Shown here piece by piece: positions 1-41,789 of a stretch of DNA of 41,789 bases (its first letter is position 1; each line of letters begins with the position of its first letter). The notes under the pieces are model-generated. The model was not told the origin of the DNA and did no database searches. It was given only the letters and a program-made list of their open reading frames with translations. Origin of the DNA: a virus; IMG/VR virus record IMGVR_UViG_3300037807_000069, positions 1 to 41,789 of that record; one strand, given 5' to 3'. A program made the translations under genes and the position numbers.

Positions 1-128
1 ATATACGGTAGTTTAATTTCCATATCTGGGTCATCGTCATCCATAAACCAACTCCAGAATTTAAAGTCGGTGATATGCCACATCGTGTGTCCCCAAAAAT
101 ACCAATAGTTTGATATAAATCTATTCAC
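1..128 (-). CDS. Partial hypothetical protein, runs off the left edge
   Basis: An open frame starts at a GTG (126-128) and continues past base 1 for 42 visible codons. An AGGA Shine-Dalgarno element lies 7 nt upstream. The visible protein begins MNRFISNYWYFWGHT and is rich in Trp, Phe and Tyr, followed by an acidic DDDDPD stretch. The GTG overlaps the TGA of a six-codon minicistron (MNRMRK), which in turn overlaps a five-codon one that overlaps the stop of the gene ending at 156. Translation therefore looks coupled through the junction. I do not recognise a family. Confidence 0.5.
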   Translation of the reverse strand, partial: MNRFISNYWYFWGHTMWHITDFKFWSWFMDDDDPDMEIKLPY

Positions 129-155
129 TTTCTCATCCTATTCATTCAGCATCAC

Positions 156-449
156 TCATAACTTCAATCCTTTCATATAACTAATTTGTTCATCGATGTC
201 GTCAGTTGACCAATCATCAGACTTTAAATCATCTCGTTCTACCTTCAATGTTTCTATAACATCGTTTCGCATCATCTCTTCCCATCCTTCACATTCACAA
301 GTGTACCTATTGTTATTGTGACTTGCGTTTCTAAGGAATCCGTGAGGTGCAGACGGATGGTCAGAGCAAGGTACTTCGGCAGTTGATTGTCCTGGCATTT
401 CATATTGCTTAGGTAACGTATCTCCGTACGCATGAGGTAACTTCATCAT
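156..449 (-). CDS. Hypothetical protein with Cys/His-rich HPSAPHGF motif
   Basis: This is a 97-residue soluble protein. Its middle carries a CSDHPSAPHGFLRNASH segment followed by YTCECEGW, a Cys/His pattern that I recall from small proteins of marine T4-like phages. It may bind a metal, but that is inferred. The C-terminal third is acidic and probably helical. The ATG overlaps the stop of the upstream gene (446-661), so the two are likely translationally coupled. Function unknown. Confidence 0.6.
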   Translation of the reverse strand: MMKLPHAYGDTLPKQYEMPGQSTAEVPCSDHPSAPHGFLRNASHNNNRYTCECEGWEEMMRNDVIETLKVERDDLKSDDWSTDDIDEQISYMKGLKL

Positions 450-661
450 TTACCCCACTCACAAGTAATAGCATTGTCTGAGTAAATACCCTTTAACACT
501 ACACACTTAGTTCCATTTTCTAATGTAATCTCTTGCACCTTTGGTGGTGGTTCTGGTGTAGGTTCTTTGGTAATTATCATTGCGATAAATAGGCACACTA
601 TGCCAACTGACATAACCAACAACCAATCACCACTATACAAATATTCTTTTAATTTATTCAT
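446..661 (-). CDS. Small single-pass membrane protein
   Basis: A 71-residue protein with one hydrophobic segment at about residues 13-30 (WLLVMSVGIVCLFIAMII). A Pro-rich linker (PTPEPPP) follows, then a short C-terminal domain with two Cys residues (TKCVVL and ITCEWGK). The topology suggests an anchored small domain, with the Cys pair possibly a disulfide in the periplasm. It overlaps the genes on both sides by a few bases and sits in a run of small early genes. Function unknown. Confidence 0.6.
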   Translation of the reverse strand: MNKLKEYLYSGDWLLVMSVGIVCLFIAMIITKEPTPEPPPKVQEITLENGTKCVVLKGIYSDNAITCEWGK

Positions 662-977
662 TCCAACTCCCTGCTTCTACGTAATTCCATAAGTCTTCCA
701 TCTCAGTTAAATCCGCAAGCACTTCATCTGAGTCAACTGCAGTAATAATCTTATCAATATCTTCATATGCCCACCATTCGATTAAATCTAATCCAATCTC
801 ACCATACGCATCTTTAAATACCGCATTAAACGCTTGGCCAATCTCATCAACTGTTGTGCCCATAAAATAAGTATCAGATTGTGCTAATTGAAGAACTTTA
901 TTAATATCTCTATCAATCTGATGTTGCTTTTCTAATGCTTCTAAAATTGCTTTAAATGTTTCGTATTTCATCTTCAT
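654..977 (-). CDS. Hypothetical acidic protein
   Basis: A 107-residue, strongly acidic, soluble and apparently helical protein (MKMKYETFKAILEALEKQ...). No catalytic motif or Cys cluster is visible. The start overlaps the stop of the upstream gene in an ATGA arrangement, consistent with one operon read right to left. Acidic small early proteins of phages often act as protein-binding inhibitors, but nothing in the sequence proves that here. Confidence 0.6.
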   Translation of the reverse strand: MKMKYETFKAILEALEKQHQIDRDINKVLQLAQSDTYFMGTTVDEIGQAFNAVFKDAYGEIGLDLIEWWAYEDIDKIITAVDSDEVLADLTEMEDLWNYVEAGSWNE

Positions 978-1222
978 TCTCTATAATCGTTATAAATTTC
1001 AAGCCACATATCTTTGCCATTCCTATGGTTACCAATGATACACTCAGTACCAAATAACTTAATCAATTCTTGAAGTTTATCAAGTGTATCAATTTCAATA
1101 GGGTCAATTGACACTTCATACGTATCAATAGAATCAAGTTTAATCTTAAACCCTTTACCTGCCCATTTAGTAGCATCATGCAAAGACATAATGTTATCTG
1201 TAAAATTTACATATACTTTCAT
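974..1222 (-). CDS. Hypothetical small protein
   Basis: An 82-residue soluble protein beginning MKVYVNFTDNIMSLHD. It has alternating strand-like segments and ends in MWLEIYNDYRE. No recognised motif is seen. It lies immediately after the stop of a 56-residue membrane protein (spacing TGA-T-ATG), so the two are probably coupled. Function unknown. Confidence 0.55.
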   Translation of the reverse strand: MKVYVNFTDNIMSLHDATKWAGKGFKIKLDSIDTYEVSIDPIEIDTLDKLQELIKLFGTECIIGNHRNGKDMWLEIYNDYRE

Positions 1223-1223
1223 A

Positions 1224-1394
1224 TCAACTCCAAATTAAATAAATCGAATGTCCAAGACCTACGATAAAGAATATAATAACATTAAGTCCTGCCACCAATT
1301 TCACCATTTCACTTTCAAGGTCACCAAACATTACATTAAAAAGAAAGATAACAAATGCTAATAGATAATACGTTGTTAATATCTTTTCAATCAC
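1224..1394 (-). CDS. Small two-helix membrane protein, GTG start
   Basis: This is a 56-residue reading frame starting at GTG (1392-1394). An AGAGGT Shine-Dalgarno element lies about 6 nt upstream. The protein has two clear hydrophobic stretches, YYLLAFVIFLFNVMF and VIIFFIVGLGHSIYLIW, separated by a short charged loop (GDLESEMVK). Its stop sits 1 nt before the ATG of the next gene. The GTG overlaps the stop of a 19-codon upstream peptide frame. A holin-like or membrane-modulating role is possible but not shown. Confidence 0.5.
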   Translation of the reverse strand: MIEKILTTYYLLAFVIFLFNVMFGDLESEMVKLVAGLNVIIFFIVGLGHSIYLIWS

Positions 1395-1450
1395 ATTGCA
1401 CCTCTAATTAATCCATAAACAACAACCAATTCATACATAAATTCTTTCAT
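1391..1450 (-). CDS. Possible 19-residue leader peptide
   Basis: A very short frame, ATG at 1448-1450, encodes MKEFMYELVVVYGLIRGAM. A GGAAG-type ribosome site precedes it, and its TGA overlaps the GTG of the following membrane protein gene. It is the first cistron after the weak promoter at 1498-1526. It may be a real microprotein or a coupling leader. Length alone makes the call uncertain. Confidence 0.3.
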   Translation of the reverse strand: MKEFMYELVVVYGLIRGAM

Positions 1451-1497
1451 ATCTACTTCCTTTTTTATTCAACATATTAACTCAACCTACACTACCT

Positions 1498-1526
1498 ATT
1501 ATACCCTAATTTTGGTAAATAGGTAG
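1498..1526 (-). promoter_or_regulatory. Probable promoter (-10 TATAAT, weak -35)
   Basis: The minus strand carries AGGGTATAAT with the -10 at 1498-1503, the same AGGG-TATAAT form used at 2814, 4553 and 28353. The hexamer 17 bp upstream is CTACCT, a poor -35. It would serve the small genes from 1450 leftwards. The rest of the 1451-1618 gap shows nothing else convincing. Confidence 0.4.
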
Positions 1527-1618
1527 AAGAATAACACGGTAAATAATAAGGGTATTACCAGTCTAAGTTATCTAACCTAATATCAATATTGATTCTAAAG
1601 AAAGAACCTTTACAGTAA

Positions 1619-1945
1619 CTAAGAAATTGTTTCATCGTACTCCTTCTTAAATGTTTTGAAGTCAATCATTGTTGCGTGTCCACTATCCTCAACTTGTCTA
1701 ATGACACCTGCGATATTCATTCGAACCGTTTCTTTACCTTTAGGGCATTCATATACAGAACCAGAATGTCCCGTGAATATGTAATTGTCTCCTTCAGTAG
1801 TGTAACTTTTAATTCCAGAGTTCATTCTCCAAGAATCTCCATCGGCATAACCACCAGACCAACCAACAAGAACTTTCCAACCTAACGTTGTTCCATCCTT
1901 CTCGTGTAGTCTAATAATTACCCAATTGTCCATATCTTTGGTCAC
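1619..1945 (-). CDS. Hypothetical protein, GTG start
   Basis: A 108-residue soluble protein. The start is probably the GTG at 1945, because GGAGA lies about 4-6 nt upstream and the GTG overlaps the TGA of the gene before it. An ATG four codons later (MDNWVIIRLHEKDG) is the alternative. The protein is rich in Gly, Trp and beta-type sequence (LGWKVLVGWSGGYADGDSWRM, YIFTGHSGSVYEC), suggesting a small beta domain. No family recognised. Confidence 0.55.
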   Translation of the reverse strand: MTKDMDNWVIIRLHEKDGTTLGWKVLVGWSGGYADGDSWRMNSGIKSYTTEGDNYIFTGHSGSVYECPKGKETVRMNIAGVIRQVEDSGHATMIDFKTFKKEYDETIS

Positions 1946-2166
1946 TGTATCTCCATAAGGTTTACACCATTATCTTCCATAATCTGATTCAGTCTAACTC
2001 TAACAGCGTCTAATAGATCTTCCTCGGATTCAGTTAAATCAACGCCATGTTTAATTTGAGTTCTTAACCATTCATCCATTTCATATAGAGCCGCCCATTG
2101 ACCATTGAAACTCAATGCCCTAACTGCCTCTCCTTCTGTTTCAAACTCTTGTGTTATTTTAATCAT
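1942..2166 (-). CDS. Hypothetical small helical protein
   Basis: A 74-residue protein starting MIKITQEFETEGEAVRALSF. I chose the ATG at 2166 because AGAGGA lies about 8 nt upstream. The longer frame reaching 2190 would use starts too close to that site. The start overlaps the TAA of the upstream gene. The pattern of an EFET-EAVRAL opening followed by LYEMDEWLR is common in small marine phage proteins. No function is known to me. Confidence 0.55.
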   Translation of the reverse strand: MIKITQEFETEGEAVRALSFNGQWAALYEMDEWLRTQIKHGVDLTESEEDLLDAVRVRLNQIMEDNGVNLMEIQ

Positions 2167-2488
2167 AGTCATTTTCCTCTGAAAGTTCAAATGTAGTCTT
2201 TAACCGATGCTCAGACTTGAACCTAATAATAAGTTTTTCATCATACGGATAAAATGCTTCATCCTCTTCAAAATCATACCACTCATTATCAGAGTTTTTA
2301 CTTGCATCATACCACTGCATAGTATTCCACCCACCGTCTGCCCAATGAGTAGCAAACATTTTCCACTCATCTTTAGTATTTGGCTTAGGTCGTTTAGGTT
2401 TACGGAGTCCAGCAAGCACTTCCAATTCATTAATTCGGTTCTTCAACTCATCAATTTCTTCTACATAATTATAATTCATGCTATTCAT
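2159..2488 (-). CDS. Hypothetical acidic protein with N-terminal coiled coil
   Basis: A 109-residue protein. Residues 8-27 form a short coiled-coil-like helix (YVEEIDELKNRINELEVL). A Lys/Pro-rich segment (KPKRPKP) follows, then an acidic C-terminal domain with several Trp residues (HWADGGWNTMQWYDA). It overlaps its upstream neighbour by 8 nt. No recognised family. Confidence 0.55.
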   Translation of the reverse strand: MNSMNYNYVEEIDELKNRINELEVLAGLRKPKRPKPNTKDEWKMFATHWADGGWNTMQWYDASKNSDNEWYDFEEDEAFYPYDEKLIIRFKSEHRLKTTFELSEENDYD

Positions 2489-2780
2489 TATCGATTAACC
2501 CCTTAACATCAGGTAATGCTACTCTAGTCGAGAAGAACGATACTACCGAGTCCATACGGAACGAACGAAAACCTTTTGCTTCAGTATCAAATACTGCAAC
2601 AACGTCTTCATTTACTTTACGTTCTACTTTGGGTTTACTTGAATCCCTCATAGGCAGAAACTCTGTTTGTAGAGTTGCCTTCATCACACGTTCAGTACCA
2701 TCTTTCTTTACGAACGTTACTGTTGCTACATCTTCTTTTAACGCATCAACTATTTCCTTTCTCACTTCACTTGTCTTCAT
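2481..2780 (-). CDS. DUF2693-like SH3-barrel-fold protein
   Basis: A 99-residue protein. Its core VTFVKKDGTERVMKATLQ, then LPMRDSSKPK, VVAVFDTEAKGFRSFRMDSV, matches my memory of the phage DUF2693 / SH3-like barrel family (V-F-KKDGT-R-M-TL, then a D-x-E-GFRSF strand). Function of that family is unknown, perhaps nucleic-acid or protein binding. AGGAAG lies 6 nt before the ATG. It is the first gene after the promoter at 2814-2842 and heads the operon going left. Confidence 0.55.
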   Translation of the reverse strand: MKTSEVRKEIVDALKEDVATVTFVKKDGTERVMKATLQTEFLPMRDSSKPKVERKVNEDVVAVFDTEAKGFRSFRMDSVVSFFSTRVALPDVKGLIDNE

Positions 2781-2813
2781 AATATACTTCCTTTTTTATC
2801 ATCTATACTTAGT

Positions 2814-2842
2814 ATTATACCCTAATTTCCGTAAAAGTCAAA
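2814..2842 (-). promoter_or_regulatory. Sigma70-type early promoter
   Basis: The minus strand shows TTTGAC or TTGACT, then 16-17 bp, then GGGTATAAT (-10 at 2814-2819). It lies about 34 nt upstream of the ATG at 2780. Confidence 0.7.
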
Positions 2843-2880
2843 CGTTATTTCATATTAATTCACGTGTAAATAATAAGGGA

Positions 2881-3015
2881 TTATTCAATAGGTTTACGTC
2901 TTTCCTTCCTATTCATCATCTTCTTAATAAACTTACCAGTTCCTGCTTTCCAATTATGAGTCTTGTGCCACTTACGACTAACCCAATCTTTGACTATTTC
3001 TTTCGTCTTTAACAT
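2881..3015 (-). CDS. Small basic protein
   Basis: A 44-residue, highly basic protein: MLKTKEIVKDWVSRKWHKT with further Lys/Arg runs to the end (KKMMNRKERRKPIE). An AGGAG lies 12 nt upstream, a long spacing. It overlaps the 3' end of the 54-residue membrane protein gene. The charge suggests nucleic-acid binding, which is inference only. Confidence 0.4.
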   Translation of the reverse strand: MLKTKEIVKDWVSRKWHKTHNWKAGTGKFIKKMMNRKERRKPIE

Positions 3016-3142
3016 AACAGTAAATTACTCCTATAAGTGTTATTGGAATTATCACTAGTGCAAAAATAAAACTAACTGACACTACCATTCCAATTATTAA
3101 AAATATTAATATTGTTGCTAATATATCTTTTATTTGGTGCAT
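2978..3142 (-). CDS. Small membrane protein
   Basis: A 54-residue frame starting MHQIKDILATILIF. Residues 7-43 are almost entirely hydrophobic (two helices, LATILIFLIIGMVV and FIFALVIIPITLIGVIY), followed by a charged tail YVKDERNSQRLG. It overlaps genes on both sides, and no clear Shine-Dalgarno is seen, so coupled translation is likely. Function unknown. Confidence 0.4.
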   Translation of the reverse strand: MHQIKDILATILIFLIIGMVVSVSFIFALVIIPITLIGVIYCYVKDERNSQRLG

Positions 3143-3261
3143 CGTTTAGAATTTGGATGTCGGTCACATCGATATGTTCCGTGACTTGTAGACTTCTTAC
3201 TCAATCTATTACCGTTATTATCTTTCTTTGTCTTAATACCATCAATCATTGTCTTGCTCAT
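3130..3261 (-). CDS. Small Lys-rich Cys/His protein
   Basis: A 43-residue basic protein (MSKTMIDGIKTKKDNNGNR...) ending in YRCDRHPNSKRCTK, a small Cys/His cluster. A strong AAGGAGAAGTAA-ATG ribosome site supports the start. It overlaps both neighbours. No family recognised. Confidence 0.45.
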   Translation of the reverse strand: MSKTMIDGIKTKKDNNGNRLSKKSTSHGTYRCDRHPNSKRCTK

Positions 3262-3412
3262 TTACTTCTCCTTTATTAATCATTTCGCCTGAATAGATAT
3301 TTTTTGCTAATCTATACAAGTCGCCATCAACAAACCCCTTAGATAATAAGTAGTTTGCCCTTTCTATATACTTCTGTTGTTCTTGGTCTGTTAAGTGTTT
3401 CCAATCGTTCAT
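3242..3412 (-). CDS. Hypothetical small protein
   Basis: A 56-residue soluble helical protein (MNDWKHLTDQEQQKYIERAN...). Its ATG overlaps the TGA of the upstream 42-residue gene, and its 3' end contains the ribosome site of the next gene. No motif recognised. Confidence 0.45.
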   Translation of the reverse strand: MNDWKHLTDQEQQKYIERANYLLSKGFVDGDLYRLAKNIYSGEMINKGEVNEQDND

Positions 3413-3537
3413 TTTCTTCCCATTACAAATACACTTCTAACATTAGGGTACTTCTGCATAATATCTTCTTTGCTCTTCGCCATAATAGTTCTTCCAGTGC
3501 CATCGTGGAAATACACACACCACTGTTTAAGTAGCAT
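3409..3537 (-). CDS. Hypothetical small protein
   Basis: A 42-residue protein: MLLKQWCVYFHDGTGRTIMA, then KSKEDIMQKYPNVRSVFVMGRK. Its start lies inside the 3' end of the upstream gene and its TGA overlaps the next ATG. The beta-helix-beta pattern looks like a genuine mini-domain. No assigned function. Confidence 0.4.
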   Translation of the reverse strand: MLLKQWCVYFHDGTGRTIMAKSKEDIMQKYPNVRSVFVMGRK

Positions 3538-3703
3538 TCCTAATCTTAACCAAAAGTCTTTCTTTGAATTCTGCCATTAATGTAGCATTCGTTTTGATAC
3601 ATTCAGTAACATCGTCAATTTCCTTTTCCGTGAATTCAAGTCTAGTCAAAGACTTATCTTCCTTGTTGTCAACCCAACCAGATTCTTCAAATCGTTCGGT
3701 CAT
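3527..3703 (-). CDS. Hypothetical acidic protein
   Basis: A 58-residue acidic helical protein (MTERFEESGWVDNKEDKSL...). It begins with an ATG overlapping the TGA of the upstream 47-residue gene and overlaps the next gene at its end. No motif recognised. Confidence 0.45.
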   Translation of the reverse strand: MTERFEESGWVDNKEDKSLTRLEFTEKEIDDVTECIKTNATLMAEFKERLLVKIRNAT

Positions 3704-3843
3704 TTCACCACCACATAATCAGCATCAAGTTCATAACGCACAGAAACCTCTAATCCTTCTCGGTGTTCATATACTCTGTTTATCTTGATTGTATATCCTT
3801 TGGATCTATAAGCATCATATTCTGCCTTTGTCAATTTAGTCAT
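3700..3843 (-). CDS. Hypothetical small protein
   Basis: A 47-residue protein: MTKLTKAEYDAYRSKGYTIK, then a strand-rich C-terminus ending ELDADYVVVK. It overlaps the end of the upstream gene by 8 nt and the next ATG by an ATGA overlap. No function recognised. Confidence 0.45.
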   Translation of the reverse strand: MTKLTKAEYDAYRSKGYTIKINRVYEHREGLEVSVRYELDADYVVVK

Positions 3844-4123
3844 TGTTCAATCCCTCCATTCCTGCTTTAATAGCATATAAGAAACCAAAGTGGAATAAAG
3901 CATTTGCTTCATCATCAGATAGTTCGTGAGTTTTAGTTTCTTTGCTAAACTCATTGTCATCTACTACTCTGACTTTATCAGTTACTCTCATCTCATCAAT
4001 AAGGTATTGTAAACCTTGTTTGATTAGAATACCTTGAGTAGTTTCATCTAAGTCCATTGTGATTGTTGATGAACCATCGTCATGTTCAACTACATCATTA
4101 ATACTAATTGCTTCTTCATTCAT
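3836..4123 (-). CDS. Conserved small T4-like marine phage protein
   Basis: A 95-residue protein. The start is the ATG at 4123 because AAGGAG lies 7 nt upstream. The longer frame to 4159 lacks such a site. It begins MNEEAISINDVVEHDDGSST and continues with DLDETTQGILIKQGLQYLI. The motif of an acidic DGS-T segment followed by MD-DETT and a GL helix is familiar from small proteins of marine T4-like phages. No biochemical role is known to me. Confidence 0.6.
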   Translation of the reverse strand: MNEEAISINDVVEHDDGSSTITMDLDETTQGILIKQGLQYLIDEMRVTDKVRVVDDNEFSKETKTHELSDDEANALFHFGFLYAIKAGMEGLNND

Positions 4124-4124
4124 T

Positions 4125-4322
4125 TTACTTCTCCTTATAATGTAATCCATCATTACCATTTTGTCCTATGACATCTATACGTTCGTCATCCCCTTCTTCC
4201 AATTGCCTTGATATAAATTCATCATTACCATAATCGCATCCTTCACTAGCATCTTCTTCGGTGGAATATTCACGTAGAGTATCACCAAATTCGTTACATA
4301 CACAATAGATATAATTAGACAT
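4125..4322 (-). CDS. Hypothetical acidic protein
   Basis: A 65-residue very acidic protein starting MSNYIYCVCNEFGDTLREYS. Two Cys lie close together near the N-terminus and a third later. It directly follows the 65-residue gene from 4519, sharing one base. No family recognised. Confidence 0.55.
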   Translation of the reverse strand: MSNYIYCVCNEFGDTLREYSTEEDASEGCDYGNDEFISRQLEEGDDERIDVIGQNGNDGLHYKEK

Positions 4323-4519
4323 TACATACTATCCATTGAAAATTGATTCGACATAGACTCCTTATAACCAGTTAAGTATTCAGAATAGAATTCTTCATCA
4401 TTAGCACGTGTGCTTGCTTGAGCAGGTTCATTACGTTCGGCATCTAACCATCCAGTAATGTAGAAACGACTCTTAGTTCTTAAATATGTGTCACGTTCAT
4501 TCAATTTTACAACCTTCAT
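4322..4519 (-). CDS. Hypothetical small protein
   Basis: A 65-residue protein beginning MKVVKLNERDTYLRTKSRFY. The ATG at 4519 is preferred because AGGAG sits 6 nt upstream. It is the first gene after the promoter at 4553-4581. The middle (GWLDAERNEPAQAS, EYLTGYKE) is soluble and mixed in charge. No recognised function. Confidence 0.55.
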   Translation of the reverse strand: MKVVKLNERDTYLRTKSRFYITGWLDAERNEPAQASTRANDEEFYSEYLTGYKESMSNQFSMDSM

Positions 4520-4552
4520 ATACAACTCCTATTTTTATCAATCAATACTTAT

Positions 4553-4581
4553 ATTATACCCTATTTAAACATTAATGTAAA
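4553..4581 (-). promoter_or_regulatory. Sigma70-type early promoter
   Basis: Minus strand TTTACA (4576-4581), 17 bp, TATAAT (4553-4558), with the AGGG-TATAAT context. It leads into the small-gene operon from 4519. Confidence 0.75.
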
Positions 4582-4610
4582 GGATAATACCGACTTTTAT
4601 TTTAGGTATA

Positions 4611-4636
4611 AAAAAAGCACCGATTAAGGTGCTTTT
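4611..4636 (-). terminator. Rho-independent terminator of the porin gene
   Basis: On the minus strand AGCACC, loop TTAATC, GGTGCT is followed by a run of six T. It lies about 20 nt after the stop of the porin-like gene and before the promoter at 4553-4581, so it separates two transcription units. Confidence 0.85.
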
Positions 4637-4656
4637 CACTAGGTTTTAACTAAACA

Positions 4657-5523
4657 TTAAAATGTTACGTTAATCTTTGCAGTTGTAACACCATCAACAT
4701 TCTCTGTCTTAGAGTGACCCAAAGTCCAAACACCACGTGTCAACTCACCAACTAAAGTAGTAGCATCGTTCTTATCAATGTACTTACCAGTTACTAAACC
4801 AACAGTAGTAGCAGTTGATACAACAACACCAGTTACGTCTTTACCATTAACTGCGTTTGTAATATCACCAAGGATACCGTCGTCTTGAGTAATACCAGCA
4901 GTATCATTAACATCAACCATAACAACAGTTGCGTTCACACCACCAATCGTAGCACCAACAGAACCAGCAGTATTAGTGCCAGTTGTAGTCACTTGACGTT
5001 CAGCATTAACTTCTAAACCACCAACAGTAGCAGAAGCAGATACATAACGGTTTGAGTTAGAAGCGTTTTGTACGTTAAGATCAACACCAGCAACTGTTAA
5101 AGATGCATCAACAGTAGCATTACCGTCGCCAGATGCTTGACCAACTGTTACACCAGCAATACCTGCAGCATCAAACGCAACTTCCATTTGATTAGTTACA
5201 GCAGAAGTTGCTTGCATTAGACCAGCACCATTTTGTGATTTGTAGTTACCACCTTTGAAAGAGATGCCTTCAATAGCAGACTCAATATATACTTGGTTAG
5301 CAGTTACATTAGAACCACCAGTTAAGTTTTCAAACTTAGCAGTAACACTTGTACCTGCGTCGTTAGTTCCAACCATAGTGATGTCTAGATCTTGTGCATA
5401 TGTTGCAGCACCTGGATTGCCATCAGAGATAGTACCTTCGTAGTCGCCAGTTAAAAAGAAACCTGCAGAAGCAGTTGTAGTGATTGTAGTTGCAGCAATT
5501 AATGCCATTATATTTTTATTCAT
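4657..5523 (-). CDS. Phage-encoded porin-like outer-membrane protein
   Basis: A 288-residue protein with a classic signal peptide, MNKNIMALIAATTITTTASA, and predicted cleavage after ASA before GFFLTG. The mature chain alternates polar and hydrophobic residues throughout, is rich in Gly, Thr, Ala and Val and has no Cys. It ends KINVTF, an aromatic C-terminal residue as expected for the beta-barrel assembly signal. Together these indicate an outer-membrane beta-barrel of the Gram-negative porin type, smaller than usual trimeric porins. The gene is a single transcription unit with early and late promoters upstream and an intrinsic terminator after it, which is typical of a moron. Possible roles are superinfection exclusion by receptor replacement, altered permeability, or receptor mimicry. 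A secreted virion fibre is the main alternative. Confidence 0.75.
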   Translation of the reverse strand: MNKNIMALIAATTITTTASAGFFLTGDYEGTISDGNPGAATYAQDLDITMVGTNDAGTSVTAKFENLTGGSNVTANQVYIESAIEGISFKGGNYKSQNGAGLMQATSAVTNQMEVAFDAAGIAGVTVGQASGDGNATVDASLTVAGVDLNVQNASNSNRYVSASATVGGLEVNAERQVTTTGTNTAGSVGATIGGVNATVVMVDVNDTAGITQDDGILGDITNAVNGKDVTGVVVSTATTVGLVTGKYIDKNDATTLVGELTRGVWTLGHSKTENVDGVTTAKINVTF

Positions 5524-5608
5524 TTTTATTTCCTATATCTGTCTTCCGTTAAAAAAGGGGGAAGAACTAAGCCCTTGTAAAATCAATATTAATGTTTTAT
5601 TATATTGT

Positions 5609-5616
5609 TATTTATA
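5609..5616 (-). promoter_or_regulatory. T4-type late promoter TATAAATA
   Basis: An exact TATAAATA on the minus strand, about 86 nt before the porin start codon and just downstream of the early promoter -10. The porin gene could thus be expressed both early and late. Confidence 0.55.
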
Positions 5617-5620
5617 TTAT

Positions 5621-5649
5621 ATTATACTCTAAAAACGTCCAAAAGTAAA
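5621..5649 (-). promoter_or_regulatory. Early promoter of the porin gene
   Basis: Minus strand TTTACT (5644-5649), 17 bp, TATAAT (5621-5626). The predicted leader is about 90 nt and contains a TCTTCC/GGAAGA hairpin before the AGGAAA ribosome site. Confidence 0.75.
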
Positions 5650-5695
5650 GTTTTTACCTATTTTTTTCATTTTTACTAATTTCGTAGTATTTTTA

Positions 5696-6316
5696 CTACT
5701 TTTTAACGATAGAACTGTTAAATGCTATACTCAGGCGTTCCTCGCCGTCGACATCACCCTGTTGGACGAAATGCCATAACCAAGCAGGGAACACGCAAAG
5801 CGAATCTTCTTCTGCAAAAACTTTATATTGTCTCATAGTGATTTGATTAACTTCACCTCTAGCATCATCTGGTATCGAATTGATGCTCGCCCTTGGCATG
5901 TCCAAAATCGATAGATACGATTTTTTATGTGTTTTGGGATAATATACAGCAACTAAACAATTCTGAGGATGATTATGCGGATAAGAAATTTCCCTATTAC
6001 AAGAATAGTTGATCCAATAATTGTCAATTTTTTGAACATAATCGTCAGACAATTCCAACATTTTATGAGTTTCGTCGAATGCTTCCTCAACCCTCCTCAC
6101 CAAAATCTTCATTGATTGAGGAAACCCCCTATATTCTTCCCCGAGTTCGAGCACACCGGCGGTTTGGCCAATTTCGGTTACCAACTGCGTCTTTCTAGAA
6201 TCGTCATTAATATAATCGATCAATTCTTCTCTTTCTGATAATGTTAGGTTGTTCTCGACATGGATCACAAAGTCTGAGAATATTAACTTCATATTTAATT
6301 CTTCTGGATTTATCAT
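5696..6316 (-). CDS. 2OG-Fe(II) oxygenase family protein (Oxy_5-like)
   Basis: A 206-residue protein resembling the 2OG-FeII_Oxy_5 family. Visible landmarks are NYWINYS at 99-105, the proximal iron-site segment YPHNHPQN with H114 and H116, the distal H182 in FPAWLWHFVQQ, and R194 in RLSIAFN for the 2-oxoglutarate carboxylate. Such enzymes hydroxylate amino acids, sugars or other small molecules, and the substrate here is unknown. The ATG overlaps the TGA of the small Cys protein before it (ATGA), so it belongs to the glycosyltransferase operon. A role in tailoring a surface sugar or a virion protein is therefore plausible. Confidence 0.7.
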   Translation of the reverse strand: MINPEELNMKLIFSDFVIHVENNLTLSEREELIDYINDDSRKTQLVTEIGQTAGVLELGEEYRGFPQSMKILVRRVEEAFDETHKMLELSDDYVQKIDNYWINYSCNREISYPHNHPQNCLVAVYYPKTHKKSYLSILDMPRASINSIPDDARGEVNQITMRQYKVFAEEDSLCVFPAWLWHFVQQGDVDGEERLSIAFNSSIVKK

Positions 6317-6471
6317 TTCTTAGAGGTTGGAGAGGTTCCTCTCTTACTATATTCAACACAATGTCGGGTAATCTCCAGTGGTGGATATATTGGACACCCA
6401 CCTTTGAATCCGCGAATACACGTTGTACATAAATCTGTTGTTGGATTAACGAATCTATCAGGTTTTATCAT
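6313..6471 (-). CDS. Small Cys-rich protein
   Basis: A 52-residue protein starting MIKPDRFVNPTTD. It has CTTC, then C in GGCPIYPP, then HC in TRHCVEY. Four Cys and one His suggest a small metal-binding fold. Both ends overlap neighbours in ATGA fashion, so it is a coupled gene between the large glycosyltransferase and the 2OG oxygenase. It may be a small partner of that oxygenase, but this is inferred only from position. Confidence 0.5.
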   Translation of the reverse strand: MIKPDRFVNPTTDLCTTCIRGFKGGCPIYPPLEITRHCVEYSKRGTSPTSKK

Positions 6472-8138
6472 TTGCTACTCACCGTTATGTCAATATACCA
6501 TTTATACCATTTACGGTACAATTCCTTTCGTGCTTCTTTATCATCGAGTTTAACTGCATCGTATGTAAAGTCTAAATCGTTTATCTTACCTTGTATCACA
6601 GCACCTTGATAATCACACTTACCAAAACATACTACACTTGCATCGTGTAACATTGCTTCTTGACCAGTTCCTGAATTAATCACATACGTTGATACTGCTT
6701 TAGGGATAGCATCGTGTATAGACACATCATTCGTATATGCCACGTTAGTGTATTTACTTATAATGTCAAACAACGGTTGCATTGCTCCAAGGTTTACGGG
6801 ATGCCCTTTGAATAGTATCATCGGTTTATCTTCACCCTCGTCTGCCCATTCACATAATGATGTAACGAATTCTTCAACACTAATATCTGAGTGCCACTTA
6901 ATAGTTTCATCGTGAGGTAATTGTAGAGGAACAAAGATAAACGGTTTAGGTAGATCCAGTTCCATCGATTGAGGTTGAGCAAACTTAGAACCACCTGCTT
7001 TAACATATTCTGCTAACTTATCGAATGATGTTCCGCAAGTTTCAATCTCACTTGGTTTGAATGTATTAACATACTCAGCACCACCTGCCCAACCTAATGG
7101 ATCTACCGTGAACAACCAAGGGAATACAGTCTGCATATAATATAGTGTGTTATCATTACCACCGAAGTTGTGTTTCTCTACGTGTGGCACATACATCTTA
7201 CACTCATCACTAAAGTAATTCTGAATAGTTTTATTAAACATCCATCGTGGGGATTCAATAATTATCGTTTTATTCTTAACAAATTGAATGAGTACATTAT
7301 TCCAATGAGTTCTGATTTCAGGTAGAGGGTTGTTATTAGCAACCTCAAGTCCAAACTTCTTGAATGGGATGTCTAGTCTTGGTTTAAGGATAACCGTATC
7401 ATATGACTTCATTTCTTCTAGTCTATGATTGTACGATTCCTTTTGCTCAACATACACAGGGTTGTCATACTTTCTCGGACCTTTACCAGTCCAGATAGTT
7501 GTGCCTTCAATAAATTCCCAATCCATAAACTTGCTATCAAACTTATGCACTTGGTCATCAGGTAGATTACCTAATACTCTAGACAATGCAATCTGGTCAA
7601 CAAACCATTGCATAGGCAACTTACTGATTTCTTCAGCAACTGCTTCAGCATACTTCAAACCGTTTTGGTTATAATATACTGCACCTGCTGCGACCCTAGT
7701 TCCTTCTTGTTCCCATCCTTGAGTTCCATCTAAAGGTTCTCTTGGGAAATATCCTACTGCTTTCTTAGGGAAGTCAAACCTATTCATTATGACACCATCA
7801 ATGTCAAGGATTAATACTTCACCTGCTGAACGAATAATGGTTGGTGCTATTAAAAATCTTAGACAAGCATAGTAAGATCTAATCATTCCATCATTGCCAT
7901 TGAATGGTTGTTGGTTAATTTCTAAATCATTAAATGACATAGTTAATCTTGCCATTTTAGTAGTCGCACTTAATACACCTGCTAATGCTAATACTTCGTC
8001 AGTTGGATTAACTACGTGCATATGGACATCTTGATTTGCATCATCAGCAGAGTAAACAAATGCTGGACCATGCTCAATAAAATAAGCACTATCGCAAGCA
8101 GCCATTACAACTGGACTAGTGGGAAGTTCTCCGTACAT
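6468..8138 (-). CDS. Two-domain glycosyltransferase with KpsC-like C-terminal domain
   Basis: A 556-residue protein. The N-terminal half (to about 230) contains a strand ending in the metal-binding motif D112-I-D114 (ILDIDGVIMN), typical of GT-A transferases. The C-terminal part (about 395-530) resembles the Capsule_synth family (KpsC/LipB): PFIFVPLQLPHD at 399, a K-GHP motif at 444-447, and INSGTGQEAML near 487. In capsule systems this family adds beta-Kdo. The middle region is unassigned. It begins one base before the end of the GT8-like gene. Together they suggest synthesis or modification of a surface or virion glycan, with the acceptor unknown. Confidence 0.65.
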   Translation of the reverse strand: MYGELPTSPVVMAACDSAYFIEHGPAFVYSADDANQDVHMHVVNPTDEVLALAGVLSATTKMARLTMSFNDLEINQQPFNGNDGMIRSYYACLRFLIAPTIIRSAGEVLILDIDGVIMNRFDFPKKAVGYFPREPLDGTQGWEQEGTRVAAGAVYYNQNGLKYAEAVAEEISKLPMQWFVDQIALSRVLGNLPDDQVHKFDSKFMDWEFIEGTTIWTGKGPRKYDNPVYVEQKESYNHRLEEMKSYDTVILKPRLDIPFKKFGLEVANNNPLPEIRTHWNNVLIQFVKNKTIIIESPRWMFNKTIQNYFSDECKMYVPHVEKHNFGGNDNTLYYMQTVFPWLFTVDPLGWAGGAEYVNTFKPSEIETCGTSFDKLAEYVKAGGSKFAQPQSMELDLPKPFIFVPLQLPHDETIKWHSDISVEEFVTSLCEWADEGEDKPMILFKGHPVNLGAMQPLFDIISKYTNVAYTNDVSIHDAIPKAVSTYVINSGTGQEAMLHDASVVCFGKCDYQGAVIQGKINDLDFTYDAVKLDDKEARKELYRKWYKWYIDITVSSK

Positions 8139-8948
8139 CTATTCTCCTTTAGTTACATCAAAACCATTTGATGCTGAATAACCTTGTTGTGATTCTTTAT
8201 CATACTCTACAATATTATCTAAGTCATAATACTGCTCAACGGTGTAATCGTTTTCTAATGCTTCATTATAATACTTATCAAACGTATCTTGAACATCTTG
8301 TCTTCTGTGTTCTCTGAAGTCTCCATCAAACCAATGCGTTCTATTTTCTTTTTCTAATCTCGGGATACAGTACTTACCGTGCATCTGGGTAGACATATCT
8401 GTATAGTGTAGAATCTTAATATCTTCTATCTTATCATTCTCACCATCGAAGTTATTCCATTGACGATCAAACTTCTGAACCAGATGAGGATGCTGTTGTA
8501 GAGATGAAAATAATTGTTGATGAGAGTGAGGATTCTCTCGGATTTCACCGATAGTAGGTAATACTTCACCTGCTCTACGACATTCCCATTTAGCAACACA
8601 CGTTCTCCAACCACCTTTCATTTGGATAATAGCACTATCGTCCCAAGGTTCATTCCATAGTTTAGCAAGGTCGTCAAGGATAACCATATCAGAATCCATA
8701 TAGATTGCTTGTCCTTCATAACCACAGGCTGCTGGGATACCCCAACGGAAACCACTAAACGGGGTTGCCCAAGTTGTTGATTTCCATCCTGCCCAAAAAT
8801 TCATCGGGTCATTACTATGTTTCATCCATACAATATCAATTGGCATTGATGAATGTTTCCTAGCAGTATATTCTAATACCATTTGACTCTCAGCATCCTC
8901 ACCGTTTGGAGCACAACCTACAAATAATTTAATTCTTTCTTCACTCAC
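8139..8948 (-). CDS. GT8-like glycosyltransferase
   Basis: A 269-residue protein. The pattern FVGCAPNGEDAESQMVLEYT, then GYEGQAIYMDSDMVILDDL with a D-S-D metal motif near residue 86, and a late ILHYTDMSTQMHG segment, fits the GT8/glycogenin-like fold: nucleotide-sugar binding, DxD, and a C-terminal metal-binding His. It lies between the methyltransferase gene and the KpsC-like transferase, all tightly spaced. The sugar donor cannot be read from the sequence. Confidence 0.7.
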   Translation of the reverse strand: MSEERIKLFVGCAPNGEDAESQMVLEYTARKHSSMPIDIVWMKHSNDPMNFWAGWKSTTWATPFSGFRWGIPAACGYEGQAIYMDSDMVILDDLAKLWNEPWDDSAIIQMKGGWRTCVAKWECRRAGEVLPTIGEIRENPHSHQQLFSSLQQHPHLVQKFDRQWNNFDGENDKIEDIKILHYTDMSTQMHGKYCIPRLEKENRTHWFDGDFREHRRQDVQDTFDKYYNEALENDYTVEQYYDLDNIVEYDKESQQGYSASNGFDVTKGE

Positions 8949-8950
8949 AA

Positions 8951-9505
8951 CTATCTCCTTTTAAACAACCTTCCCGTTCTTTGAATAAACGGTTTTTTCA
9001 TATCACTATTACTTCTTATGTATTCAGACTCTTCAGGAAGATGGTCGAAACCATTCTCATCAAATACCTTCACCCAATATGCTTCATCTCTACAATTAAC
9101 GTGGTGGTGTCCTGGTGCTCCTGGAGGTGCAGCAGTACAAACTACATATTTACATTTTCTAAACACTGACATATAACTTTCTTGATATTCTTCATCTACG
9201 TGTTCTAAGAATTCCACACTCCACGCCAAATCAAACTCATCATCAATGACTGGATTTCCAGTTACAAAATCGTGTAGCATAATGTCAATACCTTTAGAAT
9301 CCCATACATCTTTAAGTGTGTGGTCTCCGTCAATACCTCGTGCCTTAACACCGTTTTCGTTTGCGACAGTTACCATATCACCTGGACCACAACCGACATC
9401 TATCATTGTCTTGATGTTATACTTATCCCTCAGGTATGTTAATGTCTTTAAGTCTGTGTGGGTTTGATTACAATGCCCACCTAAATGTTGTTCTAATTTA
9501 CTCAT
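8951..9505 (-). CDS. Class I SAM-dependent methyltransferase
   Basis: A 184-residue protein with a clear motif I, MIDVGCGPGDMV, motif II-like acid GIDGD, and motif IV/post-I FDLAWSVEFLEHV. I place the start at the ATG at 9505 (MSKLEQHLGGHC), where GGTGA lies upstream and the ATG overlaps the TAA of the preceding methyltransferase. The longer frame to 9541 is less likely. FkbM-like or sugar O-methylation is suggested by the glycosyltransferase neighbours. Confidence 0.7.
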   Translation of the reverse strand: MSKLEQHLGGHCNQTHTDLKTLTYLRDKYNIKTMIDVGCGPGDMVTVANENGVKARGIDGDHTLKDVWDSKGIDIMLHDFVTGNPVIDDEFDLAWSVEFLEHVDEEYQESYMSVFRKCKYVVCTAAPPGAPGHHHVNCRDEAYWVKVFDENGFDHLPEESEYIRSNSDMKKPFIQRTGRLFKRR

Positions 9506-10176
9506 TATTGCGTCACCATTACGGTTGCACCCTGAAACCAATTTCTTGATATAGGAACAACCTTACGTTCAAATTTATCTAACCATTCGTTTAATGCCTT
9601 CCACTCGTGGTCTTTCCACGTTGTGTACCTCACTCTATTCGATTTGCCTTTAGGAGATGCTTCTCCGAATACGTGTCTCCAACAAGCAAGTTCATCAAAC
9701 CTAATAATAGTTCCAGGAACAATCAAATGATTGAGATCTTCAAGGATAGTCACGGTTGATGAATAGAGATCGCAGTCTACGTGTAGATATCCAACCTCTG
9801 TTGTGTTGTGTTCACTGTCTAGGAACTCTGGAATAGTTTTATCAAACCAACCCTTCCACAACTTAACGTTCTTCTCGACCATAGGAACTGAACCCTGCAT
9901 ATCAAATGCTTTCTTATCAACATTCTTTTGTCCCATATCCCAGTCTTCAGGTAAACCCTCAAACGAATCGAATCCGTGGAATTGCAGGTCAGGTCTTTCT
10001 TCGGCAAGGCAATTGATAGTCGTACCACTGAACACACCAAATTCTAAATTCAATTTGTTCTTAGGTAAATACTTTGCCAAGTCTTTTAGTTCTCTGAGTC
10101 TAACAGCATTAGTGTCAGTATCGTCAGAGTTAAACTTGTATTTCTTTATTCCTTGAAATTCTTTTATCTTCATCAT
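9505..10176 (-). CDS. TylF/macrocin O-methyltransferase-like protein
   Basis: A 223-residue protein. LEFGVFSGTTINCLAE is the SAM-binding loop, HGFDSFEGLPEDW is the characteristic second motif, and GYLHVDCDLYSSTVTILEDL carries the acidic metal-binding pair of the TylF/Methyltransf_24 family. Those enzymes methylate sugar hydroxyls in a metal-dependent way. A consensus promoter ends only 3 nt before the first ATG and would place the transcription start at the second ATG (MKIKEF), so a leaderless message is predicted. It is the first gene of the surface-sugar module. Confidence 0.7.
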   Translation of the reverse strand: MMKIKEFQGIKKYKFNSDDTDTNAVRLRELKDLAKYLPKNKLNLEFGVFSGTTINCLAEERPDLQFHGFDSFEGLPEDWDMGQKNVDKKAFDMQGSVPMVEKNVKLWKGWFDKTIPEFLDSEHNTTEVGYLHVDCDLYSSTVTILEDLNHLIVPGTIIRFDELACWRHVFGEASPKGKSNRVRYTTWKDHEWKALNEWLDKFERKVVPISRNWFQGATVMVTQ

Positions 10177-10179
10177 ATT

Positions 10180-10208
10180 ATTATATACTATTCCTTTCGT
10201 TTTGTCAA
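10180..10208 (-). promoter_or_regulatory. Perfect-consensus sigma70 promoter
   Basis: Minus strand TTGACA (10203-10208), exactly 17 bp, TATAAT (10180-10185). It overlaps the 3' end of the GIY-YIG gene and abuts the start of the methyltransferase gene. Confidence 0.7.
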
Positions 10209-10652
10209 GTTATATTCCTCATTTATTACTCTATCATCGATAATGTGTTGAGGTTTTCTGTGCCACTTACCGTTGATATTATCATTCAAAAAGTTGGAGT
10301 CTTCAAGCACATCGTGTATGAATTGTTGCTTAGTTTCTTCATAGTTGCAATCACCACGAGTCTTATGCAAGGATAGTATTATCCGTTTGAAGGAATCCTT
10401 CCCTTGCTCCTTTACAATCTCCTTAAGATACACAGACGAACCATAATAGTTCTTCCAATCAGACTCAGTACGTTGTCGACGGACTTTATCCTTGACTTTT
10501 CGAATTGAGTGGAAGTATTTCCTACCAATGTAGAATTTACCATCTGGAGTTTCAATCACATAGACAAACCCTTGGGCAATGCCTATATCATCTGTATCAA
10601 AATCCTTACCGTTGAATTGCCACTTGTTGGTATATTCAATCTTCTTCGCCAA
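10188..10652 (-). CDS. GIY-YIG nuclease-like protein
   Basis: About 154 residues if started at the TTG at 10652, where GAGGA lies 5 nt upstream. A longer frame from an ATG at 10703 would overlap the zinc-ribbon gene by 68 nt. The protein has GFVYVIETPDGKFYIGRKYF, the two-strand GIY-YIG signature, with a following basic residue-rich helix and a possible catalytic Glu in NYEETKQQF. GIY-YIG domains in T4-like phages occur in homing or DNA-degrading endonucleases. The C-terminal part, GKWHRKPQHI, is unassigned. It sits between nrdB and the sugar module. Confidence 0.6.
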   Translation of the reverse strand: MAKKIEYTNKWQFNGKDFDTDDIGIAQGFVYVIETPDGKFYIGRKYFHSIRKVKDKVRRQRTESDWKNYYGSSVYLKEIVKEQGKDSFKRIILSLHKTRGDCNYEETKQQFIHDVLEDSNFLNDNINGKWHRKPQHIIDDRVINEEYNLTKRKE

Positions 10653-10842
10653 AACTTTCCTCGTGAAAATCTTTATACCTGTCATCAAAGCATTCATCAT
10701 CATCTAAATCCGATAAGTCTGTATCAACTGAACAGAACGGGCAATACAAAGGTTCTGCTCCCTCTATTAATTCTTGTTCGAATGAAAGTGTATATTCGTT
10801 CCCGCATGAATGACAATTTAATTCGTAAACTACTTCTGACAT
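10636..10842 (-). CDS. Zinc-ribbon protein
   Basis: A 68-residue protein with two CxxC pairs, NCHSCGN and YCPFCSV, spaced as in a rubredoxin-type zinc ribbon, followed by a very acidic tail. It starts directly after the stop of nrdB, with GAGGAGAAATAG-ATG supplying the ribosome site. It may bind nucleic acid or a partner protein. Function is not known. Confidence 0.65.
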   Translation of the reverse strand: MSEVVYELNCHSCGNEYTLSFEQELIEGAEPLYCPFCSVDTDLSDLDDDECFDDRYKDFHEESFGEED

Positions 10843-12048
10843 CTATTTCTCCTCGTATGCATTTGCCCAAGTGCCAGTCAATCCTGCCACCTCGTATTCT
10901 GTTACCCTATTCTCAAAAAAGTTTGTATGGTCTGCACCATTCAATATCCACTCCAACCAAGGCAGTGGGTTATCCTTAACTTTGAAATTAGGTTTAAGTC
11001 CTAATTGCAATAACCTTCTGTCAGTTATATATCTAATGTATTCTTTTACTTCTTCTGCCTTCAACCCTTCAATACCACCGACTTCATATGCTAGGTCGAT
11101 AAACTTATCTTCAAGTTTAACAGCAGTCTTTGCCATCTTATATATCTCTGCTTTAAATTCGTCATCCACGATTCTAGAATGCTCATTACAAAATGCTTTG
11201 AACAACTTAGAATTACCTTCAACGTGCATTGACTCATCTCGGATACTCCACTCAACAACCTTACCCATTCCTTTCATCTTACCGAAACGTTGGAAGTTCA
11301 ACAACATTACGAACGATGCGAACAGACTAATGCCTTCGTTGAATACCATCTTAGCAAGAGCAAGTCCAGTTCCGTGTAATGTATTAGAGTCAGACTCCAT
11401 CATAAAGTCTACCTTATCAGTCATCTCTTTATATTCAAGAAATGCGTGATACTCTGAATCTGGTAGTCCTAACGTTTCATTAAGCAATGCATAAGCACGT
11501 TGATGGATACCTTCACGTGCAGCAAATGAACCGAGCATATTTCTGATTTCATTATTCTTAAACTTAGGGATGAATACATCATAATAGTTCTGACCGACTG
11601 CTACGTCTGATTGAGTAAACAGTCTAAGGATGTTAGTAATGTATTCCTTCTCTTTCTTAGATACTTTATTACCTTTCCAATCAGCAACATCGTCAGCTAA
11701 ATCTACCTCATCCTCAATCCAGTGAACCATTTCGTGACGAGTAGTTAAGTCTACTGCCCAAGGGTAATAGAATGGTTTATATGTTTGACTAAACTCCATT
11801 AAACCACCAGACGTTTTCTTAACAATTGTGTCAGCAACTGCCTTCAAATCGTCATACGTGCCAATCAACTTATCATCGATAAAGATTTGAGGAACAGATC
11901 TTGCTCCTGGGATCTTTTGAAACAATGCTAACATTTGGTCTTCCGTATATAATACGTTCTCTGTATATGTGAACCCGTGGGTTCTGAACCAATCTTTTGC
12001 CTTAGTACAGAACGGGCAATTCGGTTTACTGTATATTACTACATTCAT
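10843..12048 (-). CDS. nrdB: Ribonucleotide reductase beta subunit with N-terminal glutaredoxin domain
   Basis: A 401-residue fusion. Residues 1-80 are a glutaredoxin: C11-P-F-C14 active site and RSVPQIFIDDKLIG, the cis-Pro and glutathione-binding loop. Residues about 88-401 are class Ia NrdB. They show HEMVHWIEDEVDL, the REGIHQRAY segment (iron ligands E and H, with the radical Tyr four residues after the His), NEGISLFASF, and WSIRDESMH carrying the other E/H pair. T4 encodes NrdB and the redox protein NrdC separately. The fusion would couple reduction of NrdA directly to the beta subunit. It is 3 nt downstream of nrdA. Confidence 0.93.
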   Translation of the reverse strand: MNVVIYSKPNCPFCTKAKDWFRTHGFTYTENVLYTEDQMLALFQKIPGARSVPQIFIDDKLIGTYDDLKAVADTIVKKTSGGLMEFSQTYKPFYYPWAVDLTTRHEMVHWIEDEVDLADDVADWKGNKVSKKEKEYITNILRLFTQSDVAVGQNYYDVFIPKFKNNEIRNMLGSFAAREGIHQRAYALLNETLGLPDSEYHAFLEYKEMTDKVDFMMESDSNTLHGTGLALAKMVFNEGISLFASFVMLLNFQRFGKMKGMGKVVEWSIRDESMHVEGNSKLFKAFCNEHSRIVDDEFKAEIYKMAKTAVKLEDKFIDLAYEVGGIEGLKAEEVKEYIRYITDRRLLQLGLKPNFKVKDNPLPWLEWILNGADHTNFFENRVTEYEVAGLTGTWANAYEEK

Positions 12049-12051
12049 AAT

Positions 12052-13827
12052 TTATCCTTGGCAAGCAACACATTCGTCCTGCGATTCATAATTAGTTTCA
12101 ATTTCACTGTGGTCTTTAAGTCTATCTCGTTCAATCTTTTCTGCTACATTCTCAGCACGATTACTTGCTTCAGTTCTTAGATAATACAAACCTTTACATC
12201 CATATCTCCAAGCATCAAAATGAACCGTATGTAGATATGCTTTAGTTGCTCCAGCAGGGAAGAAGATGTTTAAACTTTGTCCTTGACATAAGTATTTTTG
12301 TCTTGCTCCACCCTGACGAATAACCCAGTCCTGATCAATTTCAATAGCAGTCTTAAATACATTCTTTGTATGTTCATCTAACCAATCAAAGTGTTGTACT
12401 GACCCACCACTAGTAATAATACTTGACCAAGTTTCATCATCGTCCCTACCTAACTTCTTTAATATTTTTGTTAAATACTTATTCTTAGTTAAGTGAGAAC
12501 CTACTCGAGTTCTTGAAGTGAATGCATTTGCTTTCCACGGTTCAATAGAAGGAGATGTTCCTCCGATTAAACTAGAGTTGGCATTTGGAGCAATTGCTAA
12601 CAGGTGAGCATTTCTTCTACCTGTCCCTGTCATATCAGGTGCTTCGCCTTTCTCTTTACCTAACCTTAACGACTCTTCAATTGATTTAGTTTGAATATCT
12701 TTGAATATACTGATATTAACATCAAGTGCTTCTGTAGATTCAAACGCAATATTATGTGACTGTAAGTAAGAATGGAATCCCATTGCACCTAGTCCTAGAC
12801 TACGTTCTTGCTGAGCAGAGTATCTAGCACGTTGGATTTCATCACCAGCATTATCAATAAAGAATTGTAATACGTTATCAAGGAAATGAGTTAAGTCAGC
12901 AACCATAGTTGTGTCTTTCCATTCATCATACTTCTCTAGATTAACTGACGATAGACAACAAACTGCTGTTCGTTCTTCGTTAGTAGGTAAATGAATTTCA
13001 TTACATAAGTTACTACCGTTAATCTTTAATCCCAAATCCTTTTGAGATTGAGGCAATGCTCTATTAGCAGTATCGATAAAGTTAAGATATGGTTCGCCAG
13101 TTCTGTAACGAGTTTCTAATACCGTTTCCCACAACTTTCTTGCTGATACTATCTCTCTGATTTCATCTGAGTCTGGATCTTTCAAATCCCAATCTAACCC
13201 AACTTCAACTGCTTCCATAAAGTCGTCAGATAAATTAACTGCGTGATGTAAGTTTAAGTTCTTACGATTCACATCACCAGTCGGGATTCTCATATTGATA
13301 AACTCAATAATATCTGGATGACTGATATCCATATAAGCTGCATACGAACCTTTACGAGTTTTACCTTGTCGATATGCTGTCATATCAGAATCAACTGTAT
13401 GCATAAACGGAAGTGGACCTGGAGCAATATCTGATACTGCTCTTACGTCTGACCAATGTCCACCTACACCACCACCTTTGACGGATAACCATCTTAGTTC
13501 TGATGTATGGTCAATCAATCCATCAAGTGTATCAGGAACGTATGTTAAGAAACAACTAATAGGCAATGACTTTACTTTCTCTCCTGGCATCGGTGCGTTT
13601 GATAAGATTGGACTACTAAACATAAACCAACCATTACTAACTGCATCATAAATGCGTTGTGCTAGTTTCATATCACCATAACAATATGCTACTGATGCAC
13701 GAGCGAATGCTTGTTGGGGAGACTTCTCACCATCCTTACAATAATAATCTTTTAATAACTTCTTTGCTTGCTTAGATAGTTTCCTATCTTTTTTGGTGTC
13801 TATCTCTATACCCAAATACTCGGACAT
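12052..13827 (-). CDS. nrdA: Ribonucleotide reductase alpha subunit
   Basis: A 591-residue class I NrdA, shorter than the usual 750 or so residues because the N-terminal ATP-cone is missing, so overall dATP inhibition is probably lost. Catalytic landmarks are the substrate-proximal Cys in LPISCFL, NLCNEI (Asn, radical Cys, Glu), CCLSSVNL for the second redox Cys, and YYLRTEAS for the Tyr pair of the radical path. The C-terminus ends ECVACQG, the CxxC tail that shuttles reducing equivalents. It makes dNDPs for replication together with the downstream glutaredoxin-NrdB fusion. Confidence 0.95.
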   Translation of the reverse strand: MSEYLGIEIDTKKDRKLSKQAKKLLKDYYCKDGEKSPQQAFARASVAYCYGDMKLAQRIYDAVSNGWFMFSSPILSNAPMPGEKVKSLPISCFLTYVPDTLDGLIDHTSELRWLSVKGGGVGGHWSDVRAVSDIAPGPLPFMHTVDSDMTAYRQGKTRKGSYAAYMDISHPDIIEFINMRIPTGDVNRKNLNLHHAVNLSDDFMEAVEVGLDWDLKDPDSDEIREIVSARKLWETVLETRYRTGEPYLNFIDTANRALPQSQKDLGLKINGSNLCNEIHLPTNEERTAVCCLSSVNLEKYDEWKDTTMVADLTHFLDNVLQFFIDNAGDEIQRARYSAQQERSLGLGAMGFHSYLQSHNIAFESTEALDVNISIFKDIQTKSIEESLRLGKEKGEAPDMTGTGRRNAHLLAIAPNANSSLIGGTSPSIEPWKANAFTSRTRVGSHLTKNKYLTKILKKLGRDDDETWSSIITSGGSVQHFDWLDEHTKNVFKTAIEIDQDWVIRQGGARQKYLCQGQSLNIFFPAGATKAYLHTVHFDAWRYGCKGLYYLRTEASNRAENVAEKIERDRLKDHSEIETNYESQDECVACQG

Positions 13828-13839
13828 AATTTACTCCTC

Positions 13840-14511
13840 TTATAAGTTGTCTGCCATAGGGAAAATCTCAGCAATGACTTTAGCACATGCCTTTGCGATA
13901 TCCATATGTTCTTTTTGCGTTCCGTTTGCACTTCTTAACTCAATGTAGTGGATCCAAGAACGTAGTGTTCCGTTCATATACATTCTTGATACCGTATTAC
14001 CCTCTGGCAATACTGCTCTTGCTTGTTCCTTAGCAATACCGTGGTCGATTGCCCATTTGTATGCATTCTTAGCAGCAAGTATAACGTTGTTCTGTTGTAT
14101 TTGCCATGCGGTTTCTAATGCTTCATCATTTGTTTCAACTGAGTTCTGACGATTATCCATATCTTGTAATCGTGCTTCTCTTGTTTCAAATGACAAGTCA
14201 GTTGTTGGGTCAGCATATCTCTGACTAAACTCTTGGAATGAGAATGAACGATGTCTTAGGATTTGACGAGCAATATCCCTAGTCGTTTCAATCTCAATAC
14301 AAGCACTAACCATCTCTAATGGACTAAAGTGTTTATGCTTAATCAGATAAGCAATTAACTTGTCACTCGTTTTATTATTGAATTGATTACTTGGGTTTGA
14401 CACTCTTGCACAGAAGGCAACTAACTCTTGGATATCATCTACTTTATTTTCTTTAAACTCTTCAGTCGGTTGACTGTAAGATACTAATTTCACTTTCAAA
14501 TTTTTCTCCAT
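13840..14511 (-). CDS. thyX: Flavin-dependent thymidylate synthase
   Basis: A 223-residue ThyX. The signature RHRxxSxxxxSxR is at R86-H87-R88, S91, S96 and R98 (RHRSFSFQEFSQRYA), with downstream EQARAVLPEGNTVS and WIHYIELRSANGTQ, typical of the family. It converts dUMP to dTMP using FAD, NADPH and methylene-tetrahydrofolate. The frame opens with ATG (MEKNL), but GGAGA lies inside these codons, so a TTG at codon 5 (MKVKLVSYSQ) may be the real start. The 5' end is one of three copies of a repeated junction sequence. Confidence 0.93.
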   Translation of the reverse strand: MEKNLKVKLVSYSQPTEEFKENKVDDIQELVAFCARVSNPSNQFNNKTSDKLIAYLIKHKHFSPLEMVSACIEIETTRDIARQILRHRSFSFQEFSQRYADPTTDLSFETREARLQDMDNRQNSVETNDEALETAWQIQQNNVILAAKNAYKWAIDHGIAKEQARAVLPEGNTVSRMYMNGTLRSWIHYIELRSANGTQKEHMDIAKACAKVIAEIFPMADNL

Positions 14512-14517
14512 TCACTT
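14495..14517. repeat. Junction direct repeat, copy 1
   Basis: Core ATTTTTCTCCATTCACTT (plus strand) is at the thyX 5' junction, and 23 bp are identical to copy 2. On the minus strand it reads as a TGA-ATG overlap followed by GGAGAAAAAT, a ribosome site. Confidence 0.85.
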
Positions 14518-15054
14518 ATTAAAGAATATACTCAAGGACATTCTATACTTATCTGCGATTCTATTTTGATGTTTTATGTTATGAGGTATTCCTCCATCAA
14601 AAACAACAACTCTATTAGGTGTAAACCTAGAACCGTAGATTATTTCTTTGTTATCTTTATCATAAAATAACGTCTCACCACCCCACCCATCTTGCCATTC
14701 CATATTCAAATAATACAACACAACAGTTTCGTTGTGAGTATGCGACCAATGAGAATCACTCAACCCGTCCACATTCACAACACATCTACTAAAATTATCT
14801 ATTGTTAATTTATTATCAGTTAGAATTTTTTTAGTGTTTGCTTCTTCAAAAAACTTCGAATTTTCTAAATCTTCTTTTGTCCATGCAGAATGTGTATAAC
14901 TTTCTTTTGATGAGTGCAAATCATTCCACCCAACAATTGAGAATTTAGAATTTTGGCAAAACGAAAATATACCTTGCTGTTTCTGTAAAGGTAAAACATT
15001 ATCATACACATTTACATTATCTATCGGACTAAACTTATTCAAATTTTTCTCCAT
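14512..15054 (-). CDS. 2OG-Fe(II) oxygenase (Oxy_3-like)
   Basis: About 176-180 residues. The double-stranded beta-helix landmarks are clear: SHWSHTHNETVVLYYLN with H105/H107 at the iron site, WGGETLFYD, then VVVFDGGIPHNIKH with distal H158, and YRMSLSIFF with R171 for 2-oxoglutarate. It is prolyl-hydroxylase-like, with the substrate unknown. The MEKNL start is doubtful, because GGAG inside it would favour the TTG giving MNKFSPIDN. It is flanked on both sides by copies of the repeated junction, marking it as an inserted gene between primase and thyX. Confidence 0.75.
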   Translation of the reverse strand: MEKNLNKFSPIDNVNVYDNVLPLQKQQGIFSFCQNSKFSIVGWNDLHSSKESYTHSAWTKEDLENSKFFEEANTKKILTDNKLTIDNFSRCVVNVDGLSDSHWSHTHNETVVLYYLNMEWQDGWGGETLFYDKDNKEIIYGSRFTPNRVVVFDGGIPHNIKHQNRIADKYRMSLSIFFNK

Positions 15055-15060
15055 TCACTT
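15038..15060. repeat. Junction direct repeat, copy 2
   Basis: This is identical over 23 bp to copy 1, between the membrane protein gene and the 2OG oxygenase gene. Confidence 0.85.
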
Positions 15061-15410
15061 CAAATTATATTTTGTGCTATCACCATCATACTTAACCAAA
15101 TCCATAATGTATTAAATCCAACCAATGTGGGTAATAGTTTTTTGGTGCTCGCCCATATTAACGACATCGAAGTGATTAATGAAACAATATATAATTGCCA
15201 AATATTGATCCCAAAAACTAATGCCGGAATAATGATGATTGCCTTTGTAACCCAACTTAATGCTTCGATAATATTATAGTCTGTCCAAAATTCCTTTGTA
15301 AACCACATCTTATAGCAATCAAAAATATTTTTCCAACCACTATGAGCATATACTATGACGGTCAATACCAACCACGAAACTATTGCGAAATATAGTTGGT
15401 CCTGACTCAT
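15060..15410 (-). CDS. Multi-pass membrane protein
   Basis: A 116-residue protein starting MSQDQLYFAIVSWLVLTVIV at the ATG at 15410, with GGAG 9 nt upstream. Four hydrophobic segments are visible (about 5-22, 48-68, 70-86 and 92-112), with AIIIIPALVFGINIW and TLWIWLSMMVIA among them. No family recognised. It lies between copies 2 and 3 of the junction repeat, and its ATG overlaps the TAA of primase. A nicotinamide-riboside-transporter-like or exclusion role cannot be judged from sequence. Confidence 0.55.
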   Translation of the reverse strand: MSQDQLYFAIVSWLVLTVIVYAHSGWKNIFDCYKMWFTKEFWTDYNIIEALSWVTKAIIIIPALVFGINIWQLYIVSLITSMSLIWASTKKLLPTLVGFNTLWIWLSMMVIAQNII

Positions 15411-16435
15411 TATATTTTTCTCCATTCACTTAGACGCATTTTGGCATTCAAACCTTTAAACACGTTATTACTTATAATACTTTGAATTTCCTCTATATCT
15501 CTTCCACCGAGTACCATATCATTTATATCTTTCTCTTCAATATAATCAGGGAATATGACAACAGCATATCCAGCAGTTATTCTATTCTCTATCAGACTTA
15601 CTATTTCTTTGTTTCTCGGTTCGTTGTCGAAGATGAATACTATGTCTTCAGTCCCCAATTTTCCAAGACTTTCGTTGCTTATACCCGATCCTGCCATCGC
15701 ACAGGCGTTATCAACGAACAAACTGTCAATTGGTCCCTCAACAACGTAGACCGTCTTGGTTCTATCAATTGTATCTAGTCCAAATATCTTAGGTGCTTCA
15801 GGATTCACCTTAACAGTTATATATCTCAAGTCAGACTTACCAAATGCTCTGCCTTGAAACGCAATCAACTCACCGTTAGCATCCACGAATGGAATGATTA
15901 ATCTTGGTTCATCCTTCTTTATGTTCGGGTATTTATCAGGTGCGAATTTCTGAGCAAACTCATAAAACTTTGGAGCATAGTACAATTTATAATGTTTAGA
16001 ATTTGGGATTAACCGTTTCTCTACCCACAACCTCGCCTTATGGTCAGGTCTTAGTTGAGATATCTTCTTGAGGTCTTTGAGAGCAGTCTTTTGATATGCA
16101 GGTTTCTTTTTGAATCGAAACTCTGTCTTAGTTTTACCTGTCGTCTCCTTAGGTTTCTTATCAGAGAATTTCTCTAGCACAAACTGTTTGTGTAGTTGCG
16201 GGTTTACGTGCTTGATTAAGTTTGGTAGAGATGCACCTTGGCCACAGTTGTGACATTTGAAGATGTGATTGCCTTCGATTTGGAATACATATCCACGTGC
16301 TTTATTTTTATTTGTTTGAGAGTCGCCACAATAAGGGCAACGGAAGTTCCAAAGAGTATCGTTCTTTCTCTTGAATTGTTCAAGTTGGGACGAGAGGAGG
16401 TTTAGATATTTGGTATCAATATAATCATAAGGCAT
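15410..16435 (-). CDS. DNA primase, T4 gp61-like
   Basis: A 341-residue primase. The N-terminal zinc-binding domain has C33-P-Y-C36 and C61-H-N-C64. A Lys-rich linker leads to a catalytic core (LIIPFVDANGELIAFQGRAF) and a Toprim domain with VYVVEGPIDSLF (Glu) and IVFIFDNEPRN (Asp). In T4 the equivalent protein makes RNA primers on the lagging strand with helicase gp41, which is also encoded here. The -10 box of its promoter ends 6 nt before the ATG, implying a leaderless message. The last codons (SEWRKI-stop) are encoded by junction repeat copy 3. Confidence 0.9.
   Translation of the reverse strand: MPYDYIDTKYLNLLSSQLEQFKRKNDTLWNFRCPYCGDSQTNKNKARGYVFQIEGNHIFKCHNCGQGASLPNLIKHVNPQLHKQFVLEKFSDKKPKETTGKTKTEFRFKKKPAYQKTALKDLKKISQLRPDHKARLWVEKRLIPNSKHYKLYYAPKFYEFAQKFAPDKYPNIKKDEPRLIIPFVDANGELIAFQGRAFGKSDLRYITVKVNPEAPKIFGLDTIDRTKTVYVVEGPIDSLFVDNACAMAGSGISNESLGKLGTEDIVFIFDNEPRNKEIVSLIENRITAGYAVVIFPDYIEEKDINDMVLGGRDIEEIQSIISNNVFKGLNAKMRLSEWRKI
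15414..15431. repeat. Junction direct repeat, copy 3 (inside primase 3' end)
   Basis: This is an 18-bp match to copies 1 and 2. Here it encodes the last residues of primase, so it is likely the ancestral copy from which the others derive. Confidence 0.8.
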
Positions 16436-16441
16436 TTATAT

Positions 16442-16470
16442 ATTATACTATATTTACCTTCAAAAGTAAA
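16442..16470 (-). promoter_or_regulatory. Early promoter of primase operon
   Basis: Minus strand TTTACT (16465-16470), 17 bp, TATAAT (16442-16447). The predicted start of transcription falls at the primase ATG. Confidence 0.75.
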
Positions 16471-16502
16471 GTTCTAGTCTATAAAATTAATTGCTTTAAA
16501 AC

Positions 16503-16531
16503 TTTACTTATACCACATTTCATAGTATAAT
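16503..16531 (+). promoter_or_regulatory. Plus-strand early-type promoter, antisense to neighbouring gene
   Basis: TTTACT (16503-16508), 17 bp, TATAAT (16526-16531) on the plus strand, the same motif and spacing as the minus-strand set. It diverges from the primase promoter and points into the 3' end of the gene at 16561-16935. An AGAGG/CCTCT hairpin lies at its transcription start. Confidence 0.55.
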
Positions 16532-16560
16532 AGAGGTGTTGCCTCTTTGATATAATTGTA

Positions 16561-16935
16561 TTATTTAGGAACTATGTTTTGAGGTGTTATATCTACGAAT
16601 CTAAGTTTATTCTTAACCTCATTTAACATTTCTTTCATATAACGGTTTTCTGATTGTATTTCAGTCAGTTTAACAATAACATCTTGTTGAGTCTTAGGGT
16701 ATTCTTCACGGAATGAAGAGTTTACAAACACTTCTTCTTTAATGTTATTCTGAGTAGTTGTTATTTCAGATGCCCACCATACTGCAGCAATCGTTTGTAA
16801 GAATATTGCACCCAGCATACTTATTGCTGCAGTCTTTAACCACTGAGGTAAATCTTGTGTTGATCCACGCATTGAAACTAATTCTTGCTGAACCAGTGCC
16901 ATTTGTAATTCTATTGATTCCACTCTCTCTTTCAT
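16561..16935 (-). CDS. Single-pass membrane protein with coiled coils
   Basis: A 124-residue protein. N-terminal helix MKERVESIELQMALVQQELV is coiled-coil-like. One membrane segment spans about residues 36-56 (TAAISMLGAIFLQTIAAVWWA), and a C-terminal coiled coil (IVKLTEIQSENRYMKEMLNEVKNKL) follows. An exact late promoter lies 28 nt upstream, so it is expressed with virion or lysis genes. A lysis accessory or envelope role is possible. The sequence does not decide. Confidence 0.55.
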   Translation of the reverse strand: MKERVESIELQMALVQQELVSMRGSTQDLPQWLKTAAISMLGAIFLQTIAAVWWASEITTTQNNIKEEVFVNSSFREEYPKTQQDVIVKLTEIQSENRYMKEMLNEVKNKLRFVDITPQNIVPK

Positions 16936-16962
16936 ATTCTTAACTTGTGTTAATGTTTCGAA

Positions 16963-16970
16963 TATTTATA
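16963..16970 (-). promoter_or_regulatory. T4-type late promoter TATAAATA
   Basis: An exact TATAAATA on the minus strand 28 nt before the ATG at 16935. Confidence 0.65.
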
Positions 16971-16978
16971 ATACAGTA

Positions 16979-17151
16979 TTATGCTAAACCGTCTTTGATC
17001 AACGTTATGTTGAATGTGGCAGACAGACTAAAGTTGCCAGTGTTCAAATTCTTTGCTTGAATTTCGATGTCAGATTGATATGAGAAGTTCCTCTTACTAA
17101 ACCTCTAGCAATATTCAGACCTTGGTCTTCAGTTGGGAAATACGATGCCAT
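16979..17151 (-). pseudogene. Remnant of a virion structural protein gene
   Basis: A frame begins MASYFPTEDQGLNIARGLVR, an N-terminus I associate with larger virion proteins of marine T4-like phages, but stops after 35 codons (TGA at 17044-17046). Another frame over the 3' half reads SYQSDIEIQAKNLNTGNFSL and continues to a stop at 16979 (ITLIKDGLA). The two pieces look like the head and tail of one longer gene with the middle deleted and the frame shifted. It directly follows the gene ending at 17153. Confidence 0.5.
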
Positions 17152-17152
17152 A

Positions 17153-17704
17153 TTACAATCCTAGTGCTTTGAAGAAGTCTTTACGTTCTTTAATCTTCTT
17201 ACGTTTAACTTGAGCAGTCATAAATCGTTTAAGGAATGCTTTCATTTCCTTCTTACGTCCATCTAGTTTCCAAGTTGCCTTATCGTCACCAGTACCAACA
17301 ACACCAGTACCAGTTGCGTTTGCTGGAGCATCTTCCATTAACTCATTAAGTTTCTTAGTTGTGCTTTCGTCTAACATTGTCATTTCCTTATACAACCCTT
17401 CTGCTAATTCAGACTGGGTATATTCCTTTTCATTAACACCTTCTTTCATTAAGAATAATGCTGCAGCAAAAGAACCCAAACGTGTCTTACCGCCTGGAAG
17501 TTTCTCTAATAAACGTTTAAGGTTGAATACTAATCTATCGTAGTATGCATATGCCTTCTGTTCTTCAGATGATACTGCTGATTTAAGTTTAACACCCTTC
17601 TCGTCAATAAGACCTAGTTTAAATGCTTCGGTCTTATTCCACGGTGTCGACAGTCTTTTTACAAACTGATACACTAAAAATAAATCTAAAGTCTTTCCTG
17701 CCAT
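17153..17704 (-). CDS. Conserved T4-like marine phage protein (virion-associated region)
   Basis: A 183-residue, mostly helical, basic protein beginning MAGKTLDLFLVYQFVKRLST, with KAYAYYDRLVFNLKRLLEKL and PGGKTRLGSFAAALFL. I recall this opening and the PGGK-AAALFL segment from conserved proteins near head genes of marine T4-like phages, but I know no assigned function. The end is Lys/Arg-rich (RFMTAQVKRKKIKERKDFF). It is adjacent to the gene from 18091 with no gap. Confidence 0.6.
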   Translation of the reverse strand: MAGKTLDLFLVYQFVKRLSTPWNKTEAFKLGLIDEKGVKLKSAVSSEEQKAYAYYDRLVFNLKRLLEKLPGGKTRLGSFAAALFLMKEGVNEKEYTQSELAEGLYKEMTMLDESTTKKLNELMEDAPANATGTGVVGTGDDKATWKLDGRKKEMKAFLKRFMTAQVKRKKIKERKDFFKALGL

Positions 17705-18091
17705 TTAAATAGTCCTTAATATTTTAACAATACCATCATCCAATGGAATATTGTTATCTATAATCCTCTGTCCTTTAACTCGACCAATATCTGTTGGCCA
17801 GTAATTCAAAAACATTAAGAAAGGTTTGAGGTATTCTAAATGGTCATCAAGTTTAAGGAACAGAATTCTCGTCAGTCCTCTTGTTTCAAACATATTATAT
17901 AATACCAACATATGATTTAAAATTAGTCTTTCTTTTAAATCACCAGTTTCTTTATACTTTTTGAATAGTCTTTTTATATATCTTATTCTTTTCAAGTCAT
18001 CGTGAAATTCAAGTAAATCCGTACAATTGGGATTTGCGTAACTTTTCATAGCGAACAACTGAAAATTATCATCAGTTAAATCTTCAAACAT
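17705..18091 (-). CDS. Conserved T4-like marine phage protein
   Basis: A 128-residue protein beginning MFEDLTDDNFQLFAMKSYAN with DLKRIRYIKRLFKKY and LKERLILNHMLVLYNMF. I recall this as a widespread small protein in marine T4-like phages, always helical and next to the preceding family. The C-terminal half includes FLMFLNYWPTDIG. No biochemical role is known to me. Confidence 0.6.
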   Translation of the reverse strand: MFEDLTDDNFQLFAMKSYANPNCTDLLEFHDDLKRIRYIKRLFKKYKETGDLKERLILNHMLVLYNMFETRGLTRILFLKLDDHLEYLKPFLMFLNYWPTDIGRVKGQRIIDNNIPLDDGIVKILRTI

Positions 18092-18110
18092 AATTTATTT
18101 TATAATATAG

Positions 18111-18635
18111 TTAGAATGTACTTAGGGCAACTCTCTTAATCGTATTACTATCAGTTGTAACATATAAGTATGTATTACTGTATGCTATGGTGCCGACGGT
18201 AGCGCCTTCTGTCACAGCATTAGAGGTTGCTGGGTCTGGTATTTGATTAGAAACAATCAAATTTGGAATAGTAACCAATCCAGTAAATGTTGGGTCAGCA
18301 ATAGTCGACTTTAACGCAAGGGCAGTATTATTGTTTGCCACTTGGACGCGATCGTTGATTAATAGAGTTGTATTAGCAACCTGCATCCTATCGTTAATAT
18401 CAGCATTAACACCACCAGTACCAGTAATAACCACATTAGCACTAAACGTCGCTGTGTTACCACTAAACGTAGTGTCTGCTAAAAATGTTGTAGATACTGC
18501 AACGTTGCCAAACAAATTACCAACTGTCACCTTTTTACTTTCAGGTGTACCTGCTGGGTCATTGACGACCATTAACAGATCGTCAGCACTCAGAGTATTA
18601 ATTGCTACTAACGCAGAAACTTTTTTATCTGCCAT
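18111..18635 (-). CDS. Virion structural protein, fibre- or neck-like
   Basis: A 174-residue, Thr/Val/Asn/Ala-rich protein without Cys. It opens MADKKVSALVAINTLSADDL, a start typical of phage structural proteins. It contains near-repeats NDRMQVANTTLL and NDRVQVANNNTAL, and a DPTFTGLVTIPNL segment of the kind found in tail-fibre shafts. It probably forms an extended beta-rich trimeric element. It lies in the late operon headed by the promoter at 19173. Confidence 0.65.
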   Translation of the reverse strand: MADKKVSALVAINTLSADDLLMVVNDPAGTPESKKVTVGNLFGNVAVSTTFLADTTFSGNTATFSANVVITGTGGVNADINDRMQVANTTLLINDRVQVANNNTALALKSTIADPTFTGLVTIPNLIVSNQIPDPATSNAVTEGATVGTIAYSNTYLYVTTDSNTIKRVALSTF

Positions 18636-18649
18636 AATCTAACTCCTAA

Positions 18650-19147
18650 TTATTCAGGTAGTTTACTATCGTCGTCAGCATCGCCAGTGATTGAAGAACT
18701 AGCAACTAATGTTTCATAGAATACACGTCCTGCTCTACCACCAGTACCAGCAGTTCTCTTAACCCAACCAGCATGAGTAACAGCAGATGCTTCTGAAGTA
18801 TTAGCAAATGCCATTTCGTCAGTAGATACACCGTAAACAGCATTAGCAGTTCCATTAGAATCAACAACAATTGATAATGGTTTCTCAGAAACGATATAAG
18901 AACCGTTTGAAGAAGCACCAACCAAAGTACCACCGTTATCAGCAGAACTTACTACTGCAACAGTTGCGTTTGCAATTGAATCGAACACATAATTGTTCTG
19001 GCCAACGTATAGAAAATCACCCGCACTAAAGTCGGTTGATAATTTTGTGTTTACACCTACAACGGTGCTGTTTGCAGCAGTTACCGTCACCGTAGCAGTG
19101 GCAGTATTAGTCTGCGGTTTTAAATCGTATTTGCCAAATAGTGACAT
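18650..19147 (-). CDS. Virion structural protein
   Basis: A 165-residue beta-rich protein: MSLFGKYDLKPQTNTATATV, then VGVNTKLSTDFSAGDFLYVG and GWVKRTAGTGGRAGRVFYETLVA. The N-terminal MSLFGKYDL and the GWV-R--GTGGRAGR-YETLVA ending are familiar from a virion protein of marine T4-like phages, probably a head-surface or neck component. An exact late promoter lies 26 nt upstream of the ATG and AAGGAGAAAG is its ribosome site. Confidence 0.65.
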   Translation of the reverse strand: MSLFGKYDLKPQTNTATATVTVTAANSTVVGVNTKLSTDFSAGDFLYVGQNNYVFDSIANATVAVVSSADNGGTLVGASSNGSYIVSEKPLSIVVDSNGTANAVYGVSTDEMAFANTSEASAVTHAGWVKRTAGTGGRAGRVFYETLVASSSITGDADDDSKLPE

Positions 19148-19172
19148 AACTTTCTCCTTTATTTTATTAACT

Positions 19173-19180
19173 TATTTATA
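19173..19180 (-). promoter_or_regulatory. T4-type late promoter TATAAATA
   Basis: An exact TATAAATA on the minus strand between the stop at 19181 and the virion protein gene starting at 19147. Confidence 0.7.
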
Positions 19181-19747
19181 TTACTTGTCTGCTAACTTCT
19201 CGGCGACTTTTTGCATTACTGCATTAGCACGACTTCCGTACTTAGCATAATCTTCTTTTTTTAGACCTTTAAAGAATGTACTAACGATTTTCTTTCTTTC
19301 GTTAGCATCCATTGGCTCGTCATCGGCATCGCCATCACATGACTCTTCCAACTTAGGTTCAGTATCAACTACCTCAGCACCAGAATCTTTAACAGATGGA
19401 GTTTCTTTATCATCCTTCTTTGCTTTCTTTTTCTTTTTAGGTGCTTCATCTTCAGCATCGTCGTCTGCTCCAGAAGGAGTTTCATCTGCCTTATCTACAT
19501 CCTCTTTCGCCATTGCTTTAGAGATTGCCTTACGTTTCTTATGTAAGAACTCGTCAGAATCGTCTTCGTCGCCATCGTTATCGATGTCTTTATCTTTACG
19601 GTCTTTAAATTTCTTTTTAACTGCTTTAGGTTGTACTTTATCTAAACCTTCGCCATCATCAGACTTATCGTTAGTGTTATCTTCAACAACATCCATAATT
19701 GCTTCTGCTAATGGATCGTTGCTTAGTAGTTCTTTAAATGATTTCAT
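19181..19747 (-). CDS. Charged head-internal-type protein with EF-hand-like loop
   Basis: A 188-residue protein made almost entirely of Lys, Asp and Glu. It opens MKSFKELLSNDPLAEAIMDV, like the capsid-targeting peptides of its neighbours. Residues near 54-67 read DIDNDGDEDDSDEF, matching the DxDxDG pattern of an EF-hand or dockerin calcium loop, followed by LHKKRKAISKAM. This acidic loop plus basic helix occurs in head-region proteins of marine T4-like phages, by memory. The C-terminal part (TFFKGLKKEDYAKYGSRANA) is a short helical domain. A scaffold or core protein is plausible. Confidence 0.55.
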   Translation of the reverse strand: MKSFKELLSNDPLAEAIMDVVEDNTNDKSDDGEGLDKVQPKAVKKKFKDRKDKDIDNDGDEDDSDEFLHKKRKAISKAMAKEDVDKADETPSGADDDAEDEAPKKKKKAKKDDKETPSVKDSGAEVVDTEPKLEESCDGDADDEPMDANERKKIVSTFFKGLKKEDYAKYGSRANAVMQKVAEKLADK

Positions 19748-19755
19748 ATTATTTC

Positions 19756-20403
19756 CTATATTTTTAGTTTGGGATCGTTTGTTTTAAAATCCTTCTTACG
19801 CATTATCGTCTTAGATATCAAATCAAACTCTTTACCGTCCCATTGTAAAACAAAAGGAACATTAATATCTGTTTGTAGGTCGTTCAATACTGCTTCGGCA
19901 TCATCTCCCATCTTAGCAATCTTCTTACCATACTTCTTATATGTTTGCTTGAATAAACGTGTCAATTCAGCAACATTAATTTCTTTACCATTTCTTGGGT
20001 CATTAACCCTATCTAAGAAATGTTTGGTAAACTCAACATCAATACCAACCTTAGCAAATATTTTATCAGCAAACTTTTCAACTGATGCCAAATCCACCGT
20101 AGTTATCTCTTCATTGATATCTTCGTACCTAGTCTTTCTATCTAATATCTTAGTAAACTCGCGAGGGTTAATACCAAGCATTTCTGCAGCCTTTGACCTA
20201 GCAAGTCCTTTAGGGTTCATTGTAATCACACCCTCTATATCTGGTCTTGGGTTTCTTTTCAAATCCCTTACCATATCGTGATATAAGTCTAATGCTTGTT
20301 TATACTTCTTACCGTGCACAGCACGGTTTAATGCATGCTTCCACTTCTTTGGTAGTAAATCCTTTATCGCACCTTCATTGAGATGTTCCTTAAACGATTT
20401 CAC
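19756..20403 (-). CDS. Conserved late protein with capsid-targeting-like N-terminus
   Basis: A 215-residue protein. The N-terminus MKSFKEHLNE-G fits a capsid-targeting peptide with a gp21-type cleavage site (L-x-E-G). The C-terminal domain (about 125-210) has FTKHFLDRVNDPRNGKEI, LFKQTYKKYGKKIAKM and VPFVLQWDGKEFDLISKTIM, followed by RKKDFKT. I recall this from many marine T4-like phages as an uncharacterised protein. H and R residues in HFLDRVND could be catalytic, but this is not shown. It is probably packaged in the head. Confidence 0.6.
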   Translation of the reverse strand: MKSFKEHLNEGAIKDLLPKKWKHALNRAVHGKKYKQALDLYHDMVRDLKRNPRPDIEGVITMNPKGLARSKAAEMLGINPREFTKILDRKTRYEDINEEITTVDLASVEKFADKIFAKVGIDVEFTKHFLDRVNDPRNGKEINVAELTRLFKQTYKKYGKKIAKMGDDAEAVLNDLQTDINVPFVLQWDGKEFDLISKTIMRKKDFKTNDPKLKI

Positions 20404-21002
20404 TAATCTTCGTAACCAATAGCATACTTACCAATCAACTCAGGTCTATCACCTTTCTCTACATATTTCTTAGAGTAGATTAGGATATCCTTAGCACGAG
20501 TTGAAATTCTAATATGACCAACTGGTGAAGTAGAAGCACTTGCTTTAAGTCCTGCCAATTTCAATAGTTTAGTGAAGTCAAATAATTCTCTACCTGACTT
20601 TACTGCCTTATCAATCACTTCAACTGTTTTTGCTAGTTCTGGTGATTTCTTAGATGCCCTAGACGATCCCTTATCAGCATTCGCTCTATGAGCAATACCT
20701 TTAATGTTCTTTAATTCTGCACTACTAATTTCAGTGATGCATAACTTACTAGCAAAATCAATTACTTCTTGTACTGTATCAAATGCAACGTGAGTAAAGT
20801 CTGCAGTCTTTCTAACCATTCCAGCAGGTTGGTAACGTTCATTAGGATGAATATCCTTATGTTTGAAACCGAATACAAAACCTTCGTCTTGCTGACTACC
20901 TGATGCAATGATATCATCTTCGTGCGTTAAGAACATCATAGTACCTGAAGAATAAACTTCGTAGGTACCATCAGTTCCTAAATTAACCCTTTCCATTGAC
21001 AT
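20403..21002 (-). CDS. Conserved hypothetical late protein
   Basis: A 199-residue protein beginning MSMERVNLGTDGTYEVYSSG at the ATG at 21002, 5 nt after the stop of the polyprotein-like gene. A longer frame to 21089 would overlap that gene and has no better ribosome site. The N-terminal half is beta-rich (TMMFLTHEDDIIASGSQQDE, FVFGFKHKDI). The second half is helical and Lys-rich. It shares the late operon. Function unknown. Confidence 0.55.
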   Translation of the reverse strand: MSMERVNLGTDGTYEVYSSGTMMFLTHEDDIIASGSQQDEGFVFGFKHKDIHPNERYQPAGMVRKTADFTHVAFDTVQEVIDFASKLCITEISSAELKNIKGIAHRANADKGSSRASKKSPELAKTVEVIDKAVKSGRELFDFTKLLKLAGLKASASTSPVGHIRISTRAKDILIYSKKYVEKGDRPELIGKYAIGYED

Positions 21003-21006
21003 ATTA

Positions 21007-22668
21007 CTATTTAGTGAACCAAATCTGTACTGAATCGTCTTTGTAAGATGAAGAATCTGCTTGCCATTTAGCATAGAAGTTCTTAGCACCTAATGCTTTG
21101 ATTTCTTTCTTAACAGCAGGTAGAGTAGGTTTACCCTTAGCATCAGCATAGGCAACCTTCGCTTTCTTTTTAAAGTCTGTGATATTCATCATAGAACCAC
21201 GTGTACCCTTACGAGCATCAGCAAATGAAAGACCATCAATACATACAGCAATGTTATTTCTGCCATCATTCTGAATAGTACAATCACTGCCTTTTGCTTC
21301 TTCAAGGTCAACTGATTCATACGTAGCAGTTAATCCAGCAATCTTCATAAGTTTAGCAGATTCTTTCTTACCAACGTTTCTTGCAAGTTGAGTTAAACGA
21401 TTCTTAATAGCAGTTGCTTGTTTCTTTTCAGACCCTTGACCAAAGTCTGCTAAACCATTTAATGCATTAGCAATCTTTTTATATTCAGGTTTCTTAGCAA
21501 GAGATGTTAATGCCTTTTTAATACCACCCAATACTGCTTCATCTAAGTCAACAGACTCACCTAAAGCATTCATTACATAATCGGCAACATTGTCAAGTTC
21601 TTCTTTACCTAAACCTTCACGTGATAATACTTTCAATACATCTTTATGTGATTTAGCATTTTTCTTCTTAGCAAGTGTTACATACTTATCGTATCCACCT
21701 TTCTTACCAAAACCAATACCTTTTGCATTTTTCATTGAAACTGCTTCTTCAACTGATTCCATACGACCTTTAACTTTGAATACTTTATATTCACCACCTA
21801 CACGGTCAATTGAGTTACCACGTTTAGCATACTTATCTGCTTCTGCTTTAGTCTTGAAGTTTTTAAACTTATCATCTACTGCATTCTTATTACCATTATA
21901 GTATTGAACGTTGAAGTAGTCTTCTCTCAACTCTTCTTCAAACAATGAGTCTAAGTCAGTTTCAACTGATTCGTTAATTTTAGTCCAAGTGTCAAATTGA
22001 GTTATAGGCATTAAAGATTGTTTCTTGCCTTTTTTCTTAACTGTAACTTTCTTGCCGCTGACAGCTATTACCTTTAATGTTAATTTGTTCTTTTCAAATT
22101 CATCGCCAACTTTCACATCAGTATTGCCGTATCCTGCGGGTTTTGATTCTTCAAATGATTCTTTTAGTTGTGGGATTAACTCATCAAGATAATCGAGAGT
22201 CAATTGACCACGTTGTCCTTTAATATTAACAACCCATAAACCAGAATCATCTTCTAATGAGAAGTCGCCAATTGCTTTACCTTTCTTCTTAATAGTATGT
22301 ACACCACGATTACCCCTTACAAGTTCTATATCACCAGACTTAACAGACTTAGCACCTTTCTGCCACGCATTTGCTATTGGAGTTTTACCTTCATCAAGTT
22401 CCTCTTCATTTAAATCGTCACCCCATTGTTCAACCCCTTCATTAGCAAGTTTCAATGCTTTAGCAACGATAGGGAAGTCAGCAAGACCTTTCTTAATCTT
22501 TTCAATCTTTGCCCATGCTGCATCAAAATTACCTGAAGAACGTTTAGCAACCTTCATTGCTTTCTTAACTAACGAATCCTGAAACTTTGCTGCTTCAGCA
22601 ATTTCCTTATCGATAGCAGTATCTTCATTAATATTATGTAAGTTTTTAATTGTGTTAATTAAGTTCAT
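21007..22668 (-). CDS. Putative head-internal polyprotein with multiple gp21-type cleavage sites
   Basis: A 553-residue protein built from six or seven small, mostly basic segments. Each is separated by an acidic linker containing a prohead-protease-like site: IAE-A at 23-26, LDE-G at 91-94, LRE-D at 247-250 within DLDSLFEEELRED, VEE-A at 306-309, LDE-A at 375-378 and LEE-A at 455-458. The last linkers are near copies (ESVDLDEA, ESVDLEEA). The segments have no catalytic motif I recognise: 185-231 looks SH3-like (VGDEF-KVTVKKKGKKQSL), 311-369 and 379-449 are helical and basic, and 459-553 ends in QIWFTK. The T4 gp21 rule is (L/I)-x-E before A/G. Processing is inferred. An exact late promoter lies 36 nt upstream. 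Confidence 0.55.
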   Translation of the reverse strand: MNLINTIKNLHNINEDTAIDKEIAEAAKFQDSLVKKAMKVAKRSSGNFDAAWAKIEKIKKGLADFPIVAKALKLANEGVEQWGDDLNEEELDEGKTPIANAWQKGAKSVKSGDIELVRGNRGVHTIKKKGKAIGDFSLEDDSGLWVVNIKGQRGQLTLDYLDELIPQLKESFEESKPAGYGNTDVKVGDEFEKNKLTLKVIAVSGKKVTVKKKGKKQSLMPITQFDTWTKINESVETDLDSLFEEELREDYFNVQYYNGNKNAVDDKFKNFKTKAEADKYAKRGNSIDRVGGEYKVFKVKGRMESVEEAVSMKNAKGIGFGKKGGYDKYVTLAKKKNAKSHKDVLKVLSREGLGKEELDNVADYVMNALGESVDLDEAVLGGIKKALTSLAKKPEYKKIANALNGLADFGQGSEKKQATAIKNRLTQLARNVGKKESAKLMKIAGLTATYESVDLEEAKGSDCTIQNDGRNNIAVCIDGLSFADARKGTRGSMMNITDFKKKAKVAYADAKGKPTLPAVKKEIKALGAKNFYAKWQADSSSYKDDSVQIWFTK

Positions 22669-22703
22669 TCTGGAATCCTGATATTTAATTTGTTATTATG
22701 CTA

Positions 22704-22711
22704 TATTTATA
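22704..22711 (-). promoter_or_regulatory. T4-type late promoter TATAAATA
   Basis: An exact TATAAATA on the minus strand, 36 nt before the ATG at 22668. The rest of the 22669-22833 gap holds no gene I can support. Confidence 0.7.
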
Positions 22712-22833
22712 ATTTATTCTTTATATACTTTATTGCGTGGGGTATCATCAACCATATGACATTAACCCTCACCTTCATCATCAACCACCAACTATCGTCT
22801 TTACTTAATGGTTGCATCCAAGGGAATATGAAA

Positions 22834-23265
22834 TTAGTCTTTTTCAAACATATTCTCGAATGTATTATCTTTTAATTCTTCTTCAAATAGTGAATCCAAA
22901 TCGACTGTTTCATTTGTAGCACGTGCTTTCTTGACACGTTCAACTTCATTCTTTCTGACTTGAGGCATTAGTTTCTTAGCAAGTGCTTTAATCTTAGCAG
23001 GTGTTGCTTTCTTTATTACCATCTTATCAACAGACATTTTTTCAGATGGACTTAATTGAGCATAATTTAAACCTTTCTTACCAGCAACCTTCTTACGGAT
23101 TTTGACTTTGGCTGCTTTCATTGCCTTCATCATCATCTTCTTAGGATCTGCCATACGTTTCGCCATACGTTTCCTAGACTTTGCCATCTTAGGAGCAAGA
23201 CGTTTCATCAGACGACCTCTCGCCATCCTCTGTTGTATTGTCATTGGTTTACGGTTTTCTTCCAT
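22834..23265 (-). CDS. Highly basic head/DNA-associated protein
   Basis: A 143-residue protein with a long Lys/Arg/Met-rich stretch (RMARGRLMKRLAPKMAKS, KRMAKRMADPKKMMMKAM). A conserved-looking patch follows: KVAGKKGLNYAQLSPSEKMS and ALAKKLMPQVRKNE. The acidic tail ETVDLDSLFEEELKD nearly repeats a linker of the polyprotein gene. The charge suggests DNA or core binding in the prohead, as with T4 internal proteins, with the tail possibly removed by the prohead protease. I remember homologues in marine T4-like phages without a tested function. Confidence 0.6.
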   Translation of the reverse strand: MEENRKPMTIQQRMARGRLMKRLAPKMAKSRKRMAKRMADPKKMMMKAMKAAKVKIRKKVAGKKGLNYAQLSPSEKMSVDKMVIKKATPAKIKALAKKLMPQVRKNEVERVKKARATNETVDLDSLFEEELKDNTFENMFEKD

Positions 23266-24143
23266 TATCTTATCGTTCCTTTTAATGATTTCTGGAAGTC
23301 GTTCTTAGGGATGTTATCAACAACCCAATTCAATAATTGTCTCATCACCTTATCTTCAGATGTTAATGGTTTACCACGTTTCTTCAATGTCAAGTATGTG
23401 AAGTCTTTAACAACTTTTTCATTCTTTTTACCAGATATCTTAGATGTTCTATCAGCACCAGATGGTTCAAAGTACACAGTGTTCTTCTTATTATTTAAGA
23501 TGACGTGTATCTCACCATTAATCTGCATCTTCTTACCTTGACCAGTAACATAATTGTAAACTGTTGAAGAAGCACCTTCGTGTGTTTGTAGCATAATATC
23601 AGAAGGAACTACTCTATCTCTATCTGCATTCTGTTTAATAGCAATTTTGTAATCAGTCAATACCCATACTAAGTGTATGTTAGCAGGGTTATAACCTGCT
23701 GCAAGTAAACGGGGCAAAAACTGAGTAACATCTTTAGTATCTTTAGCAGTAATATCAAACATAATGTTAGGTAACTTCTTTCTATCTTTAAGTTGCCCGA
23801 GCATTAAGTCAAGTGTCTTATCTTTAAGACCAAGTTTCTTAATGAACATATGAAGTTTAGCAACATCAGCAGGTTTCTTCAAGTCTAATCCTTTAACTTC
23901 AGGGTACTTTGCTTGTGTATCAGCAATCTTTTGAAAGGTTTTCTTCCACTCATCAACATCACGGACTTTAAACTTTTCCTTTTCCATAAAGTTGGATGCA
24001 GCGAAACCTTTACCAGAACCAGCACCACCTGCTAAGAAAACGATCTGTCCATCTTTACGACCGTTGTTCAGCATAATGAGTTTCTCTTCAAGGTATTCCT
24101 CAAAGAGTTTCTGTTCAGTAATAAATTCGTTAAACTTTTTCAT
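23265..24143 (-). CDS. P-loop kinase, zeta-toxin-like, with capsid-targeting-like N-terminus
   Basis: A 292-residue protein. It opens MKKFNEFITE-Q, resembling the T4 internal-protein leader. A Walker A motif follows at 39-46 (GGAGSGKG in VFLAGGAGSGKGFAAS), then RDVDEWKK and, further on, ADRDRVVPSDIMLQTHEG, which fit zeta-toxin/UDP-GlcNAc-kinase and polynucleotide-kinase-like folds. The C-terminal part (about 200-292) contains HVILNNKKNTVYFEPSG. The substrate is unknown: nucleotide-sugar, nucleoside or nucleic acid. It sits in the operon of similarly tagged enzymes. Confidence 0.65.
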   Translation of the reverse strand: MKKFNEFITEQKLFEEYLEEKLIMLNNGRKDGQIVFLAGGAGSGKGFAASNFMEKEKFKVRDVDEWKKTFQKIADTQAKYPEVKGLDLKKPADVAKLHMFIKKLGLKDKTLDLMLGQLKDRKKLPNIMFDITAKDTKDVTQFLPRLLAAGYNPANIHLVWVLTDYKIAIKQNADRDRVVPSDIMLQTHEGASSTVYNYVTGQGKKMQINGEIHVILNNKKNTVYFEPSGADRTSKISGKKNEKVVKDFTYLTLKKRGKPLTSEDKVMRQLLNWVVDNIPKNDFQKSLKGTIR

Positions 24144-24144
24144 A

Positions 24145-24372
24145 TTATTTTAATTCTTTTGGTGCCTTAACGTCTTTCATACCTAATGAACCAAACCACT
24201 GTGATGCCATTCTATCATAGACTTGTTTTGCTTCTTTTTGAATTGTATTATTCACACCAACAAATTTCATTTGGGCATACACTGCTGCGAAATCGTTTAA
24301 TGTTTTTTCTGCTTTCTTCTCGTCAAACTTCTCAATTAGGTTCTGTTCTTTTAAATCGTTATACTTAATCAT
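24145..24372 (-). CDS. Small hypothetical late protein
   Basis: A 75-residue helical protein: MIKYNDLKEQNLIEKFDEKK, ending KAPKELK. The first 15 residues contain a possible L-I-E-K site, a weak match to the leader peptides of the neighbours. It is packed between the nucleotidylyltransferase (4-nt overlap) and the kinase gene (1-nt gap). No function recognised. Confidence 0.5.
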   Translation of the reverse strand: MIKYNDLKEQNLIEKFDEKKAEKTLNDFAAVYAQMKFVGVNNTIQKEAKQVYDRMASQWFGSLGMKDVKAPKELK

Positions 24373-24950
24373 TTTTTCATTCCTTTTTTAACTGTTTTAA
24401 ATACTGCTTGAGCATCCCCATTTGATACACCTTTAGGCATACCTGCTTTGAATGCATCGAAGTCATCCTTTGATGCGTGGTTTCTCATATCTGTACCAGA
24501 AACACCTGCCTTTCTTTCACCAGAGTTAATCACTTCAAACTTATCAAAACTATAATGAGGTTTGGTTTTATCTTTCTGATCAACGTATGGTCTAATTCTT
24601 TTTTCGAAGTCGGCAACTCTATCACTACCAACTACAAATGAAACGTCAGTATATCCTTGGTCAGACAACCACTCAAGTATTTGAAATGGAGTTTTCAACT
24701 TAGGGATATCCATAATAACTGCTCTAGGGAAGAACTTCTTCAAATACTTTATCTTATCTTTGTATGGTAAAGGATTCTTCTTAACATCATTAGACTGAGA
24801 AGTGAATATCATTCCTGTTCCACCCCGTGCCTTTTTAACTACGAAGTCGATTAACTCACCGTGTCCCTTAGTGATTGGATTAAAACGTCCAAACGTAAAG
24901 ACAACTGGTTTGTTCTTTGCTTCTAGTAAATGTTCTTTGAACGATTTCAT
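24369..24950 (-). CDS. Nucleotidylyltransferase (HxGH-type) with capsid-targeting-like N-terminus
   Basis: A 193-residue protein. The leader MKSFKEHLLE-A is followed at once by a cytidylyltransferase-like domain. It has FTFGRFNPITKGHGELI (the T/HxGH nucleotide-binding loop, K28-G29-H30), SFVVGSDRV, and SGTDMR near residue 150, the ISGTxxR equivalent. This fits NMN adenylyltransferase, phosphopantetheine adenylyltransferase or related enzymes. NadM-like activity (NAD synthesis) is my best guess. The enzyme domain begins directly after the predicted gp21-type cleavage, as expected if it is released inside the head. Confidence 0.7.
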   Translation of the reverse strand: MKSFKEHLLEAKNKPVVFTFGRFNPITKGHGELIDFVVKKARGGTGMIFTSQSNDVKKNPLPYKDKIKYLKKFFPRAVIMDIPKLKTPFQILEWLSDQGYTDVSFVVGSDRVADFEKRIRPYVDQKDKTKPHYSFDKFEVINSGERKAGVSGTDMRNHASKDDFDAFKAGMPKGVSNGDAQAVFKTVKKGMKK

Positions 24951-25267
24951 TCTTCAATCTCTCTAGGTTTACGTTTAGAACCTTTAAGTCTACTCTTTTC
25001 TGCCTTACCTCTATTTACTGAGGCATCTTCATATCCAACAATCTTACCTTTAACGTGAGACGCATCCATCCCCTCGTGCTCAGGTTTTCTATTCTTTCTA
25101 TTATACCTGTTTAATTCGGCACGGTATGCTTTCTTTTCATCAGATGATTGAAACTTATCATACTCTTTTCTGTAATCACGTAGATGACACCACTTACATC
25201 CAGGAACTGGTTTAAGTGCTTTCTCTTCAACTATCTCACAAAAATCTTTAAATGTTAATGGATTCAT
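24947..25267 (-). CDS. HNH-like small protein
   Basis: A 106-residue basic protein. The N-terminus MNPLTFKDFCEIVEE-K resembles the leader peptides of the operon. CKWCHLRDYRKEYDKF has a CxxC pair, and DASHVKGKIVGYEDASVNRG, then KAEKSRLKGSKRK, resembles HNH-type domains with an Asp/Ala-His and a later Asn. A nuclease role is suggested but the second metal-site His is not obvious. It overlaps the nucleotidylyltransferase start by 4 nt. Confidence 0.45.
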   Translation of the reverse strand: MNPLTFKDFCEIVEEKALKPVPGCKWCHLRDYRKEYDKFQSSDEKKAYRAELNRYNRKNRKPEHEGMDASHVKGKIVGYEDASVNRGKAEKSRLKGSKRKPREIEE

Positions 25268-25268
25268 A

Positions 25269-26498
25269 TTAACCCCAATTCTTTATTGCGTTAAAATTAT
25301 TCTTACTAAACTCTAATCGGTTTACTAACTTCACCGCACTATTCGATAACGTATCGATGGCGACAAAACCCTCAGGTCCAGTAACTTTATAACCAGTTGG
25401 TGTCTTGATGAAGGCAGGTATCTTATTAACCTTCTCCATCTTCTTAATAAGTAGCAACTTAATATCAGCAATATCATCATGCCATTGTAAGGCATATGCT
25501 AACGTTCCACCAATTTTACGGTTCTTATTGATTATATTTATTAAATCTTCAAGCGACGATTGCTTCTTCGCTTTACCCTTTTCGGTCTTTAGTTTAGCAA
25601 TCATAGGGTTGTATCTCTTTCTTAGGAATTCAATAAACCCACCAACTGCTTGTTGCTTTCCTGAAAACTTCTTACCTTGCTTAGTTAAGTCGTTGATATA
25701 AATTTTCATATTAAATGCAATCTCAGTCTTACCAAACATAACCTTCAATGATGGTTTATCAAGTAATGACAATTCCCTCTCAGCAGATGCTAACCTTTTC
25801 TGAATGAATGCCATCTCGGCAACCGTTAAGGTGGCAGTTCCAGATACGTCTGAGAAGTTTGTGTCAGTAAACCATACGTCTTTAGTTTTCTTTAGTTTAG
25901 ATATATCAATCTTAAAGTGAGCAGATAAATCAGCAATCGTATCACCACTATATGTTGTATGCCACACAACACCAACGTTTGCTTTAGTTATTTCTTTAGC
26001 AAGATCCGTCCCAGCAGGAACAGCATATGTAATAGTATTTGGTGTGAATGTAATATATTTCTCGTCATCAATTTCTTCTTTCTTTATGTCTGATGGAACA
26101 AACATAAAGTCGCCTTGGATAATACCCTTAATTCCCATCTTAGGAAATTCTTTAAGAGCAATTTTCATTTTCTCTGCTAGACTTGCAGCATGCCCGTGGT
26201 TCTTATCAACGTCAGCATTTGTATAATTTAGTTTAGGGTTTCTATTGAATACTGCCTTAGTTCCTACAAAGAACTTACCATTCTCAGGGTTAATTCCTGC
26301 TACGATACTTGGAGCACCGTCCACTTTTGCTTGAATGTTCATCGGTTTCTTACTATGCCCAGCAAGTGTATCGGCAACACCATTTAATATTTTAAGTGCT
26401 TCAACTCCACCTGCATAACCATCGTCAAAGATTGCATCTTCGATGTGCTCAAGGTGAGTTAGTTTTGCTTCGTTTATTAGTGTCTTAAATCTTTTCAT
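25269..26498 (-). CDS. ATP-grasp/ligase-like nucleotidyltransferase (KxDG), DUF6267-like
   Basis: A 409-residue protein with leader MKRFKTLINE-A. A covalent nucleotidyltransferase motif I is present: K58-V-D60-G61 in IQAKVDGAPSIVAG, then FFVGTKAVFNR, and IIQGDFMFV, which looks like motif IIIa/IV. These suggest an RNA/DNA ligase-like adenylyltransferase core. I recall related proteins as DUF6267 in T4-like phages. The C-terminal 150 residues are helical and Lys-rich. It could ligate nucleic acid or modify a protein. The substrate is not established. It overlaps the upstream gene by one base (TAATG). Confidence 0.6.
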   Translation of the reverse strand: MKRFKTLINEAKLTHLEHIEDAIFDDGYAGGVEALKILNGVADTLAGHSKKPMNIQAKVDGAPSIVAGINPENGKFFVGTKAVFNRNPKLNYTNADVDKNHGHAASLAEKMKIALKEFPKMGIKGIIQGDFMFVPSDIKKEEIDDEKYITFTPNTITYAVPAGTDLAKEITKANVGVVWHTTYSGDTIADLSAHFKIDISKLKKTKDVWFTDTNFSDVSGTATLTVAEMAFIQKRLASAERELSLLDKPSLKVMFGKTEIAFNMKIYINDLTKQGKKFSGKQQAVGGFIEFLRKRYNPMIAKLKTEKGKAKKQSSLEDLINIINKNRKIGGTLAYALQWHDDIADIKLLLIKKMEKVNKIPAFIKTPTGYKVTGPEGFVAIDTLSNSAVKLVNRLEFSKNNFNAIKNWG

Positions 26499-27775
26499 TA
26501 TTTCACGATGGCCTTGAACCCTAATTTATTTCTATGTGGGTTTGGTGCTCCACCTTGCCACTTAAAATTAAAATTAAAATTCTTAAATTTTTCACGTTTG
26601 AAGTTTAGTGTTTTCGACTTAACGTCAACGTTCATTTGCAGCAAAGTGATCGACCTTGCCACTTTAGATAATATTTTAGATGATTTGTCTGAATTCAAGA
26701 CTTTAACAATAGAATGACCCATTGGTCCAATTAACACTCCGATAGGTTTTGTTAATGTAGATTCGTCATACCGTTGCCAAGTTTTGTCGTCTATATTATT
26801 TCCAAGCAATGAATAAAACTCAGATAATAAAGGTTTTAGTTCGTCAGACGATTTCCCCTTCAACCAAGAAGATAAAGTAGCAACAGACATATTATTTAAT
26901 GCAATTTTAGTAACTGAACTCAATTCAATTATAGATTTTGTATTATATATTACGTGGGCATGAATGAAACCTTCCATCACCGACATATCATTCATTGCGA
27001 TAATCATATCTAGTATGTTTTTCTCTTCTGACGTAAACTCGGCAACAAAAGTGTCGTCTTCCAACTTATCTTGTATCAAAGATGTTATATTTTTGATGGA
27101 AGTGGGAGAACCTCCTCCAGATTTAACTGAAATAGGATACCTCAATTTACCACGAACTCCATAGAAATCGACCAAAGGTTCGTTAATTGCTTCTGGGAAA
27201 AATGCTTTATTGAATCCAATATTTTTTATCGACCATACCGCACAACACAATTCCCCAAAATCCGCAGAGATAGTAGACAATTCGGCGGTAGTAATATCTT
27301 CAGCAACAATATCTATTTTGTTTCCCTTTTGATTCGATTTTTCTATCAAATCAACGAGCAAGTCTTTTATTCCGTCTGAGTAGTTTAGAGTAGGAACTTT
27401 CTTCTTTACGGATGCAATGATGCCATCAGCCGTCATATCTTTTCCTGTTACATCAAATTTATCAGGAGCAAGTTCTTTTGTCTTAATAGAAGAATTGCTT
27501 CTAGTTTGATTTACAAAAAACACAGAACCTAATTTAGAAGTGATAACATAAGTAGAATACATACCAGATAAACTTATATCAGCATCCTTCACCCTATATC
27601 CAAGTTTTTTGAAAAACCCATCAACATCGTTTCCAGCAGGAAACCTCAAGTGCCACTGTAATTTAGCACTAGAAGCATTCTTCGGCAACTTAGTTTTGCT
27701 TTTGATATCGTTGAAAATGGAGGTTCCTATCGCAGTCGCCTTTGCCTCAGAAATATAAGACTTAAATGATTTCAT
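26498..27775 (-). CDS. Putative PD-(D/E)XK-like nuclease with capsid-targeting-like N-terminus
   Basis: A 425-residue protein beginning MKSFKSYISE-A. Around 170-226, DFGELCCAVWSI (E175), then NEPLVDFYGVRGKLRYPISV with D203 and KSGGGSPTSI (K218), match the spacing E - D - x - (x)xK of PD-(D/E)XK nucleases, although the acidic residue before the Lys is replaced by Ser (ISVK). The C-terminus is strongly basic (KREKFKNFNFNFKWQGG). It is the first gene of the tightly packed late operon 27775-22834, 27 nt after an exact late promoter. Confidence 0.5.
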   Translation of the reverse strand: MKSFKSYISEAKATAIGTSIFNDIKSKTKLPKNASSAKLQWHLRFPAGNDVDGFFKKLGYRVKDADISLSGMYSTYVITSKLGSVFFVNQTRSNSSIKTKELAPDKFDVTGKDMTADGIIASVKKKVPTLNYSDGIKDLLVDLIEKSNQKGNKIDIVAEDITTAELSTISADFGELCCAVWSIKNIGFNKAFFPEAINEPLVDFYGVRGKLRYPISVKSGGGSPTSIKNITSLIQDKLEDDTFVAEFTSEEKNILDMIIAMNDMSVMEGFIHAHVIYNTKSIIELSSVTKIALNNMSVATLSSWLKGKSSDELKPLLSEFYSLLGNNIDDKTWQRYDESTLTKPIGVLIGPMGHSIVKVLNSDKSSKILSKVARSITLLQMNVDVKSKTLNFKREKFKNFNFNFKWQGGAPNPHRNKLGFKAIVK

Positions 27776-27801
27776 AATTGGTTAAAAGTTATCATAATAG
27801 A

Positions 27802-27809
27802 TATTTATA
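27802..27809 (-). promoter_or_regulatory. T4-type late promoter TATAAATA
   Basis: An exact TATAAATA on the minus strand, 27 nt before the ATG at 27775. It heads the seven-gene operon of tagged proteins. Confidence 0.75.
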
Positions 27810-27812
27810 ATA

Positions 27813-27990
27813 ACTGGATGGGGAATAGGGAGCAGTTTATAGAGGGCAGACATGCTGAGGTCTGTGGAGGGATGCGACGAAAAAACATAACAAAGGAGTT
27901 CGCATCCAACTTAAAAATAGGGTGAGCACTGCATGACCATGATTGAGTCGTCAGGAGTATGGCAGTACTCGTGGTAGTTTTTCGGGGGAG
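27813..27990. ncRNA. Candidate structured non-coding RNA
   Basis: This is a 178-nt gap, visibly richer in G and C than its surroundings, with no credible gene. It contains a run of perfect stems: GGATGCGA/TCGCATCC, CAGAC/GTCTG, GAGTA/TACTC and GGTAGTT/AACTACC. Four consecutive hairpins are unlikely in simple spacer. No promoter with a good -35 and no U-rich terminator is obvious on either strand, so the strand is undecided. It could also be a recombination or packaging-related site. Confidence 0.4.
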
Positions 27991-27992
27991 TC

Positions 27993-28319
27993 TCAACTAC
28001 CAAAAGACTTTTTATATTTATCTGCTAACACAGATTCTAATTCTTCTGCTTCACGTTCATCTGATTTATCCCCTTCAGAATATTGTCTTACGTGAACCAT
28101 TTCGTGACACAATGTCACAAGCATTTCTTCATCATTTAAAGTTTCTTCAAGTTCGATGTCATATACGTTTAGTTTAAAGTTATGAAAGTCGGCTGGTTTA
28201 ATACACCAACCATGAGCATTATCTTCAGTCAAATCTCCTAGAGAAACTTCAACCTTAACACTGTCCATAATGCCTAACTCACTTCGGCAAAACCTAATAA
28301 CTTTTTGAACATCAATCAT
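27993..28319 (-). CDS. HExxH metallopeptidase-like protein
   Basis: A 108-residue protein with a zinc-peptidase helix, LVTLCHEMVHVRQY (H72-E73-x-x-H76), followed by DEREAEELES, where E90 or E93 could be the third ligand (gluzincin or SprT-like arrangement). Length suggests a minimal peptidase domain. It has its own promoter at 28353-28381, so it is probably early. Targets could include host proteins, which is inference. Confidence 0.65.
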   Translation of the reverse strand: MIDVQKVIRFCRSELGIMDSVKVEVSLGDLTEDNAHGWCIKPADFHNFKLNVYDIELEETLNDEEMLVTLCHEMVHVRQYSEGDKSDEREAEELESVLADKYKKSFGS

Positions 28320-28352
28320 ATTACACCCCTATAACTCAATCTCTATACTACT

Positions 28353-28381
28353 ATTATACCCTAGTTTAGAGGAAAAGTCAA
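28353..28381 (-). promoter_or_regulatory. Sigma70-type early promoter
   Basis: Minus strand TTGACT (28376-28381), 17 bp, TATAAT (28353-28358) in an AGGG-TATAAT context. It is about 33 nt before the metallopeptidase gene. Confidence 0.75.
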
Positions 28382-28385
28382 GCGT

Positions 28386-29774
28386 TTATACTTTTAATTT
28401 ACCAAATGATTTCTTTTCGCCACCAACCTTAATAGTCTTATTAAACTGATGAGGTTCTTGTTTTGTTCCACCCATTAAATCTAACTGAGCATTTGATTCA
28501 ACATCATACAACCTCATCTTAGGTCTATCAATACCAACCACAAAACGTTTGTTAGTTCCAGGATCGCCATATCTATTCTTCAACTGCTTAATAAGTATTT
28601 GGTCAATTGCTTCCATTTCTTCAGTAGAAATTAGTGCTAACATTAAGTCAGTCGTAGCAGGTAAACCAAACGATTCAGATGTATCTTCTAATCCAAAGTC
28701 ACTGTCACCATAACCAGTTCTATTAACCTGAGTTGCTGTCACGATTGGAACATTAGATTCAACTGCTAATCCTCTTATCTCTTCAGCAATTGCCTTAACA
28801 TAAGTATATGAATTCACACTAGCACCCATCTTCATTCTACTTGACATACAAATATTTAAGTAGTCGATGTAGATAATATCTGGGACGAAACCTTTCTTCA
28901 ACTTCAACTCATTTAATAAGTGCCTAAAGTGACCAACACCTGCTGATGATGTAGGATATTCCTTAACAACCATTTTACCTGATGTCTTACCTTTAACCTT
29001 AGCAATCTTTTTCTGGTATATCATCTTAGGTATATCAGCCAAGCCATCAAGTTTAATGTTCAATAAGTTCGCATCAATACGTTCAGCAATACGTTCTTCT
29101 GCCATTTCCATAGTAATGTATAAAACGTTCTTACCGTCTAACACATTAGCAGAGGCAAAGTGACACATTGCTAAAGACTTACCAACACCAGTTCCTGCCA
29201 TTAATACTGTCAAAGACTTCTTAGGTAAACCACCCTTAGTAATCTTATTCAGATACTCAATGTCAAAAGGCACACGTTCTTCAGTTCTATGATAAAAATC
29301 ATAACGTGCATCAGCATCATCAATAAGATCGTGACCAACGTTCGGGTCAAATGAAACACTTAGTGCTTCCGATAATATTTCTGGAATTGCCCCTTTATCT
29401 TGTCCTTCTTCGTTGCCATCAATAATAGCAATCGAATCCATAATAGCATTATATAATGCTTTCTCTTGACAAAACTTTTCAGTGGTATTAACTAACCAAT
29501 CTTTATCTTCTTTCTCATCATCAATGAGAGTTCCGATATATGCACCACACCCACTAAAATCTTTTTCAGACATACCTTTGCGGTTGTCCAATTCAATTAC
29601 TAATGCTTCTCTTGTAGGTAATGAATTATACTTTGTGATGAACTCATCAATTTGTTCATAAACAATCTGCTCGACATGATCATCAAAGTATTTCGGTTTT
29701 AGGTATGGTAACGTAGATCTTGCATATTCTTCATTATGTATTAAGTTCTTTAAGATTAAGTGGGTTACATTCAT
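28386..29774 (-). CDS. Replicative DNA helicase, T4 gp41-like
   Basis: A 462-residue DnaB-family helicase. The N-terminal domain is followed by a RecA-like core with Walker A at 194-200 (GTGVGKS in LMAGTGVGKSLAM), NVLYITMEMAEERIAERIDA, Walker B IIYIDYLNIC, and the SNVPIVTATQVNRTGY motif. It unwinds DNA at the fork with primase gp61, which lies 12 kb further along. It follows the small gene after uvsX, as gp41 follows uvsX and gene 40 in T4. Confidence 0.92.
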   Translation of the reverse strand: MNVTHLILKNLIHNEEYARSTLPYLKPKYFDDHVEQIVYEQIDEFITKYNSLPTREALVIELDNRKGMSEKDFSGCGAYIGTLIDDEKEDKDWLVNTTEKFCQEKALYNAIMDSIAIIDGNEEGQDKGAIPEILSEALSVSFDPNVGHDLIDDADARYDFYHRTEERVPFDIEYLNKITKGGLPKKSLTVLMAGTGVGKSLAMCHFASANVLDGKNVLYITMEMAEERIAERIDANLLNIKLDGLADIPKMIYQKKIAKVKGKTSGKMVVKEYPTSSAGVGHFRHLLNELKLKKGFVPDIIYIDYLNICMSSRMKMGASVNSYTYVKAIAEEIRGLAVESNVPIVTATQVNRTGYGDSDFGLEDTSESFGLPATTDLMLALISTEEMEAIDQILIKQLKNRYGDPGTNKRFVVGIDRPKMRLYDVESNAQLDLMGGTKQEPHQFNKTIKVGGEKKSFGKLKV

Positions 29775-29803
29775 ATATTAGTATCTCAAGGTGTTTCATT
29801 AGT

Positions 29804-30103
29804 TTAGTCTTTAGATTCTTTATGTTCTTCCTCAGACTCGTCCATTCTCTCAGCAATAATTTTTACTAAGATATCACCTATTATACCTGAAAACTCGTCA
29901 TCCGTCAAGTCCTCTTCGTTCGGATTTGAAACCGTAATAGTGTTAAACTTTAGAGATGCATCTGTGCCTTCTTCGTCTAGTTCTTTAAAATTGATTGTGT
30001 CATATTGATATACAACACCTTTGAATTGCCCTTCTTCAATTTCAACACACCAGTGCTCATCGTGAAATCCGTTAGGGTGGTCTACTAATTTATACTTTGT
30101 CAT
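29804..30103 (-). CDS. Conserved small protein between uvsX and gene 41
   Basis: A 99-residue acidic protein starting MTKYKLVDHPNGFHDEHWCV at the ATG at 30103, with GAGGAAAAAG as ribosome site inside the uvsX 3' end. The longer frame to 30247 is only an upstream extension through uvsX. It continues GVVYQYDTINFKEL and ends with an acidic helix. I recall related proteins in marine T4-like phages. It occupies the place of T4 gene 40 but is not clearly related to it. Confidence 0.6.
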   Translation of the reverse strand: MTKYKLVDHPNGFHDEHWCVEIEEGQFKGVVYQYDTINFKELDEEGTDASLKFNTITVSNPNEEDLTDDEFSGIIGDILVKIIAERMDESEEEHKESKD

Positions 30104-31169
30104 TTTCTTTTTCCTCTTGTTGTGTAATAGTTTCTTCTTCGTCAATAGTTGGTTCTTCTTCAAACTCACCATACATAAACTCTTTTCTTGCTGCGGTGTC
30201 GAGTTGATCAAGAATATCAGGGGTGAATACCTTCTCAGGATTAGCATTTATCGCTTTACCGAATACTTTACTACCGTCTGGGAGTTCGTAACGGGTTGAT
30301 ACCTTCTTGATAATCTCGTACTTCTCTGCTAATTCTAGGAGTCCGTAGTACCTATCAAGTCCTTTGTCGAACGATAGTTTAACTTCCACCTTTTTATTCT
30401 CTTTAGTGAATCGCGACTTATGAGTTGCACACCCAATAATGTTACCAACAATTTCAGTACCATCCTTATCCTTTTTCTTACCAAGCATAATAATAGAACT
30501 TGCTGCATACTTCAAACCCTTACCACCACTGATTTCTTTCTGTGGGAAGTAAGAACCAATCACATCATATACGTGGTTGGTCAGCATTAATGGAACGTTT
30601 GCCTTAGCAAGTTTCAATGATAATACTCTAAACGTACCACGAAGCAATTGTGCCTTAGTCATATCTCGTTTGTCAGTACCTGCTTCAGTATCCTCTAATT
30701 CTTTCTTAGATGACAACATACCTAAAGAGTCAAGCACCATCATCATCGGTTCTTTCTCCTTTTCAGGTGTGTCAATATAACTTGTTAGGATTCGGGTAGC
30801 ATCTGTTCTGAATTCTTCAATAGATGATGGTTCTACGATAACAACTCTAGATGAGTCAATACCTCTGTCCTCCATCATCTTCTTCGTAACAGCAGCCTCA
30901 GTGTCAAAGTAAATCACACCACCAGTTGCATTATCCTTCATAAACTGTTTGATTACACCTAGTACGAAAAAGGTTTTACCTGTTGCTGACTCACCAGCAA
31001 ATGCTACAATCTTATTATTGGGAACACCACCGTAAATACTACCAGATACCAGTGCATTTAAAATATACGATCCCGTATCAATCGTTCCTGAAAACTCAGA
31101 ACTATTTCCACCATCTGATAATAGATTGGCAGTATCAATTCCCTTTGTCATATCACTTAAAAAACTCAT
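30090..31169 (-). CDS. uvsX: UvsX RecA-like recombinase
   Basis: A 359-residue RecA/Rad51-like protein. Walker A GESATGKT is at 59-66, GGVIYFDTEAAV follows, Walker B is in MMMVLDSLGML, and PLMLTNHVYDVIG and EISGGKGLKYAAS are the DNA-binding loop region. The C-terminus is very acidic, as in T4 UvsX. It drives strand exchange for recombination-dependent replication and repair. It has its own early promoter with a 29-nt leader and AGGAG site. Confidence 0.95.
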   Translation of the reverse strand: MSFLSDMTKGIDTANLLSDGGNSSEFSGTIDTGSYILNALVSGSIYGGVPNNKIVAFAGESATGKTFFVLGVIKQFMKDNATGGVIYFDTEAAVTKKMMEDRGIDSSRVVIVEPSSIEEFRTDATRILTSYIDTPEKEKEPMMMVLDSLGMLSSKKELEDTEAGTDKRDMTKAQLLRGTFRVLSLKLAKANVPLMLTNHVYDVIGSYFPQKEISGGKGLKYAASSIIMLGKKKDKDGTEIVGNIIGCATHKSRFTKENKKVEVKLSFDKGLDRYYGLLELAEKYEIIKKVSTRYELPDGSKVFGKAINANPEKVFTPDILDQLDTAARKEFMYGEFEEEPTIDEEETITQQEEKENDKV

Positions 31170-31204
31170 TCAAACTCCTATATAAATTATTCTGTTCATA
31201 CCTT

Positions 31205-31233
31205 ATTATACTATAAACCGACTAAAAAGTAAA
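31205..31233 (-). promoter_or_regulatory. Early promoter of uvsX
   Basis: Minus strand TTTACT (31228-31233), 17 bp, TATAAT (31205-31210). Confidence 0.8.
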
Positions 31234-31236
31234 GGT

Positions 31237-31497
31237 TTACGACTTATAAATTTCACTTAACATTTCTTCAAACTGTTCAACCTTATCAACTCGGTTTGGC
31301 CAGAGGATATATTCCTTCTCCGGATTCTGCTTCAGGTTGTTAAGCAACGGTGTAATCGCATTATACAAATTATCAACCTTTTCTTGTACGTGGTCGAAGT
31401 TGGACGAACTTTGCTCAGCAACCTTAGATATCTGCTGTACTGCGTCTAACTCTGTCTCATCAACTAAACTAAAACCAAAATCGAAATCTCTACTCAT
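31237..31497 (-). CDS. Conserved small T4-like marine phage protein
   Basis: An 86-residue protein starting MSRDFDFGFSLVDETELDAV at the ATG at 31497, supported by AAGGAGAAAG. The helical middle (VQEKVDNLYNAITPLLNNLK) and NPEKEYILWPNRVDKVEQFE are, by memory, conserved in marine T4-like phages, where the protein lies near the polymerase and uvsX. It overlaps the MazG-like gene by 8 nt. A replication accessory role is possible but unproven. Confidence 0.6.
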   Translation of the reverse strand: MSRDFDFGFSLVDETELDAVQQISKVAEQSSSNFDHVQEKVDNLYNAITPLLNNLKQNPEKEYILWPNRVDKVEQFEEMLSEIYKS

Positions 31498-31750
31498 AAC
31501 TTTCTCCTTTAAATAAATTTGACCACTTCTCAAGTTTTGCTCTCTTACGTGGTATTTGTTTTTCTATCTGTTCCCAATCTAACATATCCCAATCATACAT
31601 TATTTCTAACATACACATTAGGTCGCCAAGTTCAGTTGCTAATTTGTCAGATCCCTCATCGAACCTCAGCATCTTAGAACACTCAACTTGAATTTCAGCA
31701 CACTCTTCCATAATAATGGTTAAGAGTTCCTGCTTCTTATCGGAAATCAT
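31490..31750 (-). CDS. MazG-like nucleotide pyrophosphohydrolase
   Basis: An 86-residue all-alpha NTP-PPase. The metal-binding ExxE-type motif EECAEIQVECSKMLRF is at 16-31, and the second motif ELGDLMCMLEIM is at about 40-51. Such enzymes hydrolyse (d)NTPs to monophosphates and in phages may clear aberrant nucleotides or dUTP, or affect ppGpp. It overlaps the end of gene 43 by 4 nt. Confidence 0.75.
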   Translation of the reverse strand: MISDKKQELLTIIMEECAEIQVECSKMLRFDEGSDKLATELGDLMCMLEIMYDWDMLDWEQIEKQIPRKRAKLEKWSNLFKGESYE

Positions 31751-34221
31751 CCAAAGAAGTCCATTAGGTTATTTGTTTTCTCAACTTCCCATCCAACAGC
31801 ATCTAGAATTGCCCTTAGTGGTTGAATGAATGCCTTATCGAACTGTGACTCATAGTCGATATACTTTTCCATTTCAAATGCTTGGGGTAATGTGCTCACG
31901 ATACTCAGAACGTTTTGTCTTGATGGGTTTGGCATCTTCATATAGCAGAACTTAATCTTCTCGCCATCTTTGATTTTCTCAAACTTCTTAGTCAGATTGT
32001 TTTCCTCTAACAGATGGTTGAACACCAACGCACCTCTTGCGTGGATCGGTGTGCCTTTAGGTATAATCAACCCATCCCCTTTCTCATTGTATTTATTTAG
32101 GTCCGAGATACTTCTAGGAAATGCTATGTCTTCGAATTGTTGCTTAAAGAATTCCTCTTTGAAGTCTGTGATGTATTTTTGTACAGTTGCTTCATCAGTA
32201 GTCAGGATAATATTCAACGACTTCTTCAATGCATCACGGCAGATTGATGGAGTTGAAGACTTAACCGTTTCAAGACCCATCACTTTAAGTTTGGGTGTAG
32301 TATATCTCACACCCTCATTATCGTGTACATTCAATACATATCGTTTCTTAGCAGTCCAAATACCTTTGTCGGCAATTACCTCTCGATCCATAAACATCTT
32401 CTGTTCATAAGCATTCATATTCTCTGCCAATTCTTCATAGCATTTATTAATGAACGGTTCGAATTGCTGTTTACCTGCTTTATCAAGGAAGTCTACTGGG
32501 TTCTTAGGATTAACCTTTGCAACAAGATCTCCAACATCCACATACACAGAGTCAGTATCAATCGCAATGATATAATCCTTATCAGTTTTCAACAACTTGT
32601 TAATGTATTCGTTAAGTTTCTTTTCAATCCATCTAATTGATAACTGACCAGATAACGTAATACTCTCAGCAATTCTAACATCAAAGAATCTCGCATACTG
32701 ATTTCCTAAGAAACCATAGGCAGAGTTAAGTTGTACTTTCTTTGCTAACTGTAAGTTGCTGTACTTAGAGATATCCTTCTCAATATTATGAGTATCGACA
32801 CCAAGTTTCTTTGCTTCTTCAAGTTTGGTCTGAGACTCAAGCATTTTCTTCTTGTAAATAACACGGTCGTCATATAACTTCTGCATCATCTCAGGAAGAA
32901 ACCCTTGCTTATCTTTTCGATACGAATACCCACTTGCGGATAAGCAGTCTTTACTTTTTGGAATATCACCGTTGATGAGTCCGTCAATCGTCACATCATT
33001 ATACACACCTTCAATAAACGTTTCGGGTGAGATATTATACTGCATAATCAAATGAGGATATAGGGATGCCAAGTCAAAACTCATCACCCAGTTATGTAAT
33101 CCAACCTGAGGTACTTTAACGTATGCCCCAGCGAATTGAGTTTTCTTATCAATATCTTTCTTCTGAGGTACAACGATATTCTTATCAATCAAATAGTTGT
33201 GGATTAACACATCCCACATTCTAACCTGAGCAAATGTATCCTTGTAATTTACCTTAGCATCATATGCCAAAGCAAATACAGCATCGATAAACTTATTCTT
33301 GTCATCAATTTGATTAACTAACTCAACGTCTTTGATATTGTAGTCAATAAACTTTTCATAGTCAGTTTCATACAACTGGTGTAAACTTTCAACTTCAGAG
33401 TAGTCAAGTTTCCTTTCACCCAATTCTACGTGAGCAATATGGTCAAGTCTATAACTTTCCTGCTGAGAGTATGTGAACTTCTTATAAGTTTCTAGATAGT
33501 CAAGTGTCGTAATACCACCCAACTCATACTCAGTCTGTTCACGATTGAAGATCGTTTGTACACGTTCATTAATAATACCATCAGGGGAAAACTTCTTAGT
33601 AATTTTATTACCGAGTAACTTCCTCATTCTATTAACTAGATACGGTATATCAAAGAATCTGATGTTCCAACCAGTAACAATATCTATGTCAGCACTTTCC
33701 CAGAACTGTAAGAAACGGTGTAACAAATGTTTCTCATCGTGACATAGGATATACTTAACGTTATCCGTCTTAGGCACGTAATCCTGGCAACCAAACGTAT
33801 AATACACACCTTTATAACTAGCAGTGATTGCTGTTACTGGATGTGCTGATTGGTCTGGATGTGGGAAACCGTCACCCGAATAAACCTCGATATCAATACA
33901 TACAGTATTAATTAAGTCTGGGTCATATGAGTTGTCGAAGGTTTCGTTGATATGCACATATTCGTAAAGGTTTGTACCACATACTTCGAAGTTCTCAATC
34001 CCATCATACTTCTGATAGAATTTTCTAGCATCGCCCATCGAGTCCTGCTTGATTGCTTCTAGTGGTTCACCTTTGATATTTGTGTATTCAGTGTCTTTGT
34101 TAGTGGAAACAAAAAGGGTTGGTTCGTACCAGATCTTATCTTTGAAACGTTTCCCATCTTCATATCCACGAACATAGACAGAATTACCTCTGCGGTAAAA
34201 GTTCGTGTAAAATTTCATCAT
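31747..34221 (-). CDS. DNA polymerase, family B, T4 gp43-like
   Basis: An 824-residue replicative polymerase, a little shorter than T4 gp43. Exonuclease motifs are CIDIEVYS (D110, E112), GWNIRFFDIPYL and YNIKDVELV. Polymerase motif A is SFDLASLYPHLI, motif B is KKVQLNSAYGFLGNQYA, and motif C is IAIDTDSVYVDV. The C-terminus (NNLMDFFG) resembles a clamp-binding tail. It is coded as one uninterrupted gene. The promoter -10 lies 7 nt before the ATG, so the early message may be leaderless. Read-through RNA would offer AGGGG before the second ATG. Confidence 0.95.
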   Translation of the reverse strand: MMKFYTNFYRRGNSVYVRGYEDGKRFKDKIWYEPTLFVSTNKDTEYTNIKGEPLEAIKQDSMGDARKFYQKYDGIENFEVCGTNLYEYVHINETFDNSYDPDLINTVCIDIEVYSGDGFPHPDQSAHPVTAITASYKGVYYTFGCQDYVPKTDNVKYILCHDEKHLLHRFLQFWESADIDIVTGWNIRFFDIPYLVNRMRKLLGNKITKKFSPDGIINERVQTIFNREQTEYELGGITTLDYLETYKKFTYSQQESYRLDHIAHVELGERKLDYSEVESLHQLYETDYEKFIDYNIKDVELVNQIDDKNKFIDAVFALAYDAKVNYKDTFAQVRMWDVLIHNYLIDKNIVVPQKKDIDKKTQFAGAYVKVPQVGLHNWVMSFDLASLYPHLIMQYNISPETFIEGVYNDVTIDGLINGDIPKSKDCLSASGYSYRKDKQGFLPEMMQKLYDDRVIYKKKMLESQTKLEEAKKLGVDTHNIEKDISKYSNLQLAKKVQLNSAYGFLGNQYARFFDVRIAESITLSGQLSIRWIEKKLNEYINKLLKTDKDYIIAIDTDSVYVDVGDLVAKVNPKNPVDFLDKAGKQQFEPFINKCYEELAENMNAYEQKMFMDREVIADKGIWTAKKRYVLNVHDNEGVRYTTPKLKVMGLETVKSSTPSICRDALKKSLNIILTTDEATVQKYITDFKEEFFKQQFEDIAFPRSISDLNKYNEKGDGLIIPKGTPIHARGALVFNHLLEENNLTKKFEKIKDGEKIKFCYMKMPNPSRQNVLSIVSTLPQAFEMEKYIDYESQFDKAFIQPLRAILDAVGWEVEKTNNLMDFFG

Positions 34222-34228
34222 TACCCCT

Positions 34229-34257
34229 ATTATATACTAATACTCCCCCAAAGTAAA
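34229..34257 (-). promoter_or_regulatory. Early promoter of gene 43
   Basis: Minus strand TTTACT (34252-34257), 17 bp, TATAAT (34229-34234), 7 nt before the polymerase ATG. Confidence 0.75.
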
Positions 34258-34259
34258 GT

Positions 34260-34538
34260 TTAAACTACAATTTTAGGTTTTGGGGGTACAACAACATCGC
34301 CAATCATACTTCTATACTGTGCTTCTAAATCGTCAGAAGGTTTCACTACGAACATCACGTTGCGTTCTTTAAATGTAATTTCTTCAATATCAGCATACGG
34401 CATGTATGGCATAAAAGTTAATTTGCCATCGTTAGTCGGTAGCATAATCACTGGGGATTCAACTGTTAGGTTATCACCTTCCATTTTACATAGAAGTTCT
34501 TCACCCGTTGTTAGTCTTACGATTTTAACTTCTCTCAT
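34260..34538 (-). CDS. Conserved small beta-rich protein
   Basis: A 92-residue protein: MREVKIVRLTTGEELLCKME, TVESPVIMLPTNDGKL, FMPYMPYADIEEITFKERNV. The alternating strands and TGEELL-GDNLTVESP pattern resemble an Sm-like or small beta-barrel fold. I recall relatives in marine T4-like phages annotated as hypothetical. The C-terminus PPKPKIVV is extended. It is coupled to the basic protein gene upstream (1-nt gap) and precedes gene 43. Confidence 0.55.
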   Translation of the reverse strand: MREVKIVRLTTGEELLCKMEGDNLTVESPVIMLPTNDGKLTFMPYMPYADIEEITFKERNVMFVVKPSDDLEAQYRSMIGDVVVPPKPKIVV

Positions 34539-34539
34539 A

Positions 34540-34842
34540 CTATACTCCGAAGAAGTCTTTAACGGTCTGCCAGATAGATTTATCTTTTGGTGCGACCGCA
34601 GCAGGTTTCTTTTGAGGAATCATTACTGGTTTGCCGATAACAATTGATTTTTTCTTTGCCTTTGCTTTCTTAGCATTAGGTTTTGCCATTGATTTTTGTT
34701 TAGGTTTTGATACTTCAGTTGTTCTTGATGCCTTGATTGCTGCGAGTAGATCTTTCTTAGTTTGAGTTTTGCCTGCAGTAATTCCATATGTCTTAGCATA
34801 TTCAATTAAATCTGTTTTATTCATTCTTGATGGGTTTGCCAT
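34540..34842 (-). CDS. SAP/HeH-like basic DNA-binding protein
   Basis: A 100-residue protein. Residues 6-37 (MNKTDLIEYAKTYGITAGKT, then TKKDLLAAI) form a helix-extension-helix of the SAP/HeH/Rho-N type, often nucleic-acid binding. A Lys/Ala/Pro-rich stretch follows (KPNAKKAKAKKKS) and a C-terminal amphipathic helix SIWQTVKDFFGV, which could contact a membrane or clamp. GGAGATATAAAA supplies the ribosome site. Confidence 0.6.
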   Translation of the reverse strand: MANPSRMNKTDLIEYAKTYGITAGKTQTKKDLLAAIKASRTTEVSKPKQKSMAKPNAKKAKAKKKSIVIGKPVMIPQKKPAAVAPKDKSIWQTVKDFFGV

Positions 34843-34860
34843 TTTTATATCTCCATAGTC

Positions 34861-34876
34861 GGGGACCGAAATCCCC
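34861..34876 (-). other. RNA hairpin between hsp20 and the SAP-like gene
   Basis: On the minus strand GGGGA, loop TTTCGG, TCCCC. No U-run follows, so it is not a clear terminator. It may stabilise the upstream hsp20 message or be a processing site. Confidence 0.5.
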
Positions 34877-34888
34877 TATTCATTATAA

Positions 34889-35344
34889 TTAACCTAACAA
34901 GATCTTCTTAGCAGATTTAGTAAATTCGCCAAGATTAATTGTTTTTGGTTTTTCTTCTTCTGGTACAACGTTTTCAAGACCAATTAGTAATAGTCCATCT
35001 ACAACGTCAGCACCAACAACTTTGATAGTATCAGCAAGTGTGAAAGAACGTTTGAAGTTACGGTTAGAAATACCCTTACGAATATAATCAGTTATCCCTT
35101 CTTTCATTTTCTTATCACCTGCGACAGTCAAAATACCTTTCTCCAAAGTTAAGTCAATATCTTCAGATTTAAATCCTGCGACAGCGATCTCAATAAGATA
35201 ATGATTCTCATCTTTCTTTACCACGTTATATGGTGGGTATGATTGTTTTGATTGTTGATTGTCATTGTATTGATATAGATTATCAAACAAACTATCGAAT
35301 CCCAAGAATAGATCTCTCGGGAAGTTATATGCACTTTGTGTCAT
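34889..35344 (-). CDS. Small heat-shock protein, Hsp20 family
   Basis: A 151-residue alpha-crystallin-domain protein. Landmarks are the N-terminal FPRDLFLGFDSLFDNLY, then YPPYNVVKKDENHYLIEIAV and AGFKSEDIDLTLEKGILTV, and RNFKRSFTLADTIKV. It resembles IbpA-type holdases and Hsp20s of marine T4-like phages. It probably protects phage proteins or helps scaffold folding. The 78-nt leader between the tRNA and ATG has two stems (TTTGCC/GGCAAA and CGAGTT/AACTCG) before the AAGGAGAAAC ribosome site. Confidence 0.85.
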   Translation of the reverse strand: MTQSAYNFPRDLFLGFDSLFDNLYQYNDNQQSKQSYPPYNVVKKDENHYLIEIAVAGFKSEDIDLTLEKGILTVAGDKKMKEGITDYIRKGISNRNFKRSFTLADTIKVVGADVVDGLLLIGLENVVPEEEKPKTINLGEFTKSAKKILLG

Positions 35345-35422
35345 ATTGTTTCTCCTTATATTAAGCGAGTTATAAAATGAGTCCTCTATTGAGCAACTCG
35401 TTATTTGCCCTCATGGCAAATT

Positions 35423-35499
35423 TGGTAGCAGGACTTGGATTTGAACCAAGGACTTCCAGGTTATGAGCCTGGATTTCTACCCGACTGAATTACCCTGCA
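35423..35499 (-). tRNA. tRNA-Met (CAT), initiator-like
   Basis: A 77-nt cloverleaf with encoded CCA. The acceptor is TGCAGGG with TCCTGCT, leaving a T1-T72 mismatch as in initiator tRNAs (C1-A72 in E. coli). The anticodon loop CTCATAA is on a CCAGG/CCTGG stem, and the T arm is CTTGG-TTCAAAT-CCAAG. Length and loop layout match tRNA-fMet position by position. The anticodon stem has A-T, G-C, G-C at 29-31/39-41 instead of three G-C pairs, so an elongator role is not excluded. Confidence 0.85.
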
Positions 35500-35508
35500 A
35501 TAATTTGG

Positions 35509-35800
35509 TGGAGGTTCATTTGGTTATAAGGATGAACCTGCCTAATTCCTCAAATCACACTATGCCTATCAGGCTGCGATTGCGTAAGTATCTGCGTTTG
35601 CGTTTACTTTGGGTCTTACAACTATTTACCTTCTGTCACCTAGTCGATTCTAAATCAACCCCATTAAGGAATACACTACACAGTGGGGGAGGATGTATAA
35701 TGTATTCCTTGGTGGAGTTGGTGGGATTCGCACCCACGTGTTAAATGACTCCAGTCAATAGTAAGTGGTAAATACTCTGATTAAATCATTTCCTTACCAA
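35509..35800 (-). ncRNA. ssrA: Circularly permuted (two-piece) tmRNA
   Basis: The gene reads acceptor piece first. The T arm GTGGG-TGCGAAT-CCCAC (35721-35737), acceptor 3' strand CAACTCC (35714-35720), then A and CCA ending at 35710. A spacer hairpin (AGGAATACA/TGTATTCCT) follows, then the coding piece with acceptor 5' strand GGGGTTG (35656-35662). The two strands pair over 7 bp and include G3-U70, the alanine identity pair. GGGGTTGATTTAGAATCGAC matches the conserved tmRNA 5' domain. The tag frame (35569-35601) reads ANADTYAIAA then TGA TAG, with the stops in a GCC/GGC hairpin as in helix 5. GGTGAC/GTCATT can form helix 2. It rescues stalled ribosomes with SmpB. Outer ends are approximate. 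Confidence 0.88.
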
Positions 35801-35870
35801 ATTAGTAGACAGTTTTTTGTTCATATGAGGACTTCTTCCGTCAAACCTCAGCACCGAGTGCCTATGGGTG

Positions 35871-35899
35871 ATTATATGGTATCACCAAACCATTACATA
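35871..35899 (-). promoter_or_regulatory. Possible tmRNA promoter
   Basis: A TATAAT (35871-35876, minus) lies 70-80 nt before the acceptor piece, inside a GGTGAT/ATCACC palindrome. The -35 hexamer TATGTA is weak. Hairpins GCAC/GTGC and TGAGG/CCTCA follow at 35826-35861. Confidence 0.25.
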
Positions 35900-35903
35900 G
35901 ATT

Positions 35904-36122
35904 TTACTTATTGAAAATCTTATATAAAACTGCAGCAGCAACAAGACCAACAAGACCTTGAGCACCAAGTTGTGCAACAATACCAGTGATAGTAGCGATA
36001 ATATCACCACCAATGAATGGAACTGTACCACCAAAAATCACTTGTAATACGATTGCGAATGCAATCAATGCAACACCTGCTTCTGTGCCAGACTTAATCC
36101 AGCTTACGATATCTTTAAACAT
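35904..36122 (-). CDS. Small two-helix membrane protein, holin-like
   Basis: A 72-residue protein: MFKDIVSWIKSGTEAGVALI with a first hydrophobic helix (AGVALIAFAIVLQVIFGG), a Gly-rich turn VPFIGGD, and a second helix (TITGIVAQLGAQGLVGLVAA) ending KIFNK. Size, two helices and a positive tail fit small class II/III holins. I also recall similar proteins in pelagiphages without assignment. Both an early promoter and an exact late promoter lie upstream, which suits a protein needed late. Confidence 0.55.
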   Translation of the reverse strand: MFKDIVSWIKSGTEAGVALIAFAIVLQVIFGGTVPFIGGDIIATITGIVAQLGAQGLVGLVAAAVLYKIFNK

Positions 36123-36192
36123 ATTCTTACCTTTTGTTATTAAAAATAGTTTAATGTCGTCACGGACATTTCCTTATCAGGAATGTTCAGTT

Positions 36193-36200
36193 TATTTATA
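36193..36200 (-). promoter_or_regulatory. T4-type late promoter TATAAATA
   Basis: An exact TATAAATA on the minus strand, 71 nt before the ATG at 36122. A leader hairpin (ACATTCC/GGAAATGT) lies between. Confidence 0.6.
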
Positions 36201-36216
36201 TTAGTTCATTACCTTT

Positions 36217-36245
36217 ATTATACCTTGAAACGGTATGAAAGTAAA
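36217..36245 (-). promoter_or_regulatory. Early promoter before the holin-like gene
   Basis: Minus strand TTTACT (36240-36245), 17 bp, TATAAT (36217-36222), just after the regA stop. Confidence 0.75.
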
Positions 36246-36257
36246 GTTTTTAGGGAA

Positions 36258-36647
36258 TTAAAAATTCTTTCCTAGGTTATACTTTGGTTCTAGATTCCAT
36301 TCACGTTTTTCTTTAAACGGAAGGATTTTGATTTGTGAAAGTGGAGCAACTGGTTCAGTGCTCATTTCAGGTTTAACAAGAGTCACAAGACCCCATTCTG
36401 CTAGAAGGTTGGCAATAGTATTTCTACGTGCAGTATCTTCATCACCGAAGTTATTTGGTTTACCGTCTAGTGCAAATAGTTCTTTAAAATGCACAATGTA
36501 ATAACTGCCACGTTTATGTAAAATATGGCACGACTGGTAAATTGTTTTATTCTTTTGAGATGATACACCTATACGAGTAAGTGTTTCTCTAATCTTTAAA
36601 AAGTCATCTTCTTTTGCAAGAGTGACTTCTATCATTGTGTCAATCAT
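36258..36647 (-). CDS. regA: RegA translational repressor
   Basis: A 129-residue protein clearly related to T4 RegA: MIEVTLAKEDDFLKIRETLT, RIGVSSQKNKTIYQSCHIL, HKRGSYYIVHFKELF and the C-terminal KEKREWNLEPKYNLG. RegA binds ribosome-start regions of early mRNAs, in T4 including genes 44, 45, 62 and its own, and blocks translation. The order 45-44-62-regA is as in T4. GAGA lies about 7 nt before the first ATG. A start four codons later (MIEVTL) would match the T4 N-terminus. Confidence 0.93.
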   Translation of the reverse strand: MIDTMIEVTLAKEDDFLKIRETLTRIGVSSQKNKTIYQSCHILHKRGSYYIVHFKELFALDGKPNNFGDEDTARRNTIANLLAEWGLVTLVKPEMSTEPVAPLSQIKILPFKEKREWNLEPKYNLGKNF

Positions 36648-36678
36648 ATGTATCTCATAATTATTGGATTATCAGATT

Positions 36679-36686
36679 ATTTATAA
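36679..36686 (-). promoter_or_regulatory. Late-type TATAAATA before regA
   Basis: An exact TATAAATA on the minus strand in the 43-nt gap between gene 62 and regA, 32 nt before the ATG. It suggests late or extra expression of the repressor. Confidence 0.5.
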
Positions 36687-36690
36687 TATA

Positions 36691-37089
36691 TCATTCTTTC
36701 CCACCCTTCTCTAACTTATTTCTTATCGCAGATATCTGCTCTTTAGTCAGAATGGTGAGTGCTTGTCTTGCTTTAATGTCATTGTATTTATAGTATTCTT
36801 TAATGAGGTCGACCTCTCCACCCTTCTCTTTCTTAGACCACTTAGCATACCTTTTCTTAGGACGTATAATGTTCAATAGAAATTCATACTGTAAACGTTT
36901 GTCAAGGAAATGGTTAGTGTTCATCTCATTAGCAATAGCAACTGTATCATTATGATATGACAATGCCCTATTAGTTAGGAATGGACTGTAAGATTTCTCA
37001 GCGAGCACATCGTTATCAGTACCACGCATCAAATTCTTTTTAGACGTGTTGATTGAGTTTGTGAAGTCAAATGGGTTAGTCTTTGCCAT
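36691..37089 (-). CDS. Clamp-loader small subunit, T4 gp62-like
   Basis: A 132-residue protein: NPFDFTNSINTSKKNLMRGT, FLTNRALSYHNDTVAIANEM, LQYEFLLNIIRPKKRYAKW and KARQALTILTKEQI match the gp62 family. With gp44 it opens the gp45 clamp at primer ends. It is shorter than T4 gp62 (187 residues), as I recall for marine relatives. It overlaps the exonuclease gene upstream by 14 nt. Confidence 0.88.
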   Translation of the reverse strand: MAKTNPFDFTNSINTSKKNLMRGTDNDVLAEKSYSPFLTNRALSYHNDTVAIANEMNTNHFLDKRLQYEFLLNIIRPKKRYAKWSKKEKGGEVDLIKEYYKYNDIKARQALTILTKEQISAIRNKLEKGGKE

Positions 37090-37675
37090 AGATTGTCCTT
37101 ATTAAAAATTGCATTCTAATCACGTCCATTGCTACATCGTGTTCTGGATCGTGCTGCACAAATTTATCCGTCAGTTCTTTGGGAATGAAGTCGTGGTTAA
37201 TATCCGTCCCATAAGTAAAACCGTCCACATAAGACCTGACGTCCCTGATGACCCACCATGGAGTCGGATCGACCAATCCAAGCGAATCGCAGATTGACCG
37301 TGTGAACACTGGATCGAATGAATTACCTCTAGTGAATACTTTCTTGGCATTTTTGATATCAAGTGTATTTAAGAATGGTATCAGTTCGGTGATTGACACA
37401 TCATTATCTGATGGTAGCAATTGCTTTTGAGCATCTTTAGACTGTTTCTTCCACCAATCTAATGAACCTTTCTGAACCTTACGACCATACTTAACTTGGT
37501 CTGCTACATCAAACTTAACATACTCACACATATCGAGCAGTTCTTCATAGGTGTATGGGTTGGTTAAAAACCTAGACTCATCATAAGCAATGCCAGCAAC
37601 TGACAATGCTACACCATCGAAGGCATTTTGACTTAACGTTTCATAATCATAGATTACACACTTCACTTCTTCCAC
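37076..37675 (-). CDS. DexA-like 3'-5' exonuclease
   Basis: A 199-residue RNase-H-fold DEDD exonuclease. It has YDYETLSQNAFDGVALSVAG with the D-x-E pair of ExoI, LDWWKKQS, VFTRGNSFDPVFTRS with the second-motif Asp, and HDPEHDVAMDVIRMQFL with the His/Asp of ExoIII. This layout matches T4 DexA, which degrades host DNA. In T4 dexA lies elsewhere. Here it is placed between gene 44 (13-nt overlap) and gene 62 (14-nt overlap), so its level is tied to the clamp loader. Confidence 0.8.
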   Translation of the reverse strand: MEEVKCVIYDYETLSQNAFDGVALSVAGIAYDESRFLTNPYTYEELLDMCEYVKFDVADQVKYGRKVQKGSLDWWKKQSKDAQKQLLPSDNDVSITELIPFLNTLDIKNAKKVFTRGNSFDPVFTRSICDSLGLVDPTPWWVIRDVRSYVDGFTYGTDINHDFIPKELTDKFVQHDPEHDVAMDVIRMQFLIRTIYGKD

Positions 37676-38604
37676 TCAGTATCAACCATAATCTCAGTCA
37701 ATAATGCCATAGTGTTAATCTCTTGGTCGGCAGCAAATGCTGACTTATGTTGATAGTCTGCTAATGTCACTACGATTTGGGGAATGCTACTCGGTTCTGC
37801 ATGGTCATAGATTGTATCATATAACTTACGGAAGAAAGGAGCAACGTCTCCATCAATATTTTGACCCACCCATTTCCTCGTGGTAGAGAACTCTTTTGCC
37901 TTCAGAGCATCCATTAGGGTCTTGAAATTAGCATCTGACGAGTTGACCAAGATGCCAGAGTCAATCTTACCACTCGCACTGTATCGTTGTAATTCATTCA
38001 AGACACGTCTATTGTCAGGGAAGTGCTTAGTAATAACTTCGGCAATGACTTTGTCTTCATATTCAATGTTCTCAAAATCAAGAATCATACAAACACGATG
38101 ATAGAACTCACTCGCCATTTTAGGTTTATCTTTATTACCAATCTTAAACTCTACAACCGAGCAACGTGAATGTAACGGGGCAATAATCTTATTGACAAAG
38201 TTACACGTTAGGATGAATCCACAGTTAGATGAGTATTCCTCCATAAAGTTTCTTAGGGCAGGTTGTACAGTCTCAGCATTCAGATAGTCTGCTTCATCTA
38301 GGATAACATATTTGCGTCCACCTGATAATGACATACTTGAAGCAAAGTTTTTAATCTTTGTTCTCAGTGTGTCAATCAAACGACCTTCATCTGAACCGTT
38401 GATTACAATATAGTCAGCACCAATCTCTTCCAACATTGCCTTAGCAATCGTGGTCTTACCCACACCAGCTGGGCCAGTTAGTAATAAGTTTGGTACATTT
38501 TTATTGTCAACGAACTGTTGAAACGTTGCCTTTAGATCTGCTGGTAATACGGTATCAGCAACCGTTTTGGGTCTGTATTTCTCGACCCACAAAAAGTCTT
38601 CCAT
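37663..38604 (-). CDS. Clamp-loader ATPase subunit, T4 gp44-like
   Basis: A 313-residue AAA+ protein. FLWVEKYRPKTVADTVLP is the RFC-type opening. Walker A is GPAGVGKT at 44-51, Walker B is YVILDEADYL, sensor 1 is GFILTCNFVNK, and the Arg finger motif is PLHSRCSVVEF. It loads gp45 with gp62. The early promoter at 38652-38680 lies about 48 nt upstream. Confidence 0.93.
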   Translation of the reverse strand: MEDFLWVEKYRPKTVADTVLPADLKATFQQFVDNKNVPNLLLTGPAGVGKTTIAKAMLEEIGADYIVINGSDEGRLIDTLRTKIKNFASSMSLSGGRKYVILDEADYLNAETVQPALRNFMEEYSSNCGFILTCNFVNKIIAPLHSRCSVVEFKIGNKDKPKMASEFYHRVCMILDFENIEYEDKVIAEVITKHFPDNRRVLNELQRYSASGKIDSGILVNSSDANFKTLMDALKAKEFSTTRKWVGQNIDGDVAPFFRKLYDTIYDHAEPSSIPQIVVTLADYQHKSAFAADQEINTMALLTEIMVDTEWKK

Positions 38605-38651
38605 TCAAGTTCTCCATCATCAAAAAGTATATAGTATATGGTATATAGTAT

Positions 38652-38680
38652 ATTATACCGTAAACCCGACTATAAGTAAA
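38652..38680 (-). promoter_or_regulatory. Early promoter of gene 44
   Basis: Minus strand TTTACT (38675-38680), 17 bp, TATAAT (38652-38657), directly after the stop of the DsbA-like gene. Confidence 0.8.
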
Positions 38681-38683
38681 GTT

Positions 38684-38929
38684 CTAAGCAGTCAGAGTTT
38701 CGTACAGATCCTCGACTTCACTGTTTTGTGCTTGTACTTCAGCAAGGTTTTGCTTATAGTAAATGTTCACAACTTTACGGATATGCCCTTTGTCCATCTC
38801 ATACTTAGCATTCAAACCAATGATTGCTTCTTTGATAAACTCACGTTCACCCTCCATACGAGTTAGTGAGTCAGAGCAATCTTTGATTACGTGTAAAATA
38901 TCTTTCTTATCTTGTTCATTTAATGTCAT
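38684..38929 (-). CDS. DsbA-like dsDNA-binding transcription factor
   Basis: An 81-residue helical protein. Its C-terminal half, KYEMDKGHIRKVVNIYYKQN then EVEDLYETL, resembles T4 DsbA (KMFNRLLALYHKDN - EVVELYDTV), which binds DNA near late promoters. The N-terminal half (KKDILHVIKDCSDSLTRMEG) is a helix of the same type. It lies between genes 45 and 44. The relation is by short-pattern resemblance, so the call is moderate. Confidence 0.6.
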   Translation of the reverse strand: MTLNEQDKKDILHVIKDCSDSLTRMEGEREFIKEAIIGLNAKYEMDKGHIRKVVNIYYKQNLAEVQAQNSEVEDLYETLTA

Positions 38930-38955
38930 AATATAATTCCTATTTAAATTGTCAA

Positions 38956-39615
38956 TTAACCGTTGTATTTAGAACCTGCTTCAGTAGCAATCCAGTACTG
39001 TGCGATTTCACCTTTAAAGTTAGCAATTCCCTTAGACGAAATAGTGACGGTATAATCGCCAGCAATCATCTTGAAGTTCTCAACTTTAAATACGAAGTCA
39101 AACACGGCAGAGTCTGTGCTCACATCAACAGCAAATTCATTAGAGGTTGGATTCTTAACATCAGTTGCTACTAATTTAACAGTAGTACCATCACCACGAA
39201 CAACTACTTCAGGTAATTGTAATTGGTTTGCTGCATTAGCAACTCTAGCAAATACGTCCTTCTTCATAACGAAAGTAATTTCCTCAGAAGGCAATTCAAT
39301 ATTCTTCTCAGGTGGAGCAGTTACCATTGATGCATCTGTATAGGTGTATCGTGATTTAGTAGAACCCTCACTTAGTGTTACGTTGTTGTCTTTAAAATCA
39401 AATTCAGCATCGTCAAATAAACTTGCCAGTCCTAGGAATTGGTTCAACTCATAGATAGCAAAGTCTTTAGGGAAGTCTTCAGGAACGATTGCTTGAGCAA
39501 GAATGTTTTTCTGCTCAGATACTGTTCTGATTTTATTACCTGCTTTGAATGCCATTGATGGATTCACTGTTGCGAAATTCTTTAAAATTTCAACTGTCTT
39601 TTCACTTATCTTCAT
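38956..39615 (-). CDS. Sliding clamp, T4 gp45-like
   Basis: A 219-residue protein of the usual gp45 length: MKISEKTVEILKNFATVNPS, FPKDFAIYELNQFLGLASLF, PEVVVRGDGTTVKLVATD and the C-terminal IAQYWIATEAGSKYNG. It forms the trimeric ring that tethers gp43 and, in T4, activates late transcription. Its 118-nt leader has two twin hairpins and two tiny reading frames just before the ATG. AAGGA is 7 nt upstream of the start. Confidence 0.93.
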   Translation of the reverse strand: MKISEKTVEILKNFATVNPSMAFKAGNKIRTVSEQKNILAQAIVPEDFPKDFAIYELNQFLGLASLFDDAEFDFKDNNVTLSEGSTKSRYTYTDASMVTAPPEKNIELPSEEITFVMKKDVFARVANAANQLQLPEVVVRGDGTTVKLVATDVKNPTSNEFAVDVSTDSAVFDFVFKVENFKMIAGDYTVTISSKGIANFKGEIAQYWIATEAGSKYNG

Positions 39616-39733
39616 TTCTATTTCCTTATCATTTATGTTTCATCATTTTCTCCTATTGTAATTGATAAAGTGCTGTCTGTAATTCCAGACATAGTATTCA
39701 AAGCCAACTGTAATTCCAGTTGTATAGTGTTTA
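39616..39733 (-). promoter_or_regulatory. Structured leader of gene 45 with twin hairpins and minicistrons
   Basis: Two stems share the same loop GAATTA: CAACTG/CAGTTG (39705-39722) and TGTCTG/CAGACA (39674-39691), so CTGGAATTACAG occurs twice. A minicistron with a good AGGAG site, MMKHK (39629-39646), overlaps a second, MIRK (39618-39632), which stops just before the gp45 ATG. RegA or translational-coupling control is inferred. Confidence 0.6.
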
Positions 39734-39739
39734 TATTAT

Positions 39740-39768
39740 ATTATACTTTACTTTCGGTTGATTGTAAA
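39740..39768 (-). promoter_or_regulatory. Early promoter of gene 45
   Basis: Minus strand TTTACA (39763-39768), 17 bp, TATAAT (39740-39745), overlapping the end of the DUF3310 gene. Confidence 0.8.
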
Positions 39769-40046
39769 GTTTTATCGTGTTTTGTATCGTGTACGTGTAA
39801 TGCCATTATCCCATAGTGGAGGACTTTCATCAAATCCTTTCTATAATCTTCAGGTGTTCCTTTCTTTCCATACCGTTGGGCATACTTAATAATATTCCCA
39901 ATTGTAAACCCAGCACCGTGTCCAGCATCCATTATAAATTCAGTAGACTGAATATTATTCATAGAGTAGTGCTCACCATAAGTTGCCGACACATAGTCGT
40001 ACAACTCTTTTAGGATTTTATCTTCGCTGTATTTAAATTTACTCAT
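39741..40046 (-). CDS. DUF3310 family protein
   Basis: A 101-residue protein. GHGAGFTIGNIIKYAQRYGK and DYRKDLMKVLHYGIMALHVH match the DUF3310 (SaV-like) pattern: G-F-GNxxKYxxRxxxK then DLxKxxxY. The family is common in phages near replication genes. It is sometimes called a nucleotide kinase, which I would not assume. It overlaps the glycosyltransferase gene upstream by 4 nt. Confidence 0.7.
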   Translation of the reverse strand: MSKFKYSEDKILKELYDYVSATYGEHYSMNNIQSTEFIMDAGHGAGFTIGNIIKYAQRYGKKGTPEDYRKDLMKVLHYGIMALHVHDTKHDKTLQSTESKV

Positions 40047-40906
40047 TTCTTCATATTCTTAATTTGTTTAGCATCAGCAGTAGCACTCGCACCTAGAGAT
40101 GCTAAGTCTGCTAAAGAACCACCGAACGTATATGAACCCGTGTGTAATAGTTTCATCCAAGGTGCTAAGAAAGTTTCAACTCCAATCTCACGCATCCACT
40201 GACAGAACATATAGTCTTCAGACAAGTATCGTTTAGACTTCTCATCAATTAGTGCTTGAAAATACATATGGATCTCACGACTACCGTCAAAGTGTTTAGT
40301 TCTTACGTGGTCAGGGATATATGAGAAGTCAGGATATGCTTCACCGAACTTTTCAAACGCACTACGTTGTATCATCATAAAACCTGTGCCACCTTCAAGA
40401 ACTGACACGGGTTTATCTAAACGAATTTCAGTTTGACCACCAGCAGGGTTGAATACATAATCACCCACAAAGTTCTCGAGGTCGCCTGGATTATCATCAG
40501 CATAACCTTTATCAACTGCAAGTTTAATCTTTTCCCAAGCAATAGTTTTCTTCGGGTATGGTCCACACATAATCTCTTTACGTTTCTTAGGATCCATCTC
40601 TTCTGGATCCATCAATGCTGCGAGGGATAATACATCATTCGCATCAAAACCAATGTCAGAGTCAATGAACATCAGGTGAGTGTAATCACCACGCATAAAC
40701 TCATCAACACAATAGTTTCTAGCACGAGTAATTAGTGACTCGTTAAACAAATAGAAGAACTTGATGTCAACATCATATGCTTGTCCCATTTTAGCAAGGT
40801 CGGCAGATGATTTACAATACATACCGTGACACTGTCCACCGTACATCGGGGTTGCCACAAAGATTTTTCTTTTTCTTAATTCAGATAATTCAATTTCTAA
40901 TTCCAT
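40043..40906 (-). CDS. GT-A-type glycosyltransferase-like protein
   Basis: A 287-residue protein: IFVATPMYGGQCHGMYC, NESLITRARNYCVDEFMRGD, THLMFIDSDIGFDANDVL with D-S-D as metal site, VLEGGTGFMMIQRSAF, and YLSEDYMFCQWMREIGVETF then LAPWMKLLHTGSYTFGG. The pattern fits a GT2-like fold with a catalytic Asp in SEDYMF and a late His. Relatives are common in marine T4-like phages by memory. Its place in the early replication block allows DNA or protein glycosylation. The substrate is unknown. Confidence 0.7.
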   Translation of the reverse strand: MELEIELSELRKRKIFVATPMYGGQCHGMYCKSSADLAKMGQAYDVDIKFFYLFNESLITRARNYCVDEFMRGDYTHLMFIDSDIGFDANDVLSLAALMDPEEMDPKKRKEIMCGPYPKKTIAWEKIKLAVDKGYADDNPGDLENFVGDYVFNPAGGQTEIRLDKPVSVLEGGTGFMMIQRSAFEKFGEAYPDFSYIPDHVRTKHFDGSREIHMYFQALIDEKSKRYLSEDYMFCQWMREIGVETFLAPWMKLLHTGSYTFGGSLADLASLGASATADAKQIKNMKK

Positions 40907-40934
40907 TTTTCTCCAAGGTTAGTTCTCATATTAT

Positions 40935-40963
40935 ATTATACTATAAAAAAGGCAGGAAGTAAA
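40935..40963 (-). promoter_or_regulatory. Early promoter overlapping a terminator
   Basis: Minus strand TTTACT (40958-40963), 17 bp, TATAAT (40935-40940). The -35 box lies in the loop and 3' arm of the terminator hairpin at 40951-40972. Confidence 0.75.
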
Positions 40964-40972
40964 GTTCCTGCC
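40945..40972 (-). terminator. Rho-independent terminator after the CobS-like gene
   Basis: On the minus strand GGCAGGAA, loop CTTTAC, TTCCTGCC, then TTTTTT. It lies 24 nt after the stop at 40997. Confidence 0.85.
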
Positions 40973-40996
40973 AATTTTATTTTTATTAGTTAGACT

Positions 40997-41789
40997 CTAG
41001 AAAGGGTTATCAATAACATCCTCATCCTCAACTTTAGTCACACCAGACGCATCATCATACTGCTCAACACCAGCATCAACCTTAGTATATAAGTCAGCAA
41101 AAGACAATTTAGTGTCTTCATCAAAACGGTTAATACATAAGTTAATTGCTTTCATTCGGTCATCAAAGATAGAAAATGCTTTAGCAACGTGAACCAGACG
41201 ACGAGTAGAAATAATTTCGTCAACACCACCGTCATAAAAAGTCTTACGGATGATATCAGCCCAGTCTACAAGTTTCTCAACAAAGTCAGAGTCTTTAATA
41301 TCTAACGACTCAAACACACGACCTAGGATTTTCTTCTCAATTGCTGGAGAAGGATATTCCTGCTCAACCGTAACTGGGAAACGTTCAAGGAATGCTTCAT
41401 TCAGAATGTTAGTACCGATAAAACGACCATCATCAGAACCTTTACCTTTAGTATTAGCAGTTGCGATAGCAGTAAACCCTTTCGCTGGAGTCACATACTC
41501 ACCAGTCTTCTTAATGAAATAACCACCACCCTCAAGAATTGACTGAAGAGCCATAATCTTAGAAGGATTACCAAGGTCAATTTCGTCAAGTAACAATACC
41601 GCACCTTTTTCCATTGCTTTAATCACAGGACCTTTAAAGAATTTCGTTTCACCATTCACCAGACGGAAACCACCAATCAAGTCATCTTCATCAGTTTCAA
41701 CCGTAAAGTTCACACGGATAACTTCCCGACCAGTTTGGGCACACGCTTGTTCAATACCGAACGTCTTACCATTACCAGACATACCAGTA
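40997..41789 (-). CDS. CobS-like MoxR-family AAA+ ATPase, 5' end missing
   Basis: At least 263 residues are visible. The frame is open to the window edge, where TGMSGNGKTF is a Walker A motif, so the N-terminus lies outside. Walker B is VLLLDEIDLG, followed by sensor-1 FTAIATANTKG and EAFLERFPVTVEQEYP. This is the CobS/MoxR pattern. CobS is a cobaltochelatase subunit in B12 synthesis and is a frequent gene in marine T4-like phages, where its true role is debated. The acidic tail ends DEDVIDNPF. Confidence 0.8.
   Translation of the reverse strand, partial: TGMSGNGKTFGIEQACAQTGREVIRVNFTVETDEDDLIGGFRLVNGETKFFKGPVIKAMEKGAVLLLDEIDLGNPSKIMALQSILEGGGYFIKKTGEYVTPAKGFTAIATANTKGKGSDDGRFIGTNILNEAFLERFPVTVEQEYPSPAIEKKILGRVFESLDIKDSDFVEKLVDWADIIRKTFYDGGVDEIISTRRLVHVAKAFSIFDDRMKAINLCINRFDEDTKLSFADLYTKVDAGVEQYDDASGVTKVEDEDVIDNPF

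Follow-up and report, generated by a model that had tools for sequence, protein, structure and literature searches.

The window analyzed here, a virus record of 41.8 kb (41,789 nucleotides), carries on its minus strand a gene for a predicted outer-membrane porin (4657..5523, ATG start, 288 aa). The product is predicted to comprise a signal peptide (approximately residues 1–20) and a mature 18-stranded barrel (residues 21–288) that closes on a C-terminal Phe. The Sec-type signal peptide was recognized by eye: the N-terminus, MNKNIMALIAATTITTTASA/G, is a hydrophobic stretch ending in ASA/G. The chain finishes in ...AKINVTF, with the terminal aromatic residue used by the BAM machinery, and Phe is likewise the last residue in all 24 complete members of the family described below. 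The mature chain of 268 residues has tight turns, is beta-rich and is rich in Thr and Val, and hydropathy alternates along its predicted strands more than in shuffled sequences (p = 0.002). Thus, the signal peptide, the beta-alternating mature chain and the terminal Phe, which an earlier sequence-only reading had offered as marks of an outer-membrane barrel, are all present.

Transcription of the porin gene

The gene is preceded by a phage early promoter of the sigma-70 type, TTTACT-17-TATAAT (5621..5649, minus strand). This is an exact copy of an extended motif, AAAAACTTTACTT-N16-TATAAT, which occurs 10 times in the window (at 5621, 16442, 16497, 28353, 31205, 34229, 36217, 38652, 39740 and 40935) against 0.08 occurrences expected. 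The closest relatives, L006, L007 and L037, have both promoter boxes without a single base change. Near-consensus sigma-70 sites precede several other members, matching at 12/12 positions in, for example, L018, L019, L021, L028 and L029, and the sigma-70-like sites of some members score no higher than shuffles. On the 3′ side lies an intrinsic terminator (4611..4636, minus strand), a 10-bp stem followed by a T7 run (z = −3.2). In every homologue that has downstream sequence (23/23, mean z of −3.9), the gene is followed by a hairpin, in most cases backed by a T run. As judged from these sequence features, the early promoter of the porin gene is real, and so is the insulated early transcription unit, since the promoter motif is enriched, its boxes are conserved and terminator hairpins follow the homologues. 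The stand-alone unit put forward earlier therefore stands as regards its early promoter and its terminator.

Two further elements ascribed to this unit fared less well. The 5′ leader (5524..5600, minus strand) contains a ribosome-binding site (TATAGGAAA) and closely resembles the leader of contig L025 (GGGCTTAGTTCTTCCCCC...GGAAGACAnATATAGGAAATAA). The hairpin claimed for it was not recovered, as the window's leader has no fold better than chance (z = +0.65). Across 24 members the mean folding score is z = −0.97, and clear hairpins are confined to certain subgroups, for example TGTTGCAATTCTGCAACA in L018/L019/L021. The other element is TATAAATA (5609..5616, minus strand), an octamer match to a possible T4-type late promoter. 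All eight copies in the window are on the porin strand, compared with 3.1 per strand expected under a first-order Markov model, 200 runs of which gave as many as 11. Besides the porin's own copy, five (36685, 27809, 22711, 19180 and 16970) lie 33–43 nt ahead of ORF starts, one (36200) is about 78 nt before an ORF start and one (36792) falls within an ORF. Because the porin's own copy is 93 nt upstream of the gene start, and because the three closest relatives retain the core TAAATA and lack the exact octamer, the late promoter is unproven. The motif is indeed present at 5616–5609, as the sequence-only reading had it, but its function as a late promoter is not borne out by conservation of the octamer or by copy numbers, which fall within the Markov range. 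Late expression of the porin is possible, and dual early and late control is only plausible.

Predicted fold and family

Folding the porin as a single sequence was uninformative (pLDDT 37). When given an alignment of 25 family sequences, AlphaFold2 predicted 18 antiparallel beta-strands over residues 21–287 that form a closed barrel (pLDDT 79.8, pTM 0.68); pLDDT across its five models runs from 54 to 80, and with only 25 sequences aligned the strand number may be off by two. The model is thus a closed, even-stranded barrel of the 16–18 strands seen in solved porins. Its best matches among solved structures (Foldseek) are OccK8/OprE, MOMP, a Rhodobacter-type porin and OmpU, with E values of 2e-6 to 2e-5. 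VIA-align superposes it on MOMP and OccK2 with Z about 20 over 264–272 residues, and against PDB porins overall Z is 18–20 over ~265 residues. The outer-membrane barrel proposed from the sequence alone is therefore upheld by prediction, and on the strength of this model we regard a porin-fold outer-membrane protein as very probable.

The predicted surface loops are distinctive. Apart from the two longest, L3 (residues 95–109, after strand 5) and L7 (residues 206–227, after strand 13), they are very short, mostly 2–9 residues. With surface and periplasmic sides assigned by the usual porin orientation, the surface loops vary less than the strands (mean entropy of 1.01 vs 1.32 bits, Mann–Whitney p = 0.002), a comparison made within this family alone. 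Loops L1, L7 and L8 stand out. L7 (NDTAGITQDDGILGDITNAVNG, codons at 4843..4908, minus strand) is the most conserved long loop, at a mean of 0.84 bits against 1.32 bits in the strands. In bacterial porins, surface loops are usually less conserved than strands. Of the 25 aligned members, 24 have a mature chain with a net charge between −9 and −25 and one, L044, has +1; this acidity suggests that the predicted channel prefers cations. Short surface loops that vary less than the strands, together with an acidic mature chain, make a conserved channel, probably selective for cations, a likelier reading than a variable shield. Together, loop conservation and acidic charge suggest a conserved path for a ligand or solute, not a surface shaped by an arms race.

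We found no convincing match to the porin in Pfam, NCBIfam, PHROG, PDB sequences or INPHARED (50,697 phage records). None of 20 members scanned matched the Pfam porin families (Porin_1, Porin_4, OprD, OprB and others) even at E ≤ 1, and Porin_4 is absent from the window. Scans of IMG/VR with growing alignments recovered 40 loci encoding about 25 distinct proteins, 42–71% identical to that of the window. A marine bacterial donor had been expected, but screening 84,980 species genomes of bacteria and archaea for two conserved motifs yielded none: the sole match was L025, a 3.8-kb phage-like contig in a Bacteroidetes MAG. This contig carries phoH along with gene kinds that flank the porin in viral contigs, for instance a gene of 65 aa and one for a small secreted protein. 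The porin family is missing from 60 relatives of the MAG. We read L025 as phage DNA mis-binned in that MAG. By this two-motif scan, which remote host relatives could escape, the family is apparently restricted to phages and common to several of their lineages. These results also support the earlier view that porins are rare as phage genes.

The members evolve under purifying selection (dN/dS of 0.15–0.38). The 20 records searched have one intact copy each, except that two copies are cut off by contig ends and one contig (L005/L024, around 6001–6857) holds a frameshifted, broken copy, through either assembly error or decay. Carrier lineages mostly cluster on the porin gene tree yet do not form one branch each, so transfer of the gene between phage lineages is possible.

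Carrier phages and their presumed host

The window's T4-type DNA polymerase is about 50% identical to cyanomyovirus polymerases, and the record also encodes a ribonucleotide reductase and a 2OG-Fe(II) oxygenase. Upstream of the porin lies a surface-sugar cassette: a TylF-type methyltransferase, a second methyltransferase, a weak GT8 match and a KpsS-like protein, followed by the oxygenase. A surface-modifying cassette also surrounds the porin in L007/L008/L037/L038. Downstream is a small gene (4322–4525, minus strand) of a type encoding 65–67 aa, with a promoter-like site at 4581–4553; it belongs to a cluster of eight across the compared loci. Elsewhere the window, itself T4-like, carries a permuted two-piece tmRNA (35569–35762, minus strand; Rfam RF04321, 67.7 bits against a cut-off of 47) whose tag is read by ARAGORN as ANADTYAIAA and which adjoins a tRNA-Met (35423–35499, minus strand). 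This tmRNA may bear on host identity.

The porin is carried by T4-like records, recognized by a T4-type polymerase or by topoisomerase II, by records that combine a PolA-type polymerase with SbcC, and by a lambda-J-type siphovirus. A search of the porin-bearing records for gp23 gave no match anywhere, and the controls were likewise without a match. Among 33 porin-bearing records, dsrA scores above the cut-off in 7 and dsrC in 12 (13 at E ≤ 0.001); the window's own 41.8-kb piece has neither. Other genes in these records include iscU, iscA, a TusA-like gene, purM and dnaK. The family thus occurs on viral contigs with sulfur-oxidation genes, as would an auxiliary metabolic gene of SUP05-type phages. 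Phages carrying dsrA or dsrC have been assigned to SUP05/Thioglobus hosts (PMC8190135, PMC4164917). Since these genes occur in porin-bearing records, the window's kin, and they alone, point to a SUP05-type sulfur oxidizer as its putative host.

In two contigs only, the porin adjoins an ammonium transporter gene: in L021 amtB follows it directly, and in L012 an Amt gene whose product is 90% identical to that of L021 lies two genes upstream, with one small ORF between. One virus record holds a tandem dsrA pair (L015:6628-9370, L016:6628-9370), and each of the two genes scores over the DsrA equivalog cut-off. Small exported proteins with a high content of Asn, Trp and Phe, in SNWGPF-type repeats or NNSWDKPW, are encoded repeatedly within a few kilobases of the porin, mostly in dsr-bearing phages (L003:4239-4583, L003:7053-7466, L016:6022-6435 and L030:6041-6418), and the three tested gave no family match.

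Proposed role of the porin and comparison with known systems

Computed here are the signal peptide, the predicted barrel fold, the early promoter and terminator, the family, its selection and its phage context. The explanation that we hold best overall, with a little more confidence than doubt and on the basis of a modeled fold, is an early, phage-encoded outer-membrane porin that would alter permeability. The setting would be marine gammaproteobacteria of the SUP05 type. Host RNA polymerase would transcribe the gene alone from the phage early promoter, Sec would presumably export the precursor, and BAM would fold it by way of its C-terminal Phe strand. The product would be an 18-stranded, short-loop, acidic channel, probably trimeric and cation-preferring, if it does act as a pore. 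It would supplement or replace host porins while synthesis of the host envelope shuts down, and in this way the uptake of small solutes and cations, ammonium for example, might be kept or changed to the benefit of virus production. Taken by itself, uptake or permeability as the porin's main role has about an even chance. Loop conservation, acidic charge and the Amt neighbor in two relatives lean toward it, and the metabolic genes found in porin-bearing records and the published OMZ cassette that pairs a porin with amtB (PMC8115048) also speak for the permeability porin.

Superinfection exclusion or receptor replacement, in which the phage porin displaces a host porin used by rival phages and presents loops too short to bind, is a serious but less probable role. 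The early promoter suits it, as do the very short surface loops other than L3 and L7, the spread of the porin over several phage lineages that presumably have hosts in common, and its position, in the window as in L007/L008/L037/L038, within a cassette for surface modification. The window's surface-sugar cassette leans toward exclusion or surface remodeling, and it fits remodeling as well as uptake. A receptor replacement or exclusion of this kind has reportedly been proposed for the Lc porin of the lambdoid phage PA-2. However, virulent T4-like phages halt host synthesis soon after infection, so replacement of a stable porin would be slow. Moreover, exclusion factors are often small and fast-evolving, whereas the loops of this porin are its conserved part. 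Judging each role separately, we lean to uptake ahead of exclusion, and we give some other role a smaller share still.

Two further readings are far less probable. An over-expressed barrel could weaken the outer membrane as infection ends and so aid lysis; the late-type TATAAATA motif would suit this, and in lambda-J-type relatives the porin lies beside the terminase and small proteins, some with membrane-like segments. Such a role is improbable, as relatives conserve the early promoter but not the late motif, and conservation of the loops, with the acidity of the chain, speaks for a specific channel. More improbable again is a virion protein, that is, a beta-rich fiber or decoration, despite the beta-rich composition with its Thr and Val: complete members have a signal peptide and a terminal Phe, the promoter is early, and the barrel fold matches porins. 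We reject a tail-fiber reading of the gene on the strength of the signal peptide, the early promoter and the predicted barrel fold.

An early-expressed permeability porin, then, is the reading that we carry forward. Given an early porin gene whose roughly 25 relatives are spread over three or more kinds of phage, often alongside sulfur-oxidation genes, porin-bearing viruses probably alter either the infected cell's uptake or the attachment of other viruses to it. More tentatively, these minimal 18-stranded porins, phage-restricted and without a cellular counterpart, may have passed among unrelated phages of marine sulfur oxidizers and may effect an early takeover of permeability through a conserved selective channel (with a conserved L3 and a conserved, acidic L7), as the envelope arm of a viral sulfur and nitrogen program. 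Enzymes have been the main focus of studies on how marine phages reprogram metabolism. If the reading is true, a conserved channel common to T4-like, PolA/SbcC-type and lambda-J-type phages would mean that the outer membrane itself is targeted in infected sulfur-oxidizing cells. The porin is a testable gene for how virocells obtain nutrients or keep out rivals.

It is useful to set this family beside known porins. The bacterial porins OccK/OprD, Campylobacter MOMP, Rhodobacter porin and OmpU share its predicted topology, long loop at the L3 position, signal peptide and C-terminal Phe. Against OccK and MOMP, however, the phage porin shows 5–12% identity, and its mature chain has 268 residues compared with 354–403 in the matched chains. 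It also differs from bacterial porins in surface loops that are mostly 2–9 residues long and more conserved than the strands, and in its lack of a Pfam or NCBIfam match. Phage-borne porins as such are already known, among them PA-2 Lc and NmpC of a cryptic prophage. Those two sit on temperate phages and were copied recently from OmpC-type genes of the host, whereas the present family sits in T4-like and other phages and has no found cellular parent. What is new, as far as the model allows, is an unannotated, apparently phage-restricted, short-loop, 18-stranded porin family spread over several lineages of phages associated with sulfur oxidizers; our literature search found no description of it, and it appears undescribed. 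On virus contigs from oxygen minimum zones (OMZ), a glnK-amtB-ompL cassette encodes a porin for which no substrate is known (PMC8115048). By description, that OmpL-like porin is similar, being marine, viral, a predicted beta-barrel near an ammonium transporter, and part of a cassette with a predicted promoter and terminator; it has been traced to Flavobacteriales (PMC8115048). Finally, two BFVD entries from phage records, A0A6J5L4P1 (“OmpC porin”) and A0A8S5S2G8 (“OprO/P”), also have predicted porin folds (Foldseek E of 4e-6 and 2e-5). At a query-normalized TM of 0.41–0.47 and 11% identity, they and the porins described here are different families.
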